Origin: Rhizobium sp. Q54
Lineage (GTDB): Bacteria; Pseudomonadota; Alphaproteobacteria; SMXS01
DNA length: 64,000 bases
Reading direction: 5' to 3'
Assembly: GCA_945907245.1 (NCBI GenBank)
Contig: CAMDTB010000008.1
Coordinates: forward strand, 1 to 64,000
Below, in pieces: positions 1 to 64,000 of the stretch (its first letter is position 1; each line of letters opens with the position of its first letter). Both the position numbers and the translations under genes were made by a program. Under the pieces are notes generated by a model. The model made no database searches. It had not been told where the DNA came from and saw nothing but the letters and a program-made list of their open reading frames with translations.

Positions 1-1471
1 CTGTTCGAGCCCTATGCGGGACAGGAGACCTACCGCGCCGTGCTCAATCCGGTGCGCCAGCCGGCGTTCGAGACCTTCAACAGCATCGCCGGCGGGTTTG
101 CCGTGCTGTTCGGCCTGACTGGCTTCCTGGCGCTGCGGCTGCGGCGGCAGGCCGGATTCTGGTCGGGCCTGTCGGCGGCGGTGCCGGTGCTGATCCTGTT
201 CATCTCCTACTGGCGCTGGACCGAGTTCCGCTCCGATCCGGGCTGGGCGGCCATCGGCCTGGCGCTGGCCGGCCTCGCCACCTTCGCCGCCGAGCGCCGC
301 CAGCTGACGCCGGCCGCGCTGGGGGCCTATGCCACCGGCGCCGTCGCCGCGCTCAGTCTCGCGCTGGCCATGGTGCTACGCGAAGCCTGGCTGACGGCGG
401 CGCTGTCGCTGCAGCTGCCGGCCATCGCCTGGATCTCGCTACGGCTGAACCTGCCGTTCCTGCGCCGGGTGGCGCTGGCGGTGGCGGCGGTGGTGCTGGC
501 ACGGCTGCTGCTCAACCCGTCGCTGCTGGACTATCCGCTGGATGGCTGGCCGCTCCTCAACTGGGTGCTGTATGGCTACGGCATTCCGGCGGTCGCGTTC
601 TGGTACGCGGCGCGGCGCTTCCTGCCACAGCGCGACGGGGATCACCGTGAAGGTGCTGGAAGCCGGCGCCATCGCCTTCGTGACCCTGCTGGTGACCTTC
701 CAGATCCGGCAGCTGTTCGCCGGGAGCCTGGGCGCGCCCTACACGCGGCTGACCGAGACCAGCGTGCAGACCGCGGCCTGGCTCGCCATCGGCTACGGCC
801 TCTATGTCCGGCGCAATCTGGGCGACCGCAAGGTGCTGGACATCGCGGCCATGGTGCTGCGCGGCATCGGCCTGCTGCACCTGGTGTTCGTGCAGGTGCT
901 GTTCCAGAACCCGCTGTGGTGGCATGTGGACGTGGGCGCGCTGCCGGTGTTCAACACGCTGGCGCTGGCCTATCTGCTGCCCGCCGTGTTCGCCGCGCTC
1001 TATGCGTGGTCGGCGTCGGCGCGCGGCGACAGGATCACCTTCTACGTCTCGGCCGTCGCGGCGCTGGCGCTGACCGTGCTGTGGCTGAGCCTGGAGGTGC
1101 GCCACGCCTTCCACGGCCGCTTCCTCGACAGCGACATTGTCACCAACGCCGAGCAATACACCTACAGCGCCGTCTGGCTGCTGTTCGGCGCGGCGCTGTT
1201 CGCGGCGGGGCTGAAGCTGGGCAACCGGCCGCTGCGGATCGCGGCGCTCGCCATCTTCGCGCTCACAGTCGCCAAGGCGTTCCTGTTCGACATGTCGAAC
1301 ATGACCGGCCTGTTCCGGGCGCTGTCGTTCCTCGGCCTGGGCGCGGCGCTGCTGGGCGTCGGCTACCTCTACCAGCGCTTCGTGCTGAAGCCCGAGGAGG
1401 ATGAGGATGGAGGCGGCGGGGAGCCGCCAATGGAAGCGTCGCCGCCGGCCGAGTCGCCGCCCGTCCCATAA
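1..1471 (+). CDS. DUF2339-type multi-TM membrane protein, truncated at left edge and interrupted by an apparent frameshift near 637-640
   Basis: Frame 1 ORF reads hydrophobic TM segments up to ...AARRFLPQRDG. The same protein continues in frame 2 as ITVKVLEAGAIAFVTLLVTFQIRQLF... to the TAA at 1469-1471. Removing one G from the GGGG run at 637-640 joins the frames as RDGITVKVLEAG. Confidence 0.75.
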
Positions 1472-1480
1472 TCTTTCATG

Positions 1481-1565
1481 TCATCCCCGCGCACGCGGGG
1501 ACCCATGTCCATGCCGGATACGGGGTGGCCTGCACGGCGATGGATCCCCGCGCAAGGCGGGGATG
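1481..1565. repeat. Intergenic imperfect inverted repeat (tcatccccgcgcacgcggggacccat ... atggatccccgcgcaaggcggggatga)
   Basis: Left arm 1481-1506 and right arm ~1540-1565 are near reverse complements, and each arm also contains a small internal hairpin (ccccgcg/cgcgggg). Confidence 0.75.
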
Positions 1566-1590
1566 ACAAAAATAGGGGGAGTGCTGTTCC

Positions 1591-2367
1591 CTACCGCCCC
1601 GTGAACACCGCCTTGCGCTTCTCGACGAAGGCGCGCATGGCCTCCTTCGAGTCCTCGGTCTTGCCAAGCTGGCCGGTCATGCCCTGCTCGAAGCGATAAC
1701 CGTCGCGCAGGCTCATTTCCTCGATCTGGTTGAGCGCGTGCTTGGCGAGGCGGCTGGCGATGGGGCTCTTCGACGCGATCTCGCGCGCCAGGCCCATGGC
1801 GACATCCATCAGGTTCTCGGGCGTGGTGCATTCCTCGACGATGCCGAGGCGGTAGAGCTCGGGGCCGTAGACGCGCAGGCCGGTCAGCATCATCCGGCGC
1901 AGCCGCGAATGGCCGAACAGCCGCTGGGCATGACGGCCGCCGCCGAGCAGGCCGACGTCGATCTCAGGCAGGCCGAGGCAGCCCTTCTCCGACGCGACCA
2001 GGATGTCGCAGGACGCGGCGATGGCGAGGCCGCCGCCCAGCGCCGGGCCGTTGATCGCGGCGATCACCGGCTTCTGGCATTCCATGATGCAGTGATAGGC
2101 CTCGCGGGCGCGCCGGCTGCCCTGCCAGTGGTCGCCGGGCTTGCGCTCGACGCCGACCCGCGACTTGATGTCGGCGCCGGCGCAGAACACCTTGCCGGCG
2201 CCGGTCAGCACGGCGACCCGCACCTCGTCGCGGTCGCTGAGCGTGTCGAACGTCCACATCAGCTCGTCGAGCACCTGGGTGCTGTGGGCGTTGACGGGCG
2301 GATTGTCGATGGTGACCAGCGCGATGTGGTCGTCGACGATCTCGGTCTTGATGAGCTGCGGTTCCAT
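1591..2367 (-). CDS. Enoyl-CoA hydratase/isomerase family protein
   Basis: Crotonase motifs: FCAGADIKS, AAINGPALGGGLAIAASCDILVAS, LPEIDVGLLGG. ATG at 2367 follows a GGGGAGAGA-like RBS. Confidence 0.92.
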   Translation of the reverse strand: MEPQLIKTEIVDDHIALVTIDNPPVNAHSTQVLDELMWTFDTLSDRDEVRVAVLTGAGKVFCAGADIKSRVGVERKPGDHWQGSRRAREAYHCIMECQKPVIAAINGPALGGGLAIAASCDILVASEKGCLGLPEIDVGLLGGGRHAQRLFGHSRLRRMMLTGLRVYGPELYRLGIVEECTTPENLMDVAMGLAREIASKSPIASRLAKHALNQIEEMSLRDGYRFEQGMTGQLGKTEDSKEAMRAFVEKRKAVFTGR

Positions 2368-2469
2368 GATCTCTCCCCGGGGTTGCGGCGCGTTCTGTTC
2401 CGGCATCGGACTTGCGCCTTCATGCGTGATTGGTACGTTAGCCACCTCGTCCTGAAACGAGAAGAGGTC

Positions 2470-3504
2470 ATGAACATCAAAACGCGCAGCTTTCTCAGCG
2501 ACAACAGCGCCGGCATCTCGCCCGAGATCCTCGCCGCCATCGGCCGCGCCAACGAGGGTTCGGCGCCCGGCTATGGCGCCGATCCGCTGACCGTGTCGCT
2601 GACCGAAAAATTCTCGGCGCTGTTCGAGCGGGACGTCGAGGTGTTCCTGGTCGCGACGGGAACGGCGGCCAACGCGCTGTCGCTGGCCGCGTGCTGTCCG
2701 CCCTGGGGCGCGGTGCTATGCCACGAACACGCCCATGTCATCCGCGACGAATGCGGCGCGCCCGAGTTCTACTCGGCGGGCGCCAAGCTGTTCGGCGTCG
2801 CCAGCGCGCATGTCCTGCTGACCCTGGAGACGCTGGAGAAGGCCTACCGGAACTTCCGCCTTAACGACCAGCACCAGACCCAGCCCGGCGCGGTCAGCCT
2901 GTCGCAGGCGACCGAGGCCGGCACGGTCTATTCGGTCAGGGAGGTGGCCAACATCACGTCCTGGGCGCGCGAGCGCAAGATGCGGGTGCACATGGACGGC
3001 GCCCGTTTCGGCAACGCCGTCGCCAGCCTGGACTGCACGCCGGCCGAGATCACCTGGAAGGCGGGTGTCGACATCCTGTCGTTCGGCGCGACCAAGAACG
3101 GCGCGCTCGCCGCCGAGGCAGTGATCGTGTTCGATCCGGCGCTGGCGAAAGACATGGCCTATCGCCGCAAGCGCGCCGGCCAGCTGCTGTCCAAGTCGCG
3201 GTTCTTCTCGGCCCAGCTGCACGCCTATCTGGATGGCGATCTGTGGCTGAAGAACGCGGCGCATTCGAACCGCATGGCCTCGGCCCTGGCCGACGCCTTC
3301 GACGCGCTGGGCTTCGACCTGGCACATCCGGTCCACGCCAACGAACTGTTCGTGCGCATGCCCGACGAGGTCGCCATGCGGCTGCGCGACGCCGGGTTCC
3401 TGTTCCTCGACTGGCCGACCGCGGGACCGGACGGACGGCGGCTGGTGACCAGCCCGGCGACCTCGGAAGACGATGTGGAAGCGTTGATCGAGCTGGCCGC
3501 CTAA
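2470..3504 (+). CDS. ltaE: Low-specificity L-threonine aldolase (PLP-dependent)
   Basis: SDNSAGISPEILAAI...GYGADPLT N-terminus, MDGARFGNAV, PLP-lysine motif SFGATKNGALAAEA. Confidence 0.88.
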   Translation: MNIKTRSFLSDNSAGISPEILAAIGRANEGSAPGYGADPLTVSLTEKFSALFERDVEVFLVATGTAANALSLAACCPPWGAVLCHEHAHVIRDECGAPEFYSAGAKLFGVASAHVLLTLETLEKAYRNFRLNDQHQTQPGAVSLSQATEAGTVYSVREVANITSWARERKMRVHMDGARFGNAVASLDCTPAEITWKAGVDILSFGATKNGALAAEAVIVFDPALAKDMAYRRKRAGQLLSKSRFFSAQLHAYLDGDLWLKNAAHSNRMASALADAFDALGFDLAHPVHANELFVRMPDEVAMRLRDAGFLFLDWPTAGPDGRRLVTSPATSEDDVEALIELAA

Positions 3505-4466
3505 AGGTCCAGGGGCGCGCCCTGGCGCGGGTGCAGCTTGCCTGCCCTGGCCAGCCGGGATTCCCGGTAGGTCAGGTAGACCGTGCTGGAGAAGATCACC
3601 GCACCGCCGATCCACACCCAGACGTCCGGCACCTGGCCGAATGCCAGGTAGCCGATCAGCGCCGCCCAGACCAGCTTGGTGAAGTCGAACGGCATGACGG
3701 CGCTGGCCTCGGCCAGTTTCATCGACTGGGCGACCGCCATGGTGCCGGCGGTGCCGAGCAATCCGGTCAGCGCCATCCAGGCGAACTGCTCGCCGTCGGG
3801 CGCCTTCCAGACCAGCAGCGCCGGTATGGCCGACAGCAGCGCCAGCATGATCGACGACCACAAGGTGATGTTGAGCGACGTGTCGGTGCGCGACTGGACC
3901 TTGATCACCATCAGCGCCAGGCCCCAGATTGCCGTGCCGCCGAGCACGATCAGGTTGCCCAGGTTCATGTCATCCGATCCGGGCCGGATGATCAGCAGCG
4001 CCCCGACCACGCCGATGCCGAGCGCCGTCAGCCGCCGGGAATGCAGCCGCTCCTTCAGCATGAAGGTGGCGTAGAGGGTCACGAACAGCGGCAAGGTGAA
4101 GCCCAGCGAGGCAACGCTGGCGAGCGGCGCGACCGTGACCGAATAGAAGAAGCACAGCATGGACACGACGTTGATCACGCCGCGCAGCAGGTGCAGGTCG
4201 AACCGGCTGGTGCGCATCACGCCGATGCCATAGCGCATGACCAGCGGCACCAGCACCAGGATGCCGAAGACGTTGCGGAAGAAGGCGATCTCGAAGGGAT
4301 GCAGGCCCAGGTCCGACACGTGCCGGATCACCGCGTTCATGGACTGGAACATCAACGCCGAGAAGATCATCAGGCAGACGGCCTTGGCCGTCGGCGGCAT
4401 CAGCGTGATGGCGGCCTGAAGCTTCTGCAGTCCGTTGGCGGGCGCGGCTGGCGGCTCGTCGGCCAT
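3501..4466 (-). CDS. DMT-superfamily (EamA) transporter
   Basis: About 10 TM segments with duplicated EamA-like halves (HPFEIAFFRNVFGILVLVPL; APLASVASLGFTLPLFVTLYA...LKERL). Confidence 0.88.
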   Translation of the reverse strand: MADEPPAAPANGLQKLQAAITLMPPTAKAVCLMIFSALMFQSMNAVIRHVSDLGLHPFEIAFFRNVFGILVLVPLVMRYGIGVMRTSRFDLHLLRGVINVVSMLCFFYSVTVAPLASVASLGFTLPLFVTLYATFMLKERLHSRRLTALGIGVVGALLIIRPGSDDMNLGNLIVLGGTAIWGLALMVIKVQSRTDTSLNITLWSSIMLALLSAIPALLVWKAPDGEQFAWMALTGLLGTAGTMAVAQSMKLAEASAVMPFDFTKLVWAALIGYLAFGQVPDVWVWIGGAVIFSSTVYLTYRESRLARAGKLHPRQGAPLDL

Positions 4467-4467
4467 C

Positions 4468-4878
4468 TCAGCGGATGACGCCGTAGACCTTTTCCGGATG
4501 GATGCGGAGGATGACGCGGTCCTGCTTGTCCAGCCAGCCCGGCAGATCCTCGGGCTCGGTCCAGCCGGTGCCCTCGATGTTGGCGAACACCTTCTTCGTC
4601 ATGGCAACGAGATTGTCCTTCTCCACCGTCGCCCGGCCCTCGACCGTCACGAAATTGAACGGCTCGCTGTTGGTGCAGCAGCAGACCGCGACGCGCGGGT
4701 CCCGCTCCAGCGACTTGCGCTTGAACGTGTAGCCGGGCGTGCTGATCACCAGCGTGTCGCCGTCGCGCGCATAGGCCACGAAGGTGCTCGACGGCGTGCC
4801 GCTCTTGCGCAGGGTGGTGACGACGGCCCAGCGATGGTCGGTGATGAATTGATCGAACTTCGGATCGTTCCCGATCAT
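4468..4878 (-). CDS. PPOX-class (pyridoxamine 5'-phosphate oxidase-like/F420-like) split beta-barrel protein
   Basis: FITDHRWAVVTTLRKSGTPSSTFVAYARDGDTLVISTP...KRKSLERDPRVAVC...VTVEGRATV pattern. Confidence 0.82.
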   Translation of the reverse strand: MIGNDPKFDQFITDHRWAVVTTLRKSGTPSSTFVAYARDGDTLVISTPGYTFKRKSLERDPRVAVCCCTNSEPFNFVTVEGRATVEKDNLVAMTKKVFANIEGTGWTEPEDLPGWLDKQDRVILRIHPEKVYGVIR

Positions 4879-5075
4879 GCTGATTCCCCGGTTTTGTTAC
4901 CGGCGCAGACTAACCATTCATGCGTGCTGGAAAAAGTGAAAGTTCCGACATGCGCTGGCGCTGAAAAAACCAGAAAAAATTTATTGTCTCGAATACCGGG
5001 GGAGTCATACTGGCCCGACGGCGCGACGGGAAACGCGCCGCAGCCGAACCGGGACGTTGAAAGGAAGCTGGGGAA

Positions 5076-6365
5076 ATGAGCACCGCCGCCAAGGAGCCGT
5101 CGAGCGTCGACGACATCAACCTGTTCGATCCGGCCGTGCTGGTCGATCCGTGGGACGCCTATCAGCGGCTGCGCGACGATTCTCCGGTCCACTTCATGCC
5201 GGCCGCCAACATGCACGTCGTCACCCGCTACGACCTGCTGATGCAGGTGCTGCGCGACACCGACACCTATTCCAGCAATTTCGGGCCGTTCCTCAACGGC
5301 ACAAGGCAGCACTGGCTGGAGAACGCGGCCGCGCCGGTGCGCGAGAAATTCCTCGCGATCGCCAGCCAGATGCATCCGCCGGTCAATACCCTGCTGACCG
5401 CCGATCCGCCGACGCACCGGAAATACCGCTCGCAGGTGGACCGGGTGTTCACGGCCGGCAACGTGCGCAAGATGGAACCCTACATCCAGCAGATCATCGA
5501 CGAGACCATCGACAGCTTCATCGACAAGGGCGAAGTGGACTTCATGGAGGCCTTCGCCCTGCCCGTGCCGCTGCGGATCATCGCCGACCGGCTGGGCGTA
5601 GCGCCCGAGGACCGGCCATTCTTCTACGAGGGCGCGACCGTGGCCGCGTCGGGCCTGCGCCTCACCATGCATTCTGACGACGAGCTGCTGCGCCGGGCGC
5701 AGGTGATGGTGGATCTGCAGAACTTCATGGTCGGGCTGGTCGAAGCGCGCCGCAAGGACCCGCGCGACGACATGTGCACCATCCTGGGCGAGGTGCGGCT
5801 GGAGGACGAGGACCGGCCGCTGAACCCGGCCGAGACCTGGAGCATCCTCAACCAGTTCCTGGTCGCCGGCCACGAAACCACCACCAGCACCTTCGGCTGG
5901 GGCATGCTGCTGCTGTGCCAGAACCCGGAAATCCAGGAACAGCTGGTCGGCGACCCCAAGGCCGTGCGCACCTTCTGCGAAGAAGCACTGCGTCTCGAGG
6001 CGCCGGTGCAAGGCCTGCCCCGCGTGGTGACGAAGGACACCGAGCTGGGCGGCTACCCGCTCAAGGCCGGGTCCATGCTGATGCTGCGCTACGGCGCGGC
6101 GAACCGGGACGAGCGCCATTTCGAGTGCCCGGTGCAGGTGGACATCCACCGCAAGAACGCCGGCTCGCAGCTGGCCTTCGGCTCGGGCATCCATCACTGC
6201 GTCGGCGCGCCGCTCGCCCGGCAGGAGCTGAACCTGGGCTTCCCCGCGCTGCTGTCCCGGATGAAGAACTTCCACCTGACACCCGGACACCCGGAGCCCA
6301 AGGCCGAGCCCAGCGTCATCCTGCGCAGCCTGCCGGAGCTGTATGTGCAGTTCGACAAAAGGTGA
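5076..6365 (+). CDS. Cytochrome P450
   Basis: I-helix AGHETTTST, ExxR in EEALRLEAP, heme-binding loop FGSGIHHCVGAPLARQEL. Confidence 0.96.
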   Translation: MSTAAKEPSSVDDINLFDPAVLVDPWDAYQRLRDDSPVHFMPAANMHVVTRYDLLMQVLRDTDTYSSNFGPFLNGTRQHWLENAAAPVREKFLAIASQMHPPVNTLLTADPPTHRKYRSQVDRVFTAGNVRKMEPYIQQIIDETIDSFIDKGEVDFMEAFALPVPLRIIADRLGVAPEDRPFFYEGATVAASGLRLTMHSDDELLRRAQVMVDLQNFMVGLVEARRKDPRDDMCTILGEVRLEDEDRPLNPAETWSILNQFLVAGHETTTSTFGWGMLLLCQNPEIQEQLVGDPKAVRTFCEEALRLEAPVQGLPRVVTKDTELGGYPLKAGSMLMLRYGAANRDERHFECPVQVDIHRKNAGSQLAFGSGIHHCVGAPLARQELNLGFPALLSRMKNFHLTPGHPEPKAEPSVILRSLPELYVQFDKR

Positions 6366-6532
6366 CGTCGGATAAAAACCCGGGTTGACCTCCGGTCACC
6401 GAGACATCGCGGCCGGCTGCCGGGATCACCGACAATTTTTACGTGGATTTAACGCTTCCGGCGCCGCTTTCCCATGGCGAGCTAACGCGCGATTACGGCA
6501 CGAGAGGGTTCTGTTCGAAAAGGACCTCGATC

Positions 6533-8437
6533 ATGCCAAACGAAGCTCCGGAATCCCGTTCGCGGTTTGCCGCCCTGACCCTCGGGGCCATCGGTGTCGT
6601 TTATGGCGACATCGGGACTAGCCCACTCTATGCATTCCGCGAAGCGCTTGGGCAGGCGGCCGCGGGCGGGATCACGCGCGGGGAAATCCTCGGCGTGCTG
6701 TCGCTGGCGCTTTGGGCGCTGATCATCGTCGTCACCATCAAATACGTGCTCTTCCTGACCCGGGCCGACAATCATGGCGAGGGCGGTGTGCTGTCGCTGA
6801 TGGCGCTGGCGAGCCGAGCCACCGGCGGCAGATGGACCATAGTGCTGGTGCTGGGCGGCATCGGCGCGGCCATGTTCTTCGGCGACGCCATCCTCACCCC
6901 GGCACTGTCGGTCCTTTCGGCGGTCGAGGGTCTGGGCACCGTACCCGGCCTTTCGGGCGTCATGTCCAGGCCACTCATCCTCGGGGTCACGGTCGGCATC
7001 CTGCTCGGCCTGTTCCTGATCCAGTACCGTGGCACGGAGAAGGTGGGGCGCCTGTTCGGGCCGGTCTGCGCCGTCTGGTTCGCCGTGATGGCAGGGCTCG
7101 GGCTTTGGCACATCGCCGATTCGCCCGATGTACTGCTGGCGATCAATCCGCTCCACGGCGTGCGCTTCCTGTCGGAACACGGCGTCACCGGCCTGTTCGT
7201 GCTCGGCGCGGTCTTCCTGACGGTGACCGGCGCCGAGGCGCTGATCGCCGACATGGGGCATTTCGGCCGCCGCCCGATCCAGCTCGGCTGGCTGGCCTTC
7301 GTCTGGCCGGCACTGACGCTCAATTATCTGGGCCAGGGCGCATTCGCGCTGTCGGCTCTGCACGCCGCGGAAGCGGCCGGACAGCCACTGGCCAACACCG
7401 ACTGGTTCTTCCTGATGGCGCCCGATGCGCTCCGCGCGCCGCTGGTGATCCTGGCAACCTTCGCCACGATCATCGCCAGCCAGGCGGTGATCACCGGCGC
7501 GTACTCGCTGGTTCAGCAGGCCATCGCGCTGGGCTTGCTGCCCAGACTCACCATCCTGCGGACCTCCGAGGACAAGATCGGTCAGATATACGTGCCCGCA
7601 GTGAACTGGCTGCTGCTCGCCGGTGTGCTGGCGCTGGTGTTCTCGTTCAAGAGCAGCTCGGCCATGGCTATCGCCTACGGCATCGCCGTCACCGGCACCA
7701 TGGTCGTCACCACCTGCCTCGCCTTCATCATTATCTGGCGGGTATGGAAGTGGCGCTTCGCATGGGCGGTGCTCTTCATCGTGCCGTTCCTGGTCATCGA
7801 CCTGATCTTCCTCGGCGCCAACCTGATGCGGATCGCCGAGGGCGGCTGGGTGCCGATGCTGGTGGCGGGCCTCGTCGGCGTGGTGATCTATGCCTGGATG
7901 CGGGGGCGACGGCTGGCGATGCGCGGCTTCACGCAGGGCGTGCCCATGGACGAATTCGCAGGCAACCTCGAGCGCCGCCCGCCGACGGTCATCCCGGGTG
8001 TCGCGGTCTTCCTCACCCAGGACCAGGCGAACGTACCGCCCGCGCTGCTCCATAACCTCAAGCACAACAAGGTGCTGCACGAAACCAACATCCTGCTCTC
8101 GGTGGTGACCGAGGAAGCGCCCCACGTGCCGGCGCCGGACCGGCTGCGGATAAGCGGCTCCGGTCAGCGCTTCATGCACGCCACGCTGCACTATGGCTAC
8201 ATGGACAAGGTTGACGTGCCGAGCGACCTGGCGCGCAATGAGACGTGGCTCGCCGCGCGGGGCGGCACCTCGTTCTTCGTCGGGCGGAATGCCATCCGCA
8301 GATCGGCACGGCCGGGATTGCCGAGATGGATGACCATGCTCTACACGTTCCTGCACCGCAACGCCGCCGACCCGACCGAATTCTTCGGCATCCCGGCCAA
8401 CCGCGTCGTGGAACTGGGGACCCAGGTGGAGATCTAG
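6533..8437 (+). CDS. kup: KUP/HAK/KT-type potassium uptake protein
   Basis: GAIGVVYGDIGTSPLYAFREAL signature, YVLFLTRADNHGEGGVLSLMALA, GDAILTPALSVLSAVEGL. Probable ATG at 6533. Confidence 0.96.
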   Translation: MPNEAPESRSRFAALTLGAIGVVYGDIGTSPLYAFREALGQAAAGGITRGEILGVLSLALWALIIVVTIKYVLFLTRADNHGEGGVLSLMALASRATGGRWTIVLVLGGIGAAMFFGDAILTPALSVLSAVEGLGTVPGLSGVMSRPLILGVTVGILLGLFLIQYRGTEKVGRLFGPVCAVWFAVMAGLGLWHIADSPDVLLAINPLHGVRFLSEHGVTGLFVLGAVFLTVTGAEALIADMGHFGRRPIQLGWLAFVWPALTLNYLGQGAFALSALHAAEAAGQPLANTDWFFLMAPDALRAPLVILATFATIIASQAVITGAYSLVQQAIALGLLPRLTILRTSEDKIGQIYVPAVNWLLLAGVLALVFSFKSSSAMAIAYGIAVTGTMVVTTCLAFIIIWRVWKWRFAWAVLFIVPFLVIDLIFLGANLMRIAEGGWVPMLVAGLVGVVIYAWMRGRRLAMRGFTQGVPMDEFAGNLERRPPTVIPGVAVFLTQDQANVPPALLHNLKHNKVLHETNILLSVVTEEAPHVPAPDRLRISGSGQRFMHATLHYGYMDKVDVPSDLARNETWLAARGGTSFFVGRNAIRRSARPGLPRWMTMLYTFLHRNAADPTEFFGIPANRVVELGTQVEI

Positions 8438-8439
8438 CC

Positions 8440-9876
8440 ATGCGGCGCGCCGGCCTCCTGCGCGACTATGCCATCGCCGCCGCCACGGTGGCGGCGGTCA
8501 CCGTCGCGACCCTCCACTGGCCCGGCACGCTCGGCCTCCCGTCGGCGGCACTGCTGTTACTGCTCCCGGTACTGCTGGTATCCGCACGCGGCGGGATCGG
8601 GCCGAGCCTGTTCGCCGCCGCAGCAGCGGCCCTGGCCTATAATTTCTTCCTGCTCCCACCCCAGTTCACGCTTCGCATCCATGGCGCGGACAACGCGGTG
8701 AGCTTCATCGTCCTGTTCGCGGTCGCGCTCGTGACCAGCCGGCTTGCCACGGCGCTTAAGGCCCGCGAGCGCCAGGCGCAGCAGGAAGCGCAGGCCAGTG
8801 CCGAGACCGCCAAACTGGCGGCTCTCATGTCTGGCCAGGAGGATCTCAACGCCGCGCTCGCGAAGGGCCTCGTTTTCATCGAGGGCCGCCAAGGCGCAAC
8901 GCGCATTGTCTCGCGCGAGGCGATGCCAAAAGACGATCCAGCCTTCGGCCCGCTCGATCTTTCCGCCGCGGCCTGGGCGATCCACAATGGCGACATGGCA
9001 GGCCATGGCACCAACATCTTTCCCTCCGCCGACTGGACCTTCTTGCCGCTGGGACAGCGCGGCGCCGCCGATGTGGACGTGGTGGCTGTCGCGCGGCCGC
9101 TGCAGGGAACCCGGCCGCCGCCGGGTGCGTTGCGTGCCCAGGTGGCACTGCTCGCGCAAACGCGCGACCGCCTGATCCTGCAGGAGGAGCGGCGGGAGCG
9201 GCGGATGCTCGAAGAGCGCGACACGCTGCGGCGCACGTTGATCGCCTCGCTCGCCCACGACTTTCGCTCGCCTGTCACGGTGCTGCGCGGCGAGTTGGAG
9301 GCGCTGCGGCTGGAATCGCCCGCGGCAGATCGCGCGCTGGCGCAGGCCCAGCGGCTTTCGCGGAAGATGGACGACCTGATCGGGATCGCGCGCATCGAAG
9401 GCGGCGCGGTGAGGCCAGCGCCGGAGCCAGTCGACCTGGTCGATGTCGTCACCGGAGCGCTGGAAGCCAGCGGCGCGGCGACGGCGGAATTGCGGATCGC
9501 TCGCCACGTTGCCGCCGACCTGCCGCTGGTCAGCGCCGACCCCGTCCTGTTGCGGCACGTCCTCATCAACCTGATCGACAACGCGGCAAGGCACGCGCGC
9601 GCCATGATCGGCATCGCCGCCGATGAGGGTCGCGGCTCCGTCGTGTTGACCGTGACCGACGACGGGCCGGGCATCCCGGAAGGCGAAGAGGAAGCCATCT
9701 TCGACCGCTTCGTCCGGCTGGAGGGAAGCGACCGCAGCGGTGGAAGCGGGCTGGGGCTCGCCATCGTCAAGGGATTCTGCCAGGCGATGGACATCGATGT
9801 CCAGGCCAGCACGCGCGCGTCTGGCGGGGCATGCTTTACGCTTACCTTCCCCGTTTTCGGGGCAACGCCGTCATGA
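8440..9876 (+). CDS. KdpD-like sensor histidine kinase lacking the N-terminal KdpD/USP domains
   Basis: DUF4118-like TM region (LAYNFFLLPPQFTLRI), H-box SLAHDFRSPVTVLRGELEAL, N/G boxes LINLIDNAARHA, DDGPGIPEG, GGSGLGLAIVKGF. The ORF starts directly at the TM domain. Confidence 0.9.
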   Translation: MRRAGLLRDYAIAAATVAAVTVATLHWPGTLGLPSAALLLLLPVLLVSARGGIGPSLFAAAAAALAYNFFLLPPQFTLRIHGADNAVSFIVLFAVALVTSRLATALKARERQAQQEAQASAETAKLAALMSGQEDLNAALAKGLVFIEGRQGATRIVSREAMPKDDPAFGPLDLSAAAWAIHNGDMAGHGTNIFPSADWTFLPLGQRGAADVDVVAVARPLQGTRPPPGALRAQVALLAQTRDRLILQEERRERRMLEERDTLRRTLIASLAHDFRSPVTVLRGELEALRLESPAADRALAQAQRLSRKMDDLIGIARIEGGAVRPAPEPVDLVDVVTGALEASGAATAELRIARHVAADLPLVSADPVLLRHVLINLIDNAARHARAMIGIAADEGRGSVVLTVTDDGPGIPEGEEEAIFDRFVRLEGSDRSGGSGLGLAIVKGFCQAMDIDVQASTRASGGACFTLTFPVFGATPS

Positions 9877-10550
9877 GCCGGATTCTCGTGGTCGATGACG
9901 AGCTGGCGATCCAGCGCCTTGTTTCGGCGGTCCTGGCGAGGGACGGTCACGCCGCCGTCGTCGTGGGAACGGCCCGCGCGGCTCTCGCCGAGATTGATCG
10001 GCTGGCGCCGGACGCCGCCATCATCGACCTCGGCCTGCCCGACAGGGACGGGCTGGAGCTGATCGCGGCCATGCGCTCGCGCTTGTCGATCCCCATGCTG
10101 GTGCTGAGCGCCCGGGACGCGACGAGCGAAAAGATCGCGGCGCTCGATCTCGGCGCGGATGACTACGTCACCAAACCGTTCGACGGAGACGAGCTCCTGG
10201 CGCGGCTGCGGTCCGCGTTGCGGCGCGCCGGCGCCGCGCCCGCAAGGGACGCGGTCGTGCGGCATAAGGGCATCGCGGTGGATCGGGGGCGCCATAAGGT
10301 GTCGATGGACGGACGCGACATCGCGCTGACACCGCGCGAATTCGCCGTTCTCGCGGCTTTGGTGGAAGCGGGCGGCCGGGTGCTGACACACGGGGCAATT
10401 CTCGAGCGCGTGTGGGGCCGCGCTCATGTCGGCGACGTGGAATACCTCCGCATCGTCATACGGGCGCTTCGGCTCAAGCTCGAAATCGACCCCTCCCAGC
10501 CGCTACTGATCCGGAACGAGCCCGGCATCGGCTACCGCATGGGCGGGTGA
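9873..10550 (+). CDS. kdpE: KdpE-like OmpR/PhoB-family response regulator
   Basis: Receiver ILVVDDELAIQRL, AAIIDLGLPDRDGLELI, KPFDGDELLARL, and winged-helix C-terminus. 4-nt ATGA overlap with the kinase. Confidence 0.9.
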   Translation: MSRILVVDDELAIQRLVSAVLARDGHAAVVVGTARAALAEIDRLAPDAAIIDLGLPDRDGLELIAAMRSRLSIPMLVLSARDATSEKIAALDLGADDYVTKPFDGDELLARLRSALRRAGAAPARDAVVRHKGIAVDRGRHKVSMDGRDIALTPREFAVLAALVEAGGRVLTHGAILERVWGRAHVGDVEYLRIVIRALRLKLEIDPSQPLLIRNEPGIGYRMGG

Positions 10551-10584
10551 CGCACTGGTCACCGAGGCCAGCGGAGGCAAGCCA

Positions 10585-10692
10585 ATGCTCTGGACGCTAT
10601 GCGAGCAGAATGTTCCCGACGGCGAGGCGGTAGACGAGGACGTCACCGTGACATGCCCGGCTTGTCTGCATGAACTGCCCGTCGAACCCTGA
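10585..10692 (+). CDS. Candidate 35-aa small protein MLWTLCEQNVPDGEAVDEDVTVTCPACLHELPVEP
   Basis: Read directly from sequence: GGAGG about 8 nt upstream of ATG 10585, stop TGA 10690-10692, immediately downstream of kdpE. Contains a CPAC motif. Confidence 0.4.
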   Translation: MLWTLCEQNVPDGEAVDEDVTVTCPACLHELPVEP

Positions 10693-10761
10693 GCGTGGAT
10701 GCCCCCACGAACGGCTTCCGCTAATCTCGCCAATCATCCATTCGAAACGGGGGACTTAACG

Positions 10762-11193
10762 ATGGGATATGCGATCGGGACCATGGCGATGAACGTGCCG
10801 GCGGCGAAAGCGTGGGCGGCGATCGGCGACTTCGGCGGGCTGCTGACCTGGATGCCGCCGCTCGAAGGCTCGAGCCTGTCGACCACGGGCAGCGGCGTCG
10901 GCATGGTGCGCACCCTGTCGCTGCCGGGCCTGGGCGCGGGCGACGAGAGGCTCGACGCCAACGACCACGACAACATGATCCAGGTGCTGTCGATCACCAC
11001 CGGCGGCCCGTTCGGCGCCAGCCGCTACCAGGCGCGGCTGTCGGTGCGGCCCGAAGGCGCGGATGCCTGCACCTGCTTCTGGGAAGGCTTCTTCGACGCG
11101 CCGGCCGGTGTCGACGAGGGTGAAATCCGCACCCAGCTCCAGGGCGCCTACGCCTTTATGCTCGGCGGGCTGAAGGCCCATCTGGGCGGATAG
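10762..11193 (+). CDS. SRPBCC (START/polyketide-cyclase-like) family protein
   Basis: AKAWAAIGDFGGLLTWMPPLEGSSL...GVGMVRTLSLPGLGAGDERLDANDHDNM: SRPBCC-like pattern. Confidence 0.75.
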   Translation: MGYAIGTMAMNVPAAKAWAAIGDFGGLLTWMPPLEGSSLSTTGSGVGMVRTLSLPGLGAGDERLDANDHDNMIQVLSITTGGPFGASRYQARLSVRPEGADACTCFWEGFFDAPAGVDEGEIRTQLQGAYAFMLGGLKAHLGG

Positions 11194-11194
11194 C

Positions 11195-11737
11195 CTACTC
11201 CGGCATCAGCCGCCAGCCGCGAACACCCGTGAGGAACGCGTCGCTGCGCAGTTCCACCGACTTGCAGATCGTCTGGGCCGGGTCCTTGGGATCGTTGACC
11301 CGCGCGTACTTGTATTTCTCCAGCGGGCAGAGGTTGCGCTGGAAGACGCCGACGAACTCCATGCGCTTGCGGTTGTAGGCCGGGGCCATCTTCATGAAGT
11401 CGGCGGGATAATCCATGCCGATCATGGCCCGGCCGCACGAGCCGACGTTCCGCGGGAACAGGTCGAAATAGAGATTGTTGTTGCGGGGCTCGATCAGCGC
11501 GATGCCCTGCACGCGCACTTCCTTGCCCTCATAGGTGGCCGGATTGCAGACCAGATCGTGCAGCGTCACCAGCGGCACGTCCGGGAACGGCGATCTGCCG
11601 TCTTCGACCGTCGCCGGGGCGCGGGCGTAATCCGACTTCTCGATCGCCTTGACGTCGTCCTTCACCGCCTGGCCGATACAGCCCGACAGCAGCATCCCGC
11701 CGGCCATCGCCGCCAGCAGCCCCCAAAGCTTCATCAT
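11195..11737 (-). CDS. Putative lipoprotein of unknown function
   Basis: Signal sequence with lipobox LLSGC. Conserved-looking core CNPATYEGKEVRVQGIAL. Confidence 0.75.
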   Translation of the reverse strand: MMKLWGLLAAMAGGMLLSGCIGQAVKDDVKAIEKSDYARAPATVEDGRSPFPDVPLVTLHDLVCNPATYEGKEVRVQGIALIEPRNNNLYFDLFPRNVGSCGRAMIGMDYPADFMKMAPAYNRKRMEFVGVFQRNLCPLEKYKYARVNDPKDPAQTICKSVELRSDAFLTGVRGWRLMPE

Positions 11738-12309
11738 CGCGGTTGGCACCTCAGCCAGTAGAGAGCGATCAGCGTCTTGGAATCATGGAACTGCCCCTGG
11801 TCGAGCCAGGCATAGGCCTCGTCATGGGTCAGTTCCACGAGCCTGATGTCCTCGTCACCGTCGCCGGGCGCCTCGCCCGGCTCGCCATCGACGTCGATCA
11901 GGTAGAGGTGCATGCGCTCCTCGGTGTAACCCGGCGAGACGAAGTAGGAGGCGACGGGCGTCAGGGCGACGGCCTCGTAGCCGGTTTCCTCCTTCAGCTC
12001 GCGCACCATGGCCTCCTCGGCGCTCTCGCCGTCGTCCAGCTTGCCGGCGCAGATCTCGACGATCCAGCCGTCGGACTTGCCATGGGCGGCGATGCGGAAC
12101 TGCTCGACGAAGATCAGCGTGCCGCGGCCGCGGTGGCGGACCAGGCCAACGGCCGCGTCCTGCCGGCGCACGATGTCGCGGGTCACCGGCTCGCTCATGG
12201 CGCCGGAGAAGGTCTCGAACCGGTAAGTGAGCCGGTCGACCTTCAGCCAGCCGTCGGCGACGCGGCGGCTGCTCTCAAGCTCGAATCTGTGGGGGCGTTT
12301 CTCGGTCAT
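11734..12309 (-). CDS. NUDIX hydrolase (ADP-ribose pyrophosphatase-like)
   Basis: Nudix box AGKLDDGESAEEAMVRELKEETGYEA. Confidence 0.93.
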   Translation of the reverse strand: MTEKRPHRFELESSRRVADGWLKVDRLTYRFETFSGAMSEPVTRDIVRRQDAAVGLVRHRGRGTLIFVEQFRIAAHGKSDGWIVEICAGKLDDGESAEEAMVRELKEETGYEAVALTPVASYFVSPGYTEERMHLYLIDVDGEPGEAPGDGDEDIRLVELTHDEAYAWLDQGQFHDSKTLIALYWLRCQPR

Positions 12310-12366
12310 GCCAGAGGCTTAACATACCGGGAAACGCCGGACCACCATGACGCCAAAAGCCCGCGC

Positions 12367-13476
12367 CTAGCTCTTCTGCTGCTGCGCGGCCTTGTATTTC
12401 TCGATGTTGCTGATGGTCTCGCGGAAATTGTCGTGGGCCTGCTCCTTGCGGGGACGGCGGCGCAGCGACTTGTCGGTGATCTCGGGCGCCACATAGCCGT
12501 CATCGTCGTGGCTGATGTTGGAGCCCGGCGGCACGATGGCGTCGATGGCGTCGAGCGTCTCCTCCGACAGGATGACGTCGGCGCCAGCCAGCAGTCCTTC
12601 GAGCTGGTCGAAGGTGCGCGGGCCGATGATTGCCGAGGTCACCGCCGGATGCGCGGTGGTGAAGGCGAGCGCCATGTGCATCAGCGACATGCCGGCGTCC
12701 CCGGCGACCACGGCCAGCTTCTCGATCAGGTCCAGCTTGCGCTGGTTGTCGGCACGGTTCATGTCGTAGAGGTGCGGCTGCAGGTTCTGGCGCTGGGTGT
12801 CGTTCGGCGTGGCGCCGCGCCGCCATTTGCCGGTCAGCCAGCCCTGCGACAGCGGCGACCAGACGATGGCGCTCATGCCGTAGCGCTGGATGGTCGGCAG
12901 CACGTCGGCCTCGATGCGGCGGGCGAAGATCGAATAGGGCGGCTGCTCGGTGCGGAACCGCTCACGGCCCCGGTTCTCGGACACCCAGTGGCTCTCGACG
13001 ATCTGCTCGGCCGGGAACGTCGACGAGCCGATGTAGCGTACCTTGCCCTGGCGGATCAGGTCGGACAGCGCGCCCAGCGTCTCGTCGATGTCGGTGGCGC
13101 TGTCGGGCCGGTGCACCTGGTAAAGGTCGATGTAGTCGGTGCCGAGGCGGCGCAGGCTGTCCTCGACCGCCTTGATGATCCAGCGCCGGGAATTGCCCTT
13201 CATGTTCGGGTTGGCGCCGCCCATGGGCAGGCTGAACTTGGTGGCCAGCACGACGTCATCACGCTTCTTGCCGAGCGCCTTGCCGAGGATGGTCTCGGAT
13301 TCGCCGTGGGAATAGACGTCCGATGTATCGAAATAGTTGATGCCGGCGTCGAGCGCCCGGTCGACCATGCGGCTGCACTCGGCCTGGTCGCTGTTGCCGA
13401 AATAGCCGAACATGCCGGCGCCGAAGCAGAACTTGCTCACATGCATGCCGGTGCGGCCCAGAACCCGCATTTCCAT
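12367..13476 (-). CDS. Aldo/keto reductase
   Basis: FDTSDVYSHGESETILGKAL, DYIDLYQVHRPD, KVRYIGSSTFPAEQI. Confidence 0.93.
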   Translation of the reverse strand: MEMRVLGRTGMHVSKFCFGAGMFGYFGNSDQAECSRMVDRALDAGINYFDTSDVYSHGESETILGKALGKKRDDVVLATKFSLPMGGANPNMKGNSRRWIIKAVEDSLRRLGTDYIDLYQVHRPDSATDIDETLGALSDLIRQGKVRYIGSSTFPAEQIVESHWVSENRGRERFRTEQPPYSIFARRIEADVLPTIQRYGMSAIVWSPLSQGWLTGKWRRGATPNDTQRQNLQPHLYDMNRADNQRKLDLIEKLAVVAGDAGMSLMHMALAFTTAHPAVTSAIIGPRTFDQLEGLLAGADVILSEETLDAIDAIVPPGSNISHDDDGYVAPEITDKSLRRRPRKEQAHDNFRETISNIEKYKAAQQQKS

Positions 13477-13632
13477 CGCGTCTCTCCCCTTGGTCATTCA
13501 CGCGTGATTGTGGGCGGGGATTAGAGCAGGTCGCGAACCGGCCCGCAATGGCCGCGACCGGTTCCCCTTGCCATTGGACAGGTGCAGGTCTCTAATTTCA
13601 CGGGTTCAACTCGGGTGGGGGACGAAAGTCAT

Positions 13633-14511
13633 ATGGACGCATTAAACGACGTGCCGGTGGCGGCGATCGTGCTGATCATCCTGCTGGTCATGCTGTCGTT
13701 CATGACCATCAAGATCGTGCCGCAGAGCGAGAAATACGTGGTCGAGCGGCTGGGCAAGCTGCACGCCATCCTGGGTCCGGGGCTCAACGTCATCGTGCCG
13801 TTCATCGATTCGGTGAAGCACAAGATCTCCATCTTGGAGCGCCAGCTTCCCAGCATCGAGCAGGATGCGATCAGCAAGGACAACGTGCTGATCAAGGCCT
13901 CGATCGTGGTGTTCTACCGGATCGTCTCGCCGGAAAACACGGTATACCGGATCAGCAACATCGACGCCGCGGTCGCCACCACCGTCGCCGGCATCGTCCG
14001 GTCGGAGCTGGGCAAGATCGACCTGGACGAGATGCAGTCGAACCGGGCGCCGCTGAACGCCTCCATCAAGGCGCAGCTCGGCGACGCCACCGACGACTGG
14101 GGCATCGAGGTGACCCGCGCCGAGGTGCTGGACATCAACCTGGACAGCCAGACGCTCGACGCCATGCTGCAGCAGCTGAACGCCGAGCGCGCCCGCCGCG
14201 CCGCCGTCGCCAAGGCGGAAGGCGAAAAGCGCGCCATGGAGCTGAAGGCCGAGGGCGAACTGTTCACCGCCCAGAAGGTCGCCGAGGCCAAGCGCATCCA
14301 GGCCGACGCCGACGCCTATGCCACCACCACCCTCGCCGCCGCCATCCGCGAAAGCGGCATGGAGGCGATCCAATTCGAGATCGCCAAGCGGCAGATCGAG
14401 GTGATGGGCCATATCGCCAGCGGCAACAACAGCCGCACCATCATCCTGCCCACCGACATTGCCGACGCCTTCAGCGCGGCGGCCAAGATGTTCGCCAAGA
14501 AGCCGTCATGA
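13633..14511 (+). CDS. SPFH/Band 7 (stomatin/QmcA-like) membrane protein
   Basis: N-terminal TM, KIVPQSEKYVVERLGKLHAILGPGLNVIVPFID, and long A/E-rich coiled coil. Confidence 0.93.
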   Translation: MDALNDVPVAAIVLIILLVMLSFMTIKIVPQSEKYVVERLGKLHAILGPGLNVIVPFIDSVKHKISILERQLPSIEQDAISKDNVLIKASIVVFYRIVSPENTVYRISNIDAAVATTVAGIVRSELGKIDLDEMQSNRAPLNASIKAQLGDATDDWGIEVTRAEVLDINLDSQTLDAMLQQLNAERARRAAVAKAEGEKRAMELKAEGELFTAQKVAEAKRIQADADAYATTTLAAAIRESGMEAIQFEIAKRQIEVMGHIASGNNSRTIILPTDIADAFSAAAKMFAKKPS

Positions 14512-14810
14512 TCGAGAGCATCCTCAGCCGCGACTTCTTCCTGCACCCGGCGGCATGGCTGGCCATCGCCTTCGCCATGGGCGTCGTCGAACTGGTGATG
14601 CCCGGCTACCTGTTCCTGGGTTTCGCGACCGGGGCCATCGTGGTCGCGGGAGCGCTGTTTCTCGGACTGGAAGGATGGTTCACGGGCGCAACGGGCCTCG
14701 CCTACCTGGTGAGCTGGTTCGTGCTGCGCAGGGTGCTGAAGGCCGGCCCCAACATGCGCAAGGTGGACCGGGACATCAACGAGGACCCTTACAAGGGCGC
14801 GAAGGATTAG
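14508..14810 (+). CDS. NfeD-like membrane protein
   Basis: Short TM protein (GVVELVMPGYLFLGFATGAIVVAGALF) overlapping the SPFH gene by 4 nt, a known SPFH-NfeD arrangement. Confidence 0.85.
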   Translation: MIESILSRDFFLHPAAWLAIAFAMGVVELVMPGYLFLGFATGAIVVAGALFLGLEGWFTGATGLAYLVSWFVLRRVLKAGPNMRKVDRDINEDPYKGAKD

Positions 14811-15685
14811 CTGAAGAAATCCCCGATCGCCTTCGCCGTCTCCTCGGGCGCTTCCTCCGGGCAGAAATGGCCGCCCGGGACAGCTTGGCCGCGCACGTCC
14901 GACGCCCAGCGTTTCCAGGTGCCGACCATGCGGTCCTCGTCCCATTTGCCGTCGCGGTCGCCCCACAGGATCAAGGTCGGGCAGCCGATCTTGTCGCCGG
15001 CCTTCCGGTTCGCCTCGTCGATGTCGCAGTCGACCGCCGGGCCCGCCCGGTAGCAGTCGCAGGTCGCGCGGATGGTCTCCGGATCGGAGAAGCAGCGGAT
15101 GTATTCCGCCATGGCCGCCGGATCGAAGCGGGCGTTCTGGCCCGCCCAGGTCTCCATGGAATGGCGCAGGTAGTATTCCGGATCGGACCCGATCAGCTTC
15201 TCCGGCAACGGCGTGGGGCTGGCGAGGAAGAACCAGTGATACATGCCCACCGCGACCTTGCGGTTCTTGCCCGCCGCCTCGTACTGCTCGATGGTCGGCA
15301 CCACGTCGAGGATGCACAGCTTCTCCACCCGCTCGGGATGATCGAACGCCATCCGGTAGGACACGCGGGCGCCCCGATCGTGGCCGGCGACGCACCACTT
15401 CTCGAAACCGAGCGAGCGCATCACCTGCACGTTGTCGCGCGCCATGGTGCGCTTGGCATAGGTCATCTCACCGCCCGAGGGCTTGGAGCTGTCGCCATAG
15501 CCGCGCAGGTCGGGCACCACGACGGTGAATTTCTCCGCCAGCACGGGCGCGACCAGGTGCCACATCACATGGGTCTGCGGGTAGCCGTGCAGCAGCAGCA
15601 CCGGCGGTCCGGAGCCACCGACGACCAGGTTGATCTCGGCGCCGTCGGTGGCGACGCGCTGCTTCTCGAATCCGGGGAAGAACAT
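14807..15685 (-). CDS. Alpha/beta hydrolase closely resembling fluoroacetate/haloacetate dehalogenases
   Basis: LLLHGYPQTHVMWH, GHDRGARVSYR (Asp103, Arg104, Arg107), YHWFFL (His150/Trp151), CYRAG (Tyr212), GGHFCPEEAPEET (His273). Confidence 0.85.
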   Translation of the reverse strand: MFFPGFEKQRVATDGAEINLVVGGSGPPVLLLHGYPQTHVMWHLVAPVLAEKFTVVVPDLRGYGDSSKPSGGEMTYAKRTMARDNVQVMRSLGFEKWCVAGHDRGARVSYRMAFDHPERVEKLCILDVVPTIEQYEAAGKNRKVAVGMYHWFFLASPTPLPEKLIGSDPEYYLRHSMETWAGQNARFDPAAMAEYIRCFSDPETIRATCDCYRAGPAVDCDIDEANRKAGDKIGCPTLILWGDRDGKWDEDRMVGTWKRWASDVRGQAVPGGHFCPEEAPEETAKAIGDFFS

Positions 15686-16161
15686 CAGACGTTCAGGTAG
15701 AACGCGTGGTTCGGGTCCAGAATCTCCTGGAGCTCGATGACATTGCCTTCCGGGTCTCGCCCATAGGTCGCGCGGATGGAGCCGTGGCCCAGCTCTTCGC
15801 GGGTGGGCGGCGGGCAGTTGAAGGTCATGCCCAGCGTCTTCATGCGCTCGTATTCATAGTCGATGTCGGTGACGTCGACGCAGAAATGGGTGTAGCCGTG
15901 ATCGCTCACCGGCCGCCTGGGATCGACCGGCTTACCCACGGGCGTCTTGTACTCGAAGATCTCGATGTGGGTGTTGCCCGCCTTCATCATCACCTGCCGG
16001 CAGGACGAGTCCTTCAACCCGACGATGGTGTCGATGCGGGTCGAGCCCACTTCCCAGCCCATGGTGGCGACCACCTCGAAGCCGAAGCCTTCCTGGTAGA
16101 ACTTCACGAGACGGTCGATGTCGCTGGTGGCCAGCGCCACATGGTGGATGCCGCGAATCAT
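15685..16161 (-). CDS. VOC (glyoxalase/bleomycin resistance) family protein
   Basis: IRGIHHVALATSDIDRLVKFYQEGFGFEVV, HIEIFEYKTP, GRDPEGNVIELQE. Confidence 0.9.
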   Translation of the reverse strand: MIRGIHHVALATSDIDRLVKFYQEGFGFEVVATMGWEVGSTRIDTIVGLKDSSCRQVMMKAGNTHIEIFEYKTPVGKPVDPRRPVSDHGYTHFCVDVTDIDYEYERMKTLGMTFNCPPPTREELGHGSIRATYGRDPEGNVIELQEILDPNHAFYLNV

Positions 16162-16248
16162 TTTATGCTCCCCTGACGGAAATTCCGGTGGACAAGTCTT
16201 GGACGGGCGGCGGCGGCGGGTCAAGCCGGGTGTTGGCGGCTATGCCTC

Positions 16249-17571
16249 TCAGAAGATCAGCGTCCAGAACATCGCCAGCACAGCCACCGTCATGACTGCC
16301 GTCGCCAGCCAGCCCATGATCCGCAGATAGCGGGGCAACGTGAATCCTCCCATCACCGCCGGGCGGGCGCTCATGGCCATCATCACCGCCATGAGCGGCA
16401 CGGAAACCACGCCGTTGATGACCGCGGCCCAGAACAATCCCTTCATCGGATCGATCGGCAGCAGGTTGATACCGATGCCTAGCAATGTGGCCACCGCGAT
16501 GGTGCTGTAGAACGCCTTCGCCTCCCTGGGCTTGTAGCCAAGGCCGGTGGGCCATTGCCGCGCCTCGCCGACGGCATAGGCGGCGCTGCCGGCCAGCACC
16601 GGTATCGCCAGCATCCCGGTGCCGACGATGCCGAGCGCGAACACGGCCGACGCGAAGGGACCGGCGATCGGCCGCAGAGCCTCGGCCGCCTCGGCGGACG
16701 TCCCGATGTCGGTGATGCCGTGGACGTGCAGCGTCGACGCCGTGGTGACGAGGATGAAAAAGGCGATGAGGTGCGAATAGCCCATGCCCGCATAGGTGTC
16801 GATACGGATGCGGCGGAGTTCGTCTTCCGCGCCGTCGGCCGACTCGATCAGCGGCTTGGCGTCTGGATTGACCCGTTCGTCCTCGGCTTCCTCGGACGAT
16901 TGCCAGAAGAACATGTAAGGGCTGATGCTGGTGCCCAGCACCGCGACGAATCCGACGATGTAGGCCTGCTCCCAGGTGATGGTCGGTACCAGCGTATGAA
17001 AGGCGACCTGCCCCCAGGGTACATGCACCGCAAGGACGGTGGCGACGTAGGCCAGCAGGGAAAGCGTCGTCCATTTCAGGATGGCCACATAGCGGGCATA
17101 GCTGAGGAAAACTTCCAGCCAGACGCAGGTCACCGCGAACGCCACCACATAGACCAGCGCCGGACCGCCGATCAGCAGCTTCACCGCATCGGCCATGGCG
17201 GCCAGGTCGGCACCGATGTTGATGACGTTGGCGACCACTAGTAACCCGACGATCAATCTCAGGAGCGATGCCGGGTAGAACTGGCGGATGTTGCCGGCGA
17301 TGCCTTTACCGGTCACGCGCCCGATGCGGGCGCTGATCTCCTGAACCGCCGCCAGGAGCGGATAGCTGAACGGCAAGCTCCACGCCAGGCCGTAGCCATA
17401 CTGGGCGCCGACCTGGGAATAGGTGGCGATGCCGCTCGGATCGTCGTCCGACGCGCCGGTGATCAGGCCAGGACCGAGCAGCTGCCAGAAGCGGCGGGGT
17501 CGACGGACCGCGGGGTCGGGCCGCAGGTGCGCGGGATCCGCCGTCATCGGGTCGCGGGGTTTGTCGTCCAT
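16249..17571 (-). CDS. NRAMP/SLC11-like divalent metal transporter (non-canonical metal-site motifs)
   Basis: GPGLITGASDDDPSGIATYSQVGAQYGYGLAWSL, ADLAAMADAVKLL, GTSISPYMFFWQSSEEAED; about 11 TM segments. Confidence 0.88.
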   Translation of the reverse strand: MDDKPRDPMTADPAHLRPDPAVRRPRRFWQLLGPGLITGASDDDPSGIATYSQVGAQYGYGLAWSLPFSYPLLAAVQEISARIGRVTGKGIAGNIRQFYPASLLRLIVGLLVVANVINIGADLAAMADAVKLLIGGPALVYVVAFAVTCVWLEVFLSYARYVAILKWTTLSLLAYVATVLAVHVPWGQVAFHTLVPTITWEQAYIVGFVAVLGTSISPYMFFWQSSEEAEDERVNPDAKPLIESADGAEDELRRIRIDTYAGMGYSHLIAFFILVTTASTLHVHGITDIGTSAEAAEALRPIAGPFASAVFALGIVGTGMLAIPVLAGSAAYAVGEARQWPTGLGYKPREAKAFYSTIAVATLLGIGINLLPIDPMKGLFWAAVINGVVSVPLMAVMMAMSARPAVMGGFTLPRYLRIMGWLATAVMTVAVLAMFWTLIF

Positions 17572-17667
17572 GTCCAGAATTATCCCTGCGCCCGAAAGGG
17601 CGGCAGGCAGAAGATCAACGCAGCAGCCGCCTAACGCAAGCAGCGATAGTTGCCTTGACGCATCGAC

Positions 17668-19041
17668 CTAGACCGGCGGCTTCTTTCGCCGGACGTTGCC
17701 CATGATCACCCAGACCGCGAAGCCCTTGATGACGATGGCGACGAGGAACATCACCGTATAGGACGTGGCCTCGGCGAGCGCGCCGCCCAGGATCGGGCCG
17801 GCGGCGAACATGGCCGAGGCGACCATGCTGGCCAGCGCGATCATCATCGGCTGGTCGTCGCGCGAGCCGTATTCCAGCAGCAGGTTCTGCCCCGCGATCT
17901 GCAGGCCGCCGATGCCCACGCCCAGGCCGCTGAACACGATGGCCAGCCAGAAGAGACTGGTCGGCGCGATCAGCAGGATCAGCAGGAATACCCCCCACAC
18001 GGCGATGGATCCGGCGAAGGTCCAGGAATTGCCGAAGCGGTCGCCGAGGATGCCCCAGATCGGCGCAACGAACGTGGGCAGGAGCATGAACGAGATGGTC
18101 AGCACGCCCAGGCCATATCCGCCCAGCACCTGCCCCGAAGCGTCGAGCTCGTGCTTGACGTGCAGGATGTAGAACGGCGCGGCGGCGATGGCGAGCGAGG
18201 CCAGCGTGCTGCCGACCAGGTAGCGCTGGAACCCCGGCGTGCGCGTTTGCCGCGGCAAATCCTTCAGCCTCTGCATCAGCGGCGCCGGCGCCTGCACGTT
18301 GGGCGGCTCGGGCTCGCGGATCTGCTTCAGGCCCAGGAGTCCGATGGCGGTGAGGATGAATGCCAGGAAGAAGGTGCTGGCATAGCCGTTCCCGAGCAGA
18401 TTGTGCTCGATGAAATAGCCGCCGCCCATATAGGCGACCGCGGCCGCGACGATGCCGGCGAAGAAATTGCGAAAGCCCATCAGCCGCCCTCGGACGGCGA
18501 CCGGAATCAGCTTCGACACGGTGAACTGGAACGCCACCGACTGCATGCCGTTGAACGCGCCGAACAGCAGCAGGCACAGGCCGATCGTCCACAGCGCGAA
18601 GGTCTCGTCGGGTACGAAGCTGGGCACCTTGTAACCGAACAACGTCAGCCCGGTCACGCCGAAGCCGGCGATGGCGATGCCGAGCACGGCGACGCGCATG
18701 GCGCCGCCCACCCACATGAAGATCGGCACCACCCTCTTGCGATGCGAGATCATGTTGCCGCCGGGCAGCGAGGCCAGCGTCGCGCCGATATGCTGGGCGG
18801 CCAGCACCAGGCCGACGGCGGTCGGTGAGTTCGACAGGACGAAGAGATAGGCGGGGAGGAAGGTGGGCGCCTGCAGCAGCCTGAAACCGGTCATGCCGAA
18901 GACACCGTGCAGCAACAGCGCGAAATAGTTTCGCTTGAGGTGCCGGTTTACCTCGACGTTGAAGGCCTCTTCCGCGGCGCGCTGAAGATCGGCGTCATCC
19001 GTGCCGGCCTGCACCTGCTCCTCGCCCCGTGACTCGAGCAC
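17668..19041 (-). CDS. MFS transporter
   Basis: 12-TM profile with two 6-TM halves (GLVLAAQHIGATLASLPGGNMISHRKRVVP...). Confidence 0.88.
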   Translation of the reverse strand: MLESRGEEQVQAGTDDADLQRAAEEAFNVEVNRHLKRNYFALLLHGVFGMTGFRLLQAPTFLPAYLFVLSNSPTAVGLVLAAQHIGATLASLPGGNMISHRKRVVPIFMWVGGAMRVAVLGIAIAGFGVTGLTLFGYKVPSFVPDETFALWTIGLCLLLFGAFNGMQSVAFQFTVSKLIPVAVRGRLMGFRNFFAGIVAAAVAYMGGGYFIEHNLLGNGYASTFFLAFILTAIGLLGLKQIREPEPPNVQAPAPLMQRLKDLPRQTRTPGFQRYLVGSTLASLAIAAAPFYILHVKHELDASGQVLGGYGLGVLTISFMLLPTFVAPIWGILGDRFGNSWTFAGSIAVWGVFLLILLIAPTSLFWLAIVFSGLGVGIGGLQIAGQNLLLEYGSRDDQPMMIALASMVASAMFAAGPILGGALAEATSYTVMFLVAIVIKGFAVWVIMGNVRRKKPPV

Positions 19042-19131
19042 CCGCGAAATTCCCGAACTGGCCGCCTTCGTTGTATGCAGCGGCTTATGGATCGCTTACT
19101 TATCGCACAAACCGTTCTCGAGTAAGCCTGA

Positions 19132-20358
19132 ATGTCCACCGAAACCGTCCCGGCAGCCCGGCGCCCTACGCCGGGCGTAAGGTTGACCTTGATGCTGGGG
19201 TCGCTGACCGCATTCGGTCCCATGGCGATCGACATGTACCTGCCGGCCATGCCGGCGATTGCCGCCGACCTGCACACCGATCCCGCCAGCGCGCAGCAGA
19301 CCATGTCCGTGTTCCTGATCGGCATGGCGCTTGGGCAGCTCCTTTATGGACCAATTTCCGACCGTGTCGGGCGACGGCCGCCGCTGATGATCGGCATCGC
19401 CGTGTTCATTGTCATGAGCATCGGCTGCGCCTTCGCCCAGACCATCGGCTCGCTGATCGTGATGCGGTTCCTGCAGGCACTGGGCGCCTGTGTCGGCCAG
19501 GTGCTGGCCCGCGCCGTGGTCACCGACGTCTACGACCGGCGCGAGGCGCCGCGGATGTTCTCGCTGCTGATGCTGGTGATGGGCCTGGCGCCGATCCTGG
19601 CGCCGATCGCCGGCGGCTGGGTGCTGGCGGTCGCCGACTGGCAGGCCATCTTCCTGGCGCTCGCCGTGTTCGGGGTGCTCGTCGGCGGGCTGGTGTTCTT
19701 CCGCCTGCCCGAATCCCGGTCCGAGCAGGTGGCCGCCCACGCCAGGACCGAGTCGCCGTTCCAGGGCATCACGGCGGTCGCCCGCAACCGGCACATCGTC
19801 GGCTATGCGATCGCCGGCGGCATGGGCACCGCGTCCATGTTCACCTACATCACCTGCGTGCCGGACCTGCTGATCGAGCACTACGGCATATCGCCCGAGC
19901 ACTTCGGCTGGTTCTTCGGCATCAATGCCGCCGGCCTGATCGCCGGGTCGCAGATCAACCGCCATCTGCTGAAGCGCCGCACCAGCCACGACCTGCTGAA
20001 GATTGCGCTCGCCATCGGCCTGGGACTGACGCTGATCCTGCTGGTATCGGCGCTGACCGGCATCGGCGGCCTGCCCGGCCTGCTGATCCCGCTGTTCCTG
20101 GTGATCACCTGCATGGGCTTCGTGCTGCCCAATGGCGGCGCCTCGGCCATGGTGATCGACCTGAAGCGCGCCGGTAGCACCTCGGCGTTCACCGGCAGCA
20201 TGTCATTCGCGCTGGGCGCCAGCGGCTCGGCCATCGCCGGCCTGCTCTACGACGGCTCGCCGATGCCCATGGCCGTGGTGATGACGGCCGCGCTCACCCT
20301 GGGCGTGCTGGTGCTGAAATTCGTGGTCGGCAAGCCGCCGGCGCTGTTGGCCGACTAA
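19132..20358 (+). CDS. Bcr/CflA-type multidrug efflux MFS transporter
   Basis: LTAFGPMAIDMYLPAMPAIAADL, QLLYGPISDRVGRRPPLMIGI, RFLQALGACVGQVLARAVVTD. Confidence 0.94.
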   Translation: MSTETVPAARRPTPGVRLTLMLGSLTAFGPMAIDMYLPAMPAIAADLHTDPASAQQTMSVFLIGMALGQLLYGPISDRVGRRPPLMIGIAVFIVMSIGCAFAQTIGSLIVMRFLQALGACVGQVLARAVVTDVYDRREAPRMFSLLMLVMGLAPILAPIAGGWVLAVADWQAIFLALAVFGVLVGGLVFFRLPESRSEQVAAHARTESPFQGITAVARNRHIVGYAIAGGMGTASMFTYITCVPDLLIEHYGISPEHFGWFFGINAAGLIAGSQINRHLLKRRTSHDLLKIALAIGLGLTLILLVSALTGIGGLPGLLIPLFLVITCMGFVLPNGGASAMVIDLKRAGSTSAFTGSMSFALGASGSAIAGLLYDGSPMPMAVVMTAALTLGVLVLKFVVGKPPALLAD

Positions 20359-20888
20359 CCGCGGCCCCACGACGGCGGGCGGACCGGATCGGTCTTGCCG
20401 TCCCATGTTTCCGACGCATTCTTGATGACATCGAACATCTCGATGTGCAGCGGATCGGTCGGCATCAGCTGGATCATCACGCCCGGCGCGTCGAGCAGGT
20501 CGATATAGGCGTGCGAATTGATGTAGCGGTGGCCAACCACATAGTTGACGCCGTCTTCCTTCAGCGACCTCAGCTTGCCGTCCACGTCGTCGCACCACAC
20601 GGCAAGATGCTGCAGGCCGCCTTCCGGGTTCTGCTTCAGGTAGTCGCCGTAGATGGTCGGGCCACAGTCGTCATAGGGCGCGATCAACTCGATCTGCTGG
20701 TCGCCCGAATAGGCGAAGGCCGCCTGGATGTGGCAGTCCATGCGCTCGCCGTAATGCTCGGCGGGCAGCTTGATGTCCTCGATCAGGTAGAAGGGGCCGA
20801 CGCCGCGCGCCAGCCAGTGTTCGATGCCCTTCTGCATGTCGGGCACCACGTAGCCCTGCTGCACCACAGGACCGAAGATCTTGCTCAT
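20355..20888 (-). CDS. VOC family protein (paralog of 25378-25929)
   Basis: SKIFGPVVQQGYVVPDMQKGIEHWLARGVGPFY, SGDQQIELIAPYDD, NPEGGLQHLAVWCDDVD. Confidence 0.88.
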   Translation of the reverse strand: MSKIFGPVVQQGYVVPDMQKGIEHWLARGVGPFYLIEDIKLPAEHYGERMDCHIQAAFAYSGDQQIELIAPYDDCGPTIYGDYLKQNPEGGLQHLAVWCDDVDGKLRSLKEDGVNYVVGHRYINSHAYIDLLDAPGVMIQLMPTDPLHIEMFDVIKNASETWDGKTDPVRPPSWGRG

Positions 20889-20996
20889 GTCGCTCTCCCC
20901 GTTTGACGTGGGGTAAGCCAAGCACTTTCCGGGGACGCTGTCACGCGAGACTGTGGGCGAGCATTGAGCCCGTTTGTTTCATCAATGAAAACCGTC

Positions 20997-21089
20997 GTGA
21001 TTCTGCGAGCATCGCGAAGCAGTCCAGCCCAGCCGCTCCACACCCATCAACGGCACGGCTGGGCTGCTTCGCTTCGCTCGCAGAATCAC
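20997..21089. repeat. ~90-bp intergenic inverted repeat, family copy 1
   Basis: gtgattctgcgagc...gaagcagtccagcc / ggctgggctgcttcgcttcgctcgcagaatcac. Related to copies at 39801-39889 and 46501-46590. Confidence 0.9.
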
Positions 21090-21105
21090 CGAAGGAAAAG
21101 GAGAA

Positions 21106-24100
21106 CTAGGCCTGCCGCTGCATGGCCTCAAGCTGGCGCTCCACCGCGTGCGGCGAGCGGGTGTAGGGCGCCAGCAGCCGGTAGAACACCGGCACCACGA
21201 CCAGGGTCAGCACCGTCGAGACCAGCACGCCGGAGCAGATGACGATGCCCAGGGTGACGCGGCTTTCGGCGCCGGCGCCCGACGCCACCGCCAGCGGCAG
21301 CGCGCCGATGGCAAGCGCCAGGCTGGTCATGATGATCGGCCGCAGGCGGATGTGGCAGGCCTCGAGGATCGCCTCGTCGATGCTGCGGCCCTCGTCGCGG
21401 AGCTGGTTGGCGAATTCCACGATCAGGATGCCGTTCTTCGCCGCGATGCCGACCAGGATGATGATACCGACCTGGCTGTAGATGTTGAGCGTGCTGCCAA
21501 AAATCCATAGGCCCAGCACCGCGCCCAGGATGGCGAGCGGCACCGACAGCATGATCACGAAGGGGTGGATGAAGCTCTCGAACTGGGCGGCCAGCACCAG
21601 GAACACCACCAGCAGGGCGATGAAGAAGGTGAAGATCACCGCGCCCGAGGAGTCCTTGAATTCCAGCGACTCGCCCTTGTAGCCGATCCGCGCGGTGCCC
21701 GGCAGTTCGGTCCTGGCGGTGTTCTCCAGGAAGGTCAGCGCCTCGCCGAGCGGATAGCCCTGTACCAGGCTCGCCGAGATGGTGATGGCGCGCATGCGGT
21801 TGTAGCGGTTGAGCTCCTTGGCGTCGGCGCGCTCCTCGAGCCGGACAAGGTTGGACAGCGGGATCAGCGCGCCGGTGGTGCGTGACCGGACATAGATGTT
21901 CGACAGGTCCGTCGGGCTCTCTCGGTCCGACCGCTGGGCCTGGATGATGACGTAATACTCCTCGCCCTCGCGGGCGAAGGTGTTGACCTTGCGCGATCCG
22001 ATCATGCTTTCCAGCGTCGCGCCCACTTCCTCTGCCGGCACGCCCAGGTCGGCGGCGCGGTCGCGGTCGAGGATCACCTTCATCTGCGGCCGGGTTTCCT
22101 TGTAGTCGACATCGACGCCGATCAGGTTCGGGTTGGCGCGAATCTTCTCCAGCATGATCTCGCGGTAGCGGGCCAGTTCCTCGAAGGTGCTGGCGCCGAT
22201 CACGAACTGCACCGTCTGGCCGCGTGCGTTGCTGATGCCCTGGCGCATCATCAGGTAGAGCTGGATGCCCGGCATGGTGGCGGCGAACTTGCCGCGGATT
22301 TCGTTCATCACCTCGAAGGTGTCGCGGTCGCGGTCGGCCCAGTCGCTCAGCACCATCATGCCCGAGCCTGTGTCGAACGCCGTCAGACCGCCATAGGACG
22401 GCGCCCGCAGCATGACGCGCCGGCCCTCGCCGCTTTCCACATAGGGCAGCAGCTTGGCCTCGATCTTCTCCATCTGCGCCTTGCTGTAGTCGAATCCGGC
22501 GCCCTGCGGACCCTGGAACGTCAGATAGAACGCGCCCCGGTCTTCGGGCGGCACCAGCTCTTCCTTGACCTGGCTGCCGATGAGCACGATCAGCGCGAAC
22601 ACCGCGACGACCACGCCGCCGATGATCACCGGCAGCTTGATCGCCCGCTGGAGGAAGCTGGTGTAGCGGTCGGCGAGCCAATCCATCCTGTCATCGACGA
22701 AGGCCTGCAGCCTGCCTTTCTTCTCGCCCATGGGCTTCAGCAGCTTGGACGACAGCATGACGCTGAACGTCAGCGCGACCAGCGCCGAAAACGCCACCGC
22801 CGAGGCGACCGCAACACCCAGTTCGGCGAACAGGCGGCCCACATTGCCTTCGAGGAAGATGATCGGCACGAACACCGAGATCAGCACCGCCGTGGTCGCC
22901 AGCACGGCGAAACCCACCTGCCGGGCGCCCTTGTAGGCCGCGACCAGCGGCGACTCGCCTTTCTGCACCCGGCGATAGATGTTCTCTAGCACCACGATGG
23001 CGTCGTCGACGACGAGGCCGATGGAGAGCACCAGCGCCAGCAGGGTGAGCAGGTTGATCGAATAGCCGAACGCGTAGAGCACGCTGAAGCTGGCGATCAG
23101 GCTCACCGGCACGGTCACCGTCGGGATAATCGTCGCGCGGATACTGCCGAGGAACAGATAGATGACGCCGACCACCAGCAGCACGGCGATCGCCAGGGTC
23201 ACGTAGACCTCGTGAATCGCCTCCTTGATGAACACTGAGCCGTCATAGGTGTAATGCAGCGAGGTGCCGGCCGGCAGCGTCGGGTTGATCTGCTGGATCA
23301 TGGCGTTCGCCGCGTCGGCCACTTCCAGTGTGTTGGCCCGCGACTGGCGGACGACGCCGAGGCCGATCTGGGTCTCGCCATTGCCCTTGAAGAAGATTCG
23401 CGGCTCCTCGGAACTCAGCTCGATCCGCGCGACTTCGCCCAGACGGACCATGTGGCCATCCGAAGTCTTCGCGATCACCAGCTTGGCGAAGTCGGTTTCC
23501 GTGCTGTAGGCGCGTTCCAGCCGCAGCGTGTAGTCGCGGTCGGTTGATTCAAGCGCGCCGGCCGGCAACTCCAGGTTCTGCGTGCGCAGCGCCTTCTCGA
23601 TGTCCGCCGCGGTGAGTTGGCGGGCGGCCAGCGCCACCCGGTCGACCCAGATCCGCATGGCGTAGCGCTGCTCGCCGCCGATGATCACGCGGGCGACGCC
23701 GTCCACCGACGACAGCTGGTCGACGATGTAGCGGTCGGCATAGTCGGACATCTGGGTGACGTCCATGACCGTGCTGGACAGATTGTACCAGACGATCGGA
23801 TCCTCGTCGGAATCGACCTTGAAGATCTCCGGCGCGTCCACCTCGTCGGGCAGTTCCTCGACCACGCGGGAGACGCGGTCGCGCACGTCGTTGGCGGCCG
23901 CGTCCACGTCCCGGTCCAGGTCGAACTCCATGACCACCGTGGACATGCCGTCGTTGCTCTTGGACGAAACCCAGCGCACCCCCTCGATACCGGCGACCTG
24001 GTCCTCGATCAGCTTGGTGACGCGGGCCTCGACGGTGGCGGCCGACGCGCCCCTGTAGACGGTATTGACCGACACCACCGGCGGATCGATGTCCGGATAT

Positions 24101-24207
24101 TCGCGCACCGGCAGGCGCTCGATGGCCACCAGGCCGAACGACAGCAACAGCAAGCTGACCACGGTCGCGAAGACCGGCCGCTTGACCGAGATGTCGGACA
24201 GCATCAT
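21106..24207 (-). CDS. RND efflux transporter permease (AcrB/MexF, HAE-1 type)
   Basis: MMLSDISVKRPVFATVVSLLLLSFGLVAIERLPVREYPDIDPP, AAKNGILIVEFANQLRDEG; 1033 aa. Confidence 0.96.
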   Translation of the reverse strand: MMLSDISVKRPVFATVVSLLLLSFGLVAIERLPVREYPDIDPPVVSVNTVYRGASAATVEARVTKLIEDQVAGIEGVRWVSSKSNDGMSTVVMEFDLDRDVDAAANDVRDRVSRVVEELPDEVDAPEIFKVDSDEDPIVWYNLSSTVMDVTQMSDYADRYIVDQLSSVDGVARVIIGGEQRYAMRIWVDRVALAARQLTAADIEKALRTQNLELPAGALESTDRDYTLRLERAYSTETDFAKLVIAKTSDGHMVRLGEVARIELSSEEPRIFFKGNGETQIGLGVVRQSRANTLEVADAANAMIQQINPTLPAGTSLHYTYDGSVFIKEAIHEVYVTLAIAVLLVVGVIYLFLGSIRATIIPTVTVPVSLIASFSVLYAFGYSINLLTLLALVLSIGLVVDDAIVVLENIYRRVQKGESPLVAAYKGARQVGFAVLATTAVLISVFVPIIFLEGNVGRLFAELGVAVASAVAFSALVALTFSVMLSSKLLKPMGEKKGRLQAFVDDRMDWLADRYTSFLQRAIKLPVIIGGVVVAVFALIVLIGSQVKEELVPPEDRGAFYLTFQGPQGAGFDYSKAQMEKIEAKLLPYVESGEGRRVMLRAPSYGGLTAFDTGSGMMVLSDWADRDRDTFEVMNEIRGKFAATMPGIQLYLMMRQGISNARGQTVQFVIGASTFEELARYREIMLEKIRANPNLIGVDVDYKETRPQMKVILDRDRAADLGVPAEEVGATLESMIGSRKVNTFAREGEEYYVIIQAQRSDRESPTDLSNIYVRSRTTGALIPLSNLVRLEERADAKELNRYNRMRAITISASLVQGYPLGEALTFLENTARTELPGTARIGYKGESLEFKDSSGAVIFTFFIALLVVFLVLAAQFESFIHPFVIMLSVPLAILGAVLGLWIFGSTLNIYSQVGIIILVGIAAKNGILIVEFANQLRDEGRSIDEAILEACHIRLRPIIMTSLALAIGALPLAVASGAGAESRVTLGIVICSGVLVSTVLTLVVVPVFYRLLAPYTRSPHAVERQLEAMQRQA

Positions 24208-24210
24208 GGC

Positions 24211-25278
24211 TCAGGCGCCTCCGCTTTCGCCATCGGGCAGCTTGTGCTCGCCGATGCTCTGGACGGTGGCGCCGGGAATCATCCGGCCGACGCCCTCGAC
24301 CACCACCTTCTCGCCCTGCTGCAGGCCGGTCAGCACTTCCGCCGCGCCGGGACGCCGGCGGCCTATGGTCACCTCGCGCTGGACGACCGAGCCGCCTTGT
24401 TCGATCACCCAGACGAACTGACGCGTGTCGCGCGGCATCAGGGCGCCTTCCGGGACCAGCAGGACAGTGCTGCGCGACCGGATCACCTCGACGGTCGCCA
24501 GCATGCCGGGACGCAGAGCGCCATCCGGATTGGGGATCAGCGCGCGCACCGAAATGGCGCGGGAGATCGGATCGACCCGGGCGTCGATGGTCTCGACGGT
24601 GCCCTTGAACGCGCGGCCCGGGTAGGCGGCGGTGCGCGCATCGACGTCCTGGCCCGTCGAGACCGCGCCCAAGAACGTCTCGGGCACCGAAAAATCCAGC
24701 TTCACCGGATCGATGTCGTCGAGGGTCGCCACCACCGTTCCCGGCGTCACCAGCGTGCCGGGGCTGACCTGGCGGAACCCGAGCACGCCCGAGAACGGCG
24801 CCCGCAGCACCCTGTCGGACATGCGCGCCTCCACCGCCCGGGCGCGGGCGCGGGCGCTGTCGACGGCGCGCGCCTGCTCATCGAGTCGCGCCTTGGTGGC
24901 ATAGCCCTTGCCCGACAGCTCCTGCACCCGCTCGAGTTGCTGCTCGGCCTCGCGCTGGGTCGCGCGGGCTTCGGCGAGCATGGCACCCTCTTCCTCGTTG
25001 GTGAACTCGATCAGCACCTGGCCCTGGGTCGCCGCCTGGCCATCCTCGAAATGCACGCGGGCGACCTTTTCGGTCACCTTGGCCGACAGGGTGACGGATT
25101 CATTGGCGTGCAACGTGCCGATCGCCTCGATCCGCTCGACGAACTCGCCAGGCTGGATGGTGTAGGAGACAACGGGGACCGGCTGCGGCGCGGGCATCTT
25201 CTGCGATGCGGAATCGCAGGCGCCCAGCGTCAGGCACAGGCCCACCAACCACCACTTGCCTCTCACCGCATCCCCCAC
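24211..25278 (-). CDS. RND periplasmic adaptor (membrane fusion protein)
   Basis: IEAIGTLHANESVTLSAKVTEKVARVHFEDGQAATQGQVLIEF, coiled-coil hairpin, LRPGMLATVEV; 4-nt spacing upstream of the RND gene. Confidence 0.94.
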   Translation of the reverse strand: MGDAVRGKWWLVGLCLTLGACDSASQKMPAPQPVPVVSYTIQPGEFVERIEAIGTLHANESVTLSAKVTEKVARVHFEDGQAATQGQVLIEFTNEEEGAMLAEARATQREAEQQLERVQELSGKGYATKARLDEQARAVDSARARARAVEARMSDRVLRAPFSGVLGFRQVSPGTLVTPGTVVATLDDIDPVKLDFSVPETFLGAVSTGQDVDARTAAYPGRAFKGTVETIDARVDPISRAISVRALIPNPDGALRPGMLATVEVIRSRSTVLLVPEGALMPRDTRQFVWVIEQGGSVVQREVTIGRRRPGAAEVLTGLQQGEKVVVEGVGRMIPGATVQSIGEHKLPDGESGGA

Positions 25279-25377
25279 CGGCCCGACGGCCGTGTTTACC
25301 AGACGGACAATTACCTGCGCCCGTGCATAATTAAGTCCATAAGGATTGCCGGTTGCAAGGACTTGGTGAAAACGTTG

Positions 25378-25929
25378 TCAGTGAGCGTCCACGTCGACCG
25401 GATGGGTCCAGTCCATCACGCGAATGGGGTCGGTCCTTCCGTCCCATTTGGCCGATGCCGCGACGCCATTGTTGTAGAGATCCAGGTAGCGCTGGATCGT
25501 CGGCATGAGCTGGATCATCACCCCGGGCGAACCGGCCACGTCCAGATAGGCATGCGAGCCGGGATAGCGCTGGGCGACCACGAAATCCACGCCCGCCGCC
25601 TCGAGTTCGGCCAGCTTGGCGTCGACGTCATCGCACCACGCCGCCAGGTGCTGCATGCCGCCTTCCGGATTGGCCGCGAGGTAATCGCTGTAGATGTTGG
25701 GACCCGAGCCCTCCAGCGGCGCGATCAGCTCGATCTGCTGGTCGCCCGAGCAGGCGAAGGCAGCGGTGATATGGCAGACAGTAGGCTTGCCGTAATGCAG
25801 TCCGTCGATGGTGACGGCCGGGATCACGTACCAGGGACCGACGCCGCGCGCCAGCCAGTGCGCCATGCCCGCCTGCAGGTCGGGCACGATATAGCCCTGC
25901 TGGATCATCGGTCCGTAGATCTTGCTCAT
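25378..25929 (-). CDS. VOC family protein (paralog of 20355-20888)
   Basis: SKIYGPMIQQGYIVPDLQAGMAHWLARGVGPWY, SGDQQIELIAPLEGSGPNIYSDYLAANPEGGMQHLAAWCDDVDAKL. Confidence 0.88.
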   Translation of the reverse strand: MSKIYGPMIQQGYIVPDLQAGMAHWLARGVGPWYVIPAVTIDGLHYGKPTVCHITAAFACSGDQQIELIAPLEGSGPNIYSDYLAANPEGGMQHLAAWCDDVDAKLAELEAAGVDFVVAQRYPGSHAYLDVAGSPGVMIQLMPTIQRYLDLYNNGVAASAKWDGRTDPIRVMDWTHPVDVDAH

Positions 25930-25989
25930 GGCGGTTCTCCTTTTCCCCGGCGGCGAGCCTAGTCTCCGCCGCACCCGAGAGGCAACCGG

Positions 25990-26550
25990 TTACGGCACGA
26001 TCCAGGTGGCAGACAGTGCGCCCGCCCCGTCCCACTCGAATCGGGCCGAGACATTGCCGGTGTGCGCCAGACGCAGCCACTCCACCCGCCGGACGCCGAT
26101 GACGGCCACGAGGAAGTTCACGAAGCCCGGCTCGACATCGTTCACGGCGCCGGGCAAACCGTTGCCAGGCGCCTTGAGCGGCAGGCCTGGCCCGGGCGCG
26201 GACAGGTACGGTCGGCGCGTTACGGCCGGCGCGGCGTCCCAGTACGAACGCGCGACCGCATCGCCGGCGTGCAGCGCCGCCTCGCCCCAGGCACGGAGCT
26301 GGACGCCGCTCGCCGGATCGTAAAACACCATGCAGACCCGCGGATCGGCCCGCAATTGGGCCGCTTTCGCAGAGCGGGCGTCGGTGAAAACCGTCAGCGT
26401 CCTCGCCGTGGCATCGGCCGCGCGGAGCACGACCGTGCGCGCGTCTCCAGGGCCGCTGGCCAGCACCGGCGTACGCAGCGGTGAATCGCGTGAGTCCGGC
26501 GCCGCCACGAGCAGCCTCCAGCAGTCGGCGGCGAGGTCATGCAGATTCAT
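25990..26550 (-). CDS. Pyridoxamine 5'-phosphate oxidase-like FMN-binding protein
   Basis: SPLRTPVLASG...RTVVLRAAD, LTVFTDARSAKAAQLRADPRVCMVFYDP, C-terminal VEWLRL. Confidence 0.82.
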   Translation of the reverse strand: MNLHDLAADCWRLLVAAPDSRDSPLRTPVLASGPGDARTVVLRAADATARTLTVFTDARSAKAAQLRADPRVCMVFYDPASGVQLRAWGEAALHAGDAVARSYWDAAPAVTRRPYLSAPGPGLPLKAPGNGLPGAVNDVEPGFVNFLVAVIGVRRVEWLRLAHTGNVSARFEWDGAGALSATWIVP

Positions 26551-26600
26551 GGCGTGCGTCCGGTTGACGATGATCGGTGGCTCGACCCTAATATCTCGCG

Positions 26601-26891
26601 ATGGAGACCGGAACCGAGATCTGTCCTCTGTGCGCGCGCCCGCTTGGGCTCGGGCGCGAGCGGCATCATCTGGTGCCCCGCCTCAAAGGCGGCCGGCAGA
26701 CCGTACTGCTGCACCCGATCTGCCACCGCAAGATCCACAGCCTGTTCAGCGAGGCGCTGCTGGCGAGGTCCTACGCGACGGTCGATGCCCTGCGCGCACA
26801 TCCGGAAGTCGCACGGTTCACTGCCTGGCTCGCCGGCAAGCCGCCGGATTTTCATGTCTCGACCCGCGGCGCGCGAATCCAGCACCGCTGA
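26601..26891 (+). CDS. Small stand-alone HNH-type protein (96 aa)
   Basis: CPLC...RHHLVPRLKGGRQTVLLHPICHRKIHSLFSE: zinc ligands plus HH and ICHRKIH of the HNH fold. Confidence 0.82.
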   Translation: METGTEICPLCARPLGLGRERHHLVPRLKGGRQTVLLHPICHRKIHSLFSEALLARSYATVDALRAHPEVARFTAWLAGKPPDFHVSTRGARIQHR

Positions 26892-27021
26892 ACAGGCCCA
26901 TGCTATTTGCGCAGCACCGCCATACTTTTCCATGGGATGTCCGGATGTTGCAGTGCTGTTTCGACACGCCATATATAGCTCATCCGGAATAACTCTGTTA
27001 CGGCATGGGGCTACAGGAAAA

Positions 27022-27096
27022 ATGGCTAAGGCTTTCGGTCTGATCAACGCGTTCGCGCTGCTTGCTGGTGCAATGTCGCTGGTGCTCTGGGGCTAG
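27022..27096 (+). CDS. Candidate 24-aa hydrophobic small protein MAKAFGLINAFALLAGAMSLVLWG
   Basis: AGGA 5 nt upstream of ATG. Upstream TTGCAG (26948-26953)-N18-TATATA (26972-26977) resembles a sigma-70 promoter. Confidence 0.4.
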   Translation: MAKAFGLINAFALLAGAMSLVLWG

Positions 27097-27118
27097 CCGC
27101 CGTCCCTGCCCCCTTCCG

Positions 27119-27907
27119 CTAGAGCGGAACCACGATCGATCCCTCGAGATACAGAACGCAGTCGCCGGACACCCGTACGGCCCCGGGCAGCACCGTGCTG
27201 CGCAGCAGGCCGCCGCGCTTCGACGCCTGGCGGCAGGTCAGAGAGTCTCTGCCCAGCCTGCCGGCCCAAAAGGGCGCGGTGACGCATTGGGCGGAACCGG
27301 TGACCGGATCCTCGTCGACGCCGACGGCCGGCGCGAAGAAGCGCAGCACGAAATCGGTGCGCTCGCCGGGCGCGGTGGCGATGACGTAGGACCGATCGAA
27401 CCCCAGGAACGCCCTGATGTCGGGTTTCAGTGCCCGGATTTCGGCCTCGGTTTCGTAGACGGCGACATACTCACGCTCGCCCGCCAGCCACGCGGCTGGC
27501 ACGCCGCCCAGCGCCTCGGGCAGACCGGCGGGCGGCGTGACCGGATCCAGCGTCTTGCGCGGCAGGGTCATGGCAAAACCATCGCCCTCGGGCACCACCT
27601 TCAGCGGGCCGCTCAGCGTGTGGAACGTCACGGCCTCGCGCCCCGCCTCGAGCAGCGTGAGGATCACGAACGCGCTGGCGAGCGTGGCATGGCCGCACAG
27701 CGGCACCTCGGCGCCCGGCGTGAACCAGCGCAGCCGGTAGTCGCCGCCGTCGCGGACGAAGAAGGCGGTCTCCGACAGATTGTTCTCGGCCGCGATCGCC
27801 TGCAGCACCGGATCCGGCAGCCACGCGTCGAGCGGACAGACCGCCGCGGGATTGCCGCCGAACAGGGTCTCGGTGAACGCGTCCACCTGGAAAATCGGAA
27901 TTCTCAT
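27119..27907 (-). CDS. PhzF-family isomerase
   Basis: IPIFQVDAFTETLFGGNPAAVCPL, NLSETAFFV, LRWFTPGAEVPLCGHATLASA, VDEDPVTGSAQC. Confidence 0.95.
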   Translation of the reverse strand: MRIPIFQVDAFTETLFGGNPAAVCPLDAWLPDPVLQAIAAENNLSETAFFVRDGGDYRLRWFTPGAEVPLCGHATLASAFVILTLLEAGREAVTFHTLSGPLKVVPEGDGFAMTLPRKTLDPVTPPAGLPEALGGVPAAWLAGEREYVAVYETEAEIRALKPDIRAFLGFDRSYVIATAPGERTDFVLRFFAPAVGVDEDPVTGSAQCVTAPFWAGRLGRDSLTCRQASKRGGLLRSTVLPGAVRVSGDCVLYLEGSIVVPL

Positions 27908-28025
27908 TATCGCCTCGCAAAAAACGAAAGGAGCCGCCCGCATATCCTCCATGGCCCCGAAGGACACTGGCGGATGGCGGACGGCTCCCTGAAACGGTCG
28001 CCCGGCGAACCGGGCGATTATTCGA

Positions 28026-29006
28026 TCAGAACGGCAGACCGCCCATCGGCTTGGTCATGTCGTTGAGCGCCTTCACGTCTTCCGCCGAGAGCTTGGCGCC
28101 GGCGGCGGCGACGTTCTGTTCGATCTGCGCCGGCTTGGTCGCGCCCGCCATCACCGAGGTCACGCCCGGCTGCGCGAGCAGCCACGCGACGGCGATTTCC
28201 AGCACCGACAGGTTCCGCTCCTTGCCGAACGCCTCGATCTTCTCGACCAGGTCGAAATTGCGGTCGTTCATTTCCAGGCCGCCCAGGCCGGCCATGTTGC
28301 TGCCCTCGCCGAAGCGGGTGCCGGCGGCCGGTTTCTCGCCGCGCTTGTACTTGCCGGTCAGCATGCCCGAGGCCAGCGGGAAGTAGGGCAGGAAGCCCAC
28401 GCCGACATATTTGGCGGCGGCGAGGCGCTCGTCCTCAACGTCGCGGCGCAGGATGTTGTAGAAGTTCTGCACCGAGATGAACTGCGGCACGCCCAGTTTC
28501 TGGGCGGTGCGCACGGCGTCGACCAGCACGTGGCCCTTGAAGTTGCAGCAGCCGATGTAGCGGACCTTGCCCTGCTGGACCAGGTCGCCCAGCGCCAGCA
28601 GCGTTTCCTCCAGCGGCGTCGACGCGTCGGGGAAGTGCATCTGGTAGAGATCGATGTAGTCGGTGCCCAGGCGCTTCAGGCTGGCCTCGACCGCGTTCAT
28701 GATGTAGCGGCGCGAGCCGCCGTTCATGTACGGGCCGGCGCCCATCGGCATGCCGAACTTGCTCGCCACGACGACATCCTTGCGGCGGGCGCCAAGCGCC
28801 TTGCCCAGGAATTCCTCGGACTTGCCCCACAGATGCGGATCGGTCGGATAGGCGTCGGCGGTGTCGAACATGGTGATGCCCTGTTCGAGCGCCTTGTCGA
28901 TGACGGCCTGGGTCTCGGCCATGTCGGTGCGGCCACCGAAATTGTTGGTGCCCAGGCTGATGGTCGAAATCTTCAGGCCGGAATTACCCAGATTACGGTA
29001 TTCCAT
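28026..29006 (-). CDS. Aldo/keto reductase
   Basis: MEYRNLGNSGLKISTISLGTNNFG, DYIDLYQMHFPD, KVRYIGCCNFKGHVL. Confidence 0.94.
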   Translation of the reverse strand: MEYRNLGNSGLKISTISLGTNNFGGRTDMAETQAVIDKALEQGITMFDTADAYPTDPHLWGKSEEFLGKALGARRKDVVVASKFGMPMGAGPYMNGGSRRYIMNAVEASLKRLGTDYIDLYQMHFPDASTPLEETLLALGDLVQQGKVRYIGCCNFKGHVLVDAVRTAQKLGVPQFISVQNFYNILRRDVEDERLAAAKYVGVGFLPYFPLASGMLTGKYKRGEKPAAGTRFGEGSNMAGLGGLEMNDRNFDLVEKIEAFGKERNLSVLEIAVAWLLAQPGVTSVMAGATKPAQIEQNVAAAGAKLSAEDVKALNDMTKPMGGLPF

Positions 29007-29103
29007 TGTGCGGTCTCCCCTGTTTGCGAAACGGTTGCGCGCACGATGCCACGCCCCCGGCGGGCTGTCCACCAGACAGCAAGCGTGCTGTTTTGTCTGG
29101 CCG

Positions 29104-29895
29104 CTAAGCCATGATGTTGTAGCCGGCGTCGACGTAGATCGTGCCACCGGTCATCCGCCTGGCCGCGTCCGAGGCAAGGAACGCGGTGACGGCGCCGACG
29201 TCCTCGATCCCCACCAGCTGCCGTGCCGGGGCGCGGGCGGCCGCCTGCTCCATCAGCGCATCGAAACGGTCGATGCCCGAGGCCGCGCGGGTGCGGATCG
29301 GGCCTGGCGAGATGGCGTGGACGCGGATGCCCTTCGGACCCAGCTCGGCAGCGAGGTAACGGACGGTGCTTTCGAGCGCCGCTTTCACCGGCCCCATCAC
29401 GTTGTAGTGGTCCACCACCCGCTCGGCGCCGTGATAGGTCATGGTGAACAGCGCGCCGCCATCGGCCATCAGCGGCTCGGCGAGGCGCGCCATGCGGATG
29501 AAGGTGTGGCACGAGATGTCCATCGCCATCAGGAAGCCGTCGCGGGAACAGTCGGTCAGCCGGCCCTGCAGGTCCTCGCGCGGCGCGAAGGCGACCGAGT
29601 GCAGGAGGAAGTCGAGCCGTCCCCAGCGCCGCGAGATCTCGTCGAACACCGCGTCGATCATGCCGTCGATCCGCAGGTCGCAGGGCAGGAACAACGCGGC
29701 GTCGAGCTCGTCGCGCAGCGGCTCGACGAACGGGCGCGCCTTCTCGTTCAGATAGGTCAGCGCCCGGTCCGCGCCCTGCGTCCGGAAAGCCCGGGCGCAG
29801 CCATAGGCGATTGAGCTGGCGTTGGCGATTCCGACCACCAGGCCCTTGCGGCCGTCGAGCCGGAATGACTGGCTGTCCTCAGCGCTGGTAGACAT
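29104..29895 (-). CDS. fabI: Enoyl-ACP reductase FabI-type SDR
   Basis: GLVVGIANASSIAYGCA, SVAFAPREDLQGR, TYHGAERVVDHYNVMGPVKAALESTVRYLAAELGPKGIRVHAISPGPIRT; both FabI tyrosines present. Confidence 0.9.
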   Translation of the reverse strand: MSTSAEDSQSFRLDGRKGLVVGIANASSIAYGCARAFRTQGADRALTYLNEKARPFVEPLRDELDAALFLPCDLRIDGMIDAVFDEISRRWGRLDFLLHSVAFAPREDLQGRLTDCSRDGFLMAMDISCHTFIRMARLAEPLMADGGALFTMTYHGAERVVDHYNVMGPVKAALESTVRYLAAELGPKGIRVHAISPGPIRTRAASGIDRFDALMEQAAARAPARQLVGIEDVGAVTAFLASDAARRMTGGTIYVDAGYNIMA

Positions 29896-31720
29896 AGGTC
29901 CCCGGCGCGGCTTCACGAGGCGCCAGGCCTCTCTCGGGCGCGCCCATCGCCGGCGGGTCGGCCAGCTCGACCGAGCCGTGGGCGACGAGCCAGGCATGCC
30001 ACTCTTCCCACCACGATCCCTCCTGCGCCGGTGCGACAGACGCCCAGCTGTCCGGGTCGAGATAAGACTGGCCCGGAATACGTTCCATGATCTGGAAGTG
30101 GCGATGCGGATGACCCGGCTCGCTGACGATACCAGCATTGTGCCCGCCGCTGGTCAGAACGAAGGTCACCGGCGTATCGACGAACAGTGTGATCTTGTAG
30201 ACCGAACGCCAGGGAGCGATATGGTCCTTCGTAGTTCCGACAGCGAACACCGGGGCGCGAATATCTCCGAGGTGAATGACCCGCCCGTCCACGGCATAGC
30301 GCCCGGACGACAGGCGGTTCTCCAGGAACAGGCCGCGCAGATACTGGGCGTGCATCAGATAGGGCATGCGCGTCTGGTCCGCATTCCAGGCCATCAGGTC
30401 ATTGGGCGAGTCACGTTCGCCGAGCACATAGGTCTTGATGATCCGGGACCACACCAGATCATTGGAACGCAGCGCCTGGAACGCGCCCGACATCTGGGAT
30501 GCTTCCAGGTAGCCTCGCTCCCACATCATGTCTTCCATCAGCTTGACCTGTGACTCGTCGATGAACAGCATCAGGTCGCCTGCTTCCGTGAAGTCGGTCT
30601 GGGCAGCCAGCAGGCTGACGCTGGCGAGGCGGTCGTCACCGTCCCTCGCCATCGTCGCGGCGGCGATCGACAGGATCGTTCCCCCCAGACAATAGCCGCA
30701 GGCGTGGACGCGCCGTGCCGGCATGATCGCCGAGATCGTATCGAGCGCCGCCATCACACCGTCGCGGCGATAGTTGTCGATGGCGACGTCGCGGTCGGCG
30801 GCAGTCGGGTTCTTCCACGAGATCATGAACACGGTGTGTCCATGCTCGACGAGATAGCGCACCAGTGAATTCCGCTGCGACAGGTCGAGGATGTAATACT
30901 TCATGATCCAGGCGGGCACGATCAGGATCGGTTCGGCCAAGACCCTCGGGGTCTGCGGCTCGTACTGAATCACTTCCATCAGGTCATTGCGGTAGACGAC
31001 ACGTCCGGGGGTGACGGCGACGTTCTCGCCAACCCGGAACGCTTCGGTCCCCGCTGGCGGACGCTCATTCAGCATGCGGTCCAGATCGTCGAGCCAGTAG
31101 GAGAACCCGCGTGCAAGGTTCTCGCCCCGCTCGTTCATGGTTCGTTGCACGATCTCCGGATTCATCCACGGCACATTGGTCGGCGACATCATGTCGAGCA
31201 TCTGCCGGGTCAGTGACCAGACCTGCCGGGCGTGGGGAGGCGTGGTCCCCCTGGCGCCGAATATGGCGTCTTCCCACCAGCCTTCGGCAAGGCGAAAGCC
31301 CTGTTCCATGACATTGTATGGAAATCCTGACCATTCGCTGGCCGCGAACCGCTGGTCGGCGTCTTTCGCAGGCGCGATAGGGGCTGGCGCGCCGGCGGCG
31401 GCGGCCTTCGCCGCGTAGGACGCCAGCTTCAGGGCTCCGCGCGCGGCATCGGACGCGAGCGCCGCCTGGCGTCCGGGCGCCACGGAAAGGTGGAACGCCC
31501 AGTCGGCAAGCGCCGAGCCGACCGACCATGGCGATAGCCCGCTTGCCGCGCGACCGCGCATGGCCCGCAGCAGGCGATCGAGCGCCTCCAGCTTGGTCCC
31601 ATCCACATAGGGCTTCATTTCCGGGCGCGGATCGGTGTGGGAGTGTACCGCCGGAAAGGCACCGGGCGCTGGCGCGGAAGCCGCCGTGGGGACCGGCGGG
31701 ACGTTGACGATGTTGGGCAT
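29879..31720 (-). CDS. phaC: Poly(3-hydroxyalkanoate) synthase (class I-like)
   Basis: Lipase-like box GYCLGGT, WNADQTRMPYLMHAQYLRGLFLENRL, SGGHNAGIVSEP; 614 aa. Confidence 0.93.
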   Translation of the reverse strand: MPNIVNVPPVPTAASAPAPGAFPAVHSHTDPRPEMKPYVDGTKLEALDRLLRAMRGRAASGLSPWSVGSALADWAFHLSVAPGRQAALASDAARGALKLASYAAKAAAAGAPAPIAPAKDADQRFAASEWSGFPYNVMEQGFRLAEGWWEDAIFGARGTTPPHARQVWSLTRQMLDMMSPTNVPWMNPEIVQRTMNERGENLARGFSYWLDDLDRMLNERPPAGTEAFRVGENVAVTPGRVVYRNDLMEVIQYEPQTPRVLAEPILIVPAWIMKYYILDLSQRNSLVRYLVEHGHTVFMISWKNPTAADRDVAIDNYRRDGVMAALDTISAIMPARRVHACGYCLGGTILSIAAATMARDGDDRLASVSLLAAQTDFTEAGDLMLFIDESQVKLMEDMMWERGYLEASQMSGAFQALRSNDLVWSRIIKTYVLGERDSPNDLMAWNADQTRMPYLMHAQYLRGLFLENRLSSGRYAVDGRVIHLGDIRAPVFAVGTTKDHIAPWRSVYKITLFVDTPVTFVLTSGGHNAGIVSEPGHPHRHFQIMERIPGQSYLDPDSWASVAPAQEGSWWEEWHAWLVAHGSVELADPPAMGAPERGLAPREAAPGTYVYQR

Positions 31721-31897
31721 GGACTGTCCGATCTCCGTGCAGGGCCAGACCGAGACGGACGCGTCCTTGTGTTCCTTGCGGAACGGGATGTCGCGCCAGC
31801 GCAACCGGGCCGAGGAGCACGGATACTATGAAAGTGGTGTTACGTTGGCGTGACGCGCCGGAAAAGCCTTTGCCATGAGCCGGAGCCTGCAGGCGCT

Positions 31898-32776
31898 TTA
31901 TCCGATCGCGTCCCTGAACCGGCGCAAATAGGCCAGGTGCTCGTCGGCCGTCTTCAGCCCCGCACCCATGGTGTGGATGGTGAGGTGCGTCGCGCCGGCC
32001 TGCTTCCATGCGGCGTGGTCGGCGGCGGCATCGTCGGGGGTGCGCACCGGCCCGCCCAGGGTGGCGCCGACGAAGATGATGTTGTCGATGCCGACGGCGT
32101 CAGGGTCGCGGCCGGCCTGCTTCACCAGCGCGCGCATCTCGGCCACCTTGTCGGCGGCCTGCGCCGCGGGCAGCACCGGGATCCAGCCGTCGCCGGTGCG
32201 GGCGACGCGGTCCATCGACGCCTGCGAGGCGCCGCCGAACCAGACCGGAATCGACTTTCGCACCGGCGCGGGATTGATGCCGGCGTCGGTCACCTTGTGG
32301 AAGCGGCCGTCATAGGAGATCGGCTTGCCGGTCCACAGCTTGCGCAGCAGGTCAACCTGCTCGTCGAGCCGCGCGCCGCGGGCCTGGAATGGCGTGCCCA
32401 GTGCCTCGTACTCGATCTGGTTCCAGCCGATGCCGAAGCCCAGCCGCAGCCGGCCGCCCGAAAACACGTCGGCATTGGCCGCCTGCTTGGCGAACAGCGT
32501 CGCCTGGCGCTGCGGCAGGATGATGATGCCGGACGCCAGCTCCAGCGTGGTCGTCACGCCGGCAAGGAAAGCGAACAGGGTGATCGGCTCGTGGAACGGC
32601 GTGTCGTGGTTGTAGGGCATCTTCCAGTCCGGCCGGCTGGCCAGGTTGGCGCCCATCACGTGGTCGTAGGCGATGACGTGGTCGAAGCCCATGCCCTCCA
32701 CCGCCTGAGCCCAATCCCGGATGACAGCCGGATCGGCGGCGATCTCGGTTTGCGGAAAAACGACACCCACGCGCAT
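31898..32776 (-). CDS. LLM-class (luciferase-like) flavin-dependent oxidoreductase
   Basis: MRVGVVFPQTEI...AEGMGFDHVIAYDHV-like start, SGIIILPQRQATLFAKQAANADVFSGGRLRLGFGIGWNQIEYEALG. Confidence 0.92.
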   Translation of the reverse strand: MRVGVVFPQTEIAADPAVIRDWAQAVEGMGFDHVIAYDHVMGANLASRPDWKMPYNHDTPFHEPITLFAFLAGVTTTLELASGIIILPQRQATLFAKQAANADVFSGGRLRLGFGIGWNQIEYEALGTPFQARGARLDEQVDLLRKLWTGKPISYDGRFHKVTDAGINPAPVRKSIPVWFGGASQASMDRVARTGDGWIPVLPAAQAADKVAEMRALVKQAGRDPDAVGIDNIIFVGATLGGPVRTPDDAAADHAAWKQAGATHLTIHTMGAGLKTADEHLAYLRRFRDAIG

Positions 32777-32938
32777 GCAATCCTCCCCAATTTTGATGCG
32801 TATTCCACTTTTCAGGTGAAATGCAGCCGTGTCAAGCCAACGCGGCCGAGACTCCGCAAAAAGAGTGACAAGCCGGATACGCAACCCTTGACGGCTGCGG
32901 CCTAGCGCCTATTCTCTAGTGATCCTATCGGGAAATAA

Positions 32939-33388
32939 ATGCTCTCGCAAAAAGCCAAATACGCCCTGAAGGCGCTGCTCGTCCTGTCCGAGCGGCCTGC
33001 GGGAATTCCCGTCCAGGTCGTCGAACTGGCGGAGCAGGGCAATATCCCGCGCAAGTTCCTCGAGTTGATCATGCTGGAGCTGAAAAAGCACGGCATCGTC
33101 TACAGCCAGCGCGGCAAGCATGGCGGCTACATGCTGGCCGCGTTGCCGTCGGAAATCACTTTCGGCCAGATCGTCCGCGCCATGGACGGTCCGCTCGCGC
33201 CGATCCCCTGTGCCAGCTTGACCGCCTACCGCAAATGCGCCGATTGCACGAACGAGAAGACGTGCGCCGTCCGGATCATGATGCGCCGGGTTCGCGACGC
33301 CGCGGCGGCGGTCCTCGACGGCACATACCTGTCGGATATGTCCTCGGAAGACATGGAAAGCCTTTCAGATCAGAAGCTTACCGCCTAG
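32939..33388 (+). CDS. Rrf2-family transcriptional regulator with four clustered cysteines
   Basis: LSQKAKYALKALLVLSERP, GNIPRKFLELIMLELKKHGIVYSQRGKHGGYMLA, C-X8-C-X2-C-X5-C. Confidence 0.93.
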   Translation: MLSQKAKYALKALLVLSERPAGIPVQVVELAEQGNIPRKFLELIMLELKKHGIVYSQRGKHGGYMLAALPSEITFGQIVRAMDGPLAPIPCASLTAYRKCADCTNEKTCAVRIMMRRVRDAAAAVLDGTYLSDMSSEDMESLSDQKLTA

Positions 33389-33456
33389 CTATTTTTTTTG
33401 TTGCATAACACTACTATTTTGATAGGAATTATATGTCTACTTCTGAGGAGTCGCCC

Positions 33457-34467
33457 ATGAATATCCGTGCAACCGCCGTGGCCCTGGCCGTGGCCCTTGG
33501 CCTGGTCGCTTCGCCGGCGCTGGCCAAGAACATCAAGCTGCTCAACGTGTCCTATGATCCGACGCGTGAGCTCTACAAGGATTACAACGCCGAATTCGCC
33601 AAGATCTGGAAGGCGAAGACCGGCGACACCGTCACCATCGAGCAGTCGCATGGCGGCTCGGGCAAGCAGGCCCGCGCCGTGATCGACGGCCTCTCCGCCG
33701 ACGTGGTGACGCTGGCGCTCGAGGGCGACATCGACGAAATCGCCAAGGGCACCAGGAAGCTGCCGGCCAACTGGGTCCAGGCGCTGCCAAACCATTCCAG
33801 CCCCTATACCTCGACCATCGTGTTCCTGGTCCGCAAGGGCAACCCCAGGAAGATCAAGGACTGGGACGACCTGATCCGGCCCGGGATCGAGGTCATCACG
33901 CCGAACCCGAAGACCTCGGGCGGCGCCCGGTGGAACCTGCTGGCCGCCTATGCCTACGCGCAGAAGAAGTACGGCAGCGAAGCCGCGGCGAAGGACTTCG
34001 TCGGCAAGCTCTACCGCAATGTCCCGGTGCTCGATACCGGCGCCCGCGGTTCCACGACGACCTTTGTCCAGCGCGGCATCGGCCATGTGCTGCTGGCCTG
34101 GGAGAACGAGGCATTCCTGGCGATCGAGGAGCTGGGTCCTGACAAGTTCGAGATCGTCACGCCCACCCTGAGCATCCTTGCCGAGCCTAGCGTCGCGGTC
34201 GTCGAGGGCAACGCCAAGAGCCACGGCACCACCGCCGTCGCCAAGGCCTACCTGGAGAACCTCTACACCCCGGCGAGCCAGAAGCTGATCGCCGAACACT
34301 ATTACCGTCCCTCCAGGCCCGACACCGTCGATCCGGCGGTGCTCAAGCGCTTCGGCAAGCTGGAGCTGGTCAACATCCGCGACGACTTCGGCGGTTGGGC
34401 CAAGGCGCAGCCCAAGTTCTTCGGAGACGGCGGCATCTTCGACCAGATCTACAAACCCGGCCGCTAA
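33457..34467 (+). CDS. Sulfate/thiosulfate ABC transporter substrate-binding protein
   Basis: Signal peptide; [71 protein letters not shown] favours ATG 33457. Confidence 0.95.
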
Positions 34468-34586
34468 CACGATCCGGGGCGGCGGCCGAGGCCTCCGCCG
34501 CCCCCAACGAAAAGGCCTCACCGGGAATCGCGTCGCCGTCTGCGCCCGCGCCTTATCCCCAAACGATGAACTCACGAGGAAACATC

Positions 34587-35966
34587 ATGAAACGCCCAGT
34601 CATTCTGGGCGGAGGGGTCGCTTTGGCTCTTGCCGCCCTGCCCACCATCGCCCTTGGACAGACATCCGAAGATCGGCTGCGCGCCCTCGAGGACCGTCTC
34701 ATCCAGGTGGAATCCGAACTGTCGGCCTACAAGGAAGCAGCCGTGCAGCAGCGCCTTGCGGAGCTCGACGCCGAGAAGAACAAGAAGCCCGGCGGTACGT
34801 TCACCTTGAGCCCCAGCCCGCGCTTCACCTCGGATGACAAGAAGTTCTCGTTCCGACTGCGCGGCCGCGCCGAGATGGACTTCGCCGCGTTCAACATCCG
34901 CAAGGGTCCGCGCGACTTCAACAGCGGCACCGAGCTGCGCCGCGCCCGCCTGGGCATGGAAGGCACCATGTTCGGCGACTGGGCCTATCGCCTCGAAGCC
35001 GACTTCGCCGGCGGCGGACGCGACGACAGCAACACCCAGGAAGTCGACATCAACGACGCCTATATCCGCTATGCGCCGAAGGATGCGAAGTACTTCGTCA
35101 CCGTCGGCCAGCACAAGACGCCCAATGGCCTCGACCAGCTGGCGTCCAGCCCGAATTTGACGTTCCTCGAACGCGCCAACGTGCTGGGCGCTTTCCTGGA
35201 CCGGCGCACCGGCGGCGGCGACCGCAAGTTCGGCCTGTCCTACGCCTACAACGCCGACCACTGGACGGCGAGCGTCGGCGTGTTCGGCCAGAACCTGGCG
35301 ATCACCGGCGCGCCGGTGGGCGCGACGCCGATCCCGGACGAAAGCTACGGCGTTCACGGGCGGTTTACCTATGCGCCGATCCAGGAGGAAACAAGCTGGG
35401 TCCATTTGGGCGTATCGGGCTTCTACCGGGAGACCGCCGGCCAGAAAGCCATCCGGTTCGGCGACCGTCCCGAGGTGCGCGTCGACAACGTCCGTACCAT
35501 CGACACCGGCAATGTCACCGCCGACAGCTACTATTTCGTCGGTGCGGAAGCCGCGGCGGCGTTCGGCGGCTTCAGCGTCCAGACGGAATACGCCAACACC
35601 TGGGTCAACCGGCCGACCGGCGGCAATGTCAGCTTCGACGGCGGCTACGTGGCCATCGCCTATGTGCTGACCGGAGAAACGGTGAGCTACAGGAATGGCG
35701 TGGTCGAGGGCATCAAACCGAAGGCCAATTTCTCGCCGTCCGGCGGCGGCTGGGGTGCCTGGCAGATCGCCGCGCGCTACAGCTTCATCGACCTCAACGA
35801 CCTGAACGTGCTGGGCGGCAAGGAAGAGAACATCACCGTCGGTCTCAACTGGTGGATCAATCCGAACCTGCGCACCTCGTTCAACTACATCCGCTTCGAC
35901 GCGAAGCGGCAGGGTGTCCAGACCGCCGGTGACGCGTTCGCCCTCCGTTTCGGCGTGAACTGGTAA
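34587..35966 (+). CDS. OprO/OprP-type phosphate-selective-porin-like outer membrane protein
   Basis: Signal peptide, short coiled coil (EDRLRALEDRLIQVESEL), FRLRGRAEMDFAAF, LRRARLGMEGTMFGDWAYRLEADFAGG, GQHKTPNGLDQL, C-terminal LRFGVNW. Confidence 0.9.
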   Translation: MKRPVILGGGVALALAALPTIALGQTSEDRLRALEDRLIQVESELSAYKEAAVQQRLAELDAEKNKKPGGTFTLSPSPRFTSDDKKFSFRLRGRAEMDFAAFNIRKGPRDFNSGTELRRARLGMEGTMFGDWAYRLEADFAGGGRDDSNTQEVDINDAYIRYAPKDAKYFVTVGQHKTPNGLDQLASSPNLTFLERANVLGAFLDRRTGGGDRKFGLSYAYNADHWTASVGVFGQNLAITGAPVGATPIPDESYGVHGRFTYAPIQEETSWVHLGVSGFYRETAGQKAIRFGDRPEVRVDNVRTIDTGNVTADSYYFVGAEAAAAFGGFSVQTEYANTWVNRPTGGNVSFDGGYVAIAYVLTGETVSYRNGVVEGIKPKANFSPSGGGWGAWQIAARYSFIDLNDLNVLGGKEENITVGLNWWINPNLRTSFNYIRFDAKRQGVQTAGDAFALRFGVNW

Positions 35967-35978
35967 GGACGGACACAT

Positions 35979-36028
35979 GACGACGACCGGGCGGCCCTTC
36001 GACGCGCGAAGGCCGTCCGGTTCGTCGT
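35979..36028 (+). terminator. Strong hairpin after the porin gene (terminator/attenuator-like)
   Basis: gacgaccgggcggcccttcgacgcgcgaaggccgtccggttcgtcgtt folds into a long GC-rich stem followed by a weak T-tract. Confidence 0.5.
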
Positions 36029-36170
36029 TATCCGTCCGACCGCGGCGACGGGTCAGGGTAAAAAAACCGGCGACCTACGCATTTACCCCATTTTCCCTAT
36101 TAATCTTATAGTCTAAGTTCCTGTTCCACGGGTTTCGGTCCAGGCAACCAGTCAGAAAGTTCTCACGCGC

Positions 36171-37013
36171 ATGGCGTCCGCCGGTTCAACGAACAGCAGA
36201 CGGGTCATTCCCGGGTTCGGGATCTCGATCGGCTTCACGATCGTCTATCTCGGCCTGATCGTGCTGATCCCGCTCGCCGGGCTGGTGCTCAAGAGCGCCG
36301 GACTGGGCTGGAGCGAGCTTTACCGGAGCGCCACCGACCTGCGTACCGTCAACGCCATCTGGCTCAGCGTGTGGACCGCGTTCATCGCCGCCGTCATCAA
36401 TGTGCCGTTCGGCGTGTTGGTCGCCTGGGTGATGGTGCGCTACCGGTTTCCCGGCCGGCGTATCCTCGACGCCGCCGTCGACCTGCCGTTCGCGCTGCCG
36501 ACGGCGGTCGCGGGCATCGCCCTGACGGCGCTCTATGCGCCGAACGGCTGGGTCGGCGCCTATCTGGAGGAATGGGGTATCAAGGCCGCCTACACGCCGC
36601 TGGGCATCGTCATCGCCCTCACTTTCATCGGTCTGCCGTTCGTGGTCCGCACCGTCCAGCCGCTGATGGAGGACATCGACAAGGAAGTCGAGGAGGCCGC
36701 CGCCACCCTGGGCGCGGGACGCTTCCAGACCGTGCGCCGGGTGATCCTGCCGGCGATCCTGCCCGCCGTGATCACCGGCTTCGCCCTCGCCTTCGCGCGC
36801 GCCATCGGCGAGTACGGCTCGGTGGTGTTCATCGCCGGCAACATCCCCTACGTGTCGGAGATCGCCCCGCTGCTGTTCATCATCCGGCTGGAGGAATACA
36901 ATTACGCGGGCGCCACCACCGTGGCGACGCTGATGCTGATGATATCGTTCACCCTGCTGATCTCGATCAACTGGATCCAGGCCATGACGCGGCGGAGATT
37001 CGGCAATGGCTAA
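36171..37013 (+). CDS. cysT: Sulfate ABC transporter permease CysT (CysU)
   Basis: FGVLVAWVMVRYRFPGRRILDAAVDLPFALPTAVAGIAL, EEAAATLGAGRFQTVRRVILPAILPAVITGFALAFARAIGEYGSVVFIAGN. Confidence 0.96.
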   Translation: MASAGSTNSRRVIPGFGISIGFTIVYLGLIVLIPLAGLVLKSAGLGWSELYRSATDLRTVNAIWLSVWTAFIAAVINVPFGVLVAWVMVRYRFPGRRILDAAVDLPFALPTAVAGIALTALYAPNGWVGAYLEEWGIKAAYTPLGIVIALTFIGLPFVVRTVQPLMEDIDKEVEEAAATLGAGRFQTVRRVILPAILPAVITGFALAFARAIGEYGSVVFIAGNIPYVSEIAPLLFIIRLEEYNYAGATTVATLMLMISFTLLISINWIQAMTRRRFGNG

Positions 37014-37878
37014 TCTGTTCGGCCGCGTTCCGATCGGACTGCGCAGCGCCGTCAACGAGGGCGCGTTCACCCGCCTGACGCTGATCCTGATCGCCGTCGT
37101 CTTCCTGGCGCTGTTCCTGATCATGCCCCTGATCCTGGTGTTCGTGGAGGCGTTGCGCCAGGGCGCCGGCGCGTATTTCGAGGCACTGAAGGATCCGGAC
37201 GCGCTGTCGGCCATGCGCCTGACGCTGACGGTCGCGGTCATCGCCGTACCGTTCAACATCGTGTTCGGCCTGGCCGCGTCCTGGGCCATCGCCAAGTTCG
37301 ATTTCCGCGGCAAGAACCTGCTGATCTCGCTGATCGACCTGCCGTTCTCGGTCTCGCCCGTGATCTCGGGCCTGGTCTGGGTGCTGCTGTTCGGCTCCCA
37401 TTCGGTGCTGAGCCCCTGGCTGCAGGCGCACGACATCCAGATTCTGTTCGCACTGCCCGGCCTGGTGCTCGCCACCATGTTCGTCACCTTCCCGTTCGTG
37501 GCCCGCGAACTGATCCCGCTGATGCAGGAGCAGGGCACCACCGACGAGGAAGCCGCGCTGAGCCTTGGCGCCAGCGGCCTGCAGACCTTCTGGCACGTCA
37601 CCCTGCCCAATGTGCGCTGGGCGCTGGTCTACGGCGTCCTGCTGTGCACGGCCCGCGCCATCGGCGAATTCGGCGCGGTTTCCGTCGTCTCCGGACACAT
37701 TCGCGGCCAGACCAACACCATGCCGCTCCATGTGGAGATCCTTTACAATGAGTACAGTTTCGTCGGCGCCTTCGCTGTCGCCTCGGTCCTTGCCCTCCTT
37801 GCTCTCGTCACACTCGGAATCAAGGCTGTCCTGGAGTGGCGCTACGGCAACCAGCTCGCCTCAGGCCACCGGCGCTAG
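37006..37878 (+). CDS. cysW: Sulfate ABC transporter permease CysW
   Basis: [70 protein letters not shown]; 8-nt overlap with cysT. Confidence 0.96.
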
Positions 37879-37888
37879 GAGTTCAAGC

Positions 37889-38965
37889 GTGCAGATATCG
37901 ATCAGGAACATCACCAAGCAGTTCGACCGGTTCCCCGCCTTGGGCGGCGTGTCGCTGGAAATCGGCTCGGGCGAACTGGTGGCGCTGCTTGGTCCCTCTG
38001 GATCCGGCAAGACCACACTGCTGCGGTCCATCGCCGGCCTGGAGCACCCATCCTCGGGGCAGATCCTGTTCGACGGCGAGGACGTGTCCAATCTGTCGGT
38101 GGGCGAGCGCCGCATCGGCTTCGCGTTCCAGTCCTATGCCCTGTTCCGCCACATGACGGTGCTGAACAATGTGGGGTTCGGCCTGAAGGTGCGGCCACGC
38201 AAGACCCGGCCGAGCCGCGCCGAAATCCGCGAACGCGCGCTCGAGCTGCTCGATCTGGTGCAGCTGGGCGGGCTGGAGAACCGGTTTCCGTCGCAGCTTT
38301 CAGGTGGCCAGCGTCAGCGCGTGGCGCTTGCCCGCGCGCTGGCCATCGAACCGCGCGTGCTGCTGCTCGACGAGCCGTTCGGCGCGCTCGACGCCAAGGT
38401 CCGCAAGGAGCTGCGCCGCTGGCTGCGGCAGCTGCACGACCGGCTGGGGCTGACCACCATCTTCGTCACCCACGACCAGGAAGAAGCGCTGGAGCTGGCC
38501 GACCGCGTCGTGGTGATGAACAAGGGCGAGATCGAGCAGGCGGGCCCGCCGGTGGAAGTCTATGACGATCCCGCGACCGCCTTCGTCAGCGAGTTCCTCG
38601 GAACCGTGAACACCTTCCAGACCACGCTCAGCGACGGCATCGCCGAAGTGCTGGGCACCGACTTCCCGGTTGCCGACGCCGACATCGGCGAAGGCCCGCA
38701 GCGCCGCCACGGCCCGGCCATCGCCTATGTCCGCACCCACGAGATCGAGCTGCTGTCGCGCGAGCGGGCCGAAGGCATCCCGGCAATCGTCCGGGCGGTG
38801 TTCCCGTTCGGTGGCTCCGTTCGCGTCGAGCTGGCAGTCGAGGGCTACGACACGCCGATCCAGGCCGAGGTGCCGCGCGCCTTCTTCGAGGCCGGCGAGG
38901 TGCGGGTCAATTCGGGCCTGTTCGTGCGCGCCACCAACGCCCGGGTGTTCCCGCAATACAACTAG
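37889..38965 (+). CDS. cysA: Sulfate/thiosulfate ABC transporter ATP-binding protein CysA (GTG start)
   Basis: Walker [39 protein letters not shown]-terminal TOBE-like region. Confidence 0.96.
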
Positions 38966-39027
38966 CGCGGGGGCATAGCCTCGTGCGCAAACGCTGCTAT
39001 CATCCGCCCTGAACAGGGAGGATCAGC

Positions 39028-39786
39028 ATGTCACTCAAGGGACGTGTCGCCATTGTCACGGGCGGCAACAGGGGAATCGGCAAGGGGATCGCGCTGGGTC
39101 TGGCGCAGGACGGCGCCGACCTCGCCATCAACTACCGCGGCAACGAGGACGAGGCGCGCAAGACGCTGGACGAGGTGCGCGCGCTGGGCGTGCGCGCCGA
39201 GATCTACCAGGCGGGCGTCGACGATTACGGCGCCGTGCGCGACATGGTGGCGAAGGTCGCCGCCGATTTCGGCCAGATCGACATCCTCGTCAACAACGCC
39301 GGCATCGCCAGCAAGGGCCGCTCGGTCGCCGATACCGACCCGGAGGAGTTCGAAAGGGTCGTGCGAACCCACGCCTTCGGCACCTTCTACGCCACCCACG
39401 AGGTGATCCCGCATCTGCGCAAGCGGCCGCGCGGCGACATCATCATGGTGTCCTCGGCCGCCACGCGCCGCTGGATGGCCAACGGCGCGCCCTACAATGT
39501 GGGCAAGGCCAGCATCGAGGCCCTCGCCTTCGGCGTCGCCAAGGAGGAACGCGCCAACAACATCCGCGTCAACGTGGTCGCGCCCGGCGTGGTCGAGACC
39601 GACATGGGCCGCCGCCTGCTGAAGGCCCGCGGTATCGCCGATCCGCGCGACGCCGACGCGACGGCGCCGTTCGGCCGCGTGTGCCAGCCCGAGGATTTGT
39701 CGAACGTGGTGCGGTGGCTTGTGTCGGAGCAGAACAGTTACGTCACCGGCGAGCGGATTTACGTGGATGGCTTGGCGGGGGTTTAA
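39028..39786 (+). CDS. SDR-family oxidoreductase (3-oxoacyl-ACP reductase-like)
   Basis: IVTGGNRGIGKGIALGL, DILVNNAGIA, YNVGKASIEALAFGVAKE. Confidence 0.94.
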   Translation: MSLKGRVAIVTGGNRGIGKGIALGLAQDGADLAINYRGNEDEARKTLDEVRALGVRAEIYQAGVDDYGAVRDMVAKVAADFGQIDILVNNAGIASKGRSVADTDPEEFERVVRTHAFGTFYATHEVIPHLRKRPRGDIIMVSSAATRRWMANGAPYNVGKASIEALAFGVAKEERANNIRVNVVAPGVVETDMGRRLLKARGIADPRDADATAPFGRVCQPEDLSNVVRWLVSEQNSYVTGERIYVDGLAGV

Positions 39787-39800
39787 ACCCGCTCAACCGT

Positions 39801-39889
39801 GATTTTGCGAGCGCAGCGAAGCAATCCAGCCCTTCCGCCACACAGCTGTCAACTGCGCGGCTGGATTGCTTCGCTGCGCTCGCAAAATC
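39801..39889. repeat. ~90-bp intergenic inverted repeat, family copy 2 (perfect 30-bp arms)
   Basis: gattttgcgagcgcagcgaagcaatccagc (39801-39830) is the exact reverse complement of gctggattgcttcgctgcgctcgcaaaatc (39860-39889). Confidence 0.95.
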
Positions 39890-39912
39890 GGCATTGTTTC
39901 AGGACACAGGAT

Positions 39913-40503
39913 TCAGCGTTTCAGCGCCTCTTCCACGAAATCCAGCCGGTCCTGGCCCCAGAACATCTCGCCGTCGACGAAGAAGGTCGGTGCGCCGAAC
40001 GCGCCGCGGTCGGCGGCTTCCTGGACGTTGGCCTTCAGCTTGTCCTTGATGTCCTCGCGCGCGATGCCGGCCTGGTAGGCGGCCACGTCGAGGCCGGCCT
40101 CTTCGAGCAGCTGCGGCCAGACATCGTCGGCGCCGATGTTGAGGCTCTTGAGCCACATGCCCTCGAACATGGCTTTCGCATAGGCCTCGAACTCGCCCCG
40201 CTCCTGCGCCACCAGCGCGCCGCGCAGCGCCGGGACGATCTTCACCTCGGCCATGTGCGGGTTGGGGTTGAGCGTCACGCCGTAGCGGCGGGCGAATCGC
40301 TGCAAATCCATGCCGCCATACTTGCCCTTGTTGGGTACGGTCATCGGCGGCCGGTTGCCGGTAAGCTGGAACAGGCCGAGCGTCAGCATGGGCCGCCAGA
40401 CCACGGTGCAGCCGGTGCGCTCGACGATGCCGGGAATCCGCGTCCACGCCAGATAGGTGGGCGGGCTCATGAAGTCGAAGAAGAATTCGAGGGTCTTGCC
40501 CAT
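39913..40503 (-). CDS. 2-hydroxychromene-2-carboxylate isomerase family (DsbA/GST-kappa fold)
   Basis: KTLEFFFDFMSPPTYLAWTRIPGI, RRYGVTLNPNPHM, GAFGAPTFFVDGEMFWGQDRLDFVEEAL. Confidence 0.92.
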   Translation of the reverse strand: MGKTLEFFFDFMSPPTYLAWTRIPGIVERTGCTVVWRPMLTLGLFQLTGNRPPMTVPNKGKYGGMDLQRFARRYGVTLNPNPHMAEVKIVPALRGALVAQERGEFEAYAKAMFEGMWLKSLNIGADDVWPQLLEEAGLDVAAYQAGIAREDIKDKLKANVQEAADRGAFGAPTFFVDGEMFWGQDRLDFVEEALKR

Positions 40504-41225
40504 TACCAGGGTTCCTTCCAGGGACGCAGCTCGGTCTCGTGGGTCCAGGCGCTGCGGTGCTGCGAGTGGATGGCGAAATAGGTGTCGGCGATGGCCTCGG
40601 GCGCGAGCACGCCGTCGGCCGGCCGCTCCTCGAACACCTTCGGCATCATCTTGCGGATCAGCGGTGTGTCGATGGGGCCGTCGATGATGACATGCGCGAC
40701 GTGGATGTTCTTCGGGAACAGCTCGCGCGCCATGGACTGGGCCAGCGCCCGGAGCGCGTGCTTGGAGCCCGAGAACGCCGCCAGGTTGGCCTTGCCCCGC
40801 AGCGCCGACGTGGCGCCGGTGAACAGGATCGTGCCCTTCTCGCGCGGTTCCATCACCTTGGCCACCTCGCGGCCCATCAGGAACGCGCCGAAGGCGTTGA
40901 CCCGCCAGACCCGTTCGTAATCCGCCGCGGAATGCTGGGCGATGGGCGAATGGGTGCCGATCGCCGCGTTGTAGACCGCCACCTCGATGGGGCCGACCTC
41001 GCGCTCGATATGGGCGACCATGTCGACCATCTGGGCCTCGTCGGTCGAATCGACGCCGTAGGCATGGGCGGTGCCGCCCTCGGCGACGATCTCGCCGACC
41101 AGGTGGTTCAGCTTGTCCTCGTTGCGCCGGGCGACGCAGGCTGTATAGCCGGCGCGGGCGAAGCGTTTGGCGATGGCGCCGCCGGTGGCGACGCCCGCGC
41201 CGACGACGAGCACGACGGGCTTCAT
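40503..41225 (-). CDS. SDR-family oxidoreductase
   Basis: VLVVGAGVATGGAIAKRFARAGY, VAVYNAAI, AFSGSKHALRALAQSMARELFPKNIHVAHVIIDG. Confidence 0.9.
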   Translation of the reverse strand: MKPVVLVVGAGVATGGAIAKRFARAGYTACVARRNEDKLNHLVGEIVAEGGTAHAYGVDSTDEAQMVDMVAHIEREVGPIEVAVYNAAIGTHSPIAQHSAADYERVWRVNAFGAFLMGREVAKVMEPREKGTILFTGATSALRGKANLAAFSGSKHALRALAQSMARELFPKNIHVAHVIIDGPIDTPLIRKMMPKVFEERPADGVLAPEAIADTYFAIHSQHRSAWTHETELRPWKEPW

Positions 41226-41650
41226 GACGGGATCCGGTCGCCGTAGAGTTCCAGCAGGCCGCGCGGGTCGCAGTAGTCGACCCATTTGCGGATCTTGCCG
41301 CCCTTCAGGGTGAACACGCTGCACACCGGGAGCCTCAACACCTCGGCGCCGCTTTTGTCGCGGTAGCTGTCGACATGCTCGACGAACACCAGGTCGTCCA
41401 TGGCTTCCTGGGTGCCGAGCTTGGGGACGATCTTCACCACCGGCGCGTTGCCGCCGATATCGCTGAACAGGATCTCCTTGACCTGCGCCTTGGTCATGGT
41501 CGGGAAGCCGGTCAGGCTGTAGCTGCCTTCCTCGGACAGGTAGAGGTCATAGCCGTCCCAGACATGCTGGCGCGTGCCGCCCTCGAACGCCTTGTACAGC
41601 GCGATGATGATGCGAAGGTTGGTAAGGGCTTTCGGATCCCTTGGTGGCAT
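41222..41650 (-). CDS. NTF2/SnoaL-like family protein
   Basis: NLRIIIALYKAFEGG...WDGYDLYLSEEGSYSLTGFPTMTKAQVKEIL...VFVEHVDSYRDKSGAEVLRLPVCSVFTLKGGKIRKWVDYCDP. Confidence 0.8.
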   Translation of the reverse strand: MPPRDPKALTNLRIIIALYKAFEGGTRQHVWDGYDLYLSEEGSYSLTGFPTMTKAQVKEILFSDIGGNAPVVKIVPKLGTQEAMDDLVFVEHVDSYRDKSGAEVLRLPVCSVFTLKGGKIRKWVDYCDPRGLLELYGDRIPS

Positions 41651-41771
41651 GGGTCTCTCCTGCTGATTGCCGGCGGGACCACGGCTCTCCCCTTCCCGTC
41701 CGGCGAATGAGCGGGCATGATAGGAAGGGTCTGGACCGCAAGTCCAGCGGGGCCGACGGAGGAAACGACGA

Positions 41772-42137
41772 ATGTCACGACTGGCCATGTGCTGCGCGCT
41801 GGCCGTGCTGCTGCCCGCGACCGCCTGGGCCGGCAGCTACCGCGCCGGGCCGCTGGGCGCCTGGGACCAGAACGGCGAGTTTTCCTGCGAGGGCGGCGAC
41901 CTGCTGGTGTTCCCCGGCGGCGACTACGCCGTGGTTCCGCATGAGACCGACGAGATGACCTTTGCCCTGATCGACAGCCGCACCGGCCGCGCCAAGGTGG
42001 GCGGCTCCGCCGCCGCCGACCTGGAGAAGCTGAGGGCCGATCCCGCCCTCTGCGCCGGTCCCGTCGACTGCGAGGACTGGGACGCGGTCGGCAACGCCAT
42101 CAGGCAGTGCTGGCAGGACGACGGCCCGCTCAACTAG
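41772..42137 (+). CDS. Hypothetical secreted protein (121 aa)
   Basis: Signal peptide MSRLAMCCALAVLLPATAWA. Several cysteines; no recognised family. Confidence 0.6.
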   Translation: MSRLAMCCALAVLLPATAWAGSYRAGPLGAWDQNGEFSCEGGDLLVFPGGDYAVVPHETDEMTFALIDSRTGRAKVGGSAAADLEKLRADPALCAGPVDCEDWDAVGNAIRQCWQDDGPLN

Positions 42138-42177
42138 AGCAGCCTGCGTTCACTTGAACGCAGATAAGCTGCTCTAG
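42134..42177. repeat. Nested hairpin element (CTAGAGCAGC-[CTGCGTTC..GAACGCAG]-GCTGCTCTAG)
   Basis: Outer 10-bp and inner 8-bp perfect inverted repeats read directly. Overlaps the stop codon of 41772-42137. Confidence 0.8.
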
Positions 42178-42198
42178 CACTTTAGAATCGATAGAATC

Positions 42199-42246
42199 GA
42201 TCATCTTGTCTGCCCTCAGGTGAGACCGCCTGAGGGCAGGATGATC
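42199..42246. terminator. Long bidirectional hairpin between convergent genes
   Basis: GATCATCttgtCTGCCCTCAGGtgagaccgCCTGAGGGCAGgATGATC between 41772-42137(+) and 42246-42563(-). Confidence 0.6.
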
Positions 42247-42563
42247 TAGGTAGATAGCAGCTTGAGCCCGGCGATTCCCGCCGCGATCAGCCCGATGCAG
42301 CCCAACCGCAGCGCCGTCGCCGGCTCGCCGAACAGCACTACGCCCGCGACCACAGTGCCGACGATGCCGATACCGCTCCACACCGCATAGGCGGTGCCCA
42401 GCGGCACATGCCGCAGCGCCAGCCCCAGCAACCCCAGGCTGATGACGATGCTGGCCACCGTGAACACCGACGGCCACAGCCGGGTGAAGCCGTGCGACTG
42501 CTTCAGCCCGAGCGCCCAGCCGATCTCGAACAGCCCCGCAAGGCCCAGATACACCCATCCCAT
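42246..42563 (-). CDS. sugE: SMR-family transporter of SugE/Gdx (guanidinium exporter) type
   Basis: MGWVYLGLAGLFEIGWALGLKQSHGFTRLWPS...LGTAYAVWSGIGIVGTVVAGVVLFGE matches the SugE/Gdx pattern (E13-W-x-x-GLK-x-x-HGF). 105 aa, 4 TM segments. Confidence 0.92.
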   Translation of the reverse strand: MGWVYLGLAGLFEIGWALGLKQSHGFTRLWPSVFTVASIVISLGLLGLALRHVPLGTAYAVWSGIGIVGTVVAGVVLFGEPATALRLGCIGLIAAGIAGLKLLST

Positions 42564-42582
42564 CGCAGACCTCTTCGGTCGT

Positions 42583-42630
42583 AGCGGGGCCGTCCCCACG
42601 ATGTCGATGAAACGCCGGGTCGTCCCGGCC
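42583..42630 (-). promoter_or_regulatory. Guanidine-II (mini-ykkC) riboswitch upstream of sugE/gdx
   Basis: Minus strand reads GGCCGGG-ACGA-CCCGGCG (42613-42630) and CGTGGGG-ACGG-CCCCGCT (42583-42600): two tandem GC stems with ACGR tetraloops, ~20 nt before the ATG. Confidence 0.88.
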
Positions 42631-42662
42631 ATCCTGAACATAGGCGGGAGCCCGGCGCCGGT

Positions 42663-43664
42663 CTATTGGCCGGGCGGAATATCCGCCATGCGCTGGCACA
42701 CGAGCGCAGCACGCCGGAACCGGTCGTCCCAGTCGCCACCCTCGATGGTCTCGAACCGGAAGCCATGGTCCCGAAGCAGCCGCTCGCAGAACCCGTGAAA
42801 CCTCAAACGCTCGCGCATGTCGCCGAAATAGCGCGTGCCGTCGTTCACCCAGGCGACCTCCGGCGACAGCAGCAGGTAGAGATCGGGTCTGTCCATGGTA
42901 TCGAGGATCGCCTGCAACGCCGGATCGATCTCATCCATCAGCATCAGCGACCAGACGGCGGTCTGCAGCGGATCGGTATCCTCGAAGAACAACGGGCCGG
43001 CGCTGCTCGCCAGCGCCTTGCGCATGGCCATGTGCGTCACCGCCAGATCGACGAAATGCCGCAGCTCCCAGCCGCTGCCCTGACGGTAATGGACATCGTA
43101 GGCTCTGCCATATTCAGGCATGCAACGAGTCGAGAAGTGCGCCGCGAGCCGGGCGGCGAGTGTCGATTTGCCGGTACTTTCCGCCCCGGCCAGGCAGATG
43201 CGCTTCTGGAAATAGGGCCGCACCGGGCCGGGAATCATGTCCCAGTGACGCACCGGATCGGCCCGCACCGCGGTTCCCGATATCGGGAATATCTCACGCT
43301 CGGGATCGATCAGTATCGGGCTGGCCTCCAGCGCCGCCGCGAGCCGGAACACATAGGGCTCCGATCCGTAGACCTCGTCGATCGGTTCGGGATGGAATTC
43401 CCGGATGGCGGCGCGCCATATGGCCCAGAAGTCGGGATGGTCCGCCGGCTCCTGCGGAATCTCGCGGTGCATGTGCAGAACGCGGCACCCGGGCAGCAGA
43501 TCGGCCATCCAAGCAGCGCGAAGAACCCCGGAAACGGGCTCGGCATCGATCGAGCAGACCAGAACGGTCAACTGGTCGCACAGGTGCGCCGCCGTCTCGC
43601 ACATGAAGACGTGCCCGGCATGCGGCGGCAGGAACTTGCCCAGCAGGAAGCCGCGTTTCGTCAT
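42663..43664 (-). CDS. nadR: NadR-like bifunctional NMN adenylyltransferase/ribosylnicotinamide kinase (no HTH domain)
   Basis: GFLLGKFLPPHAGHVFMCETA (NMNAT), EVYGSEPYV, ICLAGAESTGKSTLAARLAAHF (kinase P-loop). Confidence 0.9.
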   Translation of the reverse strand: MTKRGFLLGKFLPPHAGHVFMCETAAHLCDQLTVLVCSIDAEPVSGVLRAAWMADLLPGCRVLHMHREIPQEPADHPDFWAIWRAAIREFHPEPIDEVYGSEPYVFRLAAALEASPILIDPEREIFPISGTAVRADPVRHWDMIPGPVRPYFQKRICLAGAESTGKSTLAARLAAHFSTRCMPEYGRAYDVHYRQGSGWELRHFVDLAVTHMAMRKALASSAGPLFFEDTDPLQTAVWSLMLMDEIDPALQAILDTMDRPDLYLLLSPEVAWVNDGTRYFGDMRERLRFHGFCERLLRDHGFRFETIEGGDWDDRFRRAALVCQRMADIPPGQ

Positions 43665-44245
43665 GCGGCTGCCCCGCCGCCGGCAGCACGCCGCCAGGAC
43701 CGCAGCCCCAGCAGGCAAAGCGCGAGGAAGATGCCGTAGAGCACGGCGGTGGGCACCAGCCCCTTGACGACGAACAGGGAGATGGCCAGCACATCGACCA
43801 CGATCCAGAAATACCAGCTTTCGAGATAGCGGCGCGATTGCAGGTACTGGGCGATCACGCTCAGCACGGCGACCGAGCCGTCCCAGAACGGATAGGCGGC
43901 ATCGGTGAAACTGTGCATCAGGGTGCCCCAGACGGCGATGCCGACCAGCCCGCCGGTCAGCCACCCCGCGACGGCCGGCGACGAAAGACGCGCGACCAGG
44001 ACCAGTCCACGGTGATCCTGCCGGTGGCGCCAGTGCCACCAGCCGTAGAGTTGGATGGCGAAGAAATAGACTTGCAGGAGCGCGTCGCTGTAGAGCTTCT
44101 CGCCGAAGAACACCCAGGCGTAGAGCGCGACCATGAGCAGCCCGAACGGGTAGTTCCAGATCGACCGCCTGACCACCAGCGCCACGTTGACTAGCCCGAG
44201 CAAAGCCGCGACGATCTCGATGGTTCGGCTCCCAAGCATGTCCAT
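43661..44245 (-). CDS. pnuC: PnuC-family nicotinamide riboside/mononucleotide transporter
   Basis: RSIWNYPFGLLMVALYAWVFFGEKLYSDALLQVYFFAIQLYGWWHW, ESWYFWIVVDVLAISLFVVKGL; 4-nt overlap with nadR. Confidence 0.94.
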   Translation of the reverse strand: MDMLGSRTIEIVAALLGLVNVALVVRRSIWNYPFGLLMVALYAWVFFGEKLYSDALLQVYFFAIQLYGWWHWRHRQDHRGLVLVARLSSPAVAGWLTGGLVGIAVWGTLMHSFTDAAYPFWDGSVAVLSVIAQYLQSRRYLESWYFWIVVDVLAISLFVVKGLVPTAVLYGIFLALCLLGLRSWRRAAGGGAAA

Positions 44246-44310
44246 CAGAAATCCCAGGGCCGTCTCCCTCGCCTCGTCTACCAAACCGTGCGACGATAGT
44301 TGCACAGGCG

Positions 44311-44330
44311 ATGCTGATTGAAATCAGCAT
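44311..44330. promoter_or_regulatory. Palindrome ATGCTGAT-tgaa-ATCAGCAT in the pnuC/rpmG divergent intergenic region
   Basis: Perfect 8-bp arms with 4-nt spacer, 66 bp upstream of pnuC. Confidence 0.4.
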
Positions 44331-44434
44331 TATGACCTCGGCCGCCGTGCCACTCGCCGCTTGACTTGCCGGCTTCCGGCGCTATGGTCGCGCCCTTCAA
44401 ATCGATGCGCCTTGCGCAACCAGGAGTCGTTACC

Positions 44435-44602
44435 ATGGCGAAGCCGACCACCATCAAGATCCGGCTGGAGAGCACCGCGGACACCGGCTACTTCTATGTC
44501 ACCAAGAAAAATCCTCGGACCATGACCGAGAAGATGAAGGTAAAGAAGTATGATCCGGTCGTGCGCAAGCATGTCGAGTTCAAGGAAGGCAAGATTAAGT
44601 AA
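44435..44602 (+). CDS. rpmG: 50S ribosomal protein L33
   Basis: [55 protein letters not shown]. Confidence 0.98.
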
Positions 44603-44650
44603 TCTTGCCTCCTGCGCCCGCCGGGGCGTGAACCCGGCCATTTTCCACCG

Positions 44651-44929
44651 ATGAACACCGACCGCGCCGAAACCATCGCCCTGCAGGCTCTTGCCTTCCT
44701 GGCGGCGGATGACGAGGCGCTGGGCGGCTTTCTGCATTTCACCGGCCTTGGCATGGACGAGCTGCGTTCGGCCGCGTCCAATCCCGAAATCCTCGCCGGC
44801 GTGCTCGACTATGTCCTGCAGGACGAGGCCATGCTGCTGGCGTTCTGCAAGGCGGCGGACATCCGCCCGGACGAACCCATTCATGCCCGCGCCTACTTGC
44901 CGGGCGGCGACGTTCCCCACTATACCTGA
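44651..44929 (+). CDS. DUF3572-type protein
   Basis: AETIALQALAFLAADDEALGGFLHFTGLGMDELRSAASNPEILAGVLDYVLQDEAMLLAFC. Confidence 0.82.
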   Translation: MNTDRAETIALQALAFLAADDEALGGFLHFTGLGMDELRSAASNPEILAGVLDYVLQDEAMLLAFCKAADIRPDEPIHARAYLPGGDVPHYT

Positions 44930-44933
44930 CGTC

Positions 44934-45599
44934 ATGACCGTTCATCCCGATGTGCTCGCACAGGCCGACCGGATCGCTATCGATCCGCGCAGGCCCCTGA
45001 TCCTTTCCGACGCCGACGAGGTGATCGTGCAGTTCGCCAGCGTGCTGGAGGAGTTCCTGCACGAGAACGAGCTGTACCTCGACCTGGTGAGCTTCGCGCT
45101 GACCGGCAACATCAGGCGCAAGTCCGACGACGTGGCGATCGCCGCCGAGGAAGTGACGGCGCTGATCGGCCAGTTCTTCGTCGAGAAGACCGAGCACCAG
45201 CCCGCCGTTCCCGGCGCGCCGGAGGCGCTGAGGGCGCTGTCGGCGAAGGCGCAGATCGTCATCGTCACCAACGTGCCGCTGCAGCAGCGCGAGGCGCGCG
45301 TGCGCTCGCTGGAGAAGCTGGGCATGGGCTATCCGCTGATCGCCAATATCGGCCTGAAGGGCGCGGTGGTGAAGCACCTGGCCGACAAGGTCGAGGCGCC
45401 GGTCTATTTCATCGACGACATCCCGCCCAACATCGCCTCGGTCGCCAAGGCCTGCGAGCGGGTGCACTGCCTGCACTTCGTCCACGACGTGCGGCTCGGC
45501 AGCCTGCTGGGCCCGGCAGAGAACAGCCGCCACCGGGCCGACAACTGGCCCGACGCCGCCGCCTGGCTGTCGGCGCACATGGCCGAACAGGGCTACTGA
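44934..45599 (+). CDS. HAD-like hydrolase
   Basis: LILSDADEVIVQF, PEALRALSAKAQIVIVTNVP, VYFIDDIPPNIASV. Confidence 0.82.
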   Translation: MTVHPDVLAQADRIAIDPRRPLILSDADEVIVQFASVLEEFLHENELYLDLVSFALTGNIRRKSDDVAIAAEEVTALIGQFFVEKTEHQPAVPGAPEALRALSAKAQIVIVTNVPLQQREARVRSLEKLGMGYPLIANIGLKGAVVKHLADKVEAPVYFIDDIPPNIASVAKACERVHCLHFVHDVRLGSLLGPAENSRHRADNWPDAAAWLSAHMAEQGY

Positions 45600-45604
45600 T
45601 TTCC

Positions 45605-46492
45605 ATGCTGCGCCTGGGCGTCGATCTGGGGGGCACCAAGATCGAGGCAGTCGTGTTGGGCGACGATGGCGAGGTGCTGTTCCGCAAGCGGGTGCGGACG
45701 CCGTCCCACTACGATGACCGGCTGGGCGCCATCGCGGCGCTGGTCGCCGACGGCGAACAGGCCGTCGGGCGGTCCTGCACGGTCGGAGTCGGCACGCCGG
45801 GCTCGATCTCGCCGCACACCAGGCTGATGCAGAACGCCGAGAACCTGGAAGGCAGGCCGCTGCGCGAGGATCTGGCGGCGACGCTGAAGCGCGAGATCCG
45901 CATGGCCAACGACGCCGACTGCCTTGCCCTGTCCGAGGCCAGCGACGGCGCGGGCTCCGGGCATGAGGTGGTGTTCGCCGCCATCCTCGGCACCGGCGTC
46001 GGCGCCGGCATCGTCGCCCATGGCCGCCTGCTGCACCGGGGCCCCAACGCGACCACCGGCGAATGGGGCCACAATCCGCTGCCCGCCCCGGAGGACCACG
46101 AGCGGCCGGGCCCCGCCTGCTATTGCGGGCGGACCGGCTGCATCGAGACCTTCATCAACGGCCGCGGCCTGGCGCTCGCCTACCGCGAGGTGACCGGCGA
46201 GGACGCCGCGCCCGAGAACATCGCGCTGGGCGATTCGCTGGCGCGCGTCATAGCGCTCGACCGCTACGCCCTGCGGCTGGCCAAGTCGCTGGCGACGGTG
46301 ATCAACATCCTCGACCCGGACGTGATCGTGCTGGGCGGCGGCCTGTCGAACGTGGCGCGGCTCTACGATTCGGTGCCGCCGCTGCTGCCGCGCTTCGTGT
46401 TCTCGGACGGGGTGAAGACGCCCATCGTGAAGGCAAAGCACGGTGATTCAAGTGGTGTCAGGGGTGCGGCGCGGTTGTGGGACGCGGGCTAA
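45605..46492 (+). CDS. ROK-family sugar kinase
   Basis: LGVDLGGTKIEAVVL, GVGTPGSISP, GTGVGAGIVAHGRLLHRGPNATTGEWGHNPL, CYCGRTGCIETFINGRGL. Confidence 0.95.
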   Translation: MLRLGVDLGGTKIEAVVLGDDGEVLFRKRVRTPSHYDDRLGAIAALVADGEQAVGRSCTVGVGTPGSISPHTRLMQNAENLEGRPLREDLAATLKREIRMANDADCLALSEASDGAGSGHEVVFAAILGTGVGAGIVAHGRLLHRGPNATTGEWGHNPLPAPEDHERPGPACYCGRTGCIETFINGRGLALAYREVTGEDAAPENIALGDSLARVIALDRYALRLAKSLATVINILDPDVIVLGGGLSNVARLYDSVPPLLPRFVFSDGVKTPIVKAKHGDSSGVRGAARLWDAG

Positions 46493-46500
46493 AGCTCCTG

Positions 46501-46590
46501 TGATTTCGCGAGCAACGCGAAGCGATCCAGCCAGGCCGGCACGCAACCATCAACGGCACGGCTGGGCTGCTTCGCTTCGCTCGCAGAAAC
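46501..46590. repeat. ~90-bp intergenic inverted repeat, family copy 3
   Basis: tgatttcgcgagcaacgcgaagcgatccagcc ... ggctgggctgcttcgcttcgctcgcagaaa. Shares ccatcaacggcacggctgggctgcttcgcttcgctcgcagaa with copy 1. Confidence 0.9.
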
Positions 46591-46606
46591 ACATCGGGAC
46601 AAGAAA

Positions 46607-47014
46607 CTACCCCGCAAAACTCTTCACCGCGATCAACACCAGCAGCGCGATCTGCACGCCGTAGAACATGAAGCGCAGATAGACCGCCGGGATGCTGGTC
46701 GAGGCCATGTGCACCATGGACTGGAAGATGCGGGCGTACAGGATCCACAGGGCATAGCGGTCGGCCATGGCGCTGTTGCCGGCCAGGATGGCGACCAGCA
46801 GCACCGCGATGACGATGGGCAGGTTCTCGTAGCAGTTGGCGTGCGCCCGGGCGAGCCGGCGGGAAAAGCCGCCGACATCCTCGCCGGTGGGCGAGAAGTC
46901 GTTGGCCGCGCGTTTCCCGCGCATGACAAAAACGGTGCGCGTCATGGCGATGGTGACGCTGAGCAGCAGCGTCCACATGGCGAAGCCCAGAATGGCCATC
47001 AGCGACGGCGTCAT
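46607..47014 (-). CDS. MAPEG-family membrane protein
   Basis: RAHANCYENLPIVIAVLLVAILAG...ADRYALWILYARIFQSMVHMAST; 4 TM segments. Confidence 0.88.
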   Translation of the reverse strand: MTPSLMAILGFAMWTLLLSVTIAMTRTVFVMRGKRAANDFSPTGEDVGGFSRRLARAHANCYENLPIVIAVLLVAILAGNSAMADRYALWILYARIFQSMVHMASTSIPAVYLRFMFYGVQIALLVLIAVKSFAG

Positions 47015-47125
47015 GAATCGTTCCCCTCGTCATTCACCCCGGCGCAGCATAGCCGTGAACGCACCCCGCTTGGAACGGCGATCCGCTCTGTTACACTCGT
47101 GGCCCGAAACAGGCAGGAGACCTTC

Positions 47126-47593
47126 ATGAGCGGACGGATCGCGGCGCGGCTTCAGGAACTGGGTATCGAGCTGGCCGAGGCGCCCAAGCCCGTCGCCGCC
47201 TATGTGCCGTTCGTCGTCACCGGCGGGCTGATCTTCGTGTCGGGCCAGGTCTCGGCGGTGCCGAGCGGCGTGCGCTATGCCGGCAAGGTCGGCTTCGACC
47301 TCACCGTCGAGCAGGGCCACCAGGCGGCGCGGCTGTGCGGCCTCAACATCCTGGCGCAGCTCAATGCCGCGCTCGACGGCGACCTGGACCGCCTCACCCG
47401 GATCGTCAAGCTGACCGGCTTCGTCAACTGCGCCGACGGCTTTACCCAGCAGCCGCAGGTGATCAACGGCGCCTCCGAGCTGATGGTCGACGTGTTCGGC
47501 GACGCCGGCCGCCACGCCCGCGCGGCGCTGGGCGCCAATGCGCTGCCGCTGGGCATGGCGGTCGAAGTGGACGCGGTCGCGGCCTTCACGTGA
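47126..47593 (+). CDS. RidA/YjgF-like family protein
   Basis: GGLIFVSGQVSAVPSG, LTRIVKLTGFVNCADGFTQQPQVINGASELMVDVFGDAGRHARAALGANALPLGMAVEVDAVA. Confidence 0.92.
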   Translation: MSGRIAARLQELGIELAEAPKPVAAYVPFVVTGGLIFVSGQVSAVPSGVRYAGKVGFDLTVEQGHQAARLCGLNILAQLNAALDGDLDRLTRIVKLTGFVNCADGFTQQPQVINGASELMVDVFGDAGRHARAALGANALPLGMAVEVDAVAAFT

Positions 47594-47603
47594 GATCTGC
47601 CTC

Positions 47604-48776
47604 GTGAGCGCCCCGGTCACCGCATCCGCGATCCCGTCGCTTGCCGCCGTCAAGGCGGCGGACTGGGACGCCTGCGCCGGAACGGAGAATCCGTTCGTCT
47701 CCTACGCCTTCCTGTCGGCGATGGAGGACAGCGGCTGCGTCGGCCCGGGCACCGGCTGGACGCCGACCCACATTGTCATCGAAAAAGCCGGCGGCGGGCC
47801 AGATGGCGGGGGATTGGCCGGCTGCGTGCCCATGTACCTGAAGTCCCATTCCCAGGGCGAATACGTGTTCGACCACAGCTGGGCGCACGCCTGGGAGCGC
47901 GCCGGCGGCGACTATTACCCCAAGCTGCAGGTATCGGTGCCGTTCTCGCCAGTGACCGGCCCGCGCCTGCTGGCGTCCGACGAGGGCACGCGTGGCCTGC
48001 TGCTTAACGCCTGCGTCCAGGCCGCCGACAAGATGGGCGTGTCGTCGCTGCACATCACCTTTCCCACCTTCGAGCAGTGGAGCGAGATGGGCGACGCCGG
48101 CCTGCTGCTGCGCAAGGACCAGCAGTTCATCTGGCGCAATGACGGCTACGCGACCTTCGACGACTTCCTTGCAGCGCTGAGCTCGCGCAAGCGCAAGAAC
48201 ATCCGCAAGGAGCGCGCCCAGGCGGTCTCGCCCGGCATCGACATCGAGGTGCTGACCGGCAAGGATCTGCGCGAGGAGCACTGGGACGCGTTCTACCGGT
48301 TCTACGTCGACACCTCGTCGCGCAAATGGGGCAGGCCCTATCTCAACCGGACATTCTTCTCGCTGATCGGCGAGCGCATGCCGGAGAAGATCGTGCTGGT
48401 GCTGTGCAAGCGCGCCGGCCGCTACATCGCCGGCGCCATCAATCTGCTGGGCTCCGACGCGCTGTTCGGCCGCAACTGGGGCTGCGTCGAGGACCATCCC
48501 TGCCTGCATTTCGAGGCGTGCTACTACCAGGCCATCGAGTTCGCCATCACCCACGGCCTCAGCCGTGTCGAGGCCGGCGCGCAGGGCCAGCACAAGCTGG
48601 CGCGCGGCTACCTGCCGCAATTCACCTGCTCCGCCCACTGGATCGCCGACCCGGGATTCAGGCAGGCCGTCGCCCGTTTCCTCAAGGAGGAAGGCGCCTA
48701 TGTGGAACACGACCAGGAAGTGCTGGCGGCGCATGGGCCGTTCAAGCGGGTTCCGCAGGCCGACGGCGAGGAATAG
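47604..48776 (+). CDS. GNAT/FemAB-like (PF04339-type) N-acetyltransferase, GTG start
   Basis: NPFVSYAFLSAMEDSGCVGPGTGW, RKRKNIRKERAQ, HFEACYYQAIEFAITHGLSRVEAGAQGQHKLARGYLP. Confidence 0.88.
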   Translation: MSAPVTASAIPSLAAVKAADWDACAGTENPFVSYAFLSAMEDSGCVGPGTGWTPTHIVIEKAGGGPDGGGLAGCVPMYLKSHSQGEYVFDHSWAHAWERAGGDYYPKLQVSVPFSPVTGPRLLASDEGTRGLLLNACVQAADKMGVSSLHITFPTFEQWSEMGDAGLLLRKDQQFIWRNDGYATFDDFLAALSSRKRKNIRKERAQAVSPGIDIEVLTGKDLREEHWDAFYRFYVDTSSRKWGRPYLNRTFFSLIGERMPEKIVLVLCKRAGRYIAGAINLLGSDALFGRNWGCVEDHPCLHFEACYYQAIEFAITHGLSRVEAGAQGQHKLARGYLPQFTCSAHWIADPGFRQAVARFLKEEGAYVEHDQEVLAAHGPFKRVPQADGEE

Positions 48777-48813
48777 AGGCCGCGCGCTCGTCCTCCCGCG
48801 CAAGTCACAAACG

Positions 48814-48845
48814 AAAAGGGCCGGTGTCTCCACCGGCCCTTCCGT
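48814..48845. terminator. Bidirectional intrinsic terminator between convergent genes
   Basis: aaaagggccggtgtctccaccggccctt hairpin with A/T flanks. Confidence 0.75.
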
Positions 48846-48864
48846 TAACCCATAATCGAAAGCC

Positions 48865-51180
48865 TCAGTCGGCCAGCGCCGGCTCGTCGGTTTCCTTGTT
48901 GGTGGACGAGCGCGGGGTCACGGCCAGCGGGGTGATGTCGAACTTCAACTCGTCGTCCTTCACCTTCACCTTGATGTGGCCGCCCTTGGCCAGCTTGCCG
49001 AACAGCAGTTCGTCGGCCAGCGGCTTCTTGATGTATTCCTGGATGGTGCGGCCCATGGGGCGCGCGCCGTACAGGCGGTCGTAGCCCTTGGTCACCAGCC
49101 AGTCGATGGCCTCCTGGGTCAGCTCGAACGTCACATGACGGTCGCTGAGCTGGGCCTCCAGCTGCATGATGAACTTCTCCACAACGCGGCTGACGATCTC
49201 GGTACTGAGGTGACCGAAGGCGATGGTCGCATCCAGCCGGTTGCGGAACTCTGGCGTAAACATCTTCTTGATCGCGTCGTCGTCCGCGTCGTCCTTTGTG
49301 CCGCGCCCGAAGCCGATCGAACTCTGGCTGAGCTCGGCCGCGCCGGCGTTGGTCGTCATGATCAGGATGGCGTTGCGGAAGTCGACCGACTTACCCGAAT
49401 GATCCGTCAGCTTGCCGTGATCCATGATCTGGAGCAGCACGTTGAACACATCCGGATGGGCCTTCTCGATCTCGTCGAGCAACAGCACGCAGTGCGGATG
49501 CTGGTCGACCGCGTCGGTCAGCAGACCGCCCTGGTCGAAGCCGACATAGCCGGGCGGTGCGCCGATCAGCCGCGAGACCGAATGCCGCTCCATGTATTCG
49601 GACATGTCGAACCGCACGAGCTCGATGCCCATGATGATGGACAGCTGGCGCGCCGCCTCGGTCTTGCCGACGCCGGTCGGACCCGAGAACAGGTAGGAGC
49701 CGATCGGCTTCTCCGCCTCTCGCAGGCCGGCGCGGGCCAGCTTGATGGCCGACGACAGCGCCTCGATGGCCCGGTCCTGGCCGTAGACGACCTGCTTCAG
49801 GTCGCCGGACAGGTTGGCAAGCGCCGCCCGGTCGTCCCGCGACACGGACTTCGGGGGAATGCGGGCGATCTTCGCCACCACTTCCTCGATCTCGCGCACG
49901 CCTATGGTCTTGCGGCGGCGGCTTTCCGGAAGCAGCATCTGCGCCGCGCCGACCTCGTCGATGACGTCGATCGCCTTGTCGGGCAGCTTGCGGTCGTTGA
50001 TGTACTTGGCCGCCAGCTCCACCGCCGTCTTGATGGCGTCGTTGGTGTAGCGGACCTTGTGGTGCTCCTCGAAATAGGGCTTCAGGCCCTTCATGATCTT
50101 GATCGCGTCCTCGACCGACGGCTCGTTGACGTCGATCTTCTGGAAGCGGCGCAGCAGGGCCCGGTCCTTCTCGAAGTAGGAACGGAATTCCTTGTAGGTG
50201 GTCGAGCCGATGCAGCGCAGCCCGCCCGACTGAAGCGCCGGCTTCAGCAGGTTGGACGCGTCCATGGCACCGCCGCTGGTGGCGCCGGCGCCGATCACGG
50301 TGTGGATCTCGTCGATGAACAGGATCGCATTGTCGTGTTCCTCGATCTCCTTCACCACGGCCTTCAACCGCTCCTCGAAGTCGCCGCGATAGCGGGTGCC
50401 GGCCAGCAGCGCGCCCATGTCGAGCGAGAAGATGGTGGCGCTCTGCAGGATTTCGGGCACCTCGTGGCGGATGATCTTGCGGGCCAGGCCTTCGGCGATG
50501 GCGGTCTTGCCGACACCGGGGTCGCCGACCAGCAGCGGGTTGTTCTTCTGGCGCCGGCACAGGATCTGGATCACCCGGTCGACCTCGTCATGGCGGCCGA
50601 TCAGCGGGTCGATCTTGCCGTCGCGGGCCTTCTTGTTGAGGTTGACGCAGTAGGTCGACAGCGCCTCGCCGCCCTTGGCCGCGGGCGCGGACTCGGTTTC
50701 TTCCTCGGCGCCGCGCGGGGTGCGCGTCTCGGTGCGCGAGGCCGCCTTGGCGATGCCGTGCGAGATGTAGTTCACCGCGTCGAGCCGGGTCATGTCCTGC
50801 TCCTGCAGGAAGAACGCGGCGTGCGATTCACGCTCGGAATAGATCGCGACCAGCACGTTGGCGCCGGTGACTTCCTCGCGGCCCGAGCTCTGCACGTGGA
50901 TGATGGCGCGCTGGATGGCGCGCTGGAAACCGGCGGTCGGCTTGGCGTCCACCTTGTCGGAGACACGGATGCCGGCGAGTTCGCGCTCGAAATAATCCAG
51001 GATGGTCTGGCGCAGCTTGTCGAGATCGACGCTGCAGGCGCGCATCACGGCGATGGCGTCGGGATCGTCGGTCAGCTTGAACAGAAGGTGCTCCAGGGTC
51101 GCGTATTCGTGGTGGTGCTCGTTGGCGAGAGCCAGGGCACCGTGAAGAGTCTTTTCCAGATTCTGCGATATGGCTGGCAC
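48865..51180 (-). CDS. clpA: ATP-dependent Clp protease ATP-binding subunit ClpA
   Basis: [56 protein letters not shown]. Confidence 0.98.
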
Positions 51181-51195
51181 GGTCTGTTCCTCTTT

Positions 51196-51522
51196 CTACT
51201 CTTTTTCGAGAGTGCACTGCAGCGGATGTTCGTGCCGCCGCGCGTAGTCGATGACCTGGGTCACCTTGGTTTCCGCAACTTCGAACGTGTAAACGCCGCA
51301 GACACCGATGCCCTTCTGATGGACCATCAACATGATATGGGTCGCTTCTTCGCGGTTCTTATTGAAAAAGCGTTCCAGCACATGGACGACGAATTCCATC
51401 GGGGTGTAGTCGTCGTTCAGCAGCAGGACCTTGTAGAGGGACGGCTTCTTGGTCTTGGGCTTGGTCTTGGTGACCACACCCGTGCCGGTGCCCCCATTCC
51501 CGCCTTCGTTCTCGTTGCTCAT
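51196..51522 (-). CDS. clpS: Clp protease adaptor ClpS
   Basis: [58 protein letters not shown]. Confidence 0.98.
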
Positions 51523-51662
51523 ACAGACCGTATCCGCTCATGGTGCCGCCGCGCCCGGGTTGGGGCTGCTGAGCGCAGCGGTCGACGGACCTATTAAATA
51601 GGGAATTACGGTCGGTTTCAAAGGCCATTTTATCTGGGTGCTGCCAGGCGTTCCTCCAACTA

Positions 51663-51702
51663 AAAAGGCCCGGTACATTCTCTGCACCGGGCCCTTTCTT
51701 CA
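51663..51702 (-). terminator. Intrinsic terminator downstream of the phasin gene
   Basis: Minus strand ...gggcccggtgcagagaatgtaccgggcctttttag: stem plus T-tract. Confidence 0.7.
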
Positions 51703-51719
51703 TCTCGTCGCTCCGCGCT

Positions 51720-52586
51720 CTAGAGCGCGAGAGGCTTTGAGAGCTTTTCCATCGCCGCGCTTAGCCGGCTCTGGATCGGGGCCATGGCGTCCTTGGAATA
51801 TTCGCCCAGCATCTCGCCGATCTTGGTGGTGTCGGAAACCATGTGGTCCAACGACATCTTCATCAGGTCGGACTGCAGCTCGAAATATTCCTTGGGGCTT
51901 TTGGCGGCGGCCAGCGCCTTCACGGCCGCGACACTGTCTTCCAGGTTGCGCTTGGAGATGGCGGCGATCTCGGCGTTCACCGCCTCGATGCCCTTGGCGA
52001 ATACGGTGCCGGCGCTGACGACGGCATCCATGTTTTCCCGCCCGACGGCGGAGATGTCGCTGAAGCTCTGCATGACTGTCTCGTACTTCTCTTTGCTGGT
52101 TGAGAACGCTTGCTCGAAGGTCTTGGTGATCTTCTCGGTGCCTGCCTTGACAGCCTTCTCGGCGGTCTTCTTGCCGGCTTTCGCGGCATTCTCGACCGAC
52201 TTCAGGCTGGTCTCCGCGGCCTTCACCGCCTTGACCGCAGTCGCCTTGACGGTCGAGGCCGTCTTCTCGGCGACGTCGGCAACCGGCTCGACAGCGGCTT
52301 CAACGAGGTCGACGGCGGCTTCCACGAGGGGAGGCGCTTCAGCCGTCGTCGTCTCGATGAAATCGGCGGTCGCCTCGGCAGCCTCGGGGGCTGCCTCGAT
52401 CACCGCCGGAACGGTCGCGACAGAGGTCACCGGCTCCGCGGGGACCGGCTTCACCGCCTTCGCCCTGGGCTTGCTGGCGGGCGCCTTCGCGGCCTTGGGG
52501 GCCGGCGCGGCGTCGGCGGTCGCGGCGGGGGGAACCGCTTTCGCCTTTACAGCAGGCTTGGGCTTGGTGGTGCGGGTCGTGGCCAT
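51720..52586 (-). CDS. Phasin-family PHA granule-associated protein with Ala/Lys/Pro-rich N-terminus
   Basis: N-terminal MATTRTTKPKPAVKAKAVPPAATADAAPAPKAAKAPASKPRAKAVKPVP, then phasin-like KTFEQAFSTSKEKYETVMQSFSDISAVGRENMDAVVSAGTVFAKGIEAVN...PKEYFELQSDLMK. Confidence 0.9.
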   Translation of the reverse strand: MATTRTTKPKPAVKAKAVPPAATADAAPAPKAAKAPASKPRAKAVKPVPAEPVTSVATVPAVIEAAPEAAEATADFIETTTAEAPPLVEAAVDLVEAAVEPVADVAEKTASTVKATAVKAVKAAETSLKSVENAAKAGKKTAEKAVKAGTEKITKTFEQAFSTSKEKYETVMQSFSDISAVGRENMDAVVSAGTVFAKGIEAVNAEIAAISKRNLEDSVAAVKALAAAKSPKEYFELQSDLMKMSLDHMVSDTTKIGEMLGEYSKDAMAPIQSRLSAAMEKLSKPLAL

Positions 52587-52872
52587 TTGCTTCCTCATTT
52601 CGTAACCAAGTCACTCGCGGCGCCGCTGGGAGAGGTTTAACCGGGAGAGGGTTATTGCAGCGCAGCGTAACCAGAGTATGGGAAGGCGTGGTTGGACCGT
52701 CAAGGAGATTTTTGTGCACTGCAACAAGGAATGTTGCGGTGCACTTATAAAACCGTTTTACGCCAATGTCTTGGATATTGACGAAAAGTTCAGCGCCCAA
52801 GCACCGCCGACACACCCGCACCGCCGGCGATGGCGGGGACTGCCCGGCGGATCGGCACCAACGGCCTGAAAC

Positions 52873-54252
52873 CTAGAGGGAATCCGGCGGTTGAATGCCG
52901 CTCTGCCGCAGCTGCGACACCAGCTGGTCCTTGAGCCGGCCAAGCCCTGCCTCGGTGCCGGATTCGCAGCGCGCGACCAGCACGTCCTGGGTGTTGGAGG
53001 CACGCAGCAGCCACCAGCCGTCACTATTGGTGACCCGCACGCCGTCGATGTCGTTGACGTCGTCGCCGGAGCCGGCCAACCGGGCGCGGATTTCACCGGG
53101 AACCGCGAATTTGCGGTCCTCGGGGCACGGAAAGCGCAGCTCGGGCGTGTTCATCATGCTGGGCAGGCTGGCGCGCAGTTCGTCGAGGCTCTTGCCCGAG
53201 CTGGCGATGGCGCCAAGCAGGCGGACCGCCGCGTAGATGGCGTCGTCGAAGCCGTACCATTTGTGCGCGAAGAAGATGTGGCCGCTCATCTCGCCGGCGA
53301 GCGGCGCGCCGGTCTCGGCCATCTTCTGCTTGATCAGCGAATGGCCGGTGCGCCACATCAGCGGCTTGCCGCCGTGGGCGGCCACGTCGTCGAACAGCAC
53401 CTGGCTCGACTTGACGTCGGCGACGATGGTGGCGCCGGGCACGTCCTTGAGCACGTCGCGGGCGAGCAGCGCGAGGAGCTGGTCGCCCCAGATGATGTTG
53501 CCCTTGCCGTCGAGCGCGCCGATGCGGTCGCCGTCGCCGTCGAAGCCGAGCCCCAGGTCGAGGCCGTTGTCGAGCGTGGCGGCGCGGAGCTGGTGCAGCG
53601 TCTCCGGATCGGTCGGATCGGGATGATGGTTCGGGAAGGTGCCGTCCACCTCGGCATTGATCACCACCTGCCGCCCGCCGATGCGCTTGGTGAGCGCCTC
53701 GATCACCGGGCCGGCGGCACCGTTGCCGGTATCCCAGGCGGCGTTGAGCGTGCCGCCGGTCCAGTCCTTCAGCAGCCTGTCGATATACGCGTCGAACACC
53801 GGCGCGTCCTCGGCCGAACCCGAACCGGACTCGTAGTCGCCCGCCGCGGCGATGCGGCCCAGATGCAGGATCTGCTCGCCGAAGAACGGCTTCTTGCCGA
53901 TCATCATCTTGAAGCCGTTGTAGTCGGGCGGGTTGTGCGATCCGGTCAGCATCACGCCGCCGTCGGCGTCGTGATGATACACCGAGAAGTACAGCATGGG
54001 CGTCGGACCGAGGCCGACGCGCTTGACCGCCAGCCCGCAGTCCTTCAGGCCCTCGACCAGCGCCGCCTCCAGCGTCGGCGAACTGACCCTGCCGTCGTAG
54101 CCGGTGCACGCGGTCTTTCCGCCATTGCGCCGGACGAGCGTGCCGAAGCCGCGGCCGACAGCATAGGCGTCGGCCTCCGACAGCGTCTTGCCGACGATGC
54201 CGCGGATGTCGTATTCGCGCAGCACGGTAGGATCGAATGTATGAGCGGTCAT
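52873..54252 (-). CDS. Phosphomannomutase/phosphoglucomutase
   Basis: [66 protein letters not shown]. Confidence 0.95.
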
Positions 54253-55574
54253 CTCGCGGCTCCCCGGCCGATGGAGTGATAGGCGAATCCGGTCCCGTCG
54301 AGTTCCTCGGGCCGGTAGATGTTGCGCAGGTCGACCATCACCGGCTGCTTCAGCAGCGCGCGGGCGCGGTCCAGGTCGAGCGCCCGGAACTGGTTCCATT
54401 CGGTGATGATCACTACCGCATCGGCACCGTCCATGGCGTCATAGGCGTCGGCGCAGAACGTGACATCATCGAGCAGCCTGGCGGCCTCCTTCATGCCTTC
54501 CGGATCATAGGCCCGGATGGTGGCGCCGGCATTCTGCAGCGCGGGCACGATGTCGAGACTGGGACTGTCGCGCATGTCGTCGGTGTTCGGCTTGAAGGTC
54601 AGGCCGAGCACGGCGATGGTCTTGCCTTCGACCGAGCCGCCGCAGGCGGCGATGATACGCCGCGACATGACCCGCTTGCGCCGGTCGTTGGAGGACACCG
54701 CCGCGTTCACGATCCCCAGCGGCACGTCGGCCTCCTCGGCTGTCGCCAGCAGGGCGCGGGTGTCCTTCGGAAAGCAGCTTCCGCCGTAGCCGGGGCCCGG
54801 ATGCAGGAACTTCCCGCCGATCCGCTGGTCGAGGCCGATGCCATGCGCCAGATCCTGGACGTCGGCGCCGACCTGCTCGCAGAGGTCGGCCATCTCGTTG
54901 ATGAAGGTGATCTTGGTGGCGAGGAAGGCATTGGCCGCGTACTTGATCAGCTCGGCCGTCTCGATCGAGGTGAACAGCATGGGCGTCTCGCGGAGCGACA
55001 GCGGCCGGTAGAGACGCTGCATCACCGTGCGCGCCTGCCCGTTGTCGATGCCGCAGACCACGCGGTTCGGCCGCATGAAGTCGTCGATCGCCGAGCCTTC
55101 GCGCAGGAATTCCGGATTGGACGCCACGTCGAAGGTGGCCGCCGAGCCGATCTCCTTCAGCCGGTCGCCGACGACCTGCTGGACCCGGGCCCCGGTTCCC
55201 ACCGGAACCGTCGACTTGGTGACGATCAACGCATGGCCCTGGAGCGCGTCGGCGACCTCGCGCGCGGCGGCGAACACATAGGTCAGGTCGGCGTGGCCGT
55301 CGCCGCGCCGCGACGGCGTGCCGACGGCGATGAACACGGCGTCGGAGCCGGGAACGGCCTTTGCAAGATCGGTGGTGAAGGTCAGCCGCCCCGCCGCCAT
55401 GTTGCGGGCGACCAGGTCGTCGAGGCCCGGCTCGTAGATCGGAATCTCGCCCTTCTCCAGGGCGCCGATCTTGGCCGGGTCCTTGTCGACACAAACCACG
55501 TCATGGCCGAATTCCGAGAAGCATGCTCCGGAAACGAGGCCCACATACCCGCTTCCGATCATCGTGATACGCAT
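54249..55574 (-). CDS. ugd: UDP-glucose 6-dehydrogenase
   Basis: [79 protein letters not shown]. Confidence 0.97.
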
Positions 55575-55589
55575 TCACCCGTCCTGGTG

Positions 55590-56474
55590 CTAGAGGCCCA
55601 ACTTCTTGATAAAGGCGATGACGCCGTCGCGCAGGTCCGGACGCTCGAGCGCGAAGGCCAGATTGGCCTCGAAGAAGCCGACCTTGTCGCCGCAGTCGAA
55701 GCGGGTGCCCTCGAACCTGTAGCCATGGAAGGGTGCGCCGCCGATCATCTGGGCGAGCGCGTCGGTCAGCTGGATTTCACCGCCGGCGCCTTTCTGCTGC
55801 CCGGCGAGATGCTTGAACACCTCGGGCTGCAGGATATAGCGGCCGACGACGGCCTGATCGGACGGCGCGTCGGCCGGTTTCGGCTTCTCGACAAGCCCGG
55901 TCACCTCGGTCAGCCGGCCGCTCACCGCGCCCGGCGCGATGATGCCGTAGCGTGAAGTATGGTCGTGCGGCACGTCCATCAGGGCGATCATGTTGCCGCC
56001 GGTTTCCGCGTGGGCGTCGACCATCTGCTTCAGGCAAGACACGTCCGCCTTGATCAGGTCGTCGGCGAGCAGCACGGCGAACGGCTCGTCGCCGACCAGA
56101 TAGCGTGCGCACCATACCGCGTGGCCCAGGCCGAGCGGATCCATCTGCCTCGTGTAGGAAACCTGGCCCGGCTGGGGAATGGAGCCGAGCAGTTCCTTGA
56201 GCGTGTCGCCCTTCGCCTTCTCGGCGAGCAGCGCCTCGAGCTCGGTGGACCGGTCGAAGTGATTCTCGATGGCCGACTTGCCGCGGCCGGTAACGAAAAT
56301 GAACTCTTCGATGCCGGCGGCCTGCGCCTCTTCGACCGCGTACTGGATCAGCGGCTTGTCGACGACGGGCAGCATTTCCTTGGGCATGGCCTTGGTGGCG
56401 GGCAGGAAGCGGGTCCCCATACCGCCGACGGGGAATACGGCTTTGCGAACAGGTTTGATCATGATCTCGGGCAT
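55590..56474 (-). CDS. galU: UTP--glucose-1-phosphate uridylyltransferase
   Basis: VRKAVFPVGGMGTRFLPATKAMPKEMLPVVDKPLIQYAVEEA, FVTGRGKSAIENHFD. Confidence 0.97.
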   Translation of the reverse strand: MPEIMIKPVRKAVFPVGGMGTRFLPATKAMPKEMLPVVDKPLIQYAVEEAQAAGIEEFIFVTGRGKSAIENHFDRSTELEALLAEKAKGDTLKELLGSIPQPGQVSYTRQMDPLGLGHAVWCARYLVGDEPFAVLLADDLIKADVSCLKQMVDAHAETGGNMIALMDVPHDHTSRYGIIAPGAVSGRLTEVTGLVEKPKPADAPSDQAVVGRYILQPEVFKHLAGQQKGAGGEIQLTDALAQMIGGAPFHGYRFEGTRFDCGDKVGFFEANLAFALERPDLRDGVIAFIKKLGL

Positions 56475-56591
56475 CAGTTGGAAGGAGTTTTCGGGTGGTA
56501 AGTCTATGCCGGAAGCGGCGCGGCTGTATATGCGGCAACCTAGGCGGAAGTGTGTTGCAGCGCACACTTGGCCGGCGGCCCCCCGGACGCG

Positions 56592-57275
56592 TCAGGTCTT
56601 CAATAGCAGGTCCTTGGCTTGATTGATGCGAGCGGCAAAGTAGTTCGTGCCGCCCTGGTCTGGATGGAATTTCTTCATCAGGCGATGGTGAGCCGCCTTG
56701 ATATCGGACTGTGTCGCACCTTCCGCAAGGCCCAGGATCTCGAAAGCCTCCTCTCGGGTCATCGGTCCGCGGTCCGACTGGGCGGCGGCCGCCACATCTT
56801 CCTGCCAGTCTCCCGGGAACGCCCGTGCCAGATAGGCGTCGAGCAGCCGGGCGCCTTCCGGATCCTCCCGGCTCAGTTCGTCGTAAAGCGCGGTCAACTC
56901 CTCGCGGGTCATTTCGCCAAGCCGCCGGCCGGCGAAATCGCCCACCAGCACCTCGCCGTCCATGTCGCCGGTATCGTGGTTCAGCGTGACCCGGAGACAG
57001 GGCGTCTCCACTTCGGATTGCTGTTTCGCGGACTTGCGCCCACCGCCCAGCATGGTGAGCCTGCGGCGCGACGCCAGCACAACCGCGGCGGTGACCAGCG
57101 CCAGCGCCACGCCAGCCTGCCCGCGCGCGAACAGAAAGAGCGCGAGCGCCCCAACGAGGAACGCCCCGAAATAGCGCATGGCACGCCGCACGGTAGCGCG
57201 ATCGGCCTTGGCGGCCCAGTTCACCAGCAGCAGGACAAGGACGACGATGATCGCCCCAAAGAACAGCCAAGGCAC
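56592..57275 (-). CDS. Membrane-anchored J-domain protein (start uncertain; GTG 57275 or ATG 57338)
   Basis: N-terminal TM segments; C-terminal EAFEILGLAEGATQSDIKAAHHRLMKKFHPDQGG with the HPD motif. Confidence 0.85.
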   Translation of the reverse strand: MPWLFFGAIIVVLVLLLVNWAAKADRATVRRAMRYFGAFLVGALALFLFARGQAGVALALVTAAVVLASRRRLTMLGGGRKSAKQQSEVETPCLRVTLNHDTGDMDGEVLVGDFAGRRLGEMTREELTALYDELSREDPEGARLLDAYLARAFPGDWQEDVAAAAQSDRGPMTREEAFEILGLAEGATQSDIKAAHHRLMKKFHPDQGGTNYFAARINQAKDLLLKT

Positions 57276-57359
57276 CCGGTTTACCCTATTGTTGTCGGTT
57301 CGGCGGTCATCATGGCCCAGCTTGGCGGCGCAGGCCATAGCCGATGGCGCAACAGCACA

Positions 57360-58064
57360 TCACGCGCCCGGCAGCAAGCGCGCCAACTGCAGCACGTGGC
57401 CGCCCTTGCGGGCGCCATGATCCGCCAGCGCCTTGCGGCCGCCGGCGGCAAAGATGGCCACCGCGGCCAGCAGATCGCGGAGTTGGCCGGCGCTTCCCAG
57501 GTCGAAACCGCACCAGGCGCCACCCGACAGCCGGGTAACCTCGCGGAACACGGATTCGGCATAGGGATCGCCGCCTTCCTGGAACATGAAGGCCGGTACG
57601 CCGGCCAGCCCAAGCTCGCCCGCGACAGCGCAGACGGCGTCGATCTCCTCCTCGCAGCTGTCGCCCACATAGACAAGGGCGTTGACCTTCCCCTCCCGCG
57701 CCTCCTTGACGGCGCGCTTCAGCACCCGTTCGATCTGGGTGTATCCACCCTGGCAGGCGATCGACGTCATGGCGCGGGTCAGCGGCTCGGACCGGGCGTA
57801 CCAGCGGCTCGCCTTGCATTCCCGGTAACCGCGGAAGAACACCAGCTTGATGTCGAGGCCGCCGACCGCCTCGGCCTCGCGGAACATGTCGGCCTGGATG
57901 TGGCAGGCACGGTCCCAGGTGGGCTGCCGGCTGAGGGTCGCGTCGAGCGCGAAGATCAGCCTGCCGCGCCCGGCCGAGGCCGGCGCAGGCGTGAGGGCCA
58001 GATTGCGCAGGAAGGCGTCGACCTCGCCCGAGCCGCCGACAATTTTTGGTGTCTTGCCCACCAT
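57360..58064 (-). CDS. VWA-like domain protein
   Basis: RGRLIFALDATLSRQPTWDRACHIQADMF, ALVYVGDSCEEEIDAV, PAFMFQEGGDPYAESVFREVTRLSGGAW. Confidence 0.75.
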   Translation of the reverse strand: MVGKTPKIVGGSGEVDAFLRNLALTPAPASAGRGRLIFALDATLSRQPTWDRACHIQADMFREAEAVGGLDIKLVFFRGYRECKASRWYARSEPLTRAMTSIACQGGYTQIERVLKRAVKEAREGKVNALVYVGDSCEEEIDAVCAVAGELGLAGVPAFMFQEGGDPYAESVFREVTRLSGGAWCGFDLGSAGQLRDLLAAVAIFAAGGRKALADHGARKGGHVLQLARLLPGA

Positions 58065-58083
58065 GCTTGAGTATCGTCCCGTC

Positions 58084-58935
58084 ATGCCGAATGAACCCGT
58101 CATTCTACGTGGCGTCGCCGACCTCCGCGGACAAGTGGAAGATTGGCGAAAGGCCGGACAAACTGTTGCCCTGGTGCCGACCATGGGCGCGCTGCACGAG
58201 GGTCATCTGTCCCTCATGACGCTGGCCGCGACCCAGGCCGAGCGGGTGATCGCCAGCATTTTCGTCAACCCGGCCCAGTTCGGCCCGGGCGAGGACTACG
58301 AGCGCTATCCCCGCACCGAGGCCGAGGACGTGGCCAAGCTGGCCACCGTCGGCGTGGATGCCGCCTTCGTGCCCACCGCGCGCGAAATGTATCCCGAGGG
58401 CTTCGCCACCAGGGTGCATGTCGACCGGCTCGGCGACGTGCTGTGCGGCGCCCACCGCCCGGGCCATTTCGACGGCATGGCGCTGGTGGTGGTCAAGCTG
58501 CTGACCTCGGCGCTGCCGGACGTGGCGATCTTCGGCGAGAAGGACTACCAGCAGCTCCAGATTATCCGCCGGTTCACCGCTGACCTGAACATCCCGGTGC
58601 GGATCATGGGCGGCGCTATCGAGCGCGAGCCCGACGGCCTCGCCCTGTCGTCGCGCAACCGGTATCTGAGCCCGGAACAGCGGCAAATCGCCGTCGCCCT
58701 GTCCGGGGCGCTGAAGGCGGTGCGTGATACGGTGAACGCGGGCGGCGACCCGTCCGAGGCGTCCGCCAAGGCCCGCGAAGACATTGTGAAGGCCGGCTTC
58801 GACAGTGTCGATTACGTGGAAGTCCGCGATCCGTCGTCGCTGGAGCTGGTTACGGAGCCCGGCAAGCCCGCGAGGGTGTTCGGCGCGGCGCGGCTGGGGA
58901 CGACGCGGCTGATCGATAACTGGCCGGTGAATTAA
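58084..58935 (+). CDS. panC: Pantothenate synthetase
   Basis: VALVPTMGALHEGHLSLMTLA, ASIFVNPAQFGPGEDYERYPRT, VVVKLL, FGEKDYQQLQIIRRF, SSRNRYLSPEQR. Confidence 0.98.
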   Translation: MPNEPVILRGVADLRGQVEDWRKAGQTVALVPTMGALHEGHLSLMTLAATQAERVIASIFVNPAQFGPGEDYERYPRTEAEDVAKLATVGVDAAFVPTAREMYPEGFATRVHVDRLGDVLCGAHRPGHFDGMALVVVKLLTSALPDVAIFGEKDYQQLQIIRRFTADLNIPVRIMGGAIEREPDGLALSSRNRYLSPEQRQIAVALSGALKAVRDTVNAGGDPSEASAKAREDIVKAGFDSVDYVEVRDPSSLELVTEPGKPARVFGAARLGTTRLIDNWPVN

Positions 58936-58941
58936 GTCCGG

Positions 58942-59349
58942 CTAAAGCAGCCCCAGCTCCCGCAACTCCGCAATCATTTCCGGCGGCATGTCGCCGGTGT
59001 CGCCTTCCCGCAGGTCCGGCGGCGCGTCCTCGGGCTTGAGGTAGCGCCAGCCCTGGTGCGGGCGGCGCGGCCAGGGATGCACCGGCACCACAGTGCCGTC
59101 CAGGTAGATGCGGCAAAAGGCGCGGCCATTGTCGTCCTCAAGGCGCTCGATGGACGTAAGCAGCTGCCGCGCCAGGATCTTGCGGGTGATGATCCAGTAA
59201 ACCGAGCCGCCCTCGAGCAGCTCGTCGGCGCGCTTGGGGATGTTGCGCGTATGGATGCAGCGTTCGTCGCCGCGCGCCTGCATCACCTGCCGCAGGTGGT
59301 CGAGGTCGGAGACCCCGACCGCCGGGCGCAGCAGGTGAATCGACGCCAC
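58942..59349 (-). CDS. DUF1489-like protein (GTG start likely)
   Basis: ASIHLLRPAVGVSDLDHLRQVMQAR...YWIITRKILARQLLTSIERLEDDNGRAFCRIYLDGTVVPVHPWPRRPHQGWRYL. Confidence 0.78.
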   Translation of the reverse strand: MASIHLLRPAVGVSDLDHLRQVMQARGDERCIHTRNIPKRADELLEGGSVYWIITRKILARQLLTSIERLEDDNGRAFCRIYLDGTVVPVHPWPRRPHQGWRYLKPEDAPPDLREGDTGDMPPEMIAELRELGLL

Positions 59350-59366
59350 GCGAGTTCCAGCCCCGC

Positions 59367-60548
59367 TCAGACCAGCTCGATGGCCAGCGCCGTGGCCTCG
59401 CCGCCGCCCAGGCAAATGGCCGCGACGCCGCGCTTCAGGCCATGCTTCTCCAGCGCGTTGATCAGGGTGACGATGATCCGGGCGCCCGACGCGCCGACCG
59501 GATGGCCCAGCGCGCAGGCGCCGCCATGAATGTTCATGATGTCGTGGCCGACGCCGAGGTCGCGCATCACCGCCATGGGCACCACGGCGAAGGCCTCGTT
59601 GATCTCGAACAGGTCCACATCCGACATTTTCCAGCCGACGCGGTCCAGCACCTTCTTCACCGCGCCGACCGGCGCCGTGGTGAACCATTCCGGCTCCTGT
59701 GCGAACGTCGCCTGGCCGACGATGCGCGCGAGCGGCTTGACGCCCCGCTTGTCGGCATTGCCGCGGGTCATCAGCACCACGGCGGCGGCACCGTCCGAGA
59801 TCGAGCTGGAATTGGCCGGCGTCACCGTGCCGTCCTTGGCGAAGGCCGGCTTGAGGTTCGGGATCTTCGAGTGGTCGGCGGTGCGGGGCTGCTCGTCCGA
59901 GTCGATCACCGCCTCGCCCTTGCGGGTCTTGACCGTCACCGACGCCATCTCACGGCGGAAGGTGCCGTCCACATTGGCGGTCTGGGCGCGGTTCAGCGAT
60001 GCCACGGCGAAGGCGTCCTGCTCCTCTCGGGTGAACTGGTACCGCTGGGCGGTCGCCTCGGCATAGGTGCCCATCAGGCGGCCATGGCGGAAATCCTCCA
60101 GGCCGTCGGTGAACATGTGGTCCTTCACCTCGCCATGGCCCATGCGCAGGCCCTGGCGCACCTTGGGCAGCAGGTAGGGCGCGTTGGTCATGCTCTCGAG
60201 GCCACCGGCGATGACGATGTCGGCGGCGCCGGCCAGGATCATGTCGTTGCCCTGCATGATCGCCTTCATGCCCGAGCCGCACATCTTGTTGACCGTGGTG
60301 GCGCCGACGGTATCGGGAATGCCCGCGCCCAGGCTGGCCTGGCGGGCCGGCGCCTGGCCGAGACCGGCCGGCAGCACGCAGCCCATGATGGTCTCGTCGT
60401 AATCGACGACCGGAATGCCGGTCTCGGCGACGGCCTTGGCGATGGCGGCAGCGCCGAGCTGGGGGGCGGTCAGAGACGCCAGCTCGCCCTGGAACGTGGC
60501 CATCGGCGTACGGCCGATACCGGTGATGACGATCGAATTCTCGGACAT
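59367..60548 (-). CDS. Acetyl-CoA C-acetyltransferase (thiolase)
   Basis: VNKMCGSGMKAIMQG (active Cys), NIHGGACALGHPVGASGARI, AICLGGGEATALAIE. Confidence 0.96.
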   Translation of the reverse strand: MSENSIVITGIGRTPMATFQGELASLTAPQLGAAAIAKAVAETGIPVVDYDETIMGCVLPAGLGQAPARQASLGAGIPDTVGATTVNKMCGSGMKAIMQGNDMILAGAADIVIAGGLESMTNAPYLLPKVRQGLRMGHGEVKDHMFTDGLEDFRHGRLMGTYAEATAQRYQFTREEQDAFAVASLNRAQTANVDGTFRREMASVTVKTRKGEAVIDSDEQPRTADHSKIPNLKPAFAKDGTVTPANSSSISDGAAAVVLMTRGNADKRGVKPLARIVGQATFAQEPEWFTTAPVGAVKKVLDRVGWKMSDVDLFEINEAFAVVPMAVMRDLGVGHDIMNIHGGACALGHPVGASGARIIVTLINALEKHGLKRGVAAICLGGGEATALAIELV

Positions 60549-60663
60549 GGAAGTTCCTTCGTTGCAGAGCGCCACGGCAGTGGCGTGATGTCAGTGTTTT
60601 GTTTTGACAGGGTGCCGGGAGTCAACCCGGAATGGGAACCGGATGGGCCGCCCTGCGGCAAAT

Positions 60664-62064
60664 TCACATCAGGATCAGTGCGGCGAGGCCAAGGAAGGCG
60701 AAGAACCCGACCACGTCGGTGACGGTCGTCACGAACACGCTGGAGGCGATGGCCGGGTCGACACCGGCGCGCGACAGGCCGAGCGGGATGAGCACCCCGG
60801 CGAACGCCGCGACCACCAGGTTGATCACCATGGCGCTGCCGATGACGCCGCCCAGCATCCAGTTGCCGAAGAAGAGGCCGACCAGCACACCGATCAGCAG
60901 CGCCATGCTGACGCCGTTCAGCAGGCCCACGGCGCCTTCGCGAATGATGGTGCGCATGGCGTTGCTCGAGGTCAGTTCCTTCATGCCCAGGGCGCGCACC
61001 GCCACCGCCAGCGCCTGGGTGCCCGCGTTGCCGCCCATGCTGGCGACGATGGGCATCAGCACCGCCAGCGCCACCATCTGCTCGATGGTTGCGTCGAACT
61101 GCTTGATCACCGTGGCGGCCAGGATCGCGGTCAGCAGGTTGACCATCAGCCACGGCAGGCGGGTGCGAACGGTCCACAGGATCGACTCGTGCATCGACGC
61201 ATCGGACACGCCGGACAGCAGCAGGATGTCCTCCTGCGCCTCGTCATGGATGACGTCGACCACGTCGTCGACCATGATCACGCCGAGCAGGCGGTTATCG
61301 TCGTTGACCACCAGCGCCGAGATCAGATTGTATTGCTGGAACAGGAAGGCGACTTCCTCCTGGTCGGTCTGCGCCTTGATGAGGACTGGCTCGTCCTCCA
61401 TGATCTCCTCGACCCTCACCGGCCGCTTGGCGCGCAGCAGGCGGTTGAGCGGCAGCGAGCCGATCGGCTTCAGCTTGGCATCGACGACGAAGATTTCATA
61501 GAAATCGTCCGGCAGGTCCTCGCTTTCGCGCATGTAGTCGATGGTCTGGCCGACGGTCCAGTACGCCGGCACCGCGATGAAGTCGCGCTGCATCAGGCGG
61601 CCGGCGGACTCCTCGGGATAGGACAGCGCCGCCTCGACGTCGGCGCGCTCCTCGACGGGCATGGCGTCGAGCACCTCGCGGCGGTCAGCGTCGTCCAGGT
61701 CCTGGATCAGGTAGGCCGCGTCGTCCGCCTCCAGCTCGCTCATGGCGGCGGCGATCTCGCGCGGCTCCAGCAGGTCGATGATTTCGTCGCGGACCGTTTC
61801 CTCGAGCTCGGTCAGCGCCTCGGGCTCGATCCGGTCGCGGGCGACCTCGATCAGCCGCCGCCGGTTCTTCGACGACAGCTGCTCGATCAGGTCAGCCTGG
61901 TCGGCGGCGTGATAGTCTTCCAGCAGGGCGTGGATGAACGCGATGTCGTCGTTCTTGAGGGCCTCGGCGACCTGCGCGACTTCCTCCTCGGAAACACGGT
62001 AGGGCGAGTTTTCAGGTGCCTCGGCGACGGGGCGGCCTTCCAGTTCCGTCTCTTCGTTCTGCAT
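60664..62064 (-). CDS. mgtE: MgtE-family magnesium transporter
   Basis: N-domain with HALLEDYHAADQADLIEQL, CBS pair, and C-terminal TM domain GGNAGTQALAVAVRAL, SSVFVTTVTDVVGFFAFLGLA. Confidence 0.96.
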   Translation of the reverse strand: MQNEETELEGRPVAEAPENSPYRVSEEEVAQVAEALKNDDIAFIHALLEDYHAADQADLIEQLSSKNRRRLIEVARDRIEPEALTELEETVRDEIIDLLEPREIAAAMSELEADDAAYLIQDLDDADRREVLDAMPVEERADVEAALSYPEESAGRLMQRDFIAVPAYWTVGQTIDYMRESEDLPDDFYEIFVVDAKLKPIGSLPLNRLLRAKRPVRVEEIMEDEPVLIKAQTDQEEVAFLFQQYNLISALVVNDDNRLLGVIMVDDVVDVIHDEAQEDILLLSGVSDASMHESILWTVRTRLPWLMVNLLTAILAATVIKQFDATIEQMVALAVLMPIVASMGGNAGTQALAVAVRALGMKELTSSNAMRTIIREGAVGLLNGVSMALLIGVLVGLFFGNWMLGGVIGSAMVINLVVAAFAGVLIPLGLSRAGVDPAIASSVFVTTVTDVVGFFAFLGLAALILM

Positions 62065-62094
62065 CGGCACCCCCTGTCTGGACAGGTTCGCAGA

Positions 62095-62138
62095 AGAAAA
62101 AAGACCTGCAGGCAAACTCGGTTACCTGCAGGTCCTTA
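62095..62138 (-). terminator. Intrinsic terminator of tRNA-Leu
   Basis: Minus strand GGACCTGCAGGtaaccgagtttgCCTGCAGGTCttttttcttc: 10-bp perfect stem then a T-run. Confidence 0.85.
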
Positions 62139-62141
62139 AAC

Positions 62142-62228
62142 TGGTGCGGTCGAGAAGACTCGAACTTCCACGAGCTTGCGCCCACAGCGACCTCAACGCT
62201 GCGCGTCTACCAATTCCGCCACGACCGC
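62142..62228 (-). tRNA. tRNA-Leu (anticodon GAG), CCA encoded
   Basis: Minus strand GCGGTCGTGGCGGAATTGGTAGACGCGCAGCGTTGAGGTCGCTGTGGGCGCAAGCTCGTGGAAGTTCGAGTCTTCTCGACCGCACCA: acceptor stem, long variable arm, loop TTGAGGT. Confidence 0.97.
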
Positions 62229-62327
62229 AGTGAGGCGCTCAAGTAGCAAAATCGGATGCGGGCCGCAAGGAAAGAACGGGCACGAAAAGGGATTAGAGTC
62301 CGGCGCGGTCCACGGGCCCGCCGAAAC

Positions 62328-63050
62328 TCAGATATTCTCGGCCACGTGGATGCCGCACTCGGTCTTGTCGGTGCCCGCCCAGCGGCCGGCACGGTAGTCC
62401 TGGCCGGCCTCGACGCGCTTGGTGCAGGGCATGCAGCCGATCGACAGGTAACCGTCCTCGACCAGCGGATGGCGCGGCAGATCCTTCTCGTTGGCGACGC
62501 GCTGGAGATCCTCCAGGCTGAAATTGGCCAGCGGGTTGATCTTGATACGTCCCTCGCTCTCCTCGATCAGCGGCAAAGCGGCGCGGGTGCCGGTCTGGAA
62601 CCGCTTGCGGCCGGTGATCCAGGCGTCGAAGCCCTGCAGCGCCTTGTCGAGCGGACGCGTCTTGCGCAGGTCGCAGCAGGCGTCCAGGTTGCGGGTCCAG
62701 AGCAGGCCGTTCTTGTCCTCTGCCTTCAGCTCCTCGGCATCCGGCTTCAGGGTGCGGATGTCGCTAAGGCCGAAGCGGCTCTGCAGCGTGTCGCGGTAGC
62801 GCAGCGTCTCGCCGAACAGCTTGCCGGTATTGAGGAACAGGATCGGGGTTGCCGTGTCGATCTGGGACACCATGTCGACCAGCACCGCGGATTCCGAGCC
62901 GAACGACGACACCAGCGCGATGCGGCCGGGGAAGACCTCCTTGATCATGACCTCGAGCAGGTCCTTGCCGTCGAGATGGCCATAGCGCTCGTTCAGCCAT
63001 GCCACGTCGGGCAGCCGGTTTTCCTGCTTCACTTGCAACGCCGCAGTCAT
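62328..63050 (-). CDS. cysH: APS/PAPS reductase CysH (Fe-S type)
   Basis: ALVSSFGSESAVLVDMVSQID, DACCDLRKTRPLDKAL, CMPCTKRVEAGQDYRAGRWAGTDKTECGIH. Confidence 0.95.
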   Translation of the reverse strand: MTAALQVKQENRLPDVAWLNERYGHLDGKDLLEVMIKEVFPGRIALVSSFGSESAVLVDMVSQIDTATPILFLNTGKLFGETLRYRDTLQSRFGLSDIRTLKPDAEELKAEDKNGLLWTRNLDACCDLRKTRPLDKALQGFDAWITGRKRFQTGTRAALPLIEESEGRIKINPLANFSLEDLQRVANEKDLPRHPLVEDGYLSIGCMPCTKRVEAGQDYRAGRWAGTDKTECGIHVAENI

Positions 63051-63607
63051 TTCAACCACTCGCTCTTCTCGATCATGGCGTCGGTGCGCTCGGCGACCGT
63101 TGCCATATCGGCGCCTTCCTCGATCCACTTCCGGCGCTGCGCCGACAGCACCTGAAGCCGCTCGGCCCATTCGGGCCCGAATGCCTCTTCCAGGTGGCGG
63201 CGCAACCTGCGCGCCAGACCCGGGCTTGCCCCGCCGGTGCCGACGGCGATCAGCAGATCGCCGCGCCGGACCGACCCGGGCACGTGGAAGTCGCACAGTT
63301 CGCGGACGTCTTCCACGTTCACCAGCACGTTGTGGTCGCGTGCCATCAGCGCCAGGCTGAACGAAGCGTCGTCGTCGAGTCCGGCGACGTAGAGCAGATC
63401 CACGCCCGACAGGTCGGCGACTTCAGGCAGCCGGTCATGGACCGCGCCATCGGTCAGCGCCGCGAACCGTTCCGTCTCGCCGGGGGCGAACACCGCCACG
63501 GCCCTCGCGCCGCCCTCCCGGGCCTGCCGCACACGGCGTTCCGCCGCCTGGCCGTTTCCCGCCACCACGATGGTCACCCGCTCCGGGTCGATCATGATCG
63601 GGATCAT
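63047..63607 (-). CDS. Precorrin-2 dehydrogenase/siroheme synthase N-domain (CysG-N/Met8-like)
   Basis: VTIVVAGNGQAAERRVRQAREGGARAVAVFAP, NVLVNVEDVRELCDFHVPGSVRRGDLLIAVGTGGASPGLARRLRRHLE. Confidence 0.92.
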   Translation of the reverse strand: MIPIMIDPERVTIVVAGNGQAAERRVRQAREGGARAVAVFAPGETERFAALTDGAVHDRLPEVADLSGVDLLYVAGLDDDASFSLALMARDHNVLVNVEDVRELCDFHVPGSVRRGDLLIAVGTGGASPGLARRLRRHLEEAFGPEWAERLQVLSAQRRKWIEEGADMATVAERTDAMIEKSEWLK

Positions 63608-63832
63608 GGGGCTTCCGCTCCCGGCAGTTGCACCGGTTTCCAATTGACAGTGTATATTAGGGGTATTCGGAAAAATCTCAAGTGAGCATGTAAAACCGAA
63701 AATAATACATAAAAACTATGTTGATTTAATTCCCGTCGACCGATACCGACGTTGTTGTGGAACTCTCCAGATCGCGTGCCTATGCTGGCGGTCCTTCTTG
63801 GGAGAGACCTAGCGGCATAAAGGGGAGCCAGC

Positions 63833-64000
63833 ATGTCGGATTCCGTGCAGTACGTGGCCGATCGCATCGCGTTGATGGACGTGATGCTGAAATACACCAA
63901 GGGCGTCGACAACCGCGACCTGGAGCTTTACCGCTCCGTGTTCACCGACGACGTGGAAGTCGTCGGCTTCGGCGCGAACTCCTATCATGGCGGCGATGCA
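63833..64000 (+). CDS. SnoaL/NTF2-like protein, truncated by window edge
   Basis: MSDSVQYVADRIALMDVMLKYTKGVDNRDLELYRSVFTDDVEVVGFGANSYHG; GGGGAG RBS upstream. Confidence 0.8.
   Translation, partial: MSDSVQYVADRIALMDVMLKYTKGVDNRDLELYRSVFTDDVEVVGFGANSYHGGDA

Follow-up and report, generated by a model that had tools for sequence, protein, structure and literature searches.

A hydrolase of the fluoroacetate dehalogenase family translationally coupled to a VOC-fold gene in Rhizobium sp. Q54

The 64,000-nucleotide stretch of Rhizobium sp. Q54 DNA analyzed here (the window) carries a gene that very probably encodes a known type of fluoroacetate/haloacetate dehalogenase rather than a new kind of enzyme. 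The product almost certainly belongs to the fluoroacetate dehalogenase family, and taken together, the analyses allow the more specific assignment as a fluoroacetate dehalogenase of the alpha/beta-hydrolase fold (haloacetate dehalogenase H-1 type, EC 3.8.1.3) to be made with good confidence. The residues, fold, family, and conservation are established, and the chemistry and acceptance of fluoroacetate are those that characterized relatives would predict. Enzymes that cut C-F bonds comprise few types and are wanted for use against fluorinated pollutants, and the intact sequence described here is a usable candidate.

The gene is an uninterrupted reading frame of 292 codons, from ATG to stop, running from 15685 to 14807 on the minus strand (Table 1). 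An earlier sequence-only reading of this DNA had not given the strand, and the plus-strand reading of 14807 to 15685 was rejected as a shadow open reading frame. When compared with three congeneric orthologues sharing 91 to 95% amino acid identity, the gene had a dN/dS ratio of 0.10 to 0.11, and its GC3 was 0.91. It is a real coding sequence under strong purifying selection. A phage origin found little in its favor, with matches of 24 to 28% at most among the matches listed.

Table 1. The hydrolase gene, codons with predicted roles, and neighboring genes in the window
Feature	Position	Strand	Basis
Fluoroacetate/haloacetate dehalogenase-family alpha/beta hydrolase, 292 aa	14807..15685	-	ORF, PDB homologues, Abhydrolase_1, model, dN/dS
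DRGARVSYR, codons 103-111: nucleophile Asp103, carboxylate-binding Arg104/Arg107, third Arg111	15353..15379	-	alignment, PMC7429986 motif
Asp127 codon, catalytic-triad acid (RPA1163 Asp134)	15305..15307	-	alignment
His150-Trp151 codons, halide pocket (RPA1163 His155-Trp156)	15233..15238	-	alignment
Cys211 codon, beside fluoride-binding Tyr	15053..15055	-	homologue alignment
Tyr212 codon, halide pocket (RPA1163 Tyr219)	15050..15052	-	alignment
Trp248 codon, loop around RPA1163 Ile253/Gln255	14942..14944	-	alignment
His273 codon, general base activating hydrolytic water (RPA1163 His280)	14867..14869	-	alignment
VOC/glyoxalase-fold protein; start uncertain, conserved from about residue 22	15685..16224	-	PF00903, 1.5e-19
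Aldo-keto reductase gene	12367..13497		
Nramp-like transporter gene	16249..17571	-	
MFS gene	17668..19041		
Second VOC-fold gene	20355..20921	-	

Searches of the PDB with phmmer placed the protein among enzymes known to break C-F bonds. The closest solved structure was 3QYJ (Alr0039, or NOS0089), with 53% identity and an E value of 2.6e-101, while RPA1163 structures matched over their full length at about 1e-88 (47% identity) and FA1 (1Y37) matched at 1.7e-72 (42% identity). Matches of this strength to 3QYJ and RPA1163 lie far outside what chance would produce. The next PDB relatives were Cif-type epoxide hydrolases, at about 1e-30. NOS0089 is reported to defluorinate both fluoroacetate and difluoroacetate (PMC11022551 Table 2), and RPA1163, FA1, and H-1 of Delftia/Moraxella to act on fluoroacetate (PMC11022551). 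The sequence-only reading had suggested "possible defluorinating or haloacetate activity", which appears well supported and, if anything, understated, given that the nearest homologue with a solved structure is reported to be a defluorinase. In a phylogenetic tree, NOS0089, FA1, and RPA1163 fell on different branches, although 20 of 40 inner branches were weak and the backbone was poorly resolved. Defluorinating activity thus brackets the family, and this bracketing by active relatives makes it likely that the hydrolase defluorinates fluoroacetate.

Profile searches and structure prediction pointed to the same fold. The Pfam match was Abhydrolase_1 (3.3e-26), and no NCBIfam model reached its curated cut-off; haloalkane dehalogenase models scored 48 to 69 bits against cut-offs of 241 to 466. 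A HAD-type haloacid dehalogenase was considered and rejected, as the protein matched only alpha/beta hydrolase Pfam families, with no HAD fold or TIGR01428 match. An AlphaFold2 monomer model built on a 37-sequence alignment had a mean pLDDT of 95.6 and a pTM of 0.94, and predicted an alpha/beta hydrolase fold with a helical cap as in RPA1163. Foldseek searches with this model returned 3QYJ and RPA1163 on top (TM about 0.95). In a partial check of whether the pocket assembles, as the sequence-only reading had asked, the model superposed over its full length on RPA1163 and NOS0089, with an rmsd of 1.1 to 1.8 A.

Alignment with RPA1163 paired every residue of functional interest (hydrolase/RPA1163: D103/D110, R104/R111, R107/R114, R111/R118, D127/D134, H150/H155, W151/W156, W180/W185, Y212/Y219, and H273/H280). 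The hydrolase therefore contains the Asp-His-Asp catalytic triad (D103, H273, and D127), two carboxylate-binding arginines (R104 and R107) within a DRxxRxxxR motif that R111 completes, and, by alignment, a putative His-Trp-Tyr halide pocket (H150, W151, and Y212). The segments that the sequence-only reading had singled out, GHDRGARVSYR (101 to 111), YHWFFL (149 to 154), CYRAG (211 to 215), and GGHFCPEEAPEET (from 271), were all present in the order it gave. Its numbering of Asp103, Arg104, Arg107, Asp127, His150, Trp151, Tyr212, and His273 was exact, and the roles it attached to them agree with published roles (PMC11022551). In FA1, the pocket Trp is reported to be required for defluorination but not for dechlorination (PMC11022551).

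With these residues, the reaction would be expected to follow the scheme of the characterized relatives. Arg104 and Arg107 would bind a 2-halo acid through its carboxylate, with the halide cradled by His150, Trp151, and Tyr212. Asp103 would attack the alpha carbon (SN2) and expel fluoride or chloride, producing an aspartyl-ester enzyme, and His273, aided by Asp127, would activate water so that glycolate is freed.

The PDB titles include "putative alpha/beta hydrolase" for 3QYJ, "probable epoxide hydrolase" for 4BAT/4B9A, and "putative acyltransferase" for 4NVR, so that possible defluorinases among solved family members are obscured when only the database name is considered. It is very improbable that the protein has been mistaken for a dehalogenase and is really an epoxide hydrolase of the Cif-like or classical type, even though 4BAT/4B9A are close relatives (E about 1e-82) and the Cif-type enzymes, next in the PDB list, share the fold and the His/Tyr pair (PMC8244358). 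The DRxxRxxxR motif found here is the feature reported to tell fluoroacetate dehalogenases apart from epoxide hydrolases (PMC7429986), and in place of the aromatic residue that follows the nucleophilic Asp in epoxide hydrolases lacking this motif, Arg104 follows Asp103. The pocket Trp is also present, and the E values to reported defluorinases are lower than that to Cif by some 70 orders of magnitude. That the protein is an alpha/beta hydrolase acting as a general esterase, lactonase, or acyltransferase is scarcely credible. Lactonases and esterases do appear among the broad Pfam and NCBIfam matches, and the title of 4NVR fits such a role, but the NCBIfam matches fell far below curated cut-offs, the nucleophile is Asp rather than Ser, and both substrate arginines are there, as is the whole halide pocket; in 4NVR, by contrast, Trp replaces the pocket His.

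The fluoroacetate dehalogenase assignment places the gene in a widespread group. The full residue set (DRRRDHWYH) occurred in 61 of 66 aligned homologues, and about a quarter of a sample of genomes across the class (70/289) encoded a homologue at an E value of ≤1e-70. Some match was found in 1,442 plasmid records, spanning at least 80% of the query in 1,000 of these, and within the order, represented by one family and three genera, 9 of 10 genomes carried the gene. Judged from these alignments, this set of residues marks a large, common family and is not a special feature. The assignment is thus sound, but the family is common and the hydrolase has no claim to rarity. Family members that depart from the set include one with the halide-pocket His changed to Pro (locus L026, 1501 to 2373) and one with the Trp and the second Arg both changed to Leu (locus L051, 8001 to 8846), and these variants are useful natural negative controls for C-F cleavage. 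The chemistry of fluoroacetate dehalogenases is already understood; the locus bears instead on why such genes abound when natural fluoroacetate is rare.

Less ordinary is the gene immediately upstream, which encodes a VOC/glyoxalase-fold protein. Its TGA overlaps the hydrolase ATG by one base (TGATG), and the two genes lie side by side in all three genera wherever family genomes keep both. The hydrolase is translationally coupled to the VOC gene in this bacterial family, and no VOC partner was seen beside the hydrolase in the homologous loci examined outside it. The VOC protein weakly resembles methylmalonyl-CoA epimerase, below the cut-off. Two VOC paralogues with about 46 to 47% identity are encoded on other contigs (C3 and C105) of the genome.

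The conserved VOC gene provides a handle on the natural substrate, which need not be fluoroacetate. The same fold and Asp-ester chemistry could serve another small carboxylic acid that bears a leaving group on its alpha carbon, handled jointly with the VOC enzyme, leaving fluoroacetate as a side activity only. This possibility, to which we give somewhat less than an even chance, concerns physiological role and is compatible with a dehalogenase. It draws on the one-base overlap and the adjacency of the pair across three genera, and on near-universal presence in the order (9 of 10 genomes), unlike a niche fluoroacetate trait; yet such broad conservation could equally mean routine haloacetate detoxification, and the pairing points to no particular substrate. 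An aldo-keto reductase gene also recurs nearby, directly after the hydrolase in one relative (G008), directly after the VOC gene in another that has no hydrolase (G009), and, in the window, beyond a pair of SPFH genes that run in the opposite direction. Two residues fixed in this clade only, Cys211 and Trp248, are further points in favor of another substrate, while all residues known to act on substrate are unchanged.

The genes upstream of the VOC gene (Nramp and MFS) differed among species. An Nramp-like transporter gene lies between the VOC and MFS genes in the window, and likewise in G003 (L029) and G004 (L052). G001 (L028) has no Nramp-like gene, and MFS is next upstream of VOC, indicating gain or loss within the genus. 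A second VOC-fold gene lies near the cluster, and a distant homologue (about 30%) lies in divergent orientation beside the first VOC gene in G002, G007, G008, and G009 (L071, L073, L074, and L075). The absence of the hydrolase from G009 (L075) resembles a clean loss, but the assembly is 91% complete.

Cys211 and Trp248 distinguish the enzymes of this bacterial family from other homologues. Position 211 was Asp in 57 of 66 homologues, Glu in one, and Cys in only 8, which are the eight complete copies from this family; Trp248 was found only in the same 8 sequences. In H-1, the loop positions Gln245/Met246 control substrate range (PMC12955510), and these adjoin the loop matching the Trp248 region. 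On the basis of alignment, Cys211 and the altered Trp248 loop could change specificity. A stronger proposal, that the family enzyme has been re-tuned through these residues and works in a VOC-coupled two-gene unit on a natural substrate that is not a simple haloacetate, is unlikely. If true, the substrate could be a larger 2-halo acid, for instance, or one with another substituent at position 2, and the enzyme would be a fluoroacetate dehalogenase family member of altered specificity.

Elsewhere in the genome, one CrcB fluoride channel is encoded, not adjoining the hydrolase gene, and CrcB was widespread in control genomes (10/14). A glycolate-oxidase-like glcD match below its curated cut-off, with a weaker match beside it, lies on contig 55, also away from the hydrolase. 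Both products, fluoride and glycolate, could therefore be handled. No fluoride riboswitch, no malate synthase G (a glyoxylate sink), and no HAD-type dehalogenase above cut-off were found in the genome; HAD-II matches lie elsewhere, below cut-off. This gene content allows disposal of fluoride, and perhaps of glycolate, with no specific argument for fluoroacetate as a food source.

Compared with known systems, the hydrolase most resembles NOS0089/Alr0039 of Nostoc, with which it shares the triad, two arginines, His-Trp-Tyr pocket, and even the YHWFFL segment (TM 0.95). NOS0089 differs in having Asp at the Cys211 position, and its loop reads GEKGIIG, compared to GDRDGKW in the hydrolase. RPA1163 of Rhodopseudomonas palustris (3R3U) has all of the catalytic and pocket residues, including the tryptophan at Trp180/Trp185, and differs at Phe40 (Tyr35 in the hydrolase), Lys152 (Gly147), Lys181 (Ser176), Ile253 (Gly246), and Gln255 (Trp248). 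FAc-DEX FA1 of Burkholderia sp. FA1 (1Y37) shares the triad and pocket but is more distant, with DRGGR where the hydrolase has DRGAR. The Cif-type epoxide hydrolases have the fold and the His/Tyr pair in common with the hydrolase (PMC8244358), but lie much further away by E value, and its DRxxRxxxR motif is reportedly absent from epoxide hydrolases (PMC7429986).
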